Below, piece by piece: positions 1 through 45,743 of a DNA stretch of 45,743 nucleotides. Origin of the DNA: Candidatus Omnitrophota bacterium (GTDB lineage: Bacteria; Omnitrophota; Gorgyraeia; Gygaellales; Profunditerraquicolaceae). The notes beneath the pieces were generated by a model, which worked only from the letters and a program-made list of their open reading frames with translations, searched no databases and was not told the DNA's origin. The position numbers were made by a program, and so were the translations under genes. Numbering within the stretch: the stretch's first letter is position 1; each line of letters starts with the position of its first letter. The stretch is taken from the NCBI GenBank assembly GCA_016783715.1, contig JADHWA010000004.1, positions 1 to 45,743 of the forward strand. Reading direction: 5' to 3'.

Positions 1-1588
1 CAGTATAAGCATTATATATGCCGGACAGCTCCTGCTTGGGGCGCTAAACTGTGTTTTAGTATTCTTAATAGCGAAAAAATTTTTCGGCAGCGGCGCGGGC
101 TTCATTGCAGGCTTATTATCCGCAACGTATGGAATATTCATCTTTTATGAGGGGTTGCTTATTTACAGTAGCCTATCCATATTTTTGAATTCCTTATGGT
201 TTCTGATCTTCCTGCATATAAAGGATCGCCTAGGTTTGGCGCGGCTATTCTGGTTAGGGATTTTTTTAGGAGTCTGTACCGTAACTCAGGCCAACATCAT
301 CCTCTTGGGGTTTATGTGCGTATTCTGGGTTATATATAAGGAAAAGATGCGGCCTGGCGTGGCATTAAAGAATTTGTCCTTTTTTTTTGCTGCGGTAGCC
401 TGCATCCTTGCTGTCGTGGCATCGAGGAATTATCTGGTTGAGAGAAGGTTTACTTTGCTTACAGGTAATACAGGATTGAATTTTTTTGTCGGGAATAATC
501 CCCAGGCAGGCGGACTTTTTTTGGTTCCGGAATTTCTTACCCCGACAGCAAAGGGGATGCTGGATGAGTCGGCGAGCATCGTTAGGTTGGAGGCCGGGCC
601 TCAGGTAAAGACTAAAGAGATCTCTGAGTTTTGGTTTGAGAAGACCGTAGATTTTATTAAAGATAACCCCATTGTCTTTACAAAACTAACACTTAAAAAA
701 CTCTTATATCTGGCCAGCCCTAATGAATTTATTTTTGAGAGTGAATGGGGGTATCTGCGCGATTCGGTCGGGATCCTTAAATTTTTATTCACGGATTTAA
801 CGCTGATCATGCCATTTGCCTTTCTGGGATTTTTTGTTAATCTAAAAAGATGGAGGTCAACGATATACCTGTATTTAGGAATAGTTTCTTTCTCATTAAG
901 TATTTTGCTCTTTTTCATGCAGACGAAGTTCCGCCTTGTGCTAGTGCCTTTTTTGATTATCTTTGCCTCCTCAGGTATATATTTTCTCTGGGGTAAAATA
1001 ATTAGGGAAAAAACGCTGGCGCGCAAGTTTCTATTTATAGCAATAGCAATATCTCTGTTTCTTTTATCTCTCTGGTGGAGGAGTACTGTTGTCAAGAGTG
1101 TGCGTATCGGGTATGGGGTCTCTTCTTCGGACTATTATTTAACCCAAGCAAGAATCTGTAAGAGGAACGGTGATTATAAAGGGGCGCTTGAACAGTTAAA
1201 GCTTGCTCAGCTAAGCAGTCCGGATAATCCCATATTGGCCTATGCTTTTGGGGATGTTTATCTAAATATGGGGGATTACCATGCGGCAGAAGAGATTTTT
1301 CTTAAGGATATAAAAGGCAGGCCCTTGAATATCAATGCTTACTATCAGCTTGGCCGGACCTATAATCTGCAGGAGGATTTTAAGGGTGCCGAGGAATTAT
1401 TGAAGCGGGCCTTGAATATGGCCCCTAATGATCCCTGGCTGCATAGTCAGTTAGGCATGGCTTATAAGGGGCAAGAGAGAGATGATTGGGCCATCCTGGA
1501 ATTTAATAAGGCTTTAGATAATTTGAGCCCAGCTTATAAGCAGGAAAGGGCTGAGATTGAGTCTGAGATTAGGAGCTTGCAGAGATGA
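1..1588 (+). CDS. Membrane glycosyltransferase-like protein with C-terminal TPR repeats (5' truncated by window edge)
   Basis: Frame is open from position 2 (SISIIYAGQLLLGALNCVLVFLIAKKFFG...), so the TTG start at 155 is an artefact. Multiple TM segments, then TPR-like repeats (YKGALEQLKLAQLSSPDNPILAYAFGDVYLNMGDY...). Confidence 0.75.
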   Translation, partial: SISIIYAGQLLLGALNCVLVFLIAKKFFGSGAGFIAGLLSATYGIFIFYEGLLIYSSLSIFLNSLWFLIFLHIKDRLGLARLFWLGIFLGVCTVTQANIILLGFMCVFWVIYKEKMRPGVALKNLSFFFAAVACILAVVASRNYLVERRFTLLTGNTGLNFFVGNNPQAGGLFLVPEFLTPTAKGMLDESASIVRLEAGPQVKTKEISEFWFEKTVDFIKDNPIVFTKLTLKKLLYLASPNEFIFESEWGYLRDSVGILKFLFTDLTLIMPFAFLGFFVNLKRWRSTIYLYLGIVSFSLSILLFFMQTKFRLVLVPFLIIFASSGIYFLWGKIIREKTLARKFLFIAIAISLFLLSLWWRSTVVKSVRIGYGVSSSDYYLTQARICKRNGDYKGALEQLKLAQLSSPDNPILAYAFGDVYLNMGDYHAAEEIFLKDIKGRPLNINAYYQLGRTYNLQEDFKGAEELLKRALNMAPNDPWLHSQLGMAYKGQERDDWAILEFNKALDNLSPAYKQERAEIESEIRSLQR

Positions 1589-2556
1589 AGGGGGAGGTTA
1601 TATTTATAGTCGGTCCGACTGCAACTGGCAAGAGCGAGGTTGCAGTTGAGTTGGCGAAACTGATTAATGCTGAGGTAATTTCTTGTGATTCAATGCAGAT
1701 TTATAAGGGGATGGATATAATAGCATCTTATCCGCCGGCTAAACTGCGGAGAAAGATTCCGCATCACCTGGTTAGTGTAGTTTCGCCTCAAAGAGAATTT
1801 AATGTTAATCAGTACCGCAGGAGGGCGCTCGGTCTCCTGCGCCGGATAATAAAGAATGGGAAGCCGGTAATATTTGTCGGCGGGACAGGGCTGTATATGT
1901 CAGTAATGATTGATGGAATCTTTAAAGGAGGGAAAGAGGATAAGCGGCTGCGCAGCAGGCTTTATCGGCTGGCTGAAAAAAAAGGCGTATCGTATATTTA
2001 CAAAAAGCTGGTGAAAGTTGATCCGGATGCTGCCAAAAGGATACATCCGCACGACAGAAAGAGGATTGTACGGGCCCTTGAGGTCTATCAGGGTACAGGT
2101 AAGCCAATTTCTGTATTGCAAAGACAGAGGCGGGGGCTTGCCGATGATTATGATATTAAGAGTTTCTATCTTGATCTAAACCGCCAAGAGCTCTATCGTA
2201 GAATAGATAGCCGTCTGCAAGGTATGTTTGAGGACGGGTTGATTAAAGAGGTTAAGAGGCTTCTGGAGACTAGATTGAGCAGAACTGCCAGCTGTGCCAT
2301 CGGTATAAAGGAGCTCAGCGAATATTTAGGCGACAGGATGGGTTTGACGGATAGTAAAGCCTTAATCAGCCGCAATACGCGCAACTACGCCAAAAGGCAG
2401 ATCAGCTGGTTCCGCAGGGACAAACGGATACAATGGATAAAAGTCAAAAAAATTGACTCACCAAAGGAGATAGCGATAAGAATATGTCAAATGATTCCCG
2501 GGCTTACGGAGCGAAAGCGAACGAAAGCCCGCAGGAAGAATTTGACCCAGCACTAA
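1585..2556 (+). CDS. miaA: tRNA dimethylallyltransferase
   Basis: N-term IFIVGPTATGKSEVAVELAKLINAEVISCDSMQIYKGMDI typical of MiaA; ATGA overlap with upstream CDS. Confidence 0.95.
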   Translation: MKGEVIFIVGPTATGKSEVAVELAKLINAEVISCDSMQIYKGMDIIASYPPAKLRRKIPHHLVSVVSPQREFNVNQYRRRALGLLRRIIKNGKPVIFVGGTGLYMSVMIDGIFKGGKEDKRLRSRLYRLAEKKGVSYIYKKLVKVDPDAAKRIHPHDRKRIVRALEVYQGTGKPISVLQRQRRGLADDYDIKSFYLDLNRQELYRRIDSRLQGMFEDGLIKEVKRLLETRLSRTASCAIGIKELSEYLGDRMGLTDSKALISRNTRNYAKRQISWFRRDKRIQWIKVKKIDSPKEIAIRICQMIPGLTERKRTKARRKNLTQH

Positions 2557-2674
2557 TTTTTTTAAAATTAGTGCTGGATTTAATTCGCGTACGCTTATAA
2601 ACTACTAAACAAGGGACGCTATATTTTACGGAAGCACATTTAAGAGCTTATCGTAAAATATACGCTTATTAAAT
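2541..2674 (+). repeat. Structured element R1, copy A (miaA-hflX)
   Basis: Hairpin CCAGCACTAATTTT/AAAATTAGTGCTGG (2547-2577); P1 ATTTAAT/ATTAAAT and GCGTA/TACGC; P2 TATTTTACG/CGTAAAATA; conserved CGCTTA...ACAAGGGACGCTA. Confidence 0.8.
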
Positions 2675-3964
2675 ATGGAAAGAACTTTATTAGTTACGAT
2701 TAAGTTTCATTCAGAGAAGTCGCCATGGAAGCTGGAAGATAGCGGGGAAGAATTAGAGGAGCTGGTCAGTGCCTGCGGTGCCGAGATCATAGATAATATC
2801 TCCTGTGTCAGGGAGAGGCCGACAGCGAATTTTTTTATTGGCAAGGGTAAGGTCGAAGAGATTGCCATGCTCTGTGCGCAGGAGGAGATTGATACTGTTG
2901 TTTTTTCGCATGATCTCTCCGGGACGCAGCAGCGCAACTTAGAAGATATTATCGGCAAAAAGACTATTGACCGCACACAGCTGATCTTGGATATATTCTC
3001 TCGCCATGCCAGGAGCCCTGAGGGCAAAATGCAGGTTGAGCTGGCGCAGTTGCAGTATCTGTTGCCGAGATTAATCGGTGCGGGGGTTATCCTTTCGCGT
3101 ACTGGAGGCGGAATCGGCACAAGCGGACCCGGAGAGCAGAAGCTTGAAGTCGACCGCCGTAGAATCCGCAAACGCCTCGACAAGCTAAAGAATGACATCA
3201 GGCACTTATCTTTACACCGCAAGACCACCAGAAAGCGCAGGAAAGATAATTCCATGCCGGTTGTAGCATTAGTCGGCTATACCAATGCCGGTAAATCTAC
3301 CTTGATCAATACCTTAACCGGCGCTCTGCAAGTTGTTTCTAATAGCCTCTTTACGACATTGGATCCGCTGTATAAGAGCCTGCAGTTACCTAACGGAGAA
3401 AATATAGTGATCTCTGACACAGTCGGTTTCCTGCATAATCTTCCGCATCATCTGATAGAGGCTTTTAAAGCAACCCTTGAGGAAGTAATCGAGGCAGATC
3501 TGATTATTCATGTTTTAGATGTCAGCCATCCACGCGTCTATCAGCATAATCAGGCAGTAATGGATGTGCTAAAGGAGATGGAGATTAAAGATAAGCCGCT
3601 GATTATAGCGTTGAATAAGATAGATCTTGTGGATGATCTGAGCTGGCTGGAGCATACAAAGAATGATTTTTCCAGCTCGGTGTTAATCTCGGCTAAGTTC
3701 AGGAAGAATCTTGATCTTTTATTGAATCTGATACAGAATAATTTCTCGGGACGTATGGTTTCATGCGATTTGCTTCTTCCTCATTCGCGGATGGGGATGA
3801 TCGATCTATTTTATCGCGAGGGCCGAGTGGAAAAAATCGATTATCTCCAGGAGGGGATAAGGGTGGAGGTAAGCCTCCCCAGGCCGCTCTATGATAAAGT
3901 AGTAGGTAGTAGTGATATAAAGGAGTTAAAGAAGGGGAATCGTACAACGAAGCCGTTGCCTTAA
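2675..3964 (+). CDS. hflX: GTPase HflX
   Basis: HflX N-domain and GTPase motifs (VALVGYTNAGKSTLINTL, DTVGFLHNLPHHLIEAFKATLEE, NKIDL); adjacent to miaA. Confidence 0.93.
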   Translation: MERTLLVTIKFHSEKSPWKLEDSGEELEELVSACGAEIIDNISCVRERPTANFFIGKGKVEEIAMLCAQEEIDTVVFSHDLSGTQQRNLEDIIGKKTIDRTQLILDIFSRHARSPEGKMQVELAQLQYLLPRLIGAGVILSRTGGGIGTSGPGEQKLEVDRRRIRKRLDKLKNDIRHLSLHRKTTRKRRKDNSMPVVALVGYTNAGKSTLINTLTGALQVVSNSLFTTLDPLYKSLQLPNGENIVISDTVGFLHNLPHHLIEAFKATLEEVIEADLIIHVLDVSHPRVYQHNQAVMDVLKEMEIKDKPLIIALNKIDLVDDLSWLEHTKNDFSSSVLISAKFRKNLDLLLNLIQNNFSGRMVSCDLLLPHSRMGMIDLFYREGRVEKIDYLQEGIRVEVSLPRPLYDKVVGSSDIKELKKGNRTTKPLP

Positions 3965-4000
3965 GTCTCTATAATTAAAGGTGTTATAGATATCAGTTAG

Positions 4001-4054
4001 ATAACATAATTATATTTGTCAATAATAATTGACAAATTAATCATATTATGTTAT
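4001..4054. promoter_or_regulatory. Nested inverted repeats overlapping the hspR-like promoter
   Basis: ATAACATAAT (4001-4010) / ATTATGTTAT (4045-4054) outer arms; TGTCAAT-AATA-ATTGACA (4017-4034) inner palindrome overlapping the -35 hexamer. Confidence 0.6.
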
Positions 4055-4057
4055 ATT
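4029..4057 (+). promoter_or_regulatory. Sigma70-type promoter TTGACA-N17-TATATT
   Basis: TTGACA 4029-4034, 17-nt spacer, TATATT 4052-4057. Confidence 0.7.
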
Positions 4058-4083
4058 CTAATCAAGGAAGCAAAGGAGAAGCA

Positions 4084-4344
4084 ATGCCCTTGTTTGATAT
4101 ATATATAAGTCCGGATGAACCGGTGTATATAATCAGTGTTGTGAGTAGACTAGTTGATATACCGGTTTGGACCCTGAGGCAGCTGGATAAAAAGGGAGTG
4201 GTTTCTCCAAAGAGGCTAGGTAAGAAGAACAGGCTTTATTCTTTAAAGGATGTACGGCGGCTGGAGTATATACATTATCTAATGGAGGAGAAGCGCGTAA
4301 ATATTCATGGGATAAAGATAATTATTGAAAAAGAGGTAAAGTAA
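4084..4344 (+). CDS. hspR: HspR-like MerR-family transcriptional regulator
   Basis: VYIISVVSRLVDIPVWTLRQLDKKGVVSPKRLGKKNRLYSLKDVRRLEYI MerR helix-turn-helix; start moved from 4048 to ATG 4084, which has AAAGGAG upstream (4048 lies inside the promoter). Confidence 0.75.
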   Translation: MPLFDIYISPDEPVYIISVVSRLVDIPVWTLRQLDKKGVVSPKRLGKKNRLYSLKDVRRLEYIHYLMEEKRVNIHGIKIIIEKEVK

Positions 4345-4361
4345 AATTTTTTAACTTGTAG

Positions 4362-4388
4362 TTAGCACTCTTACCTTTAGAGTGCTAA
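4362..4388. promoter_or_regulatory. CIRCE operator (HrcA binding site), perfect consensus
   Basis: TTAGCACTC-TTACCTTTA-GAGTGCTAA, exact inverted repeat with 9-nt spacer, upstream of clpB. Confidence 0.95.
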
Positions 4389-4477
4389 AAGCTAAAGGAT
4401 TATATCCTTCGCAGCTTGAATGGTTGCATTGTCTTCTTGGGATTAACTCACAGTCAAAGAAAGCAGGGGGTAAATCA

Positions 4478-7087
4478 ATGAGATTAGATAAATTTACTAC
4501 AAAACTTCAAGAAGCTCTGCAGGCTGCCATAGGCTTTGCTACAGAGTCAGGCCATCAGCAGGTGGAACCTGAGCACCTTATCTATGCCTGTATGCGTCAG
4601 AAGGACGGGATAATGCCGGCAGTTTTAGATAAATTAGGTATAAAGGCACCTAGGCTGATCAGTATTATTGAAGAGGACCTCAAAAATAGATCATCAGTTT
4701 CAGGTGCAAATATACAGGTTTATTTTTCAGCGCGGATGAATAGGCTGATTGTAGGTGCACAGAAGCAAGCCCAGGCCTTAAAGGATGAATATCTTTCGGT
4801 TGAACATATACTGTTGGCGCTCCTGGATGACCAGGATTCCGCTCTGAATCGAGAATTTAAGAGTGCAGGAGTAAATAAGGAAACTGTATTATCTGCCCTT
4901 AGTCAGATCCGCGGAAGCCACAGGATAACTGATGAAAACCCGGAAGATAAATTCAATGCCTTAGAGAAATATGGGCAGGATATTACCAAGTCTGCACAGA
5001 AGGGTTTGCTTGATCCGGTAATCGGCCGTGACAGAGAGATTCGCAGGTTGATGCAAGTTCTATCAAGGCGCACTAAAAATAATCCGGTATTAATCGGTGA
5101 AGCCGGGGTGGGTAAGACAGCTATCGTGGAAGGCCTGGCGCAGAGAATTACTTCAGGCGATGTTCCGGAGGGGTTAAAGAATAAGAGGATAGTTGCGCTT
5201 GATATGGGGAGTCTTGTTGCTGGCACTAAATTCCGCGGAGAGTTTGAGAACAGGCTTAAGGCACTCCTAAAAGAGATACAGAGTAAGAATGGTCAGGTGA
5301 TCCTTTTTATAGATGAGCTGCATACTATTGTCGGCGCGGGTGCTGCCGAAGGGGCAATTGATGCATCGAATATGCTAAAGCCGATGCTGGCGCGCGGAGA
5401 GCTGCGCTGTATCGGTGCAACAACCCTTGATGAGTACCGCAAACACATAGAGAAGGACAGTGCTTTAGAGCGGAGGTTCCAGACTATTTTGGTTCAGGAA
5501 CCAACGGTCGATGATACTATAGCGATCCTAAGAGGGCTAAAGGAGAAGTATGAGATCCACCACGGTGTCCGAATCAAGGACGCGGCACTGATCCAGGCAG
5601 CCACACTCTCGGCCCGCTATATCAGCGACAGGCGTCTGCCGGATAAGGCGGTAGATTTAGTAGATGAGGCAGCATCGCGGCTGAGGATTGAGATCGACAG
5701 CATGCCTGCTGAAGTGGATATGGTCCAGCGCAGGATTATACAGCTTGAAATCCAAAGGCAGGCGCTAAAGAAAGATAAAGATAAGACATCGCAGGAGCGG
5801 CTTAGGAAGATCGAAGCAGACTTAGAAGGGCTAAAGAAGGATCTAGAGGGGAAGAAGCAGCAGTGGGAGAGAGAGAAGTCAATAATCCTTAAAATTAATA
5901 AGGCCAAAGAAAGAGAAGAGGCCCTAAAGAATCAGGCCCACGCAGCAGAGAAATCCGGTGATTTAGGAAAGGTTGCAGAGATTAAATATGGGGGGCTGAT
6001 TGAGATAGATAAACAGATAAAGGGGTATCAGGAACAGCTAAATAAGATGCAAAAAAAATCCCCGATGTTGCGACAGGAGATCGACCAGGAGGATATCGCA
6101 GGGGTAGTTTCAGAGTGGACAGGGATACCGTTAACCAAATTAATGGAGGCGGATACCGAGAAATTAATAAAGATGGAGGAGCGCCTAAAAATTAAAGTTG
6201 TAGGGCAGGATGAAGCGATTGAGGTAATCTCCAGTTGTATCCGCAGGTCACGCTCGGGCCTGGGAGATGATTTGAGGCCGATGGGTTCATTCATATTCCT
6301 GGGACCTACCGGGGTGGGTAAGACTAAACTGGCCAAGACGCTGGCATGGTTTTTATTTGATGATCAGGAAGCGGTTGTAAGGATCGATATGTCAGAGTAT
6401 ATGGAGAAGTTCAGCGTCTCCCGGCTTATCGGGGCGCCCCCTGGATATGTCGGATATGAACAGGGCGGCCAGCTAACTGAAAAAATAAGGCGCCGGCCAT
6501 ATTCGGTAATCCTGCTTGATGAGATCGAAAAGGCCCACCCTGATGTCTTTAATATACTGCTACAGATTTTTGATGAAGGCAGGCTCACTGACGGGCAGGG
6601 AAGAACAGTTAATTTTAAAAATACCCTGATTATCATGACCTCAAATATCGGGGCTGAGATCATTCAGCAGCATGGCGCGATAGGATTCAGATCCAGCAGG
6701 AAGGACGCCGAATTCCAAGAGGTTAGAAAACGGCTTCTAGGTGAAGTAAAGAAGCATTTCCGCCCGGAATTCTTAAATCGACTGGATGATATTATCGTAT
6801 TCAATCCCCTGTCTAAGACAGAGCTTAACCGGATTCTAGATATTGAATTAGAGCCGCTAAACCATAAGCTGCTTGAAGCCGGGGTCAGGATGGAGATTAC
6901 CAAGAACCTAAAGAGCTATCTGGTAGAGCAGGGGTTCGACCAGGTTTTCGGCGCCCGGCCTCTGAAGCGGACGATTCAGAAGAAACTGCAGGATCCGCTG
7001 GCACTAAAATTGCTGGATGGTTCGCTTAAGCCGGGGAGCAGAGTTACAGCGGATATCGATCAGAACGAACACGTTGTAATTGAATAA
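4478..7087 (+). CDS. clpB: ATP-dependent chaperone ClpB
   Basis: Clp N domain, two AAA+ modules ([37 protein letters not shown]), middle coiled coil. Start re-set from 4382 to ATG 4478 ([14 protein letters not shown]) because the upstream start lies inside CIRCE. Confidence 0.96.
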
Positions 7088-7129
7088 CTTGCTGCTCTGC
7101 TTTAGGGGCTATGGATAGAAAAGCAGAAG

Positions 7130-7157
7130 TTGACAAAGAAAGAAATTATGTTAAAAT
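7130..7157 (+). promoter_or_regulatory. Sigma70-type promoter upstream of hrcA (TTGACA-N16-TAAAAT)
   Basis: TTGACA 7130-7135; TAAAAT 7152-7157. Confidence 0.65.
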
Positions 7158-7164
7158 TAACATT

Positions 7165-7191
7165 CTAGCATTCTACGGGTTAGAGCGCTAA
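7165..7191. promoter_or_regulatory. Degenerate CIRCE operator
   Basis: CTAGCATTC-TACGGGTTA-GAGCGCTAA: 9-nt spacer and 15/18 arm positions match TTAGCACTC/GAGTGCTAA; just downstream of the promoter. Confidence 0.8.
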
Positions 7192-7193
7192 TT

Positions 7194-7388
7194 AGGCATC
7201 CAAAGGGAATAAAAATAGAGGATGCCTGATTTCAAAGATTATCCCGCACCACACTAAAAATACATATAGCGGGATCCCGTAAGGCGGGAAAAGACTAGAT
7301 TACAGAAATCAATGTTTTAATCGCTGTAATCTAAAATTAATCACAGTAATCAGGTATAATTTTTTAGATTATGCCTAATGATTATACC
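7194..7388. repeat. Composite palindromic intergenic element R2, copy 1
   Basis: AGGCATCC...GGATGCCT; core TCCCGCACC...GCGGGATCCCGTAAGGCGGGAAAAG; GATTACAG...CTGTAATC; GGTATAAT...ATTATACC hairpins. Same order as 8136-8320. Confidence 0.8.
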
Positions 7389-7399
7389 AGGAGCCGGAT

Positions 7400-8137
7400 A
7401 TGGTAAGGAATGTCGATCGTCAGTCAAGAAAAAGGGCAGTATTAGCGGCAACCATAAATAACTATATTAAAGAGGCGCAACCGGTTGCCTCAGACAACAT
7501 TGCTGATGATTTTGACCTATCTTCTGCAACGATCAGGAATATCTTCAGCGACCTTGAGGAGTCAGGATACCTTACCCACCCATATACATCCGGTGGGCGG
7601 GTGCCTACCAGCAAAGGTTACCGATACTACGTTGACTTTTTGCTTTCTCAGATGGATCTATTAAGTAGCGAGAAGGAGCGCATTGTTCGAGAGTATAAAA
7701 GGCAGATTGAGAAGCTGGAGGATGTTTTAGAGAGAACCTCTGAGATAATCTCTGTGATTACGCATTACGCGGGGATCGTCTCTTTCTTGGAGCGTCAGGA
7801 GAAGTTCTTCTACAATGGGATTAGTTGTATATTAGAGCAGCCGGAATTCCAGGATTTGGAGAAGATGCGGCTGATTATGAAAATAATCGAAGAAAAGGAG
7901 CGGCTGATGGAGATCATAAACCGTGACTTTTCCGGCAAGAGCAGGGCATATATCGGCGAAGAATTAGAGTGTCCTGAGATGAATAATTGCACACTAATTG
8001 TTTCAAGCTATAGATTAAAAGATAAACCATCAGGCAGGCTTGCGGTGCTGGGACCGATACGCATGGAGTATGACCGCACAATTTCAAGCCTGGAGTACAT
8101 CTCTGATATACTGACCGACGAATTGGAGCGTTTTTAG
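7400..8137 (+). CDS. hrcA: Heat-inducible transcription repressor HrcA, short form (245 aa)
   Basis: Winged-helix N-terminus (RKRAVLAATINNYIKEAQPVASDNIADDFDLSSATIRNIFSDLEESGYLTHPYTSGGRVPTSKGYRYYVD), C-term GRLAVLGPIRMEYDRTISSLEYI; first in hrcA-grpE-dnaK-dnaJ. Confidence 0.9.
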   Translation: MVRNVDRQSRKRAVLAATINNYIKEAQPVASDNIADDFDLSSATIRNIFSDLEESGYLTHPYTSGGRVPTSKGYRYYVDFLLSQMDLLSSEKERIVREYKRQIEKLEDVLERTSEIISVITHYAGIVSFLERQEKFFYNGISCILEQPEFQDLEKMRLIMKIIEEKERLMEIINRDFSGKSRAYIGEELECPEMNNCTLIVSSYRLKDKPSGRLAVLGPIRMEYDRTISSLEYISDILTDELERF

Positions 8138-8320
8138 ACATCCCATAATGACAAAAAGGAGGATGTCTGATTACAGAGATTATCCCGCACGAAAATTAGA
8201 ATATATAGTGGGGGTCCTTAACTAGAAAAATAGATTACAGAGATTAATGGTTTAATCGCTGTAATCGTAATTAATCACAGTAATCAGGTATAATCCATAG
8301 AGTAGACGGAGGATTATACC
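8136..8320. repeat. Composite palindromic intergenic element R2, copy 2
   Basis: AGACATCC...GGATGTCT, TGATTACAGAGATTATCCCGC, GATTACAGAGATTAATGGTTTAATCGCTGTAATC, GGTATAATCC...GGATTATACC (10-bp perfect). Confidence 0.8.
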
Positions 8321-8331
8321 AGGAGTTTCCG

Positions 8332-8892
8332 ATGGAAGACAAAGATCATAAAGATAGCACAGAGGCCAAAGAAGAAGCAAAGATTACAGGCGAGGCGACA
8401 GTCCAATTGAAGGAAGAAGAGTATCTGCAGCTAAAGCAAGATGCCCAGAAGGCTGCCGAGTACTGGGACAGATTATTACGGCTTCAGGCAGATACTGATA
8501 ATGTTAGGAAACGCATAGACAAAGAGAAGACTGATTTTGTCCGCTTTGCCAACGAAGGAATTATCATTGAATTATTAAATATTCTAGATGACCTGGAGCG
8601 CACAATCGAGCTTGCCCAGAGCAAGCACCAGGATCTCCAGGCTTTCTTAAAGGGTGTCGAGATGATCCTGGCTCATTTTTACGGATTGCTAAAGGACTAT
8701 GGTGTCAAGTCGATTGATTCAGAGGGTAAGTTATTTGACCCGCATTTTCATGAAGCGCTGATGCAGGTTGAGGATAAAGACAGCCCGGAGCATACAGTAG
8801 TAGAAGAGTTGCAGAAAGGCTATCTGTTGAATGAGAGAGTTATTCGTACGGCAAAGGTAAAGGTTTCTAAAAAAGAACAACCAGATAAATAA
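8332..8892 (+). CDS. grpE: Co-chaperone GrpE
   Basis: [24 protein letters not shown]...[29 protein letters not shown]; between hrcA and dnaK. Confidence 0.95.
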
Positions 8893-8909
8893 AATCAGGA
8901 GGTGTAGAA

Positions 8910-10799
8910 ATGGCAAAGATAATAGGAATTGACTTAGGAACATCAAACTCTGCTGCTGCAGTAATGGAAGGTAGCAGGCCTGTAATTATTCCATCCGCAG
9001 AGGGGGCGGGTGTATCCAGCGGTAAGGCGTTTCCTTCATTTGTTGCCTTCACTAAGGATAACCAGCGCTTAGTCGGTGAACCGGCAAGACGCCAGGCAGC
9101 AATTAATCCGGAAGGAACAATCCATGTGGCCAAACGAAAGATGGGCACTGACTTTAAGTTTAAGGTGCCTGGCGGTGAATATACACCTCAGCAGATCTCA
9201 GCATTTATATTGCAGAAGATAAAACAGGATGCCGAGAGCTATCTAGGCGATAAGGTGGAAGAGGTAGTTATTACCTGTCCTGCCTATTTTGACGATAATC
9301 AGCGTACTGCAACTAAGGATGCCGGTGAGATCGCCGGGTTAAAGGTGTTGCGAATAATTAACGAGCCGACAGCTGCCTGTCTTGCTTATGGATTAGAGAA
9401 ATCTCAGAAAGAGCAGAAGATCATGGTATTTGATTTCGGCGGCGGCACCCTTGATGTAACGGTTATGGAGATGGCCCAAGGGGTCTTTGAGGTTAAGTCG
9501 ACTTCCGGAGATACGCATTTAGGCGGTACTGACATGGACAATACCATGATTAATTATATAGCAGAGCAATTCAAGCGCGACAACGGTATTGACCTGCGTA
9601 ATGATAAGATGGCGATGCAGAGGTTGCGCGAGGCGGCCGAGAAAGCCAAAGTGGAGCTTTCTTCGACGCTTGCCACCGATTTAAACCTGCCCTTTATTTC
9701 CGCTGATTCTTCAGGACCAAAGCACCTGACTATGCCTATTAGCCGGGCAAAATTAGAGGATCTTGTCGGTCCGATTATCGATAAATGTCGACACCCCCTG
9801 GAGCAGGCGATAGAAGATGCCAAGTTAAAACCATCGGATATCGACAGGATAATTATGGTTGGCGGCCCTACCCGCATGCCGATAGTCCAGAAGTTTGTCG
9901 AAGATTTTGTTGGCAAGAAGATTGAGCGCGGCGTCGACCCTATGGAGTGCGTTGCTTTGGGTGCGGCGATCCAGGCAGCAATTATTAAAGGGGATGTCAA
10001 GGACGTCTTACTGTTGGATGTGACTCCGCTATCCCTAGGCTTAGAAACCTTAGGCAGTGTCAACACCAGACTGATTGAGAGAAATACCACTATTCCCACG
10101 AAGAAATCACAGATTTTCTCTACTGCGGCCGATAATCAGACAGCGGTGACTATCAGGGTGTTGCAGGGTGAGCGCCAGATGGCAAATGATAATGTAGAGT
10201 TGGGAAGGTTTGATCTAGTAGGGATCCCGCCGGCGCCCCGGGGGGTCCCGCAGGTTGAGGTAGCATTTGATATTGATGCTGACGGCATCGTGCATGTTTC
10301 GGCAAAGGACTTAGGTACGGGCAAAGAGCAGTCCATCAGGATAACCGCACCTAAGAAACTCTCTAAAGAAGAGATCGAAAAGATGGTTAAGGACGCTGAA
10401 AAATTCGCCAGCGATGATGTTAAGAAGAAGGAAGAGGTCGAAGCGATCAATCAGGCTGACAGCCTGGTCTATGCGACTGAGAAGTCCCTTAAGGACTTTG
10501 GGGATAAGGTCAGTCAGGCTGAGCGCACAGAGATCGAATCCAGAGCCAATGATTTAAAGACCGCGATCAAGGATAAGAATCTGGAGAGGGTCAAGAAAGG
10601 GATGGAGGAGCTTACCAAGGCGTCACATAAACTGGCTGAGGAGGTCTATAAGCAGACAACTGCCAAGCAACAGCAGCAGTCAGCCGCTCAAGGCACGGGC
10701 GCCACGCAGCAGGAGGCTCCGCAGGAAGAGCAGCCCAAAGAGAAGAAGGGCGAAGAGGTTATTGACGCAGAGTTTAAAGAGGAAGATGATAAGAAATAA
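8910..10799 (+). CDS. dnaK: Molecular chaperone DnaK
   Basis: [34 protein letters not shown], substrate-binding domain; SD AGGAGG upstream. Confidence 0.98.
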
Positions 10800-11953
10800 T
10801 GTCTACAAAGCGCGATTATTACGAGATACTTGGCATAAAGAAAAGCGCAAGTCTCGATGAGATTAAAAAAACCTACCGGACGCTGGCTCTTCGCCATCAT
10901 CCGGACAGGGTTGTCCATGAGCAGAAGAAGGAAGCAGAGGAGAAGTTTAAGGAGATCTCCGAGGCTTATGCGGTTCTTTCCGACTCTAAGAAGCGCGCTC
11001 TCTATGACCAGTATGGACACGCCGGGATCGATCAGAAGTACGCCTATGAAGATATCTTTAAAGGTGCGGATTTTGGCAGTGTCTTTCAGGGTATGGGAGA
11101 TTTCGGCCTCGGCGGAGGGCTCTTTGATGAAATATTCGGTGATTTAGGATTCGACATCTCTGGCACACGTACAAGACGTGGGACGCGCAGCCGCCGCGGA
11201 AGAGATCTGCAGATTGCCGCAGAGATTACCCTGGAAGAAGCAGCTTCCGGGACAGAGAATACAATTACCCTGCCGCGCTATGAAGTATGTGAGGTTTGTG
11301 GCGGCAGCGGTGCTAAGCCCGGGACTAAGAAGAGCACCTGTTCGGCTTGCCGGGGTAGCGGCCGTAATGTAGTATCGAATGGTTTCTTTCAGGTTGCCCA
11401 GACCTGCACGCAGTGTCACGGAGAGGGATCGGTTATTCAGACACCTTGCACGCAGTGCCGTGGGCAGGGGCGATCTAAGGTCACCCGTAAAATAAAAGTA
11501 AAGATTCCTCCCGGAGTTGATACAGGTTCAAACCTGCGCGTGCGCGGTGAGGGGGAAGCAGGGTCCTCCGGCAGAGGAGATCTTTATGTTGTAATTCAGA
11601 TACATCCTCACCCGGTCTTTCAGAGGCACGGGGTTGACATACTTACCGAGATCACCATAAGTCTGAGTGCGGCGGTATTGGGCGCAGAGGTCTCTGTCCC
11701 GACATTGGCCGGGAAGGTTAGTATGACGATACCAGCAGGTACTCAGGCCGGAAAAGTTTTTCGCCTAAAGAATAAGGGGATACCTAGTTTGCATACAAGA
11801 GGCGCCGGCGATGAATTAATTAAGGTAAACGTAGAGATTCCTACGCGCCTGAGTTCAGAGCAGAGGAAAATTTTTGAGGAATTCGCCCGGGTTTCAGGAG
11901 GCCCCACAGATAAAAGTAGTTTTACTGAGAAGATAAAAAAGGCATTTATCTAG
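10799..11953 (+). CDS. dnaJ: Chaperone DnaJ
   Basis: J-domain with HPD motif and four CxxCxGxG-type zinc motifs (CEVCGGSG, CSACRGSG, CTQCHGEG, CTQCRGQG). Confidence 0.97.
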   Translation: MSTKRDYYEILGIKKSASLDEIKKTYRTLALRHHPDRVVHEQKKEAEEKFKEISEAYAVLSDSKKRALYDQYGHAGIDQKYAYEDIFKGADFGSVFQGMGDFGLGGGLFDEIFGDLGFDISGTRTRRGTRSRRGRDLQIAAEITLEEAASGTENTITLPRYEVCEVCGGSGAKPGTKKSTCSACRGSGRNVVSNGFFQVAQTCTQCHGEGSVIQTPCTQCRGQGRSKVTRKIKVKIPPGVDTGSNLRVRGEGEAGSSGRGDLYVVIQIHPHPVFQRHGVDILTEITISLSAAVLGAEVSVPTLAGKVSMTIPAGTQAGKVFRLKNKGIPSLHTRGAGDELIKVNVEIPTRLSSEQRKIFEEFARVSGGPTDKSSFTEKIKKAFI

Positions 11954-12112
11954 CGTAAAGTTCTCCCGCGCCAAAATTAAAATAATCCGGCGGGATCCCG
12001 CTAAGCGGGAAAAGTGTAAAGCGCAAAGTTTAAGCGTAAAGTGTAAAGCCTTAAAAAAACTTTGAGTTTTAAACTTTGGTTTTGCGCTTTGCGATTTGAG
12101 CTTTGAACTAAA
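11954..12112. repeat. R2 element copy 4 (conserved core with divergent flanking stems)
   Basis: Core TCCCGCGCCAAAATTAAAATAATCCGGCGGGATCCCGCTAAGCGGGAAAAG (from 11974), flanked by GTAAAGCGCAAAGTTTAAGCGTAAAG and the inverted AAACTTTGGTTTTGCGCTTT. Confidence 0.7.
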
Positions 12113-12137
12113 GATTATTTAAGGAGGGTAGAATTAC

Positions 12138-12395
12138 ATGCCGACATATGAATATGAATGCAGCAGCTGCGGGTATAGTTTTGAAAGGTTTCAGAAGATA
12201 ACTGATCAACCGTTGGAGATTTGTCCGAAGTGTTCGAAGGCGGTCAGACGCCTGATCTCAGGCGGCTCAGGGATTATCTTTAAGGGATCGGGATTCTACG
12301 CCACTGATTACCGTAAAACACCTAAGCCCCAGGCACCCAAGGTATGTCCAAAAGCTAAAGAAGGCTGCAATGGCTGTCAGGCAGAGAATAAATAG
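12138..12395 (+). CDS. FmdB-family zinc ribbon protein
   Basis: MPTYEYECSSCGYSFERFQKITDQPLEICPKCSKAVRRLISGGSGIIFKGSGFYATDY. Confidence 0.9.
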   Translation: MPTYEYECSSCGYSFERFQKITDQPLEICPKCSKAVRRLISGGSGIIFKGSGFYATDYRKTPKPQAPKVCPKAKEGCNGCQAENK

Positions 12396-12396
12396 T

Positions 12397-12741
12397 ATGC
12401 GTCTTCTAAAGTTATGGCTGCCGGTTGTGGTCTGTTGTTCTACTATCCTTTATTTTTCTATATTACCCGGCGATAGGATTCGCTGTTTTTTTCCTTATCA
12501 GGATCTGGTATTTCATTTTTTTGTTTACGCTATTCTCGGTTATTTCTTTATTAGGGCTGCTGAGGGCAGCTTAAGCGGTTTATCGCAGAAGAGACTGGTA
12601 TTGATCAGTGTGCTTTTTTGTTTTTTTTACGGTGGAGGCCTTGAATTTTATCAGTTATACGTACCGGGCCGTAATTTCAGCGGACTAGATATGTTAATTA
12701 ATGCAGCAGGAGCCTGTTTAGGGAGTTTAACATACCGATGA
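12397..12741 (+). CDS. VanZ-like family membrane protein
   Basis: Short TM protein (LYFSILPGDRIRCFFPYQDLVFHFFVYAILGYFF...FYGGGLEFYQLYVPGRNFSGLDMLINAAGACLG). Start likely ATG 12397, just after the fmdB-like stop. Confidence 0.75.
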   Translation: MRLLKLWLPVVVCCSTILYFSILPGDRIRCFFPYQDLVFHFFVYAILGYFFIRAAEGSLSGLSQKRLVLISVLFCFFYGGGLEFYQLYVPGRNFSGLDMLINAAGACLGSLTYR

Positions 12742-14012
12742 AACTAATAATGCCTTTTCGGGCAGTTGTTTTTAATCAGGAAAAGATAGGTGATCTCTCT
12801 AAAGTGGTCTGCCCGCCGTACGATGTAATCACGCCTTCGAAGCGAAAACACTATCACAAAATCAATCCCCATAACTTCATCCGTATACTTTTAGGCAATG
12901 ATGTTGCCGGAGAGGATAAGTATAAGCGTTCAGCCCAGCACTTTAAAGAGTGGCTGCAGAGCGGAGTATTTGTCCAGGATCAGAAGCCTTGCATTTATTT
13001 TTACCTGCAGCAGTTTAGTATCCGTGGCGAGAAGAGGAGCCGGATGGGGTTTATTGCGCTTCTGCGGCTGGATGATGGTAAGGCGCGCGTTTTCGGCCAT
13101 GAGCATACGCGCAGCGAACCAAAAGTAGACCGGCTGAGGTTATTGAGGAAGGTAAAGGCAAACCTTAGCCCGATCTTTGCGATATTCCCGGATAAACACC
13201 GGATTATCCGCAGAGTCTACGAACTCTATATCAGGGGTAAAGAGCCCTTTATAGATATCGCTGACTCAGATAACATCCTACATCAGCTCTGGAGGATAGA
13301 TTCCCCTGAGGTCACAGAGCAGATCCAGAAGAGGATGGATGGCGAGAATATCTTTATCGCAGACGGTCACCACCGTTATGAGGTCGCCTGTATCTACCGC
13401 GAGCAGATGAGAAAAAAGATGCATAATTTCACCGGGCGTGAGGCCTTTAATTTTATTCCAACATATTTTACTAATCCCCAGACTCCGGACCTTACGATCA
13501 TGCCGGTGCATCGGCTGATTTATACAAAAAGAGGCTTTGATTTTGGCAGGTTCCGGCGGGAACTCGGAAGTTTCTTTGAGGTTGAAGAGGTTAAGGACAA
13601 AATTAAGTTTTTCTTTATGCTGGAGAAAGCCGGCAACACAGAGAATGTATTGGGGATGTACGCTGATGGCAGGTTTTCTCTTTTAAGGTTGAAAAATGTT
13701 TTGATTTTAGATAGACTTATTGCTGATAAACCAAAGGCTTACCGCTTTTTAAGCGTAAGTATCTTTAATTATCTGGTGCTTAAAAAGATTTTGGGTATGG
13801 ATATCGAGGATAAAAAGAGGATTTTGTTCAGCCCTAATGCCTCAGAGTTAATCGAACAGGCCCGGGGGCGCCCGGATGCAATGGTATTTATGTTAAATCC
13901 GGTTAAGATGGAGCAGATCATGTCTGTCGCAGTCGAAGGGGAGAGGATGCCTTCGAAGTCGACCTATTTTTACCCGAAAGTACTTTCCGGACTGGTGATA
14001 AATAAGCTTTAA
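12738..14012 (+). CDS. DUF1015 family protein
   Basis: MPFRAVVFNQEKIGDLSKVVCPPYDVI, FGHEHTRSEPKVDRLRLLR, IADGHHRYEVA motifs. Confidence 0.88.
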   Translation: MKLIMPFRAVVFNQEKIGDLSKVVCPPYDVITPSKRKHYHKINPHNFIRILLGNDVAGEDKYKRSAQHFKEWLQSGVFVQDQKPCIYFYLQQFSIRGEKRSRMGFIALLRLDDGKARVFGHEHTRSEPKVDRLRLLRKVKANLSPIFAIFPDKHRIIRRVYELYIRGKEPFIDIADSDNILHQLWRIDSPEVTEQIQKRMDGENIFIADGHHRYEVACIYREQMRKKMHNFTGREAFNFIPTYFTNPQTPDLTIMPVHRLIYTKRGFDFGRFRRELGSFFEVEEVKDKIKFFFMLEKAGNTENVLGMYADGRFSLLRLKNVLILDRLIADKPKAYRFLSVSIFNYLVLKKILGMDIEDKKRILFSPNASELIEQARGRPDAMVFMLNPVKMEQIMSVAVEGERMPSKSTYFYPKVLSGLVINKL

Positions 14013-14013
14013 C

Positions 14014-14148
14014 GATGTCACCCCCACACCAATTCTGGTATAGACTTGATATTTTCGAATTGGTGTGGGGGTAAATTCGCGCACGCTTACAGATAAGGAT
14101 ACAAGGGACGCTATAACTTAGCAAAGCTAAGTTATGCGCTCATTTAAT
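14014..14148 (+). repeat. Structured element R1, copy B (DUF1015-accD)
   Basis: Hairpin ACCCCCACACCAATTC/GAATTGGTGTGGGGGT (14020-14072); P1 TAAAT/ATTTA and GCGCA/TGCGC; P2 TAACTTAGC/GCTAAGTTA; CGCTTACAGATAAGGATACAAGGGACGCTA. Confidence 0.8.
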
Positions 14149-14991
14149 ATGGCACTCTTCGGTAAACCTAAATATACAATCGTCAGGCTTAAAAAGAAAG
14201 AGATTCCCGACGGCCTCTGGACAAAATGCGATGAGTGTTCCGAGGTCCTCTTTAACAAGAAGCTCGATGAGACTCTGAAAGTCTGTCCGAAGTGCAACTA
14301 TCATTTTGTGCTGGGGGCAGGCAAGAGGATTGAATTGCTTGTTGATAAGGATACATTTTCCGAATATGACCAGGAGTTAACCTCTGTGGATCCTCTTGAT
14401 TTTAAGGGGCCAAAGACATATAAAGAGAAGATTAAGCAGGATCAGGCTGTAACCGGCTTAAAGGCAGCTGCGATTACAGGAGAGGGTGACATTTTTGGGC
14501 AAAGAATAGTGATTGGCGCTACTGACTCCCGTTTTATTATGGGATCTATGGGGTCGGTGGTCGGAGAGAAGCTTACCCGTGCAATCGAGTCGGCAACCAG
14601 AAACAATCTTCCTTTGATCATAGTCTCAGGTTCCGGCGGAGGTGCTAGGATGTATGAAGGGATGTTTAGTTTGATGCAGATGGCTAAAACTTCAGCGGCA
14701 CTGGCCCGTCATCACCAGAAAAAATTACTTTATATATCAGTTTTGACTAACCCTACTATGGCAGGGATAATGGCTTCTTTCGCCGGCCTGGGGGATATAA
14801 CCGTCGCCGAACCAAAGGCATTAATTGGTTTTACCGGACCGCGCGTAATCGAGCAGACAATCAGGCAAAAGTTACCTCCGGGGTTTCAGCGGTCTGAGTT
14901 TCTCCTGGAGCACGGTATGGTTGATCTGATAGTTCAGCGCAAGGAGCTCAAAGAGTCATTAGCCAGAATAGTCGACTATTTGAGCAAATGA
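14149..14991 (+). CDS. accD: Acetyl-CoA carboxylase carboxyltransferase subunit beta
   Basis: Zinc ribbon (CDECSEVLFNKKLDETLKVCPKC) and carboxyltransferase domain. Start set at ATG 14149 (MALFGKPKYT); the 14134 start lies in the R1 hairpin. Confidence 0.95.
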   Translation: MALFGKPKYTIVRLKKKEIPDGLWTKCDECSEVLFNKKLDETLKVCPKCNYHFVLGAGKRIELLVDKDTFSEYDQELTSVDPLDFKGPKTYKEKIKQDQAVTGLKAAAITGEGDIFGQRIVIGATDSRFIMGSMGSVVGEKLTRAIESATRNNLPLIIVSGSGGGARMYEGMFSLMQMAKTSAALARHHQKKLLYISVLTNPTMAGIMASFAGLGDITVAEPKALIGFTGPRVIEQTIRQKLPPGFQRSEFLLEHGMVDLIVQRKELKESLARIVDYLSK

Positions 14992-15000
14992 GATTCTGTG

Positions 15001-15029
15001 TTGACAAAAGACCAGGAATCATTTAGAAT
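15001..15029 (+). promoter_or_regulatory. Sigma70-type promoter TTGACA-N17-TAGAAT
   Basis: TTGACA 15001-15006, TAGAAT 15024-15029, upstream of the ABC ATPase CDS. Confidence 0.7.
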
Positions 15030-15097
15030 TTAAGTTTAAAAACACCCGCCTCTTGAGCTCACCTTACATAAGCGGGGGTGGATAACATGAGGATAAG

Positions 15098-16201
15098 ATG
15101 GCAAAGGTGAATTTGAATAAGGTATCAAAGAGCTACGTCTCTGGTAATAGGGTTGTAGATGAGATCAATCTTGGTATCAAGGATAAAGAATTCATGGTTT
15201 TAGTCGGTCCCTCCGGATGTGGTAAGTCAACCACCTTGCGGATGATTGCAGGCCTTGAGGATATAACCGAAGGGCAGATTTTTATAGATGACAATCTGGT
15301 TAATGAAGTTCCCGCCAAAGATCGCGATATTGCTATGGTCTTTCAGAATTATGCGCTCTACCCCCATATGACCGTTTTTGAAAATATGGCATTCGGCCTG
15401 AAGCTGCGCCGCTATCCTAAGAGCGAGATTGCTCAGCGCGTCAGCGAGGCCGCTGATATCTTAGGGATTAAGAAGATGTTCAACCGTAAACCGCGCGCAC
15501 TCTCAGGCGGAGAGAGGCAGCGGGTAGCATTGGGTAGGGCGATCGTCAGAAAACCGAAGGTCTTTCTTTTTGACGAGCCGCTTAGTAACCTGGATGCCAA
15601 ATTAAGGGTTCAGATGCGCACAGAGATTCATAAATTGCATCTGAGGCTAAAGACCACCATAATCTATGTTACTCACGATCAGACCGAGGCGATGACTATG
15701 GGGGATCGCATCGCAGTGATGAAAGACGGGATCCTGCAGCAGGTCGATGATCCGATTAAGATTTACGATAATCCAAAAAATAAATTTGTCTCAGGATTTA
15801 TCGGTTCTCCTCCGATGAATTTCATGAATGGACGAATTATCAAAAAAGACGGTAAGTTTTATTTTGACGAAGGGAAAGTCAGAGTAAAATTAGTAGACGA
15901 TATGAATCAAGCGATCTCTGCATATGCCGACAAGGAGATAATCTTCGGGATACGCTCCGAAGATATTTATGATAAACTCTTTGTCTCGGAAGCTCCGGCA
16001 GAAAACGTGATCAGAGCAAATTGCGAAGTGGTAGAGCCGATGGGTTCAGAAGTCTACCTTTATTTAAATACGGGAAACCACACATTCATAGCCCGTGTGG
16101 GAGCTCATGACCGGCCAGAGGTTAATCAGGATATGGATCTGGTCTTTGACATGAGCAAGGTGCACTTTTTTGATAAGGATACTGAAGAAACCATTATTTA
16201 A
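15098..16201 (+). CDS. Sugar-type ABC transporter ATP-binding protein (UgpC/MsmX/MalK-like)
   Basis: Walker A GPSGCGKST, signature LSGGERQRVALGRAIVR, Walker B VFLFDEPLSNLDAKLR, C-terminal regulatory domain. Confidence 0.93.
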   Translation: MAKVNLNKVSKSYVSGNRVVDEINLGIKDKEFMVLVGPSGCGKSTTLRMIAGLEDITEGQIFIDDNLVNEVPAKDRDIAMVFQNYALYPHMTVFENMAFGLKLRRYPKSEIAQRVSEAADILGIKKMFNRKPRALSGGERQRVALGRAIVRKPKVFLFDEPLSNLDAKLRVQMRTEIHKLHLRLKTTIIYVTHDQTEAMTMGDRIAVMKDGILQQVDDPIKIYDNPKNKFVSGFIGSPPMNFMNGRIIKKDGKFYFDEGKVRVKLVDDMNQAISAYADKEIIFGIRSEDIYDKLFVSEAPAENVIRANCEVVEPMGSEVYLYLNTGNHTFIARVGAHDRPEVNQDMDLVFDMSKVHFFDKDTEETII

Positions 16202-17516
16202 AAGCCATTTCAAAGGCGGCCTGCTGTTTAGATATACTAATCCAGCCTCTTCGCTTGCGCCTGTTACCTGCATAGTCTCGATAGTAGCCCTGCCGATAAT
16301 CTTTAGACTCTTTAACTCCCCTCTCTCTGGAAAACTGCTTTTTCTTTACTACCTGTTAAATACGCTGTTGGTAATTTTTTTGTTTAAGTCCTATTCCAAT
16401 AACAAGTACCGCCTGGAACTGCAGAAACAAAAATTCCAGGAGGAGTGGAATATTATCAGCGAGCAGGGGACAAAAGATTTAAAGAACCAGCGCGTCTTTA
16501 ATGAAAGAATCGACCGATTTGCCTTGCTTAAGGATATTATCGAGGATGTAGCCGGAGACCTAAGATTAGAATCAGTGGTTAAGACGATCCTGGACACTGC
16601 CTTTACATCTATAGGAAAAAAAAGGGGGAATTGCCTCTTATATCTGATCGACAGCCAGACCCAGCGATTGGTAGTTTTTGGCAGCAGGAAGCAGGATAAG
16701 AACCTGATCATAAAGACTAAGGAGGGGGATGTCTTTGATTCCTGGGTACAGAGACACACCAGTCCCTTGTTAATTGAAGATAGCAGGCGTGATTTCCGTT
16801 TTGATCCCGAAAGGATCGCCGGCAGGAAATCAAGGGTTATCTCTTCATTGATTAGCGCGCCCTTTAAAACCGAACACAGGTTGCTGGGGATCTTGAGACT
16901 GGAGAGCCCAGAGACCGGCGCCTACTCACAGGAGGACCTGCGTTTCCTGATGACAGTCTGTGATTTGGGAGCCATAGCATTGGAGAACGCCCGATTATTT
17001 GAGAAGACGCAGGAGCTGGCGATTCACGACGGATTGACCGGCCTCTTTACCAAGGCGCATTTCTTAGAGCATTTTGAGGTAGAGTACAATAGGGCGTTTA
17101 GGGAGAAAGGGGAGTTGTCGCTTTTGATGATGGATATCGATTTCTTCAAGATATATAACGATAAATACGGCCACCGCGTAGGCGATATAGTCCTGAAGAA
17201 GATAGGGAAACTTGCAACCGAATTCTTTAAGTCCTGTGATGCCACAGTAGGAAGATTTGGCGGTGAGGAATTCTGCATTGCATTGGCCAACATCACACAG
17301 GATAAAGCGCATAGTTTAGCAGTTGATTTTTGCAAAAAGGTCAAAGAGAATAAAGTTGTATTACGTAGGGAAGACACCGGGGTGACGGTTTCGATCGGGT
17401 TGGCAAGTTTAACGAAAAAAGTTTCGGATGCCCAGGAGTTAGTCTTTGCTGCCGACCAGGCATTGCTGGCGGCAAAAAGAAGTGGTAAGAACCGGGTGGT
17501 AAGGCACCTTAATTAG
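16170..17516 (+). CDS. Membrane GAF-GGDEF diguanylate cyclase
   Basis: N-term TM segments, GAF-like region, GGDEF domain with RFGGEEF and DGLTGL. Confidence 0.87.
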   Translation: MIRILKKPLFKSHFKGGLLFRYTNPASSLAPVTCIVSIVALPIIFRLFNSPLSGKLLFLYYLLNTLLVIFLFKSYSNNKYRLELQKQKFQEEWNIISEQGTKDLKNQRVFNERIDRFALLKDIIEDVAGDLRLESVVKTILDTAFTSIGKKRGNCLLYLIDSQTQRLVVFGSRKQDKNLIIKTKEGDVFDSWVQRHTSPLLIEDSRRDFRFDPERIAGRKSRVISSLISAPFKTEHRLLGILRLESPETGAYSQEDLRFLMTVCDLGAIALENARLFEKTQELAIHDGLTGLFTKAHFLEHFEVEYNRAFREKGELSLLMMDIDFFKIYNDKYGHRVGDIVLKKIGKLATEFFKSCDATVGRFGGEEFCIALANITQDKAHSLAVDFCKKVKENKVVLRREDTGVTVSIGLASLTKKVSDAQELVFAADQALLAAKRSGKNRVVRHLN

Positions 17517-17520
17517 GCCT

Positions 17521-18516
17521 ATGAACCTGACGCATGTATTTATTTTATTATTGTCCAGCGCGCTGATTAATTGCTGTCTGTATAAGATTTTAAGCGGTCG
17601 GCTCTCTATTGCTAAAGGTGATCTGGGCAATTTCCAGGGGCGCTGCGGCGATCTGCAGGCCAGGAATCAGGAGCTCAGAGATAGGAATTCATATCTGGAG
17701 AAAGAGGCAAATCAGACTATGCAAATATTCGATATCACAAAAGACATCTGTAAGTTTTTGGATCAGGATGCGCTGTTTAATTATTTTAAGAATCAGGTAG
17801 GAAATTATTTAACCGCAGTCGATCTTGGTTTCATTGAAGGCGAGAATCTCCCGGATGATTATAAGAGCTTTGTGCGAGTGCCTTTAGAGATTGACAATAG
17901 AGTAATCGGGTATCTAGTGGCTCGCCAGATTGCCCAGGATGACTGGGATAAATTTTTTATCCTTTCCCGGGAGTTCATTATGGGGCTTAAGCGGATACTT
18001 CTATATAAGGCGGTCCAGGCCCTGGCGATCACCGATTCGCTGACCGGGATTTCAGGAAGGCACCATTTCTTAGAGCGGGCAGAAGAGGAGGTCCAGCGCA
18101 GCAATAAATTTAAATCTGTTTTCTCCCTGTTGATCGTGGATGTGGATGATTTTAAAAGCTATAATGATAAATACGGGCACCTTGTAGGAGACGCTATTTT
18201 AAAACAGATATCGCAGATGGTGAAGGTTAACCTGCGCCAGATCGACCTGGTATGCAGATATGGCGGGGACGAATTTCTGGCAGTCTTGAGTGAGACAGCA
18301 TCTAGCGGGGCAGAGACCGTTGCAGAGCGTATCCGTAAAACCATAGAGAGCACTAAGATCAAAGCCTACGATGAATTCCTGGACGTAACCGTAAGCATCG
18401 GGGTCTCGGTTTTCCCGAAAGATTCCCGTCTCTTAAGCCGGCTGATTGAGCGGGCGGACCAGGCTCTATATCAGGCCAAGACAGCCGGGAGAAATAAAGT
18501 CAAGATTTACTGCTAA
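17521..18516 (+). CDS. GGDEF diguanylate cyclase with N-terminal TM/coiled coil
   Basis: TDSLTGISGRHHFLERAEEE...RQIDLVCRYGGDEFLAVL. Confidence 0.88.
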   Translation: MNLTHVFILLLSSALINCCLYKILSGRLSIAKGDLGNFQGRCGDLQARNQELRDRNSYLEKEANQTMQIFDITKDICKFLDQDALFNYFKNQVGNYLTAVDLGFIEGENLPDDYKSFVRVPLEIDNRVIGYLVARQIAQDDWDKFFILSREFIMGLKRILLYKAVQALAITDSLTGISGRHHFLERAEEEVQRSNKFKSVFSLLIVDVDDFKSYNDKYGHLVGDAILKQISQMVKVNLRQIDLVCRYGGDEFLAVLSETASSGAETVAERIRKTIESTKIKAYDEFLDVTVSIGVSVFPKDSRLLSRLIERADQALYQAKTAGRNKVKIYC

Positions 18517-18584
18517 TCTCTGTTACCCATTGCAAATCCTAACCTTTTATTCCTAAAAACAGACTCAGGATGCCAATTTATTGC

Positions 18585-18613
18585 TTGCAAAGTAAAATAC
18601 TTTAAGATAAAAT
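18585..18613 (+). promoter_or_regulatory. Putative promoter TTGCAA-N17-TAAAAT
   Basis: TTGCAA 18585-18590, TAAAAT 18608-18613; ATG at 18622 only 8 nt after the -10 box. Confidence 0.55.
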
Positions 18614-18621
18614 ACCTCGAT

Positions 18622-19542
18622 ATGTCAAATAAATTTATTATTGCCATAGACTTAGGGGGAACAAATTTAAAAATTGCACTGCTTAATTCCAGGTATAAAA
18701 TTATTGCCAAAGAGCTGCTTTCTACGAAAAAATTTACCAAGAGCACCTTAATTCAGGCAATCATTAAATCAGTAAATAAAATTTTGGAGGAGCACGGGAT
18801 TGCGCGAAAGAGTTTATTAGGTGTGGGCCTGGGGGTGCCGGGGCCGATAAATTTTAAAAAAGGTATTATATATTTCATGCCGAATATCTCCGGATGGCAC
18901 AATGTGCCACTGCGGGCGATCCTTCGAAAGAGGTTGGCTTTGGCGGTCTTCCTGGATAATGATGCTAACCTGATGTCTTTGGCTGAGTATCGGCTTGGTG
19001 CCGCTAAGGGGGCAGAGAATGCGGTCTGTCTGACATTAGGAACCGGTGTAGGCGGCGGGGTTATAATTAATAGGCAGCTGTATAGAGGCAGTGGTTCAGT
19101 TGCCGGTGAGATCGGTCATATACCGGTTAACCTAACCGGACCGCGCTGTAACTGCGGGGGCAGAGCCTGCTTAGAGGCGTATATCGGGAATTCCAAGATT
19201 GAAAAAGTTGCAGAGAGGATATTTAAAGAGAAGATAAATTTAGCGCAGCTGAGTGCTTTAGCCAGAAAAAATAATCGCAAAGCCATAAAGGTCTGGGATG
19301 AGGTAGGTAGTATTTTAGGCTCAGCACTGGTGGGGGTAATTAATCTTTTGAATCCTGATTGCATCGTTATCGGCGGCGGTGTTGCCGGCGCAGGGAGAGT
19401 GTTGTTTAATAAGATCAGGGAAATTATCCGGGGACAGGCGATGCCGATTCACAGGAGAGCTGTTAAGGTTCACAGGGCGAAATTAGGTGCCGATGCAGGG
19501 CTTATCGGTGCTGCGCTTCTGGTAGATGAGAATGCAGGATAA
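18622..19542 (+). CDS. ROK family sugar kinase (glucokinase-like)
   Basis: [57 protein letters not shown]. Confidence 0.92.
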
Positions 19543-19559
19543 ACAAAGGGTCAAGAGAT

Positions 19560-20210
19560 TTGAAGATATTTATCGATACCGCCAATATTGAAGAGATCAA
19601 GGAGGCCGTTTCTATCGGCATTATCGATGGAGTAACTACAAATCCTACTCTAATCTCACGCGAAAAATCCCGCCCGGAAGATTTATTTAAGCAGATCTGT
19701 TCGATAGTGCCGGGCCCGGTGAGTGCTGAAGTTATCAGTCTCCAGGCTGATGGGATGGTTGGTGAGGCGCGCCGGCTTTCAGAGATCGCAAAGAATATTG
19801 TAGTAAAGATACCTCTGGTTGAAGACGGGCTTAAGGCAGCCAGGATCCTCTCGCAGGAGGGGATAAGGACAAATCTCACGCTCTGCTTCTCGGCGAATCA
19901 GGCCCTCTTAGCCGCTAAGTGCGGCGCAAGCTTTATATCCCCGTTTATCGGGAGGCTTGATGATATATCCCTGAATGGGATGGAGCTGATCAGAGATATA
20001 AAAACAATCTATAACAATTACGGATTCAAGACCGAGATCATTGTGGCCTCTATCCGTAATCCTCTGCATGTATTGGATGCAGCAAGAATCGGAGCAGATA
20101 TCGCAACAATTCCTTTTAAAGTTTGCCAACAGCTAATAAAGCATCCGCTTACGGATATCGGAATAAAGAAGTTTTTGGAAGACTATAGATCAATCCCACA
20201 AAATAAATAA
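19560..20210 (+). CDS. Transaldolase / fructose-6-phosphate aldolase family
   Basis: [35 protein letters not shown] (TTG start), [44 protein letters not shown]. Confidence 0.93.
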
Positions 20211-22405
20211 TGGTTCAAAAATTTATCCGCAACTCTTGTCTCTGTTTAGTAATCATCTTATTACTCACGGCCCCTGCCTTTTCAGAGGGGCTTTTTGATT
20301 TTTCAGATGACACGCAGAAAGAGGAGGAGGAAGAAGAAGATCTCCAGCCTCAGCCGATAATCATCAACGGCGATACAGTCGAATATTCCCCGGACAGTAA
20401 GGAGTTTAGCGCCACAGGCAAGGTAGTGGTGGTGTTTAAGGGGACCAGGCTCTCCTGCCGTAAATTAGTCTTGAATTCGGTCACCAAGGAGTGCCAGGCA
20501 GAGGGGGATGTCCGGCTCCAGGATGGCAGCGGTATCATCGAAGGAGAAAAACTGGAATATAATTTTGAGAGTAAGAGAGGGATTATATATGATGCCGCCT
20601 TTCGCTCTAATCCCTACTTTGGCCGCTCGGAGAAAATGATCAAGGAGAGCGATAGAGAGTTTATCTCCAAGTGGGGATACCTGACTACCTGCGATTTAAA
20701 TAAACCGCACTGGCGGATGAAGTCCAAAAAGATAAATTTCTTCCCGGGTGATAAGGTCCAGATCAGGGATAATGTGGTCTTCCTGGGTGCGACCCCGGTT
20801 ATGTATATGCCGTATTATAACCACAGCCTTAAAGATCCGATGATGCAGGTACAGATGCTCCCCGGTTCGGATAAAATTTGGGGGCCATATCTGTTAACCG
20901 CATGGCGTTATAACATCACCGAAGATATAAAAGGAAGGATATACCTGGATTACCGTGCAAATTACGGGATAGCTGAAGGGTTCGCTACAAATTATGACGA
21001 TGAGGTATACGGAGACGGAGACTTTAAGCTCTACTATACACAGGAGAGGGATAAATCCGGGGAATTAGGCGAGGAGGGGACGGTTCCTAATGTCTTTGAG
21101 AGGTATTTTATACGCTGGCGGCACAAATTGGATTTATATGAGGATAAAGCCAACATAATCGCCGAGTATTTTAAAATAAATGATTCCAAACGAGCTGTAA
21201 TCGGCAGCCAATATAATATTCTGAAGGACTATTTTCCGCTTGAGTATGAGAAGAATCAGACGCCCCTATCGTATGTCTCTGTGCACCGCTCTTTCGCCTA
21301 TTCCAGCGTAGACCTTTTATTTCAGAAGCGGGTAAACCCCTGGTATAGTCAGACTGAGCTGCTTCCAGAGTTGAAAATCAGCCTTCCCAGCATGAATCTC
21401 GGAAATACCCGTATTTACTTTGCGAATGATTCTTCTTATGCAGGCTCAAAGCAGATGAATGCGGCTCCGGCTGAGAATGATGATCGCCTCCAACATTCAT
21501 TCTCAACATCAAATCAGTTTTCTTATACCCAAAAACTGGCTTTTATCACCTTTAACCCTTCGGTTACTGCTGGTCAAAGCTTTACTGATATAGGCACATA
21601 TGGGGCGACTATCAACAATACCTTCTCCGGAGGGGCAAGCGCCAGCACCAAGTTCTACCGGATATTCGACGTAAAGACAGACTTTTTAAACCTGGATATC
21701 ACTGCCCTGAGACATATTATTACTCCCAGCATAGATTACGGTTACAGTAACAGCACCAATTCCAAGGTAAGCAATATGCGAATCGGCGGTGAGGATGCAA
21801 CCAGAAGCTCCAGTGTATCCTTCGGGATTGAGAATAAGCTGCAGACCAAGCGGGCCGGGGCAACCGCTGACCTGCTTGACTTCCGGGTGAATAACTCATA
21901 TACTTTTAAGACCGAAGGCCAGGCCGGCCAGCTCTCTGATTTTGAGTTTAACCTTGAACTTTATCCCTACCCCTGGCTGAGCCTGATCAGCGACGCAAAG
22001 TATGACGTTAAAAAGGGGTATATTTCGGAAGTTGATTATGACCTTAATTTTAATTTCGGAGAAGATCGAACATTCGGGTTCGGACAGCGCTATAAGTATA
22101 AGGGGAGCAATGATATCACTTATCAGCTGAACTGGCGGCTTAATCCGAAGTGGAAGGTTCGCTTCTACCACCGCATCGACAACAGCAGTATTCCCGGAAC
22201 AAAGACCGGTTTAAGGGAGCAGGATTATTCGATAACCCGCGATCTGCATTGCTGGAGCGTGGGGTTCCATTACAACGTTACAACCGGAAAGGGTAATAAT
22301 ATCTGGGCGATCTGTACCTTAAAGGCATTCCCTGAGATGGAGTTCGACTTTGACCGAAGGTATAATGAGCCTAAGCCGGGTTCTCAGTCAGAGCGTAATA
22401 TGTAG
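20210..22405 (+). CDS. lptD: LPS assembly protein LptD
   Basis: Signal peptide, LptA/OstA-like N-domain (IIINGDTVEYSPDSKEFSATGKVVVVFKGTRLSCRKLVLNS), then beta-barrel region. Confidence 0.87.
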   Translation: MVQKFIRNSCLCLVIILLLTAPAFSEGLFDFSDDTQKEEEEEEDLQPQPIIINGDTVEYSPDSKEFSATGKVVVVFKGTRLSCRKLVLNSVTKECQAEGDVRLQDGSGIIEGEKLEYNFESKRGIIYDAAFRSNPYFGRSEKMIKESDREFISKWGYLTTCDLNKPHWRMKSKKINFFPGDKVQIRDNVVFLGATPVMYMPYYNHSLKDPMMQVQMLPGSDKIWGPYLLTAWRYNITEDIKGRIYLDYRANYGIAEGFATNYDDEVYGDGDFKLYYTQERDKSGELGEEGTVPNVFERYFIRWRHKLDLYEDKANIIAEYFKINDSKRAVIGSQYNILKDYFPLEYEKNQTPLSYVSVHRSFAYSSVDLLFQKRVNPWYSQTELLPELKISLPSMNLGNTRIYFANDSSYAGSKQMNAAPAENDDRLQHSFSTSNQFSYTQKLAFITFNPSVTAGQSFTDIGTYGATINNTFSGGASASTKFYRIFDVKTDFLNLDITALRHIITPSIDYGYSNSTNSKVSNMRIGGEDATRSSSVSFGIENKLQTKRAGATADLLDFRVNNSYTFKTEGQAGQLSDFEFNLELYPYPWLSLISDAKYDVKKGYISEVDYDLNFNFGEDRTFGFGQRYKYKGSNDITYQLNWRLNPKWKVRFYHRIDNSSIPGTKTGLREQDYSITRDLHCWSVGFHYNVTTGKGNNIWAICTLKAFPEMEFDFDRRYNEPKPGSQSERNM

Positions 22406-22558
22406 ACATCTTATAATGGGAAACAATAAGATGTCTTGATTACAAAGATTTTCCCGCACCAAACTAAAAAAACATATACCGGGATTCCACTGGGGCGGGA
22501 AAAGAACAAATTACAGTGATTCAGGTATAATCTATGACTATACCTCTAGGATTATACC
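22404..22558. repeat. Composite palindromic intergenic element R2, copy 3
   Basis: AGACATCTTAT/ATAAGATGTCT, TTGATTACAAAGATTTTCCCGCACCAAACTAAAAAAACATATACCGGGATTCC...GGCGGGAAAAG, GGTATAATC/GATTATACC. Confidence 0.8.
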
Positions 22559-22570
22559 AGGAAGGATAAG

Positions 22571-23875
22571 ATGAATATAGCAATTATAGGATCGGGCTAT
22601 GTAGGGTTAGTCAGCGGGGCATGTTTCGCCGAGCTTGGTAACCGGGTGATCTGTGTGGATAATGACGCAAAGAAGATCACAGCGCTCAAAAAAGGAGTAA
22701 TTCCCATTTATGAGCCGGGTCTTCGAGAATTGATCACAATTAACATGAAGAAAAAGCGCCTGAAGTTTACTACCAGTATAAAAGAGGCGGTCTCCTCTTC
22801 GCAGATTATCTTTATCGCCGTTGGCACCCCATCTAAAGCGGGGGGGGAAGCGGATCTAACCGGAATTGAAAATGTAGCCAGAAATATCGCAAAGAATATC
22901 TTTGGTTACCGGCTGATCGTAGAAAAATCCACCGTACCGGTTGAGACCGGAGAATGGGTGAAGCATACCATTGCCACTTATAAGAAGAATAAGGCCAAAT
23001 TTGACGTGGCCTCAAATCCGGAATTCCTGAGGGAGGGCCAGGCAATCAATGATTTTATGCACCCGGATCGGATAGTAATCGGGGTTGAATCAAAGAAGGC
23101 AAAAGAGTTACTGATTGGATTGTATGGTCCCCTAAATGCTCCGATTGTAGTTACTGATATAAAATCCGCAGAGTTGATAAAACATGCCTCGAATTCATTC
23201 CTGGCAGCCAAGATCTCGTTCATAAACGCGCTCTCGGTCATCTGTGAGAAGACCGGTGCGGATGTGATTCAGGTGGCCAGGGGTATGGGCCTTGATAAGA
23301 GGATCGGCCAGTCTTTCCTTAAAGCCGGCATAGGTTATGGGGGTTCATGCTTCCCAAAGGATGTTGATGCCTTTATTACCATATCCGAGCGCATAGGCTA
23401 TAGCTTTGAAATGCTCAAGGCAGTAAAAAAGATAAATCAGCAGCAGCAGGAGTACTTCCTGAATAAAATCAAGAACCTGTTATGGATTATAAAGGATAAA
23501 AGGATCGCGGTGCTGGGATTGTCGTTTAAACCGAATACAGATGATATACGCAATGCCCCGGCAATTGAGATCGTTAAGGCACTGCAGGAAGAGGGTGCTG
23601 TGATCAGGGCCTACGATCCCCAGGCGATGGAGAGGGCAAAGAAGGTGTTAAAAGGGGTAAATTTTTGCGCTGATCCCTATCTTGCCTGCAAGGGGAGTGA
23701 TTGCCTATTGTTGATGACCGAGTGGGATGAATTTAAAGAGTTGGATTTTTCTAAGATCAGAAAATTAATGCACAGGCCGCTTTTGGTCGATGGCCGCAAT
23801 ATCTATAAAGCAGACCAGTTAAAAAAGGCCGGATTTAAATATAGCGCAATCGGAACTGGAGGCTCAGGGAAATGA
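22571..23875 (+). CDS. ugd: UDP-glucose 6-dehydrogenase
   Basis: MNIAIIGSGYVGLVSGACFAELGN, KAGIGYGGSCFPKDVDAF, GLSFKPNTDDIRNAPAIEI. Confidence 0.95.
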   Translation: MNIAIIGSGYVGLVSGACFAELGNRVICVDNDAKKITALKKGVIPIYEPGLRELITINMKKKRLKFTTSIKEAVSSSQIIFIAVGTPSKAGGEADLTGIENVARNIAKNIFGYRLIVEKSTVPVETGEWVKHTIATYKKNKAKFDVASNPEFLREGQAINDFMHPDRIVIGVESKKAKELLIGLYGPLNAPIVVTDIKSAELIKHASNSFLAAKISFINALSVICEKTGADVIQVARGMGLDKRIGQSFLKAGIGYGGSCFPKDVDAFITISERIGYSFEMLKAVKKINQQQQEYFLNKIKNLLWIIKDKRIAVLGLSFKPNTDDIRNAPAIEIVKALQEEGAVIRAYDPQAMERAKKVLKGVNFCADPYLACKGSDCLLLMTEWDEFKELDFSKIRKLMHRPLLVDGRNIYKADQLKKAGFKYSAIGTGGSGK

Positions 23876-25182
23876 AAAGAGGAATTTCTGTGATAAAGCA
23901 GAAGATCAAAGATAAGCAGATTAAGGTTGCGGTGGTAGGGTTAGGCTATGTGGGGTTGCCCTTAGCGCTTGAGTTTGCAAAGCGAGGGCTCTCAGTGATA
24001 GGTATTGAGATTGATAAACATAGGGTAAATCAGTTAAGGAAAAGGACTTCTTATATCACTGATGTAACCTCCCAGGAGCTTAAGGCGGTCTGCGCAAAAC
24101 ATGATTTTGTGGTGCTCACAGATTATAAGGGGATAGAGAAGGCAGACGCGGTGATTATCTGTGTGCCGACCCCTTTAAAGAGGAAATATCATCCGGATAT
24201 CTCCTATATAAAAAAGGCGGTAAGAGGTATTTCGCGCCATATAAATAAGGGTACCCTGGTAGTGTTAGAGAGTACTACCTATCCGGGGACGACCGAGGAA
24301 GTAATACTTCCTTTGCTGGAGCATAAGGGTTTCAAACATAACCGGGATTTTTATCTCTGCTTCTCCCCGGAGAGGATCGATCCCGGTAATCTCGATTATC
24401 CGGTGCATAAGATACCTAAGGTGGTCGGAGGCCTTACGCCCGAAGCTACGCAGCTGGGCGTCTTACTTTATAAAAATATTATTGAGAAGGTCGTGCCGGT
24501 CTCATCAGCCAGAGTAGCCGAGGTGGTAAAACTCCTGGAGAATACCTTCCGCCTGGTTAATATCGGCCTGATCGATGAATTGGCGATGATGGCTCACAAG
24601 ATGAAGGTAGATATCTGGGAGGTAATCAGTGCAGCCTCGACAAAGCCATTTGGCTTTATGCCTTTTTTACCCGGACCGGGGGTCGGCGGCCACTGTATCC
24701 CCAAGGATCCTTTGTATCTTTACTGGAAAGCAAGGCATCACGGTTTTAAGTCAAGGTTCATAAAATTGGCATCGGGTATAGTTTCCTCTATGCCTGAGTA
24801 TGTAGTCGATCGGATGCAGGAGGAGTTAAAGCATAGGGGTATCGTGCCTGATAAAGCAAAGATACTCCTGATGGGGGTAACATATAAGAAGGATGTACTG
24901 GACTTACGCAAATCGCCGGCACTGGATATAATTGAGATTCTGGCTAGGCATAAGGTTGCTGTCTCCTATTATGATCCGCTTGTTCCGTATCTGTCGATCA
25001 ATCAGATCGACCTTAAGTCGATCAAGCTGAGTGCCCGGGTATTAAGGCAATTCGACTGCATACTGATTTGCGCTGCTCACACAAGTGTCAATTATTCCTT
25101 TATTCTGAAGAACTCACAGATGATATTTGATACCCGCAATGTATATAAACGGAGCAGGGACGCAAAGATCTACAGATTATAG
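23872..25182 (+). CDS. UDP-N-acetyl-hexosamine 6-dehydrogenase (WbpA/WecC-like)
   Basis: VAVVGLGYVGLPLALEFAKRG, FLPGPGVGGHCIPKDPLYLYWKAR, GVTYKKDVLDLRKSPALDII. Confidence 0.9.
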   Translation: MKRGISVIKQKIKDKQIKVAVVGLGYVGLPLALEFAKRGLSVIGIEIDKHRVNQLRKRTSYITDVTSQELKAVCAKHDFVVLTDYKGIEKADAVIICVPTPLKRKYHPDISYIKKAVRGISRHINKGTLVVLESTTYPGTTEEVILPLLEHKGFKHNRDFYLCFSPERIDPGNLDYPVHKIPKVVGGLTPEATQLGVLLYKNIIEKVVPVSSARVAEVVKLLENTFRLVNIGLIDELAMMAHKMKVDIWEVISAASTKPFGFMPFLPGPGVGGHCIPKDPLYLYWKARHHGFKSRFIKLASGIVSSMPEYVVDRMQEELKHRGIVPDKAKILLMGVTYKKDVLDLRKSPALDIIEILARHKVAVSYYDPLVPYLSINQIDLKSIKLSARVLRQFDCILICAAHTSVNYSFILKNSQMIFDTRNVYKRSRDAKIYRL

Positions 25183-25191
25183 AGAGCTAAT

Positions 25192-26133
25192 ATGAAAAAG
25201 ATTAAAGTTCTGGTTACCGGGGGTGCCGGTTTTATCGGCTCGCATATTGTCGAGAAGCTGCTAATCACCGGTTATAGAGTCTCTGTTCTGGATAATTTCT
25301 CAAGCGGCAGCATCAGAAATCTAAAGAAGGCCAGAAGTAGTATTAAATTGATCCGCGGAGATATCCGTTCATCAAAAACATGCCTGCACAGCACCAGAGG
25401 AGTTGATTGCCTGCTGCACCAGGCGGCATTACGCAGTGTTCCAAAATCCATGTTGAACCCGCGTGAGTATAACCAGGTAAATATTCAGGGTACCTTGAAT
25501 TTACTTGAAGCCGCGCGTATTAACAGGGTTAAGTCATTTGTCTTTGCATCTTCGAGCTCGGTCTACGGAGAGGTAAAAACATTTCCCGAGAAGGAGAGCT
25601 TCAAACCTGGCCCGATATCTCCCTATGCACTCACCAAGCTCTCCGGCGAGCACTACTGCCGGATGTTCAGTATCCACTATGGCCTGCCTACGGTCAGCCT
25701 GCGTTATTTTAATGTCTTCGGGCCGCGCCAGAGCCTGGACGACGAGTATTCAGTAGTGATCCCCAAGTTTATAACCTGCATGCTCGCCAATAAACGTCCG
25801 CCGATTTACGGCAGCGGTAAACAGTCAAGGGACTTTACCTATGTGGCAAATGTTGTTGAAGCAAATCTCCTGGCGATGCGCAGGACCAATGCGACGGGTG
25901 AGGTTTTTAACGTTGCCGGGGGAAAGGATTATACTATTCTGAAGTTAGCGGATATTCTAAACAGCTTGATCGGTAAGGATCTTGCGCCTAAGTTTTTACC
26001 TAAGCGCTCCGGGGATGTTTTCAGAACCCGCGCAGATTTAGCTAGTATAAGGAAAAAACTAAAGTTCAGGCCAAAGACTGATTTTATTACGGGGCTTAAG
26101 CTTACCGTAGAGAGTTTTAGAGGTAGGAAATGA
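25192..26133 (+). CDS. NAD-dependent UDP-sugar epimerase (WbpP-like, extended SDR)
   Basis: [36 protein letters not shown] (YxxxK), [10 protein letters not shown]. Confidence 0.9.
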
Positions 26134-28487
26134 GAAGAAAGAACGTACTGATTACCGGAGGGGCGGGGTTTATCGGTTCGCATCTCTGTGAACGTTTAAT
26201 CCATGAGGGGTTCAGAGTAATCTGCATGGATAACTTTATTACCAGTAACATTAAGAATATCGGGCATCTGCGTCGCGAAAAAAAATTCGAATTTATCAAG
26301 CACGATGTCTCTAAATTTATTAACCTGGCCGGAAGATTAGATTATGTCCTGCATTTTGCCTCTTTGGCTTCTCCGGAGGACTATCTACGGTATCCGATCC
26401 AGACATTAAAGGTAGGGTCTTTAGGTACGCATAATACCCTGGGGTTGGCCAAGGCGAAGAAGGCCAGGTTTCTGCTTGCTTCAACATCCGAGGTTTACGG
26501 AGACCCGCTAGTGCATCCGCAACCGGAATCCTATTGGGGACATGTGAATTGCGTAGGGGTGCGCGGTTGCTATGATGAATCTAAGCGTTTTGCTGAGGCT
26601 ATGACCATGGCTTACAGTAGGACCCATAAAGTAGATACCAGAATCGTCAGGATCTTTAATAGCATTCTTGCCGATCAGATGACAATCGTATTTAATGATA
26701 ATGATATCCACCTGGAAGAAATAGAAAAATATGTAGATAGGCTTGGTCATGATGCTCAAGATAAACGGATCTTGGTGCCATCTTTTGATCCAGAAACTTT
26801 ACGGGTCGGACTTAAAGAAGTCAGCGCTCTTATTAAGCATCCTTATAAAGGTGATGCCTATGAACTCAGTTTAGCCTATGGCAGGAAAGTAAAAGTCACG
26901 GGTGATCACAGCGTATTTAAACGAGACAAAAATGGCCAACCAACTGCTATCCCTGTCCGTAACTTAAAGATAGGAGATCATGTTGCCATCCCAGCAAAAT
27001 TACCGGTAGTAGAAAAAGATATCGGGCATATTAATATTGTCCAGGAAATAGCTAAGATATGTCCTAGGTCTGAATTATGGGGGTATGCCGTATATTTTAA
27101 AAAATTAAAGCCATTGATTAAAGAACGCAAGAAGGATATTTACCAGATACTCAAAAGAAGCAATCATTATAATGCGCAGAGGTTTAATAATGGCATCTTC
27201 TGCGCTTTTAACAAATATCGTCAGAATTCATTTCTTCCGCTTTATGTCCTCAGTAAATTGGGAGTGAATGCCCCTGAGGATGCAAAAATCAGAATTTTTT
27301 CCGGAGGAGCACATATATTCACCACTAACAAAATAAAAATTTCAAATGATATACTTTGGCTTTTAGGTTTTTATATTGCCGAGGGAAGTGCTAATTACCT
27401 AAAGGGTAAAAATTATTACATTACTTTTTCTTCAGATGTACATTTGTTGAAAAAGGCAAAGGTAATTTTGGAAGATAATTTTGGAACTCATGTAATATAC
27501 GTGCCACCTAAGGAATGCGAAAAGCCGCCTTCTATAGTTGTCCATTCAAAAGTTTTATATTTTATCTTCGATAAAATATTTAAGATTATAAAAGTCCCTT
27601 CACAAAAAAAAGAGATGCCTGGCTGGATAATGCAATTACCGTTATCGAAACTTAAATATGTGTTGGAAGGGTTTAAAGATGGGGATGGAACTCATAGCGG
27701 TAAAAAGATGAATAATGAGCTATGTTTTGATACCGTAAGTAAAAAATTGTCATTGCAACTTACTATGATCTGTTTACGTTTTGGTATAGTTTCTTCTTTG
27801 GGGAGATACGCTACGACATTCAAAAAGAAATACGGTAGTAAGCATTTTCCATTTTATAGAGTTACTATTTGTAACATATCTAATTTTAATATTTTGCAGT
27901 GGGATGCTAAAGGAGTAAAACAGAACTTATCTGCTTCGAGGAGCGGAGATTTGGTTTGGGCCTGGATTAAGGAGATTAAAAAATGTAAAGCATCGCCATA
28001 CGTATACGATTTTTCTGTACCAGGAACAGAGAACTTTATCGCGGGAGATGGAGTATTTTGTCATAACACTTACGGCCCGCGGATGAGGATGAGGGATGGC
28101 AGGGTAGTGACTAATTTTATATATCAGGCGCTGCACTCTAAGCCAATTACAGTCTATGGGCGTGGTAGGCAGACCAGAAGTTTCTGCTATATTGATGATT
28201 TAGTAGAGGGGTTGTTTAAGTTAATGAAAAGCCGGCTCAGGGATCCGGTAAATCTGGGGAATCCGAGAGAGTTTTCGATTATGGAGTTAGCCAGATTAGT
28301 TGTGAAGCTGACTGGTACCAGGAGCCGGATAGTCTACAGGTTGCTCCCCCAGGATGACCCTAAGCAGCGCCAGCCGGATATCGGGAGGGCTCAGAGACTG
28401 CTTAAGTGGAAGCCAAAAATTCCTCTTGAGAAGGGTTTGCGCTTAACTATTCAGTGGTTAAAAAGAAATAAGCAGGGGAGGGATTGA
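26130..28487 (+). CDS. UDP-glucuronate decarboxylase (UDP-xylose synthase-like) precursor containing an intein
   Basis: Extein halves [23 protein letters not shown]...[40 protein letters not shown]...RIFN and [22 protein letters not shown] are separated by 469 aa with Hint and LAGLIDADG motifs. Confidence 0.93.
26661..28067 (+). mobile_element. Intein (469 aa; Ser1, C-terminal HN, +1 Thr) with LAGLIDADG homing endonuclease
   Basis: Insertion in canonical RIFN|TYGPRM; N-end [13 protein letters not shown]; block B VTGDHSVF (TxxH); [11 protein letters not shown] and [12 protein letters not shown] endonuclease motifs; C-end [22 protein letters not shown]. Confidence 0.94.
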
Positions 28488-28657
28488 TGCTTCGGCAGTT
28501 CCCAACGATTTATAGGGGCCGCTGTGCATCAATACCTCGGTATTGATTTCCTGTATTTCTATGCTATACTTCTACTTAGAAGGGCAGTGAGCAGCTAGAA
28601 GAGTAGGTAGTACGACTCAAAACACCGTTTTTATAGCCAATTTTTTTAAGGATTTTC

Positions 28658-28701
28658 AACCTATTCTTCATGCCAAGCGGCGCGGGGAATAGGTTTTTCT
28701 T
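28658..28701 (+). terminator. Putative Rho-independent terminator upstream of the pilin promoter
   Basis: AACCTATTC (28658-28666) / GAATAGGTT (28687-28695) followed by TTTCTT. Confidence 0.5.
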
Positions 28702-28728
28702 GACATAAGGGGAGGGAGGTGATATAAG
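28700..28728 (+). promoter_or_regulatory. Putative pilin promoter TTGACA-N17-TATAAG
   Basis: TTGACA 28700-28705; TATAAG 28723-28728. Confidence 0.6.
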
Positions 28729-28891
28729 AGTAGTTAGGTATTATATAGGGTAGACAATGCAGATTCTGGTATTCTGACCTCTAAAGAAATAAAGATACGA
28801 GAAATCATAATCAGGTAGCAGAAAGTATCGAGGAAGAAACCAGATATGCGCAGGTTCGTCAATCATGCCCTGGGAAGGAGGCTTCATAGCT

Positions 28892-29332
28892 ATGAAGAAT
28901 AAAGGTTTTACGTTAGTAGAAATCATGATTGTAGTTGCGATTATCGCGTTGTTGGCAGCCATCGCAATTCCTAACTTATTGCGTGCAAGGTTAAATGCCA
29001 ATGAATCAGCTGGGATTTCATCTTTGAGGACGGTTTCTGCAGCAGCGATCAGCTTCAGGACAGTAAATACTGCATATCCGGTAGCCCTGACCAATTTAGG
29101 GGCGGCAACTCCTGCATACATTGATACAATCCTGGGTTGCGCAGTTCAGCCCTGCGGTAAGCAGGGGTACAGCTTTGCTTTAACCGGTGGTACCAATACA
29201 TTCACCGCCACAGCAAGGCCGCAGACATTCCAGACAACCGGTGTCAGGAGCTTCTTTGTTGATGAATCAGGTGTTATCCGCTGGACAAATCTGGATGCTG
29301 CAGCAACAGTAGCAAGTACACCGCTGGATTAG
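28892..29332 (+). CDS. Type IV pilin / GspG-like pseudopilin
   Basis: MKNKGFTLVEIMIVVAIIALLAAIAIPNLLRAR prepilin signal; start re-set to ATG 28892 with GGAAGGAGG upstream. Confidence 0.95.
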   Translation: MKNKGFTLVEIMIVVAIIALLAAIAIPNLLRARLNANESAGISSLRTVSAAAISFRTVNTAYPVALTNLGAATPAYIDTILGCAVQPCGKQGYSFALTGGTNTFTATARPQTFQTTGVRSFFVDESGVIRWTNLDAAATVASTPLD

Positions 29333-29360
29333 TTATCATCGGGTTTAGTTTTACTCTGTA

Positions 29361-29392
29361 AAAGCGGGGAAGGAAGCTTCCCCGCTTTTTTT
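29361..29392 (+). terminator. Rho-independent terminator after the pilin gene
   Basis: AAAGCGGGGAAG-gaag-CTTCCCCGCTTT followed by a T-run. Confidence 0.93.
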
Positions 29393-29414
29393 GATATCGA
29401 TAAGGTTAATTCAA

Positions 29415-31370
29415 ATGCAAATCAGAAGGCATATAAAGGAAATTCTCTTAATCTCTCTTCTTGGGCTGTTGATATATTTTAATTCACTACAGTCCGGCTT
29501 TATCTGGGATGACTACTCTTTAGTCGTAGATAACCCACTGATCAGAGATATCCATAAGGCGGCCAGGGTATTCGGCAGCCGTCTCTCCGTCCATGGAGAT
29601 ATCTTCTACCGTCCTACGCAAAATCTCTCCTATATGCTGGATTTTCTTCTTTTTAAGTTTGACCCGCGCGGATATCACCTGACCAATATACTGTTGCACA
29701 TTATCGTAGGCATCCTGTTTTTTCACCTCTCTAACCTGCTGGGTAAAAATAGAAGGGTCTCTCTCTGTGCGGCGCTTTTGTACTTGGCATCACCCTTATG
29801 GGTAGAGAGCGTTACTTATATCTCAGGAAGAGCCGATATCTTAATGAGTCTCTTTATCCTGATGTCTTTTATCTTCTTTATTAAGAAGCGGATACTCCTG
29901 TGTATCATCTGTTACATATTTGCGCTCTTCTCCAAGGAGGCGAGTTTAGTTTATCCGCTTATTATTTTATCTTATCTGTTAGTGTGGAGAAAGCCCGATA
30001 AGAAGTACATTACCTTAGCAGTTCTTCTCTGTGCTATAACTCTTATATACGGGGTAACTATGTTGGTTACATCCTGGGGGGTAACCGCATTCAGATCTGA
30101 GAGTTTTCCCCTATCGACCCGGCTACTATTTCTCCCCTGTGCCATCGGAAAATACCTGGCTTTGATATTTTTTCCCGCCAATCTGCATATGTCATATACA
30201 GTGAGGCTGCCTCACTCTCTCCTGGAGCCGCAAGTTCTGCTTTCAGTTTCGCTGGTTGGTCTGCTTGCGCTAGCCTTCTTTTATTATCTAAAGAAGGACA
30301 AATTTATCGCTTTTTTTCTCCTGTGGTTTTTTATCTTTTTTATTCCTCATTCGGGGATATTTCCGATCAATGCATTCTTTGCCGATCATTTTATATATCT
30401 GGCGGCGTTCGGGATCTTTGCGGTTTTCTTGAGCCTGCTGGATAAACTCAAAATTAGATGGCTATTTTTGAGTATCTTTATGATTTATCTAAGTTATTTT
30501 AGCATTGCTACCGCCAGATACAATTCTGTCTGGGGGGAACCTGCGCGCTTCTATCAGAGGATAATTAGATTGTCAGAGAATAGTTTCGCTGCATATAATA
30601 ATTTAGGCGTTCTCTATATGGATCAGGGGAGATTAACTGACGCCAGGAGACTATTTGAGCGCTCAATCGAGATCAAACCGGACTTCGTTGATGCCAGGAT
30701 AAATTTGGCTCGGGGCTATTATTTACAGGGCGACTTAAAGAGAGCTACCGGGTTGATCCGGGGGGTAATCCAGGAGGATCCGGATAACGCATATGCCTGG
30801 AATTATCTAGGGACATTTTCTCTAAAACAGGGTGATAGAGATATGGCAGAGGATTCCTATATCAGGGCCTGTCGGCTTGCACCGATGCAGGGCGGCTTGC
30901 TGCTTGATCTCTATACCTTATATAGTTTGGATAATAGGAGCCAGGAGGCCGCCGAGATCAAAGAGAAGATTGCTTCAATTGATAAATATGCCCTGGCAGA
31001 GCTTTATATAAGGGATAGCCGGTATCTTCTAACAATTGCTGATTTAGTCGGTTCCTTAAGCTCCGTCGATGAAGCATTGCAGATAAATCCCTATCGCGCT
31101 GATTTTTACAGGCTTAGAGGTGATATATTAAAGGAGGTAGGTGATTACGAGGGGGCGTTTCTGCAATATAAGTTGGTACTGAAGCTCTCTCCATCAGACT
31201 GGCAGGCCCATAATAGTCTGGGGGAGCTGTATTTGAGGATTGAATTCTTTGAGGATGCCAGAAGATGTTTTGAGAAGGCGCTATCTTTACAGCCGGATTC
31301 AACCAAGACGCAGCAAAATCTCCAGGCAGTTAAAGGCCAACTTCGAGAGGCCGTCGAATTTAGGGAATAA
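29415..31370 (+). CDS. Multi-TM protein with C-terminal TPR repeats (TMTC/PMT-like)
   Basis: YFNSLQSGFIWDDYSLVVDNPLIRD...FYRPTQNLSYMLDFLLF..., SGRADILMSLF, then several TPRs. Start re-set from 29391 (inside terminator T-run) to ATG 29415. Confidence 0.82.
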   Translation: MQIRRHIKEILLISLLGLLIYFNSLQSGFIWDDYSLVVDNPLIRDIHKAARVFGSRLSVHGDIFYRPTQNLSYMLDFLLFKFDPRGYHLTNILLHIIVGILFFHLSNLLGKNRRVSLCAALLYLASPLWVESVTYISGRADILMSLFILMSFIFFIKKRILLCIICYIFALFSKEASLVYPLIILSYLLVWRKPDKKYITLAVLLCAITLIYGVTMLVTSWGVTAFRSESFPLSTRLLFLPCAIGKYLALIFFPANLHMSYTVRLPHSLLEPQVLLSVSLVGLLALAFFYYLKKDKFIAFFLLWFFIFFIPHSGIFPINAFFADHFIYLAAFGIFAVFLSLLDKLKIRWLFLSIFMIYLSYFSIATARYNSVWGEPARFYQRIIRLSENSFAAYNNLGVLYMDQGRLTDARRLFERSIEIKPDFVDARINLARGYYLQGDLKRATGLIRGVIQEDPDNAYAWNYLGTFSLKQGDRDMAEDSYIRACRLAPMQGGLLLDLYTLYSLDNRSQEAAEIKEKIASIDKYALAELYIRDSRYLLTIADLVGSLSSVDEALQINPYRADFYRLRGDILKEVGDYEGAFLQYKLVLKLSPSDWQAHNSLGELYLRIEFFEDARRCFEKALSLQPDSTKTQQNLQAVKGQLREAVEFRE

Positions 31371-31445
31371 ATTCTCTTGTGTTAGAAGGTTTTTATGCTA
31401 GAATTAAATATATTTGTTGGATAGTATTTATTAATAATTGAGCTT

Positions 31446-31865
31446 ATGATCCGGAATAATTACGCCAAGAATACAGTTACCTTAATGCTTGTGATTGCTG
31501 TGCTTGCGCTTTTTTTGAGGCTGGGCATTGAGCAGAGCATAAAAGTAAATATTTCACAGAATGAATCCAATGCCTCGGTGGCATTGAAATCGATCTCTAC
31601 GGCACTGCAAAATTACGCCGAAGACCACGGGCAGATATTTCCCCAGGCGCTGGCTGTTTTAATGCAGACTGACCCGCCGTATCTGGATAAGGATTATCAT
31701 CACCGGACTTCTATCGCCGGTTATAACTTTTCCTGTTCCAGGCTGGATGCTTCCGGATACAGCTGTTCGGCTACACCGATAAAATGCAATAGTACCGGCA
31801 GAGAGATTTATATCATTACCACAGGCGGGGTGATGGTGTCGGATTTATGCGCCAAGAAGGAATAA
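31446..31865 (+). CDS. Pseudopilin-like protein lacking a canonical prepilin peptidase motif
   Basis: N-terminal hydrophobic helix TVTLMLVIAVLALFL, then SNASVALKSISTALQNYAEDHGQIFPQALAVL pilin-like stalk; located in the pil cluster. Confidence 0.55.
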   Translation: MIRNNYAKNTVTLMLVIAVLALFLRLGIEQSIKVNISQNESNASVALKSISTALQNYAEDHGQIFPQALAVLMQTDPPYLDKDYHHRTSIAGYNFSCSRLDASGYSCSATPIKCNSTGREIYIITTGGVMVSDLCAKKE

Positions 31866-31905
31866 GCAAAGAACCCAAAGGAGGCGCGCGAAAGCGGGCG
31901 GGCCG

Positions 31906-32292
31906 ATGAGACAAAAGGTCGAAGGTTTTACGCTACCTGAATTATTATTCGCTGCGGCAGTTCTGGCCTTTGTCTTAGTGAGCCTACTCTTTATTTTTAC
32001 TTCCTGCCTGTTCCTCGATGAATCAAGCCGTAACTCAACTCTGGCGACCAGCCACGCAGAGTACGTAATTGAAGATATAAAGGATACAAGTTTTGCACAG
32101 ATTCCCGCTATGGCAGGAACTTGGGATACTTCGGCGATCACCGCCGCCGGGTTAAATCCGGTTACCGGGGAGTCAATTGTGATTGCGGTATCCGGGGTAA
32201 ACCCTTTGAATATCAACGTGACGGTTAACTGGAGTGACCGCGGAAACAGGAGTAGGAGCATTAGTTTTTCGACATTAATTACAGAGCCATGA
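31906..32292 (+). CDS. Minor pseudopilin (PilV/GspI-like)
   Basis: MRQKVEGFTLPELLFAAAVLAFVLVSLLFIF prepilin N-terminus. Confidence 0.82.
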   Translation: MRQKVEGFTLPELLFAAAVLAFVLVSLLFIFTSCLFLDESSRNSTLATSHAEYVIEDIKDTSFAQIPAMAGTWDTSAITAAGLNPVTGESIVIAVSGVNPLNINVTVNWSDRGNRSRSISFSTLITEP

Positions 32293-32780
32293 GAGCTTTT
32301 ACGCTTATTGAACTGCTGATATCGATGTTTATTATGGTAGTAATTATAGCCGGTATCTATATAGCTTTAAGCGCAGCACAGGTTACCTGGGATAGCGGTT
32401 CTGGTATGCTTGATCTGCAGCAGTCATTGCGTCCGGCAATAGAAGGGATGACTAGGGAGCTACGCCGGAGCAGCCCCTCTCTGGTTACTGTCAGCGGGCT
32501 TGACGCAGAGATTATAGAGTTTAGCGTTCCTGGAAGCAGCAACTCGATCAGTTATTATATTTTAGATTCGCAGCTGATACGTGAGCATCCCAGTGACACC
32601 ACTCGGGTATTGGCAAATGATGTTAATAATTTGAGTTTCTGTTGCGTCGGCGGTAGTGATTGTTTTGATTGCGCGAATGCAAGTATTGTTCAGGTGGAAG
32701 CGGGGGTTGCTAAGAGTGTAAAAGGGAGAAGCCTGCGGCAGTTTGATCTGATTAATGAGGTTAGCTTGAGAAATGAATAA
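32289..32780 (+). CDS. Minor pseudopilin (PilW/GspJ-like)
   Basis: MRAFTLIELLISMFIMVVIIAGIYIALSAAQ. Confidence 0.82.
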   Translation: MRAFTLIELLISMFIMVVIIAGIYIALSAAQVTWDSGSGMLDLQQSLRPAIEGMTRELRRSSPSLVTVSGLDAEIIEFSVPGSSNSISYYILDSQLIREHPSDTTRVLANDVNNLSFCCVGGSDCFDCANASIVQVEAGVAKSVKGRSLRQFDLINEVSLRNE

Positions 32781-33762
32781 AAAAGGTATAGCACTGGTCC
32801 TGGCACTTGTAATCGTAATGGTATTACTTCTTCTGGGGGGAGCGATGCTCTCCCGCAGTATGGCAGAAGTTAATTTATCTAATAGGTATCTGGAGTCTAT
32901 TCAGGCGTTTTGGCTGGCTGAGGCAGGAATTAATCAGGCATTGATAGATTTAAGGTCAGATTATAGTGCTTCGAACGTGGCCTCTACTACCTTCGGTGAG
33001 GGCGGTTATTCTGCGGTTATAACCGCAAATGTCGACGGTACCCGTACTGTTACAGCGACTGGATTCATACCCTCTGGCGGCACACCACGTATTCAGAGGA
33101 CTCTGGAGTCGGTGATGAATAGACTGGCGCATACGCCGGCTAACTTTTTTAGCCAGGCAATTTATTCTGCGGGGGATATTACATTTGCCGGTGCGGCTTA
33201 CAGCGTAGCAGGAGATGTTATGTACAGCGGCACATTCACCGGCACTGACAGCGGAATCACTGGCGACGTCACTGATGATCCCTCGATTACACCTTTGGCA
33301 CACCTGGACTTTGATCAGCTAAAAACTATAAGCCAGGCTCAGGGGAATTATCATGATGTGGATGGCTTAGACGGTCCTTTCCCTACGGATTTCTGGTATG
33401 ATGAAGTTGCCGGTATCCCAAATGTAGTCTATTTAGAGGGGGCATTTGATTTAAGCGGAAAAAATTTAGTGGGGGGATTCTTTATCGTCGGAGGAGACGT
33501 AGTCTATGATGCTGAATTAAGCGGTAATGTAGCTGTTGACGGCGCCATATATACATTAGGCAACTTTACCCTAAATGGCGGTGGGAGTGCCTTAAACATC
33601 AACGGCGGCGTCTGGAGCGGCCAGAATACCACCATAACCGGAAGCTCCACGATCGCATATAATGCCGGTTACATGAACGCAATCCAGAACTTAGGGATAG
33701 TCACAACTGTGCAGATGCTCTCCTGGGACGACACACAGGATCCTTACAACCTTGTTCCATAG
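32773..33762 (+). CDS. PilX-like pilus assembly protein
   Basis: MNKKGIALVLALVIVMVLLLLGGAMLSRSMAEVNLSNRYLESIQAFWLAEAGINQALIDL. Confidence 0.75.
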   Translation: MNKKGIALVLALVIVMVLLLLGGAMLSRSMAEVNLSNRYLESIQAFWLAEAGINQALIDLRSDYSASNVASTTFGEGGYSAVITANVDGTRTVTATGFIPSGGTPRIQRTLESVMNRLAHTPANFFSQAIYSAGDITFAGAAYSVAGDVMYSGTFTGTDSGITGDVTDDPSITPLAHLDFDQLKTISQAQGNYHDVDGLDGPFPTDFWYDEVAGIPNVVYLEGAFDLSGKNLVGGFFIVGGDVVYDAELSGNVAVDGAIYTLGNFTLNGGGSALNINGGVWSGQNTTITGSSTIAYNAGYMNAIQNLGIVTTVQMLSWDDTQDPYNLVP

Positions 33763-33774
33763 AAAAATAAAGAC

Positions 33775-34800
33775 ATGGAATTACCTTTCTTAAAAAATCG
33801 CCCTCCAAGAGATAGCTATTCGGTCGGATTAGATATAGGTACTTCTGGTGTTAAGGCGGCAAAACTTAAGTTTTCCGAAGGGGCAGTAGAGCTGGTTGAT
33901 TTTCGCATTGAGCCGGTCTCAGGAGGTTTGCCTTCAGCAGTCAAGAAGATTGCTGAGGCACTCGGTATCAAACAGGTAAATTTGTCGGCTTCCGGGACAT
34001 CAGGCCTGCTTAGATACGTTGACTTTCCGAAGATGAGTAAGGCTGAGCTCTCTGGGGCGCTCAAGTTCGAGGCAGATAAACATATCCCATTTCCTATAAA
34101 TGAGGTTAATCTGGATAGCCATATCCTGAAGCAGGATGTTGCCTCCGGTAAGATGAAGGTGCTTCTGGCTGCGGTAAAGAAGGATTTCGTCGGGCAGCAG
34201 CTAAAGATAGTAAAGGATAATACCCAGGCCACAGTCAATCTCTTTGACCTGGATTCCGTGGCCATAATCAATGCCTTTAATTTTAATTATTCGACTGATA
34301 GTAAAGAGGCATCTGGAACTCCCGTTGCCTTATTGAATATCGGTGCATATGTGGCTAATTTGAACATCTTAGAGCATGGAGTGCCGGTTTTAAGCCGCGA
34401 CTTACGTATAGCCGGGAATGATTTTACGCAGAAGATATCGGATATATTGGGTGTTGAGTTTAGTCAGGCTGAGGGATTAAAGATTAACCCCCAAGAGGAC
34501 AAAATAGACAAAATTACCATGGCGGTGGATTCGGTTTTGGCGAATCTATCTGCTGAAGTCAGGACATCCTTTGATTACTATGAATCACAGGGTGCTTCAT
34601 CTGTCTCTAAGGTCTTCTTAAGCGGAGGAGGGAGCAATTTTGCTCCTTTGCCGGAAAAGCTCTCAGGGCTCCTGGGGATTCAGGCAGAGCTCTGGGATCC
34701 GGTTATACGGATCAAGCAGGCTCCAGGAGTCCGAGGGCGCCTTTCTAAGGGGGTCTCGGGTCAATTAGCGGTGGCGATAGGATTAGCGCTTAGGCGTTAG
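33775..34800 (+). CDS. pilM: Type IV pilus assembly ATPase-like protein PilM
   Basis: YSVGLDIGTSGVKAAKL, ALKFEADKHIPFPINEVNLD, actin-like fold signature; followed by pilN/O/P/Q. Confidence 0.92.
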   Translation: MELPFLKNRPPRDSYSVGLDIGTSGVKAAKLKFSEGAVELVDFRIEPVSGGLPSAVKKIAEALGIKQVNLSASGTSGLLRYVDFPKMSKAELSGALKFEADKHIPFPINEVNLDSHILKQDVASGKMKVLLAAVKKDFVGQQLKIVKDNTQATVNLFDLDSVAIINAFNFNYSTDSKEASGTPVALLNIGAYVANLNILEHGVPVLSRDLRIAGNDFTQKISDILGVEFSQAEGLKINPQEDKIDKITMAVDSVLANLSAEVRTSFDYYESQGASSVSKVFLSGGGSNFAPLPEKLSGLLGIQAELWDPVIRIKQAPGVRGRLSKGVSGQLAVAIGLALRR

Positions 34801-35400
34801 GTGATACCTATGATGATAGAAATCAACTTACTTCCAGACGAACTCAAAAAAAGTAAAACTCCTTCCGGGGGCCTGGGCAAGCCGGATGTAAAGACACTGC
34901 TTTATATTGTGCCGGTAGTTATCGGGATATTGCTGGTTACGCATATATTTCTGGCAGCAACCTCAGTTTTTAAGAATTTATCGCTGGCCTCGCTGAATAA
35001 AAAACTCTCCAGGCTGGACCCAGAGAAGAAGAAATTAGAAGGCTTCTTTAAGGAATACAGTGTAGCTTCCGCGGGCGCAAGTGCCGCAACTGAGTTGTTA
35101 GGCGGAAGGGTCGAGTGGGCTCAGGAATTAAACAGTATAAGCCGCGCCCTGCCGGCCGGAGTATGGCTTAACGAGTTATCCTTCCAAGACGGGATCCTGA
35201 CCCTTAGGGGCTCGGTGATCGCGGTAAACAAGGAAAAGGAAGAGGTATCGATAATCAACAAGTTTATCAGTAATCTGAAAAAAGATAAGGATTTCATTGC
35301 TGTCTTTCAGGGGCTGGAGTTATCTTCTGTAAACAGGCGGGCGATTCATAGCTTTGAGGTGAGTGATTTTATTCTCACCGGACGAGAAAAGACCAAATGA
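34801..35400 (+). CDS. pilN: PilN-like protein
   Basis: IEINLLPDELKK N-term, one TM helix, periplasmic domain; syntenic position. True start may be ATG 34810/34813. Confidence 0.82.
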   Translation: MIPMMIEINLLPDELKKSKTPSGGLGKPDVKTLLYIVPVVIGILLVTHIFLAATSVFKNLSLASLNKKLSRLDPEKKKLEGFFKEYSVASAGASAATELLGGRVEWAQELNSISRALPAGVWLNELSFQDGILTLRGSVIAVNKEKEEVSIINKFISNLKKDKDFIAVFQGLELSSVNRRAIHSFEVSDFILTGREKTK

Positions 35401-35972
35401 AGATAAAAGAGATGATAAAACAGATTCAAGAGCTCAAGCTCGATAAGCAAAAGATCATATTGATCGTTGTTGTGACGCTGGTATTGGCTTACCTGGATTT
35501 TTCTTTTGTAATCGGAATGCAGTCAGGCAGCTTAAAACAGCTGAACCAGAAGATAAGTAAGGTTAAGAGCGATATCGATAATACCAAAAGAGAATTAATC
35601 AGGATGCAGCAGTTAGAGGGGGCCCCGGAGAAGGCTAAGCTGGTTACCAAGGAGTTTATAGCCGAAGAGGGAATCCCTATGTTGCTCAGTGAGATATCTA
35701 ATATATCAAATAAGGATAAAATTAAAATTACCCAGATAGAGCCTTTGAAGAATCCCGACCGAATCCCTGATTTACCGGGTGCGGCCAATTTATTGCCGGT
35801 TGCGATTGATTTAGAAATCACAGGAGGATATCATCAGCTGGGGGCCTTCTTGTCTGATTTAGAGAACTCTGCAAACTTTATCGCAGTCAATCAAATCAGT
35901 ATAATTTCGCAGGGGGATGATTATAATATACAGCGGATCAGCCTAAGATTGATCACATATGCCAGTGGATAA
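35397..35972 (+). CDS. pilO: PilO-like protein
   Basis: One TM, coiled coil, GGYHQLGAFLSDLENSANFIAVNQISI; syntenic position. Confidence 0.82.
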   Translation: MKIKEMIKQIQELKLDKQKIILIVVVTLVLAYLDFSFVIGMQSGSLKQLNQKISKVKSDIDNTKRELIRMQQLEGAPEKAKLVTKEFIAEEGIPMLLSEISNISNKDKIKITQIEPLKNPDRIPDLPGAANLLPVAIDLEITGGYHQLGAFLSDLENSANFIAVNQISIISQGDDYNIQRISLRLITYASG

Positions 35973-36366
35973 AATTAAACCAATTCATGTCAGCGGATTC
36001 AGAGGGCAAATTTTGTTAGGAATATTTCTTTTTAGTTATATACTATTTGTGATAGCTGGAACTGTCTATGCAGAGAATGAAAGTCAGTTTAAGTATGATG
36101 CTGCAGGTAAACGAAATCCTTTTATACCTTTGATCACCCCTGACGGAAGGCTGCTTAATCTAGATACAGTAGTTACCGAGACCGGCCTGGTTTTAGAGGG
36201 GGTCATATTTGATCAACAGGGTGAGTCTTTCGCACTGATTAACGGGAAAGTTTTTAAGGTGGGCGATAGCGTAGATGATTATACGGTTTTAGATATCGAT
36301 AAAGGCAGAGTAAATTTATTAAAGGCTGGTCAGCTTTACGTCTTAGAGACCAAGAAGGGTGAATGA
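35959..36366 (+). CDS. PilP-like protein
   Basis: KRNPFIPLITPDG...LEGVIFDQQGESFALINGKVFKVGDSVDDYTVLDI; between pilO and secretin. Confidence 0.7.
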   Translation: MPVDKIKPIHVSGFRGQILLGIFLFSYILFVIAGTVYAENESQFKYDAAGKRNPFIPLITPDGRLLNLDTVVTETGLVLEGVIFDQQGESFALINGKVFKVGDSVDDYTVLDIDKGRVNLLKAGQLYVLETKKGE

Positions 36367-36546
36367 CCCCGCACCCAGCTTTGTATCGGTAAGCTATACG
36401 AAGGCTGGGTGCGGGGGAATTTGTCCCCCCTGTATTATTGTACAATACAAAGGGGGGATTAATTCGCAGACGCTGGAAATTAAATTAGTAATGCGGCTAT
36501 CCTTGACATCGTAGATGTCAAGGATCTGCTCATTAAAGGAGGGGAA
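36361..36546 (+). repeat. Structured element R1, copy C (pilP-pilQ), with extra upstream hairpin
   Basis: CCCCGCACCCAGC/GCTGGGTGCGGGG (36367-36416); CCCCCCTGTATT/AATACAAAGGGGGG; P1 TTAAT/ATTAA and GCAGA/TCTGC; P2 TCCTTGACATC/GATGTCAAGGA; CGCTGG...ATGCGGCTA. Confidence 0.75.
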
Positions 36547-38289
36547 GTGAAGCAGATTAGAATCCCAACACTTTTGAGAATATTTTTTATTTCGCTCTTG
36601 ATTTATTTTTTCTCAACCTCGGGCGCAGCCTACCTTGACGATGCCTCGGCTCTCTCGGAGGAGCCGCAAACTACTGATCAACAAACAGCTAAGGGAGAAC
36701 CGGTACGCACCAATCTATTGCCGGATCAGCTGGTTAGTGATACTCCGGTTGATGACCAGCAGGTAGATGAGCTACCGGATCTGGATATATCAGTTAGTCA
36801 GCAATCAGTGCCGGAAGTAGAAGTTCAAGTCGCCTCAATCAAAAAAAGCGATGCTTCTACGGATCCCGGGAATGTGACTCTGGATTTTAAGGATGCCGAT
36901 ATCCGTAACGTCTTGAGGTTGATATCTTACAAGGCACGGGTGAACATCGTGGCAACCCCGGAGGTACTTGGAAATGTTACCATCAGGCTATTTGATGTCC
37001 CCTGGGAGAAGGCCTTAAATACCATAGTCACCGCATACGGTTATGGATATGAGTGGCTTAATAATAAGGTGATCATGGTATCTACTTTAGAGAAATTAGC
37101 TGAGCAGCGCCTGGCCCAGGACGCAGCAGCCGCCAACGAACCTCTGGATACCCAGACTTTCAGATTGAATTACTCAAGGAGCGAAGATATTATGAAGTCG
37201 ATCGAGACTTTGGTCTCCCCGCGCGGAAAAATTACCCTTGAATCCCGCACTAATACTCTGATCGTTAGAGAAACAAAGACCAATCTTATAAGGATCGGCG
37301 AAATCATAAAGTCCCTGGATAAGATGACTCCTCAGGTGATGATCGAGGCCAAGATCATAGAGACTACGCTCGGAGATACAGAGAACTTAGGCATAGACTG
37401 GACTATAGAGGTAGCCTTGAGTGGTTCTGCGCGGCCAACCTCATTTCCTTTTCAGACTGATGCTTATAAGGGTACCGGGAATAAGATGTTTCCATACATG
37501 GAGTCGCCGGATCATATGGAGACGACCACAACTACCACTCAGAGCGAAACAGGAGTTGTCTTAAGCACAACTACAACTCAGGAAGTTTTCAACACTCTGG
37601 TTCGAGGTTTTCCTGCAGTGGCAGCCAACGCCTTCACCTACGGCACTCTGGATTTTTCACAGTTTCAGACGGTCTTAGAGATCTTAAAGAAAAGAACCGA
37701 TACCAAGGTGCTTTCAAATCCGCGGATTACAACCCTTAATAATCAGCAAGCTGAGATCCTGGTTGGCTCTATCGTCCCGATACCGAATTATGAATATAGT
37801 AAAGATACCGGGACCAGGGTAGTCTCCGGCTATACGGATCAGAAGATCGGGATTGGCCTGACGGTAACCCCTAACATTAACGAAGAGGATTATGTTACCT
37901 TGATTGTTGAGCCGACTATCGATCAGATTACCGGATTCACCGGGCCGAATAATGAGAGACCGATAATATCCACCCGTAACGCCCAGACCAATGTGATGAT
38001 TAAAGACGGCGAGACCCTGGTAATCGGAGGGTTGATCGCCGAGAAAAAGATAGAGTTCGAGAAGAAAGTTCCCATTTTGGGTGATATACCGATAATCAAA
38101 TATTTATTTAGCAAGAAAGAGCATAGTATCGACAGGACAGAACTCTTGATATTTATAACCCCTTATATCATCAGAGACTCTACGATCGGCTCGCCTACTG
38201 CAATTGCTCGACTCCAGCAGCAGTTTAGTGATGCCATCCTCCAGCAGTCAGGAATCATAGATGATAGGAAGAGAGAAAAAAAAGAATAG
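36547..38289 (+). CDS. pilQ: Type IV pilus secretin PilQ
   Basis: STN-like VTLDFKDADIRNVLRLISYKARVNIVATPEV, secretin domain VLSNPRITTLNNQQAEILVGSIVPI, VIGGLIAEKKIEFEKKVPILGDIPIIKYLF; GTG start with AGGAGG. Confidence 0.93.
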   Translation: MKQIRIPTLLRIFFISLLIYFFSTSGAAYLDDASALSEEPQTTDQQTAKGEPVRTNLLPDQLVSDTPVDDQQVDELPDLDISVSQQSVPEVEVQVASIKKSDASTDPGNVTLDFKDADIRNVLRLISYKARVNIVATPEVLGNVTIRLFDVPWEKALNTIVTAYGYGYEWLNNKVIMVSTLEKLAEQRLAQDAAAANEPLDTQTFRLNYSRSEDIMKSIETLVSPRGKITLESRTNTLIVRETKTNLIRIGEIIKSLDKMTPQVMIEAKIIETTLGDTENLGIDWTIEVALSGSARPTSFPFQTDAYKGTGNKMFPYMESPDHMETTTTTTQSETGVVLSTTTTQEVFNTLVRGFPAVAANAFTYGTLDFSQFQTVLEILKKRTDTKVLSNPRITTLNNQQAEILVGSIVPIPNYEYSKDTGTRVVSGYTDQKIGIGLTVTPNINEEDYVTLIVEPTIDQITGFTGPNNERPIISTRNAQTNVMIKDGETLVIGGLIAEKKIEFEKKVPILGDIPIIKYLFSKKEHSIDRTELLIFITPYIIRDSTIGSPTAIARLQQQFSDAILQQSGIIDDRKREKKE

Positions 38290-38294
38290 ATTTC

Positions 38295-38603
38295 ATGTCC
38301 TATAGATTAAAAATTGAATTTTCTAAAAGAGAACAGATGAGATATATCTCTCATCTGGACCTGATGCGCCTATTCATGCGAGCCCTTCGCCGGGGCGGCC
38401 TGCCGATCAAGATGACCGAAGGGTTTAACCCACACCCAAAATTAAGTATCAAAAGAGCGTTGAAGTTAGGATTAGAGAGCGATAATGAGGAAGCGGTATT
38501 CGTATTAGAAGATTTTATTAGTCCGCTTGAATTCCAAGATAAATTACAGGCAGAACTGCCGGAAGGAATAAAAATAAATTATGTCAAAAGAGATTTTAAT
38601 TAA
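38295..38603 (+). CDS. DUF2344 domain protein, short (102 aa)
   Basis: YRLKIEFSKREQMRYISHLDLMRLFMRALRRGGLPIKMTEGFNPHPKLS. Confidence 0.82.
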   Translation: MSYRLKIEFSKREQMRYISHLDLMRLFMRALRRGGLPIKMTEGFNPHPKLSIKRALKLGLESDNEEAVFVLEDFISPLEFQDKLQAELPEGIKINYVKRDFN

Positions 38604-40026
38604 TATCGAGTCACAGGAGAAGCGGGTTGCAGTAGTATCAGATGGGACGTTGGATGAATTTTATATTGAGCGTCCGCAGGATAAGACTATTGTCGGGAAT
38701 ATCTACAAAGGAAAAATTGAGGCAATTCTTCCGTCGATTGGTGCGGCATTTGTGGATATTGGGTTGCCTAAAAAGGGTTTTTTGTATATGTCTGAGATAG
38801 AGACAGCATTTGAATCTGTGGATATATCAAAAAAGGCTCCAGCAAGAAAAGTAGGTAAAGGGGAAGAGGTTTTAGTTCAGGTTGTAAAGGAGTCATTCGG
38901 GACTAAGGGGCCGCGGTTATCAGCGCATATCGGCCTGCCGGGTAGATACCTTGTACTTATGCCGCAGGAGGCTCAGCGCGGGATCTCCCGTCGGATCGAA
39001 GATGAAGAGGAGAGAAAGCGACTGAAGGCAATCCTCAGAGAGCTGAAAATGCCGGCCAATATTGGTTTAATCGTTAGAACTGCGGCGGTGGGTAAATCCC
39101 GTCAGGAACTGCAGCGTGATGCCCTCTTCCTAATGAAACTCTGGAGTAGGATAGAGAAGACCCTGAGGAAGCGAAAAGCACCCAGTATGATCTATGAGGA
39201 GTATGATCTGACTCTGCGAGTGGTAAGAGATTCCTTTACCGACGATGTCACTAAGCTCTATGTCGACTCTAAGGCTGAATATTACAGGATTGTGCGATTT
39301 ATGAGGACTTTCCTGAGTTATCTTTCCAGTAGAGTTGAATTCTACCGGGGTGCTAATCTTTTTGAGGAGAAGGATATTGAGCGGCGGATCAGTAAGATCT
39401 TTGATAGTAAGGTCTTCATGAAATCCAAGGCTTATATTGTTATAGAGCAGACAGAAGGTCTGGTGGTAATAGATGTCAATAGCGGCGGATTCCGGAAGAA
39501 GGTAGGTCAGGAGGAGGCAGCTTTCAAGGTTAATTGCGAGGCCGCTGTTGAGATCGTCCATCAACTCGAACTTCGTGATCTGGGCGGGATAATCGTTATT
39601 GACTTTATTGATATGGAGCGGCAGTCTCATCGCAGAGAAGTGCTGAATATCCTCAAAAAACACTTAAGTTGTGACCGGGCAAAATACGATATACTGGGGA
39701 TCTCGAAGTTTGGCGTGGTCGAGATGACCAGGGAGCGAATCCATAATACCGTTCAGAGCCTATCATTCCAGACCTGCCCATATTGTCATGGTAAGGGGAG
39801 GGTGCGCTCAGCGTTGACGATGGCGATTGTAGTTCTAAAGGAGCTTAGGAGATTCCTGTTAAATAACCGCTCAACCAGAGCTGTTTCATTGGCAGTAAAC
39901 CCATCCGTAGCCGATGAGATCTCCAAGGATAAGGGGGGTCTCAGGAATATCGAACGGCAGTTCAGGGTCAGGATTAATCTAGCTCCTTCAGCTGATACAC
40001 ACATCGAAGAATTCAAGATCACCTAA
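38581..40026 (+). CDS. rng: Ribonuclease E/G family
   Basis: EILINIESQEKRVAVVSDGTLDEFYIERP..., IVGNIYKGKIEAILPSIGAAFVDIG, CPYCHGKGRV. Confidence 0.95.
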   Translation: MSKEILINIESQEKRVAVVSDGTLDEFYIERPQDKTIVGNIYKGKIEAILPSIGAAFVDIGLPKKGFLYMSEIETAFESVDISKKAPARKVGKGEEVLVQVVKESFGTKGPRLSAHIGLPGRYLVLMPQEAQRGISRRIEDEEERKRLKAILRELKMPANIGLIVRTAAVGKSRQELQRDALFLMKLWSRIEKTLRKRKAPSMIYEEYDLTLRVVRDSFTDDVTKLYVDSKAEYYRIVRFMRTFLSYLSSRVEFYRGANLFEEKDIERRISKIFDSKVFMKSKAYIVIEQTEGLVVIDVNSGGFRKKVGQEEAAFKVNCEAAVEIVHQLELRDLGGIIVIDFIDMERQSHRREVLNILKKHLSCDRAKYDILGISKFGVVEMTRERIHNTVQSLSFQTCPYCHGKGRVRSALTMAIVVLKELRRFLLNNRSTRAVSLAVNPSVADEISKDKGGLRNIERQFRVRINLAPSADTHIEEFKIT

Positions 40027-40060
40027 TGCCTTCGCCCACTTGGCGGAGCCATTTTCTTAC

Positions 40061-40089
40061 TTGACCTCCCTCTCTAAATGTGCTAACAT
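40061..40089 (+). promoter_or_regulatory. Sigma70-type promoter TTGACC-N17-TAACAT upstream of rplU
   Basis: TTGACC 40061-40066; TAACAT 40084-40089. Confidence 0.65.
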
Positions 40090-40178
40090 ACTCCCTTCGA
40101 ATATCTTAAGGAACCTGCCTGATTATAAAAGAGGATAGAGGTGGATAACCCGAAAAATAACTTTAAGGAGCGAGGAAA

Positions 40179-40493
40179 ATGTATGCAATAATTGAAGTTG
40201 GAGCAAAACAGTACCAGGTAAAAAAGGGCGATATTGTAGAGGTCGAGAAGCAGGATATCCAGGAAGGCAAGGATATCAGCCTGGATAGAGTTCTTCTGGT
40301 GTACAAGGATAAGAAGCTGGATATCGGCACCCCCTACCTAAAGAGCGTTCATGTAAAAGCCGAAGTCCTAAAGCAAATCAAAGGCCGCAAGGCGATCTCT
40401 TTTAAGTACCGTAAGCGCAAATCTTCGCATTGGACTAAGGGGCACAGGCAGAAGCTGACCCGTCTGAAGATTAAAGAGATAAGCTTAGCATAG
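40179..40493 (+). CDS. rplU: 50S ribosomal protein L21
   Basis: MYAIIEVGAKQYQVKKGDIVEVEK...FKYRKRKSSHWTKGHRQKLTRLKI. Confidence 0.96.
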   Translation: MYAIIEVGAKQYQVKKGDIVEVEKQDIQEGKDISLDRVLLVYKDKKLDIGTPYLKSVHVKAEVLKQIKGRKAISFKYRKRKSSHWTKGHRQKLTRLKIKEISLA

Positions 40494-40499
40494 ACGGTC

Positions 40500-41453
40500 A
40501 TGTTCATTGATAGTGTAAGAATATCTGTGCGTGCCGGTAATGGCGGAAGAGGCTGTCGGAGTTTTTATCGCGACAAATACAATCGTGTGGGGACCCCTAA
40601 CGGTGGCGACGGAGGCAGAGGCGCTGATGTAATTATCAGGGCAGACAGAAACCTGCAGACCTTACTGGATTTTCGCTATAACCGTCATTTTAACGGTAAG
40701 CATGGCGGTCACGGAGGGGGGAAGAAGAAAAAAGGGGGGAGTGCCGCACCCCTTGTAATGCGAGTTCCCTGCGGTACCCTGATTAAGGATTACCAGAGCA
40801 ATTGTCTGCTTAGGGATCTGCAGGCAGACCTTGAGGAAATTGTTGTTGCCAAGGGTGGAGCCGGCGGAAGAGGAAATTTCAGGCGCCAGGAAGCCACTGA
40901 CGGCGTAGCCGGAGAGGCCAAAGAGATACTCCTTGATTTAAAAGTCATCGCTGATGTCGGGGTGGTTGGCTTCCCAAACTCAGGTAAATCCACGCTGATT
41001 TCAAATATATCGAATGCCCGGTCGAAGGTCGCAGCATACCCCTTCACCACAAAATTCCCGGTTCTAGGCGTCGTCGGTTCAATGGATGAGGCCTTTGTGA
41101 TTGCAGATATCCCCGGTATTATCGAGGGGGCCTCAAGGGGCCGAGGCCTGGGGGATAAGTTCTTAAGGCATATTGAGCGCACAAAGGTATTGATACATAT
41201 ACTGGATATTTCAGGTTCGCAAGGTAGGGATCCGCTCGATGACTATAAAAAGATTAACAACGAACTAAAAAATTACGGCGGAGAGGTACATAAGAAGCCC
41301 CAGGTGATCGTCGCCAATAAGATGGATTTAGAAGGGGCAGAAGTGCACCTGCTTCGTTTTAAGCAGGCTCTAAAAAAAAAGATATACCCGATATCGGCGT
41401 TAAAGTTACAAGGACTGGAGGAGTTAATTGAAGCAGTCAGGAAGAAAATCTAA
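40500..41453 (+). CDS. obgE: GTPase ObgE/CgtA
   Basis: Glycine-rich Obg domain, GFPNSGKSTLISNISNA, DIPGIIEGAS. Confidence 0.96.
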   Translation: MFIDSVRISVRAGNGGRGCRSFYRDKYNRVGTPNGGDGGRGADVIIRADRNLQTLLDFRYNRHFNGKHGGHGGGKKKKGGSAAPLVMRVPCGTLIKDYQSNCLLRDLQADLEEIVVAKGGAGGRGNFRRQEATDGVAGEAKEILLDLKVIADVGVVGFPNSGKSTLISNISNARSKVAAYPFTTKFPVLGVVGSMDEAFVIADIPGIIEGASRGRGLGDKFLRHIERTKVLIHILDISGSQGRDPLDDYKKINNELKNYGGEVHKKPQVIVANKMDLEGAEVHLLRFKQALKKKIYPISALKLQGLEELIEAVRKKI

Positions 41454-42498
41454 AAGGGTTGTAATTAAGATCGGCAGCAGCGTGTTCTATTCCGGGAAGA
41501 ACTTAAAAATAGGGAATATCTTTGAGATTATCTCCGGGATCAGCGCATTGGGCCAGCTCTACGATACGGAAGTTGTAGTGGTCTCCTCCGGAGCGATAGC
41601 CTTAGGGATGAATATTATGGGTTTAAAGGCACGTCCGGGAGACCTGACTACTCTTCAGGCTGCCGCAGCATTGGGTCAGAACGAGTTGATGGATAAATAC
41701 AGCGAGTTTTTTAAGAAGTTTAAGTTGAAATGCGCGCAGATCCTTCTGACCTGGGATGACTTTTCAAACCGCAGGCGTTATCTGAATGCCAGGAATACGC
41801 TGGTTAAGCTCCTTGAGTTGGGTGTGGTTCCAATCGTAAATGAAAATGACACCGTTTCTACCGAAGAGATAAAGTTCGGTGATAATGATAAACTTTCAGC
41901 ACTAGTTGCAGGCTTAGTTAATGCCGATCTCTTAGTTATCCTCTCTGATGTCGAGGGGCTGCTTGATAAGGATAAGAGATTAGTTAGAGTGGTATCTGAG
42001 ATCAATACACAGATAAAAGAGATGGCATCTCCATCCGGCAGAAAGACATCTGTCGGCGGGATGGTTACAAAAATTGAAGCCGCAAAGATAGCTATGGATT
42101 CCGGCATTCGCTGTGTAATTACCAATGCCAGGACTAAGGCTATAATCCTTTCGGTAGTCAGAGAGCCTGAGCAGAACAAGGCAGGAACCCTCTTTCTGCC
42201 AAAAAAATTCTTGAAGGCGCGTCATCACTGGATTGCCTTTGGTACAAAACCCAAAGGAAGAATTATAGTAGACAAAGGGGCAAAAACAGCACTGCTGGCC
42301 AAAAAGAGCCTACTCTGTGTAGGAATATTAGGGGTCAGCGGCAATTTTGATGCAGGAGAGATTATCAGTATCACAGGAGTTGATAATCATGAGTTCGGCA
42401 GAGGCAAGTGCGTGTTATCCAGTAAAGATTTAGAAAAAATAAAGGGTTGCCGCTACGAAAAAGAGATAGTTCATAGAGACAATATAGTCATATTGTAA
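41428..42498 (+). CDS. proB: Glutamate 5-kinase
   Basis: VVIKIGSSVF, VVSSGAIALGMNIM, VPIVNENDTVSTEEIKFGDNDKLSALVA; C-terminal PUA-like domain; TTG start. Confidence 0.95.
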   Translation: MKQSGRKSKRVVIKIGSSVFYSGKNLKIGNIFEIISGISALGQLYDTEVVVVSSGAIALGMNIMGLKARPGDLTTLQAAAALGQNELMDKYSEFFKKFKLKCAQILLTWDDFSNRRRYLNARNTLVKLLELGVVPIVNENDTVSTEEIKFGDNDKLSALVAGLVNADLLVILSDVEGLLDKDKRLVRVVSEINTQIKEMASPSGRKTSVGGMVTKIEAAKIAMDSGIRCVITNARTKAIILSVVREPEQNKAGTLFLPKKFLKARHHWIAFGTKPKGRIIVDKGAKTALLAKKSLLCVGILGVSGNFDAGEIISITGVDNHEFGRGKCVLSSKDLEKIKGCRYEKEIVHRDNIVIL

Positions 42499-42518
42499 AG
42501 GCAACGGTCTAAAAAAAG

Positions 42519-43778
42519 ATGAATTTAAAGAATGAATTGATTAGTTTAGCCAGGGGTGCGCAGAAGGCTTCGAGAGTCCTCTCGGCCCTCTCTGCGGGAG
42601 AGAAGAATAATGTCCTGAAAGGGATGGCCCGTGCGTTATTAAGAGAAAAAAAGAGGATTCTTGCATCCAATAGAGCGGATCTACGTGCAGCAAGAGAGAA
42701 GGGGATATCCGGTGCTTTGCTTGACCGCCTTGCGCTTAATGAAGCAAGGGTTGGAGAGATGTCCCAGGGGATCTTTGAGTTGACTAAATTAGCCGACCCT
42801 GTCGGCAGGGAATTAAAGGCATGGCGGCGGCCTAACAAGCTTGTTATCCGTAAGGTCAGCGTACCTATCGGGGTGATAGCGATTATCTATGAATCGCGCC
42901 CAAATGTAACCGCCGACTGTATCGGCCTCTGTTTTAAAAGCGGCAACAGTGTGATCTTAAGAGGCGGCAGCGAGGCATATAATTCTAATAAGGCGATATT
43001 CGCTGTCTTAAGGGGAGTGATAAAGAAGTTCGGAGTTCCCGAGGGGGCAGTGAATCTGGTATCGACCAGAGAGAGGAAGGCGGTTGATCTGTTGCTTGGA
43101 TTATCAGGCCTGATTGATCTGGTAATCCCCAGAGGCGGGGAGGGGTTAATCAGGAGAGTTACCCGTAAATCCCGCATACCGGTGATAAAGCATTATAAAG
43201 GGGTCTGCCACGTCTATGTAGATGAATCTGCGGATTTGAATATGGCCGAGATTATATGTCTTAACGCCAAGCTGCAGCGTCCGGGAGTTTGCAACGCCAT
43301 GGAGAGTCTGCTTGTACATAAGGATGTAGCAGCAAGATTTTTGCCGGGGTTGGTAAGAAAATTTATCAATGCCGGCGTCCAGATCAAAGGATGTTCTTTC
43401 TCCCGAAGAGTCGTCGGCAGAAAGATAAAACTGGCCCGACAGATTGACTATTATACTGAATACCTCGATCTGAAGCTGTCACTGAAGTTAGTCGGCAGTC
43501 TAGCCGAGGCTATAGAGCATATAAATAAATACGGTTCAGGCCACTCGGATGCAATAGTCACCGAGGACTCCAGATCCGCAGATCAATTCTTAAAAGGAGT
43601 AGATTCTGCCTGCGTTTATGTAAATGCCTCAACCCGCTTTACAGACGGCAACCAGTTTGGGTTAGGTGCTGAGATCGGGATATCTACCGACAAGATCCAT
43701 GCCCGTGGGCCGATGGGGTTGGAGGAATTGACCACATATAAATATCAGATAGTCGGAAACGGGCAGATTAGAGAATGA
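42519..43778 (+). CDS. proA: Gamma-glutamyl phosphate reductase
   Basis: PIGVIAIIYESRPNVTADCIGLCFKSGNSVILRGGSEAYNSN; adjacent to proB. Confidence 0.96.
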   Translation: MNLKNELISLARGAQKASRVLSALSAGEKNNVLKGMARALLREKKRILASNRADLRAAREKGISGALLDRLALNEARVGEMSQGIFELTKLADPVGRELKAWRRPNKLVIRKVSVPIGVIAIIYESRPNVTADCIGLCFKSGNSVILRGGSEAYNSNKAIFAVLRGVIKKFGVPEGAVNLVSTRERKAVDLLLGLSGLIDLVIPRGGEGLIRRVTRKSRIPVIKHYKGVCHVYVDESADLNMAEIICLNAKLQRPGVCNAMESLLVHKDVAARFLPGLVRKFINAGVQIKGCSFSRRVVGRKIKLARQIDYYTEYLDLKLSLKLVGSLAEAIEHINKYGSGHSDAIVTEDSRSADQFLKGVDSACVYVNASTRFTDGNQFGLGAEIGISTDKIHARGPMGLEELTTYKYQIVGNGQIRE

Positions 43779-44341
43779 GGATAGGCATACTTGGAGGCAC
43801 ATTTAATCCGATTCATATCGGACACTTAATTCTGGCAGAGGAGAGCAGGGAGAAATTAGGGCTGGATAAGATAATTTTTGTTCCTACTAACCTGCCGCCG
43901 CATAAGGGTGATGCCGAGGTAGCAGCTGCCTCAAAGAGGCTGGCGATGCTAAGGATCGCTTTAGCTGGAAACAGGTACTTCTCTGTTTCAGATGTTGAGA
44001 TTAGAAGAAAGGGATTCTCCTATACAATTGAAACGATCAGAGAGTTGGAGAAGCTCTATCCGAAGCAGGAGCTCTTTTTTATCACCGGTTCGGATCTCTT
44101 AAAATACCTTGATGATTGGAAGGATCTGAATAAAATTATCAAGATGGTGAAGTTTGTGGTTGCCAGGAGGCCGGGGTACCCGTTAGAGAAGATACCCTCA
44201 TATATCTCTACCTTGCAGATCAGGGCGGTGGATGTCTCGGCATTCGAGATACGTTCGCGGATCAGAAGAAGGAAATCCTTCAGGTACCTGGTACCGGAGA
44301 AGGTATATAAATACATAAAAGAAAAAAAGCTTTATCTATGA
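43775..44341 (+). CDS. nadD: Nicotinate-nucleotide adenylyltransferase
   Basis: MRIGILGGTFNPIHIGHLILAEE...VPTNLPPHK...ISTLQIRAVDVSAFEIRSRIR. Confidence 0.94.
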   Translation: MRIGILGGTFNPIHIGHLILAEESREKLGLDKIIFVPTNLPPHKGDAEVAAASKRLAMLRIALAGNRYFSVSDVEIRRKGFSYTIETIRELEKLYPKQELFFITGSDLLKYLDDWKDLNKIIKMVKFVVARRPGYPLEKIPSYISTLQIRAVDVSAFEIRSRIRRRKSFRYLVPEKVYKYIKEKKLYL

Positions 44342-44351
44342 AAGTAAGAGG

Positions 44352-45005
44352 ATGAAAAAAAGAATACGAGTTTCGCCTTCAGTATTGTCAGCAGACTTTG
44401 GCTCTCTGGCCAGCCAGATTAAGGAAGTAGAGGTTGCCGGAGCGGACATGCTGCACATTGACGTAATGGACGGGCAATTCGTGCCTAATATCACTATAGG
44501 GCCGGTAGTAGTCAAGGATATCCGTAAAGTAACCAGGCTGCCTCTGGATGTCCATCTGATGATCGCCAACCCTGAGCTTTATATCGACAGGTTTGTTGAG
44601 GCAGGCAGTGATATGATTACCATGCACATTGAGACCATATCCGGCGCAAGGCTAAAAAAAGAGGCTCTAAAACTTAAAAAATTAGGTATTAAAGTAGGGG
44701 TATCTTTGAATCCGGCTACCCCTTTATCGAAGATTAAAAGCGTGCTCTCATTCGTTGATCTGGTTTTAGTGATGACGGTCAATCCGGGGTTTAGCGGACA
44801 GAAATTTATCCCGGCGGTTTTACCAAAGATAAAGAGGTTGCGTTCTATATTTGACGGTGATATCGCCGTTGACGGCGGCATAAACCATAAGTTGGCAGCA
44901 GTCCTGATCAATGCCGGGGCAGATATTCTGGCCTCCGGTTCATATATCTTCGGTGCCAAAGACAAAAAAACAGCGATAGAAAGGATTAGGCATGCATCAG
45001 GCTAA
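44352..45005 (+). CDS. rpe: Ribulose-phosphate 3-epimerase
   Basis: VSPSVLSADFGSLASQIKEVEVAGADMLHIDVMDGQFVPNITIGP, TVNPGFSGQKFI. Confidence 0.96.
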   Translation: MKKRIRVSPSVLSADFGSLASQIKEVEVAGADMLHIDVMDGQFVPNITIGPVVVKDIRKVTRLPLDVHLMIANPELYIDRFVEAGSDMITMHIETISGARLKKEALKLKKLGIKVGVSLNPATPLSKIKSVLSFVDLVLVMTVNPGFSGQKFIPAVLPKIKRLRSIFDGDIAVDGGINHKLAAVLINAGADILASGSYIFGAKDKKTAIERIRHASG

Positions 45006-45743
45006 AGAAATTAAATTCGGCACAGATGGTTGGAGGGCGATCATCGCCGAAACTTATACCTTCCAGAACTTAAAGGTCGTTTCACAAGCGGTAGCTGATT
45101 TCCTGGGGCCAGGTAAATCGGCAGTTGTAGGCTATGATACGCGCTTTATGTCGGCTGAGTTTGCCCGCATCTCGGCAGAGGTACTGGCGGCAAACCGGAT
45201 TAAAGTAATTCTCTCTGATCGGCCGATACCTACGCCATGTCTTAGTTTTGCGGTTAAGCATAAAAAAAGTGACCTGGGTGTGATGATTACTGCATCTCAT
45301 AATCCGGCCTCATATAACGGATTTAAGATTAAGAATGCTAAAGGAGGAGCTGCCGCGCTAGAGTTAACCAAGAAAGTCGAGAGCCTTCTGGGCAAGAGCA
45401 CTCCTAAAACTCTCGGGCCAAAAGAATCAGAGATTAAGAAAGAGGACTTGACCAAGATATATATCCGGTTTATCCGTTCCTATATTGATTTCAAAAAAAT
45501 AAAGAATAAAAAATTCAGACTTCTTGTGGATGTGATGCATGGCTCAGGAAACAGCTTCTTTGCCCAGATACTAAAGGGCAGCTCTGTAAAGATCGAATTT
45601 ATGCGCAGCGAAATTAATCCTTCATTTGGGGGAACCAGGCCTGAGCCGGTCGAAGAAAACCTTAGAATATTAAAAGAGAGGGTAAAACGTGAAAAGTTTG
45701 ACTTAGGGATTGCTTTAGACGGCGATGCCGACAGGATTGCTGC
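44992..45743 (+). CDS. Phosphoglucomutase/phosphomannomutase, 3' truncated by window edge
   Basis: Not in the ORF list. ATG 44992 translates MHQAKEIKFGTDGWRAIIAETYTFQNLKVV...MITASHNPASYNGFKIKN..., with active-site TASHNP and LDGDADR near the end. Confidence 0.92.
   Translation, partial: MHQAKEIKFGTDGWRAIIAETYTFQNLKVVSQAVADFLGPGKSAVVGYDTRFMSAEFARISAEVLAANRIKVILSDRPIPTPCLSFAVKHKKSDLGVMITASHNPASYNGFKIKNAKGGAAALELTKKVESLLGKSTPKTLGPKESEIKKEDLTKIYIRFIRSYIDFKKIKNKKFRLLVDVMHGSGNSFFAQILKGSSVKIEFMRSEINPSFGGTRPEPVEENLRILKERVKREKFDLGIALDGDADRIA

Follow-up and report, generated by a model that had tools for sequence, protein, structure and literature searches.

The structured DNA directly upstream of accD (copy B) most probably goes back to an inserted mobile DNA element, small and non-autonomous: a palindromic composite akin to miniature inverted-repeat elements (MITEs) and REP sequences. 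It is a dispersed insertion and not a conserved-loop regulatory RNA, and our verdict is that it belongs to a new, phylum-wide family, modular and palindromic, whose members are tied to translation starts. There is good support for mobility by insertion; active Shine-Dalgarno targeting, not separated here from selection against insertions elsewhere, is plausible. The window, i.e., the whole stretch of 45,743 nucleotides, is contig C40 of a 717-kb, 45-contig, 65%-complete Omnitrophota draft genome, all of which was analyzed.

Anatomy of the element in front of accD and its counterparts in the window

Members of the family lie between genes, carry no transposase gene, and occupy the gap from a stop codon to the next start. 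A full composite has a set order and orientation, namely stop codon, H0 (AATGA...GAATT, inverted), H1, H2 (AATTC...TCATT), start codon, with H0 and H2 being inverted units around the H1 hairpin; units measure about 50 to 130 nt, and composites measure about 130 to 330 nt. Any terminal inverted repeats would be very short (AATGA/TCATT plus one covarying base), much of the symmetry lying between H0 and H2. In front of accD, the following features were delineated:

14020..14072, + strand: hairpin H1 of copy B (ACCCCCACACCAATTC / GAATTGGTGTGGGGGT), read from sequence
14074..14144, + strand: unit H2 of copy B, AATTC ... TCATT, a three-way junction with a degenerate P1
14079..14083, + strand: 5' arm (GCGCA) of outer stem P0, partner at 14135-14139, from covariation
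14084..14113, + strand: 30-nt middle segment, a degenerate P1 hairpin, C...TA
14114..14134, + strand: P2 hairpin, TAACTTAGC-AAA-GCTAAGTTA, from covariation
14135..14139, + strand: 3' arm (TGCGC) of outer stem P0, from covariation
14149..14991, + strand: accD, acetyl-CoA carboxylase carboxyltransferase subunit beta (TIGR00515, 387.8 bits; cut-off, 317.45)

The unit is laid out as AATTC-GCGCA-(30 nt)-P2-TGCGC-TCATT (14074 to 14144), and both the GCGCA/TGCGC stem and the P2 pairing (TAACTTAGC, 14114 to 14122, with GCTAAGTTA, 14126 to 14134) are present as described in the first-pass annotation. In its own genome, this copy, which was part of the training set, scored 77.6 bits (E = 2.3e-15) with the R1 covariance model. 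The span from 14014 to 14148, previously taken to be one element, holds two: H1, which begins 8 nt past the stop codon (14010 to 14012) of a DUF1015 gene and takes the same C-rich hairpin position in most composites, and the unit itself. The element had also been said to end immediately before accD; TCATT is indeed found just upstream, with 4 nt (TAAT) intervening between it and the ATG of the start (ATGGCACTC) at 14149. No H0 is recognizable in copy B, so its edges fall outside the direct-repeat test described below.

Two more copies were found in the window:

2481..2486, + strand: left copy of a putative target-site duplication (AATATG) of copy A
2490..2542, + strand: inverted unit H0 of copy A, AATGA ... 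GAATT
2546..2577, + strand: hairpin H1 of copy A (CCCAGCACTAATTTT / AAAATTAGTGCTGG)
2582..2670, + strand: unit H2 of copy A, before hflX (GTPase HflX, 2675-3964)
36362..36421, + strand: inverted C-rich unit H0 of copy C (AATGACCCC...GGGGGAATT)
36425..36457, + strand: hairpin H1 of copy C, CCCCCC ... GGGGGG
36461..36534, + strand: unit H2 of copy C, outer stem GCAGA/TCTGC, P2 TCCTTGACATC/GATGTCAAGGA

The right AATATG of copy A (2672 to 2677) contains the hflX ATG. The miaA reading frame (1585 to 2556) runs on through H0 of this copy into H1 (window positions 2481 to 2556), so that MiaA seems to have had its C terminus replaced by the insertion at the start of hflX. In copy C, the TGA within H0 is the stop codon of the upstream open reading frame, and H2 is followed by AAAGGAGG and a pilQ-like secretin gene (36547 to 38289). 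A middle segment of exactly 30 nt with ACAAGGGACGCTA as its final letters, reported earlier as a recurring feature, holds for copies A and B, but copy C has 29 nt and another ending.

Pairing, modules and distribution of the family

The covariance model returned 63 matches at an E value of <0.1 in the draft (about 60 related copies), so that the element is repeated dozens of times in this genome, in line with the earlier proposal of a repeated, structure-conserving element; no locus was found that kept the middle segment without the pairing. In an alignment of the 29 own-genome copies with a long middle segment, for which the pairing was read off the first copies, 97% of the paired cells could pair (65.6% after shuffling) and 125 cells were changed on both sides (41.6 after shuffling), with double changes at 12 of the 14 pairs; sliding the register left 27 to 45% paired. 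The 108 distinct rows from other genomes were 98.7% paired and contributed 198 double changes. Pairing by chance is excluded, and the compensatory changes noted at first hold up strongly, in own-genome copies and other genomes alike. P0 alone occurs as GCGCA/TGCGC, GCAGA/TCTGC, GCGTA/TACGC, GCGGA/TCCGC and GCATA/TATGC. Outside P0 lies a TC/TC internal loop (106 of 127), which is GA/GA on the other strand, and beyond it are three AAT/ATT pairs plus one further covarying flanking pair, this outermost pair being paired in 43 of 56 cases (25 expected) and in 62 of 71 (32.5 expected).

The conserved unpaired middle segment of the first-pass annotation did not survive comparison with relatives. In other genomes, the middle is 10 to 31 nt long and has the form C-(hairpin)-TA (e.g., CGTCCTTGACATC..GATGTCAAGGACTA, CGCCCCGATAAATCGGGGCTA or CGCTGCATATAATTAAACGAGGCAGCTA), and the common own-genome version, CGCTGATAGAnTAGTAAACAAnnGACGCTA, reads best as a P1 hairpin with an eroded stem. 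Since P1 is intact in many relatives, we rejected a conserved single-stranded motif, and with the middle being a hairpin, the unit becomes a three-way junction of P0, P1 and P2. P1, P2 and H1 are drawn from overlapping pools of hairpins, CCTTGACATC-like hairpins occurring in all three roles, and P1 and P2 are freely exchanged for unrelated hairpins among copies. At one locus of the draft (L022; G000:C36:12758-12911), a chimeric tandem was observed, in which one unit breaks off past its CCTTGACATC P2, and this hairpin doubles as the H1 of the next unit.

With the covariance model, at least 98 of 285 Omnitrophota genomes were found to hold related elements, a minimum figure because only 15 candidates per genome were scored. 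Scanning 85,462 named genomes for the pattern yielded 32 stretches; the 18 in records named Omnitrophota had 4 to 5 of the 5 outer-stem pairs, and the other 14 mostly had 2 to 4, as from chance or a tandem repeat. Three of the scanned loci (L117, L118 and L121, Eubacteriales MAG STE_11) hold another tandem palindrome, AATTCGCTTACGCTCATTATATCATATCC..., which matched by resemblance and seems unrelated. For 100 of 133 copies, the closest relative resided in the same genome (34 in label shuffles), as expected from amplification or conversion within a genome. A search for viral carriage gave no IMG/VR match to the exact pattern AATTCGCAGACG...GTCTGCTCATT, and no description of the family turned up in the literature searched, which covered few subscription journals.

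Position at translation starts, short orthologous sites and direct repeats

For 59 of the 63 model matches, the next downstream gene, as called by a codon-usage caller, is on the same strand. The AATGA ends are mainly situated 4 nt or 10 to 19 nt from gene starts (usually 4 or about 14) and −5 to +2 nt from gene stops; in some cases, AATGA contributes its TGA as the stop codon. Judging by N-terminal sequences, we take the downstream products to be mostly core proteins (S10, L3, L22, S13, S7, L11, GroEL, PurH and AccD). A strong Shine-Dalgarno sequence precedes 28 of 58 element-borne starts, compared with 56 of the 214 remaining starts that follow a gap of ≥70 nt (P = 0.002).

The regions upstream of accD were compared, as called for at the outset: about 13 relatives of other genera have syntenic junctions with the same upstream gene and without the element, whereas one genome (G135) carries two tandem copies of its own subfamily there. 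Similarly, the rpsJ-rplC gap measures 212 nt here and 11 to 27 nt in about ten relatives without the element; another genome, G001, has the same kind of composite (L263), two loci (L260 and L271) hold related pieces, and others hold unrelated sequence. A closer comparison was possible between G215 and G283, both of genus g135, for which 12 junctions were considered over about 700 kb of G283 and one (L291) was set aside because it was not orthologous. About 9 of the 11 comparable junctions that are filled in G215 span 8 to 68 nt (one, −1) in G283, while L298 and L299 have a larger gap or extra sequence in the latter. Among the short sites, L171 looks like a remnant of a deletion, L303 has a different C-rich hairpin and L308 gave a weak match; the six others (L138, L301, L305, L306, L309 and L311) are short with a single plain ribosome-binding site. 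At three of these, the empty and filled states read AGGAGG versus GGGAGG...AGGAGG (L138), AGGAAG versus AGGAAG...AGGAAG (L311) and AAGGAGG versus AAGGGGGG...AAGGGGGG (L309). The short G283 sites could be precise deletions rather than preinsertion sites.

Direct repeats of ≥6 nt were present at both edges in 13 of the 82 composites with a recognizable H0, copy A (AATATG) among them, compared with a mean of 3.3 and a maximum of 8 in 1,000 permutations of the right edges. Because the repeat pattern was first noticed in G215, the 66 composites outside that genome provide a fairer test, and 7 of them have a direct repeat (2.1 after permutation; P = 0.002). Variant Shine-Dalgarno sequences are duplicated, too (AAGGAAG, AAGGGGGG and AAAAAGAGG). 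Repeats of ≥6 nt are thus kept in a minority of composites, and repeat lengths vary (5 to 11 nt).

These observations suggest a mechanism in which the element would insert into the translation initiation region, mostly into the Shine-Dalgarno sequence (AAGGAGG) and otherwise into AAnATG, with about 6 to 9 bp of the target being duplicated upon insertion. With the target duplicated, the downstream gene would retain a ribosome-binding site at its usual spacing, while the upstream gene could obtain a TGA stop from the left end of the element. That the machinery itself targets the initiation site, cutting and duplicating the Shine-Dalgarno sequence or AAnATG and leaving both neighbors functional, we put forward tentatively, at a little short of even confidence; the observed position may reflect target choice or selective survival. 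We know of no such gene-safe targeting at translation starts for any small bacterial repeat. As for the pairing, it may be kept because the mobilization machinery recognizes folded DNA, probably single stranded and with a tandem G·A loop, or else copies might be regenerated from folded templates; tandem G·A pairs are stable in folded DNA. On the sense strand, H0 carries GA/GA and H2 carries TC/TC, which means that the units resemble each other only at the DNA level, when one of them is read from the opposite strand. Several points speak against transposition as the process behind this pattern: the negative enzyme searches reported below, the minority of composites with direct repeats, the very short terminal inverted repeats, the possible deletions in G283 and the fact that at some loci the slot is shared across genera more often than a rough estimate predicts (8 ortholog pairs). 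Such slots could be hot spots or could reflect ancient inheritance with module replacement.

Competing explanations and related systems

One rival reading is that gene conversion or homologous exchange homogenizes old, vertically inherited intergenic hairpins, with no transposition taking place. Different modules in the same slot in different genera, genome-specific subfamilies, the chimeric tandem at C36:12758-12911 and the tandem copies before accD in G135 would all be compatible with such a process, but it explains neither the sites that are short or empty and hold one Shine-Dalgarno sequence nor the repeats that flank filled sites, and we consider it unlikely. The alternative that the helices belong to a cis-regulatory RNA, a three-way junction in the 5' leader that controls translation or mRNA stability in a shared regulon, draws on the sense orientation, on the constant spacing from the start codon, on the strong covariation and on some orthologous genes in common between genera. 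Helices kept as mRNA should show more G·U than A·C mismatches, yet the counts are about equal (20 and 15, small numbers in which the model slightly favors G·U). Moreover, presence of the element is not a conserved trait of orthologous junctions (those of accD and rplC and about nine others), the downstream genes are diverse housekeeping genes, P1 and P2 are swapped with unrelated hairpins, and inverted units are also placed after stop codons. Rfam gave no match at gathering score in the window, and a search of five element loci with E values of up to 1 returned four microRNA families only, far below their gathering scores. We therefore regard a regulatory RNA as very unlikely, and selection on structure, as advanced in the first-pass annotation, is not supported at the level of sense RNA in view of the mismatch counts, the missing orthologous conservation and the TC/TC loop on the mRNA strand.

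A different kind of mobile DNA was considered as well. PeSL cassettes of T4-type phages are mobile, promoter-carrying regulatory cassettes, and a similar cassette with its promoter in H1 would suit the position between stop and start and the TTGACA- or TATAAT-like hexamers in some H1 loops. However, sigma-70-like scores (8.18, versus 8.06 in shuffled sequence) and exact TATAAT matches (6.9% versus 5.8%) show no enrichment, and we hold this to be the most improbable of the readings weighed here. Mobilization in trans by a RAYT (Y1 tyrosine transposase), as in a REP/REPIN system, is quite unlikely, although 9 of 12 element-rich genomes contain low-copy Y1 transposases. None of the 21 Y1 loci in those nine genomes is flanked by the element; no Y1 was found in the own genome (65% complete), G258 (98%, 13 copies), G026 or G283; and the alignment consensus, with its AATTC/TCATT ends, lacks a GTAG or CGTC tag. 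To our knowledge, target-site duplications are not expected from the RAYT mechanism either, which counts against it here. Neither PF01797 nor PF01610 (ISL3-type DDE transposase) was detected in the 65%-complete own draft, and the searches for Y1 and PF01610 identified no mobilizing enzyme or autonomous relative. The stop-to-start position had also brought to mind an attC-like integron site, a candidate that was dropped given the core genes involved and termini that seem unlike the attC boxes.

Returning to insertion of a MITE/REP-like composite, the closest known systems share several of its properties. MITEs such as ERIC, RUP, Correia/NEMIS and Nezha (PMC10969869, PMC3049150) are likewise short, noncoding, highly base-paired, multicopy and intergenic, vary in presence between relatives, and have a target-site duplication in a subset of copies. 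The present family differs in its termini, which are just AATGA/TCATT, in having no autonomous partner that we could find, in its insertion precisely at the Shine-Dalgarno sequence or start codon, and in its modular three-way junction; a 2024 MITE review contains no words beginning with "shine" or "ribosom." With REP, BIME and REPIN sequences and their RAYTs (PMC3116915, PMC8266576, PMC3733652), it shares an extragenic location and imperfect palindromes that are paired in inverted orientation around a spacer. REP ends often supply stop codons (PMC3116915, PMC3733652), as the element ends sometimes do here; these likenesses speak in favor of a RAYT. In contrast to those sequences, our elements have no GTAG/CGTC tag and no RAYT adjacency, and they show edge direct repeats. 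Pneumococcal BOX elements (PMC3049150) are likewise small interspersed repeats of modular build, in which the internal modules vary; there, the modules are boxA, boxB and boxC in an unrelated organism, whereas in the present family one hairpin takes the place of another at set positions of the junction, and the relevant passages of that source do not report Shine-Dalgarno targeting for BOX.

Compact as Omnitrophota genomes are, the family seems to have entered even the ribosomal-protein cluster, in the rpsJ-rplC gap. Should insertion be directed at ribosome-binding sites and restore them by duplication, selfish DNA could spread among closely spaced genes while leaving them intact, core genes would gain a structured 5' leader, and the targeting would offer a testable lead to the enzyme. 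Even strong covariation in front of genes, moreover, can stem from mobile palindromes rather than regulatory RNAs and calls for caution.

Other repeats were seen along the way. A second, unrelated intergenic family, GATTACAGAGATTA ... AATCACAGTAATCAGGTATAAT ... TTATACCAGGAGG, is present in the window at 7212 to 7386, 8153 to 8300 and 22422 to 22516, fills stop-to-start gaps with a Shine-Dalgarno sequence at its end, and has many more copies in the draft. Words resembling GCGCAAAGCGC/GCGTATAGCG make up still other palindromic families, which are also intergenic and lie between stop and start, for example at C42:4598, C32:2734 and C16:896 of the draft, as well as at L259 in a relative. Finally, within window positions 17115 to 18191, a 71-nt stretch with 73% identity is common to two adjacent genes, the residues of which look like those of GGDEF diguanylate cyclases.

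Follow-up and report, generated by a model that had tools for sequence, protein, structure and literature searches.

The structure in front of the pilQ-like secretin gene is probably a non-autonomous mobile doublet of palindromic units, REPIN-like in nature, apparently restricted to the Omnitrophota and confined to intercistronic junctions. It lies in a 45,743-nt stretch of DNA (the window) from a metagenome-assembled genome of 716,592 bp in 45 contigs, 65% complete, where it spans positions 36362-36536 as one member among about 60 related units of this 0.72-Mb Omnitrophota genome. The original prediction had taken it for the third copy of a repeat; the copy before pilQ is real, and the family turned out to be larger. 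What could be established for the doublet is its anatomy, its presence or absence at orthologous sites, its amplification within the genome and a strict rule of position at stop and start codons.

Regions upstream of the R unit revealed an L unit and a spacer hairpin (H0), which together with R make up an inverted doublet (Table 1). The R unit follows the grammar AAT-TC-stem-TC-ATT, and the L unit, either AAT-GA-stem-GA-ATT or AAGT-GA-stem-GA-ACTT, is its reverse-complement form. In the copy before pilQ (copy C), every sequence feature originally described at 36361-36546 is present (P1, P1b, the 29-nt middle and the 11-bp P2), and the R1 covariance model recognises the R unit with 72.8 bits (E 7e-15). 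The extra GC-rich hairpin noticed upstream also exists, with a stem of 13 bp (36367-36379 / 36404-36416), and corresponds to the L unit, an inverted R-type unit; its closure by AATGA..GAATT (minus strand in the motif scan), as well as the H0 hairpin, had gone unnoticed. This L unit, where GAATTTGTCC begins at 36417, houses the TGA (36364-36366) of the pilP-like gene, whose C-terminus resembles those of the upstream ORFs in relatives. H0 behaves as an independent hairpin in the RNA fold, and its counterparts in other doublets are variable CCC..GGG hairpins, usually with CC at the start and GG at the end.

Table 1. Features of the doublet before pilQ (copy C) and of the two other copies in the window.
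Feature	Position	Strand	Basis or remark
Upstream gene, pilP position	35959..36366	+	ORF list; TGA stop inside L unit; no Pfam match
L unit, AAT-GA-(CCCCGCACCCAGC..GCTGGGTGCGGGG)-GA-ATT	36362..36421	-	Sequence, motif scan, L-unit position rule
H0 spacer hairpin TCCCCCCTGTATT..AATACAAAGGGGGGA, between L and R	36424..36458	+	Sequence, RNA fold
R unit (R1-C), TTAAT-TC-GCAGA-(29-nt middle)-P2-TCTGC-TC-ATTAA	36459..36536	+	Covariance model, pair counts, motif scan
P1 outer helix TTAAT/ATTAA	36459-36463 / 36532-36536		Copy C R unit
P1b GCAGA/TCTGC	36466-36470 / 36525-36529		Copy C R unit; TC/TC internal loop parts P1b from outer helix
Middle segment CGCTGGAAATTAAATTAGTAATGCGGCTA (CGCTGG..ATGCGGCTA), 29 nt	36471..36499	+	26-copy alignment; relatives
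P2 hairpin, 11 bp, TCCTTGACATC/GATGTCAAGGA	36500-36510 / 36514-36524 (whole 36500..36524)	+	Alignment, motif scan
AGGAGG Shine-Dalgarno, directly 3' of R unit	36537..36542	+	Sequence; relative G016
pilQ-like secretin gene, GTG start	36547..38289	+	Pfam Secretin PF00263, E 2e-48
Copy A, L unit	2487..2545	-	Motif scan; in-frame fusion to miaA 3' end (miaA: Pfam IPPT)
Copy A, R unit	2579..2673	+	R1 model 79.5 bits; empty site in relatives
Copy B, R unit	14071..14147	+	R1 model 80.3 bits; empty site in relatives

In the two other copies in the window, the ATG of hflX (2675), whose product has the GTPase domains, comes 1 nt after the R unit of copy A, and that of accD (~14151-14152) just after the R unit of copy B, for which no L unit could be recognised. 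In copy A (2480-2556), the reading frame of miaA continues through the L unit, which thereby forms its C-terminus, and the miaA stop codon falls within the H0 hairpin. A second dispersed repeat, distinct from the R and L units, was also seen in the window: TCTGATTTCAAAGATTATCCCGCAC.. occurs at 7212-7360, 8153-8294 and 22422-22483, around hrcA (7400-8137) as well as ahead of a gene for a UDP-sugar dehydrogenase, and is followed by AATTAATCACAGTAATCAGGTATAAT in two of the copies.

In the source genome, the core AATTCGCNNACGCT occurs exactly 16 times, the P2 arm TCCTTGACATC nine times, and the R1 model finds about 30 strong copies. A generic motif, consisting of a stem set off by TC/TC from an outer helix closed by T and A on its inner side, gave 79 matches in 713,684 bp, compared with 2, 1, 3, 7 and 1 in five shuffled genomes. 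The stems had been predicted to covary, and they do so clearly: in an alignment of 26 R copies, 94.2% of the cells are paired, compensatory changes affect 14 of the 20 pairs, and the covariation score reaches 0.616, whereas controls with a slid partner do not exceed 0.110 and shuffles average 0.172. Complete L-H0-R doublets, of which 48 were collected (15 in the source genome and 33 elsewhere), come from many genera, with L and R spaced most often by 40-80 or 100-130 nt, and a consensus over many genera reads TAAGTGA.GGACAT..ATGTCC.GAACTTACC-H0-GGTTAATTC.GCAGAC..GTCTGC.TCATTAA. In relatives, the 29-nt middle of the R unit frequently takes the form of a short hairpin, for instance GGCC..GGCC, or is missing. 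A tandem pair of R units, the first one lacking its own 3' arm, was observed before purH (G000 C36:12749-12906; L025/L026).

With regard to its range, the R1 model was positive in 29 of 40 related genomes, with 0 to ~44 copies per genome, and, with a stricter threshold, in 26 of 145 genomes sampled from the whole phylum, a patchy distribution. When 84,980 species genomes were scanned for the exact pattern, at least 118 stretches were detected, nearly all of them from Omnitrophota/Omnitrophica among the matches listed, which strongly suggests that the family is restricted to this phylum. The pattern also appears on contigs CAKKQI010000109 (L171), SBBM01000019 (L190) and DAOWBV010000188 (L222), labelled as Brocadiaceae, Planctomycetales and Planctomycetota, respectively; these labels are probably wrong. 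The same kind of scan over viral contigs gave no match. A search of Rfam 15 returned no match at gathering score in the window, and the sub-threshold, microRNA-like matches at the locus were discarded as generic hairpins. A survey of the Omnitrophota leaves repeats and palindromes unmentioned (PMC10066038), and searches of the literature on Omnitrophota/Omnitrophica together with palindromic, structured-RNA or transposable elements produced nothing relevant. Altogether, this previously unlisted family of palindromic doublets is best called a new, apparently phylum-restricted REPIN-like variant.

Orthologous junctions were compared for the three copies of the window. R1 is present in none of the 29 junctions orthologous to that of copy B (DUF1015|accD), where the gaps are mostly below 25 nt, in none of 28 for copy A (miaA|hflX), where the genes often overlap or abut, and in none of ten pilP|pilQ-type junctions for copy C, where the genes overlap in most of the closer relatives. 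The pilP/pilQ junction of one relative, G016, reads ATTAAAGGAGGGGGAATAATG, close to the sequence that follows the R unit in copy C, so the Shine-Dalgarno of the latter appears to be native. Moreover, three stems are amplified in the source genome (CCCTTGCATGCAAGGG with 11 copies, CCCCCCACCACTTTTT with 24 and CCCCGCACCCAG with 16), each of them with no copy in 0.9 Mb of relatives' loci, unlike other H0 stems that are common to several genera. The empty orthologous junctions, the copy numbers of 0 to ~44 between genera and the stems amplified in a single genome therefore indicate that the copies are insertions. The clearest footprint of a recent insertion is found at L174 (around 2560, reverse strand), where the doublet is flanked on both sides by an exact 15-bp direct duplication, ATTTGAGGTGGTTAA, which spans the Shine-Dalgarno. 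Such target-site duplications are not general: over 51 doublets they were no commoner than with swapped flanks (p 0.62), and only three scored 9 or more. At the miaA-hflX junction of another genus (L299, genome G004), a different palindrome, GGGGTCAGAATTATTTT..AAAATAATTCTGACCCC, occupies the same place.

The insertions almost always obey a precise rule of position: the L unit starts at the stop codon of the preceding gene, and the R unit finishes either 0-2 nt short of the ATG or immediately ahead of the Shine-Dalgarno. Taking orientation from the unit type only, 45 of the 48 complete doublets are in sense and one in antisense. A sense start follows R in 41, a stop codon lies at L in 34 and both are found in 30; these gene contexts come from a simple longest-ORF caller, with which single assignments can be wrong. 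The commonest offsets between L and the stop are -1, seen in 20 cases where TAAGTGA provides the TAA, and +3, seen in nine where AATGA provides the TGA; those between R and the start fall into two tight modes, 0-2 and 10-15 nt. Within the source genome, a sense start codon closely follows 44 of the units; in most cases it lies at +1/+2, or at +9 to +17 where a Shine-Dalgarno intervenes. A second group of 20 units starts on the stop of the preceding gene, most often at -3 or -7, and the two groups are split almost perfectly between R-type and L-type stems. A few R units (L060, L070, L078 and L082) do not precede any recognised protein gene; two of them, L060 and L078, are followed by GC-rich sequences that resemble each other (..GGGTGCCCTCTCC..) and might represent a non-coding RNA gene.

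Such a bias, together with the exact abutment on codons, is stricter than expected from random extragenic insertion, and it could mean selection for an effect in the mRNA. The doublet would then be kept for a role in the transcript between cistrons, either because L, at the stop codon, shields the upstream message at its 3' end and R, before the Shine-Dalgarno, the downstream one at its 5' end, or because folding brings stop and start close again and preserves translational coupling. We regard this explanation as a minority possibility, although the best placed of the alternatives. Beyond the offsets and the sense orientation just described, it would fit the very stable hairpins predicted for the RNA. 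On the other hand, relatives keep the orthologous junctions without any doublet, the P1 outer helix is missing from the minimum free energy folds of copies B and C, and the downstream genes have no function in common: they are mostly unrelated, and a comparison of 103 proteins revealed 15 homologous pairs, with glnA (4) and purH (3) the most frequent. The pattern of mismatches also speaks against it. A pairing kept via the transcript should tolerate G.U above A.C, as seen in the tRNA acceptor stems of the same DNA (14:1), whereas over 255 R copies the ratio of G.U to A.C was 62:74 in total (P2, 24:41; P1b, 11:11; outer helix, 27:22). This lack of G.U excess speaks for a pairing that is kept up, or regenerated, as DNA. 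For the one-orientation, exact-codon placement, the conservative answer is a site preference plus the survival of harmless insertions, and the bolder one an effect at the level of the transcript.

If the doublet moves as DNA, the question is by which enzyme. REPINs are inverted doublets of REPs that spread within genomes and form hairpins (PMC3116915), and REPs have a GTAG-type head and are linked to RAYTs, which the same REPs flank (PMC2817692). The original prediction had proposed a REP-doublet transposition substrate and a search for a RAYT/Y1 partner. The first part fits the architecture, the empty orthologous sites, the variable copy number and the absence of RNA-type G.U tolerance; the partner did not appear. 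No Y1/RAYT transposase (PF01797, Y1_Tnp) was found in the 65%-complete source genome. Y1_Tnp genes occur in 30 of the 40 related genomes, and they are absent from the copy-rich G000 (44 copies), G003 (15), G011 (15), G023 (9) and G026 (11; 94% complete), while the Y1-rich G028 and G037 hold two R1 copies each. Around 30 Y1 loci of relatives, the R1 model gave no match and the generic motif a single, chance-like one, and with no association in the 65%-complete genome, the 40 relatives or these loci, the RAYT/Y1 link was rejected. A true REPIN, whose mobilising RAYT/IS200-type Y1 transposase would have its gene in the 35% of the genome that is missing, is therefore improbable, even if the traits described for REPINs (PMC3116915, PMC2817692), namely abundant intergenic copies and an inverted doublet in which the palindrome encloses a non-complementary stretch, are matched here. 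A search for autonomous copies, with a gene flanked by L and R, revealed no transposase between the units, and the six ORFs checked were ordinary genes.

The likeness to REPINs is nevertheless extensive, and comprises a pair of inverted palindromic units around a spacer, numerous copies in one genome, extragenic location, compensatory changes in the stems and presence/absence variation. The Omnitrophota units differ in that they end in AATTC/TCATT (AATGA/GAATT) with a TC/TC (GA/GA) mismatch and no GTAG or GTGG-type head, in the variable third hairpin between the units, and in that no Y1/RAYT gene flanked by them was found in the source genome (65% complete) or at the 30 Y1 loci of relatives. 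Moreover, REPIN doublets have been described as random in extragenic space (PMC3116915), whereas the Omnitrophota doublet is sharply peaked on stop and start codons and biased 45:1 to the sense orientation. A second parallel is offered by the CGTC-tagged REPs, abundant palindromic repeats, often dimers, with short loops and an unpaired CGTC end, and likewise without a dedicated transposase (PMC3733652). The units of the Omnitrophota end instead in AAT/ATT helices; any CGTC is confined to the R stem, in some of the copies, and no unpaired tag is present. The ends of IS200/IS605 elements carry a hairpin foot beside a guide-like sequence able to pair with the terminal nucleotides. A hairpin foot next to a guide-like sequence is also found here, but the hairpins are inverted and not direct, and no transposase gene lies nearby.

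Much less can be said for a cis-regulatory RNA with a pairing switch, which was proposed from the presence in copies A and C of an upstream GAATT able to pair with the AATTC of P1. GAATT is an arm of the L unit, where its partner is the left AATGA side of that same unit, and its long-range complementarity to AATTC exists because L mirrors R. Many doublets have GAACTT as this arm, with AAGT for its partner on the left of the unit, which breaks the long-range pairing while AATTC stays invariant. Forced RNA folds favoured neither alternative consistently. In copy C the alternative (-87.8 kcal/mol) comes near the unconstrained minimum (-88.3) and P1 costs more (-83.2), but in copy A the alternative (-64.5) is 5.5 kcal/mol worse than the fold with P1 (-70.0), and in copy B, with -52.3 free and -46.8 with P1, it falls to -29.5, about 23 kcal/mol worse. 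The switch is thus supported by neither covariation nor energetics, and with no Rfam family at gathering score and no function shared by the genes, we consider it very improbable. A riboswitch with a gene-set logic was rejected, since the downstream genes are unrelated.

Returning to the mobile doublet, its unit would be recognised as DNA, in the form of a hairpin in which a symmetric TC/TC mismatch, GA/GA on the opposite strand, parts the stem from the basal helix (..AAT/ATT..), and an enzyme acting in trans, possibly transposase-like, would copy or move the doublet to new sites. The sense-only placement at junctions would come from site-specific insertion, from the stop codons that the left end itself supplies (the TAA or TGA of TAAGTGA/CAAATGA) and from a right end that spares the Shine-Dalgarno or ATG of the next gene, such that these insertions alone would survive. 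The mostly unrelated downstream genes also favour the mobile reading. Against it count that neither a mobilising enzyme nor an autonomous copy was found, that duplications are not general, and that glnA (four times) and purH (three times) recur downstream in different genomes. A bolder version, which we consider improbable, sees a phylum-specific and translationally transparent mobile doublet, whose left end would carry the stop codon, whose right end would leave the Shine-Dalgarno or start bare and whose hairpins would rejoin stop and start in the transcript, so that it could colonise operon junctions, moved by a putative non-Y1 enzyme.

Dispersed palindromes are usually described as lying anywhere between genes, whereas the Omnitrophota doublet marks the translation signals themselves, with a unit on the stop, its mirror image before the start and a single orientation, a pattern that spans genera of a phylum with almost no isolates. 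Where the ATG lies 0-2 nt past the R hairpin, as in S10 and L3 (L054 and L046, named from their N-terminal sequences), accD (~14152) and hflX (2675), the Shine-Dalgarno is absent, which raises the question of how these genes are translated. If the doublet acts in the mRNA, it would represent a new mode of operon organisation. If it is mobile, selfish DNA can enter operons without breaking them, and a new hairpin-recognising enzyme would be implied.
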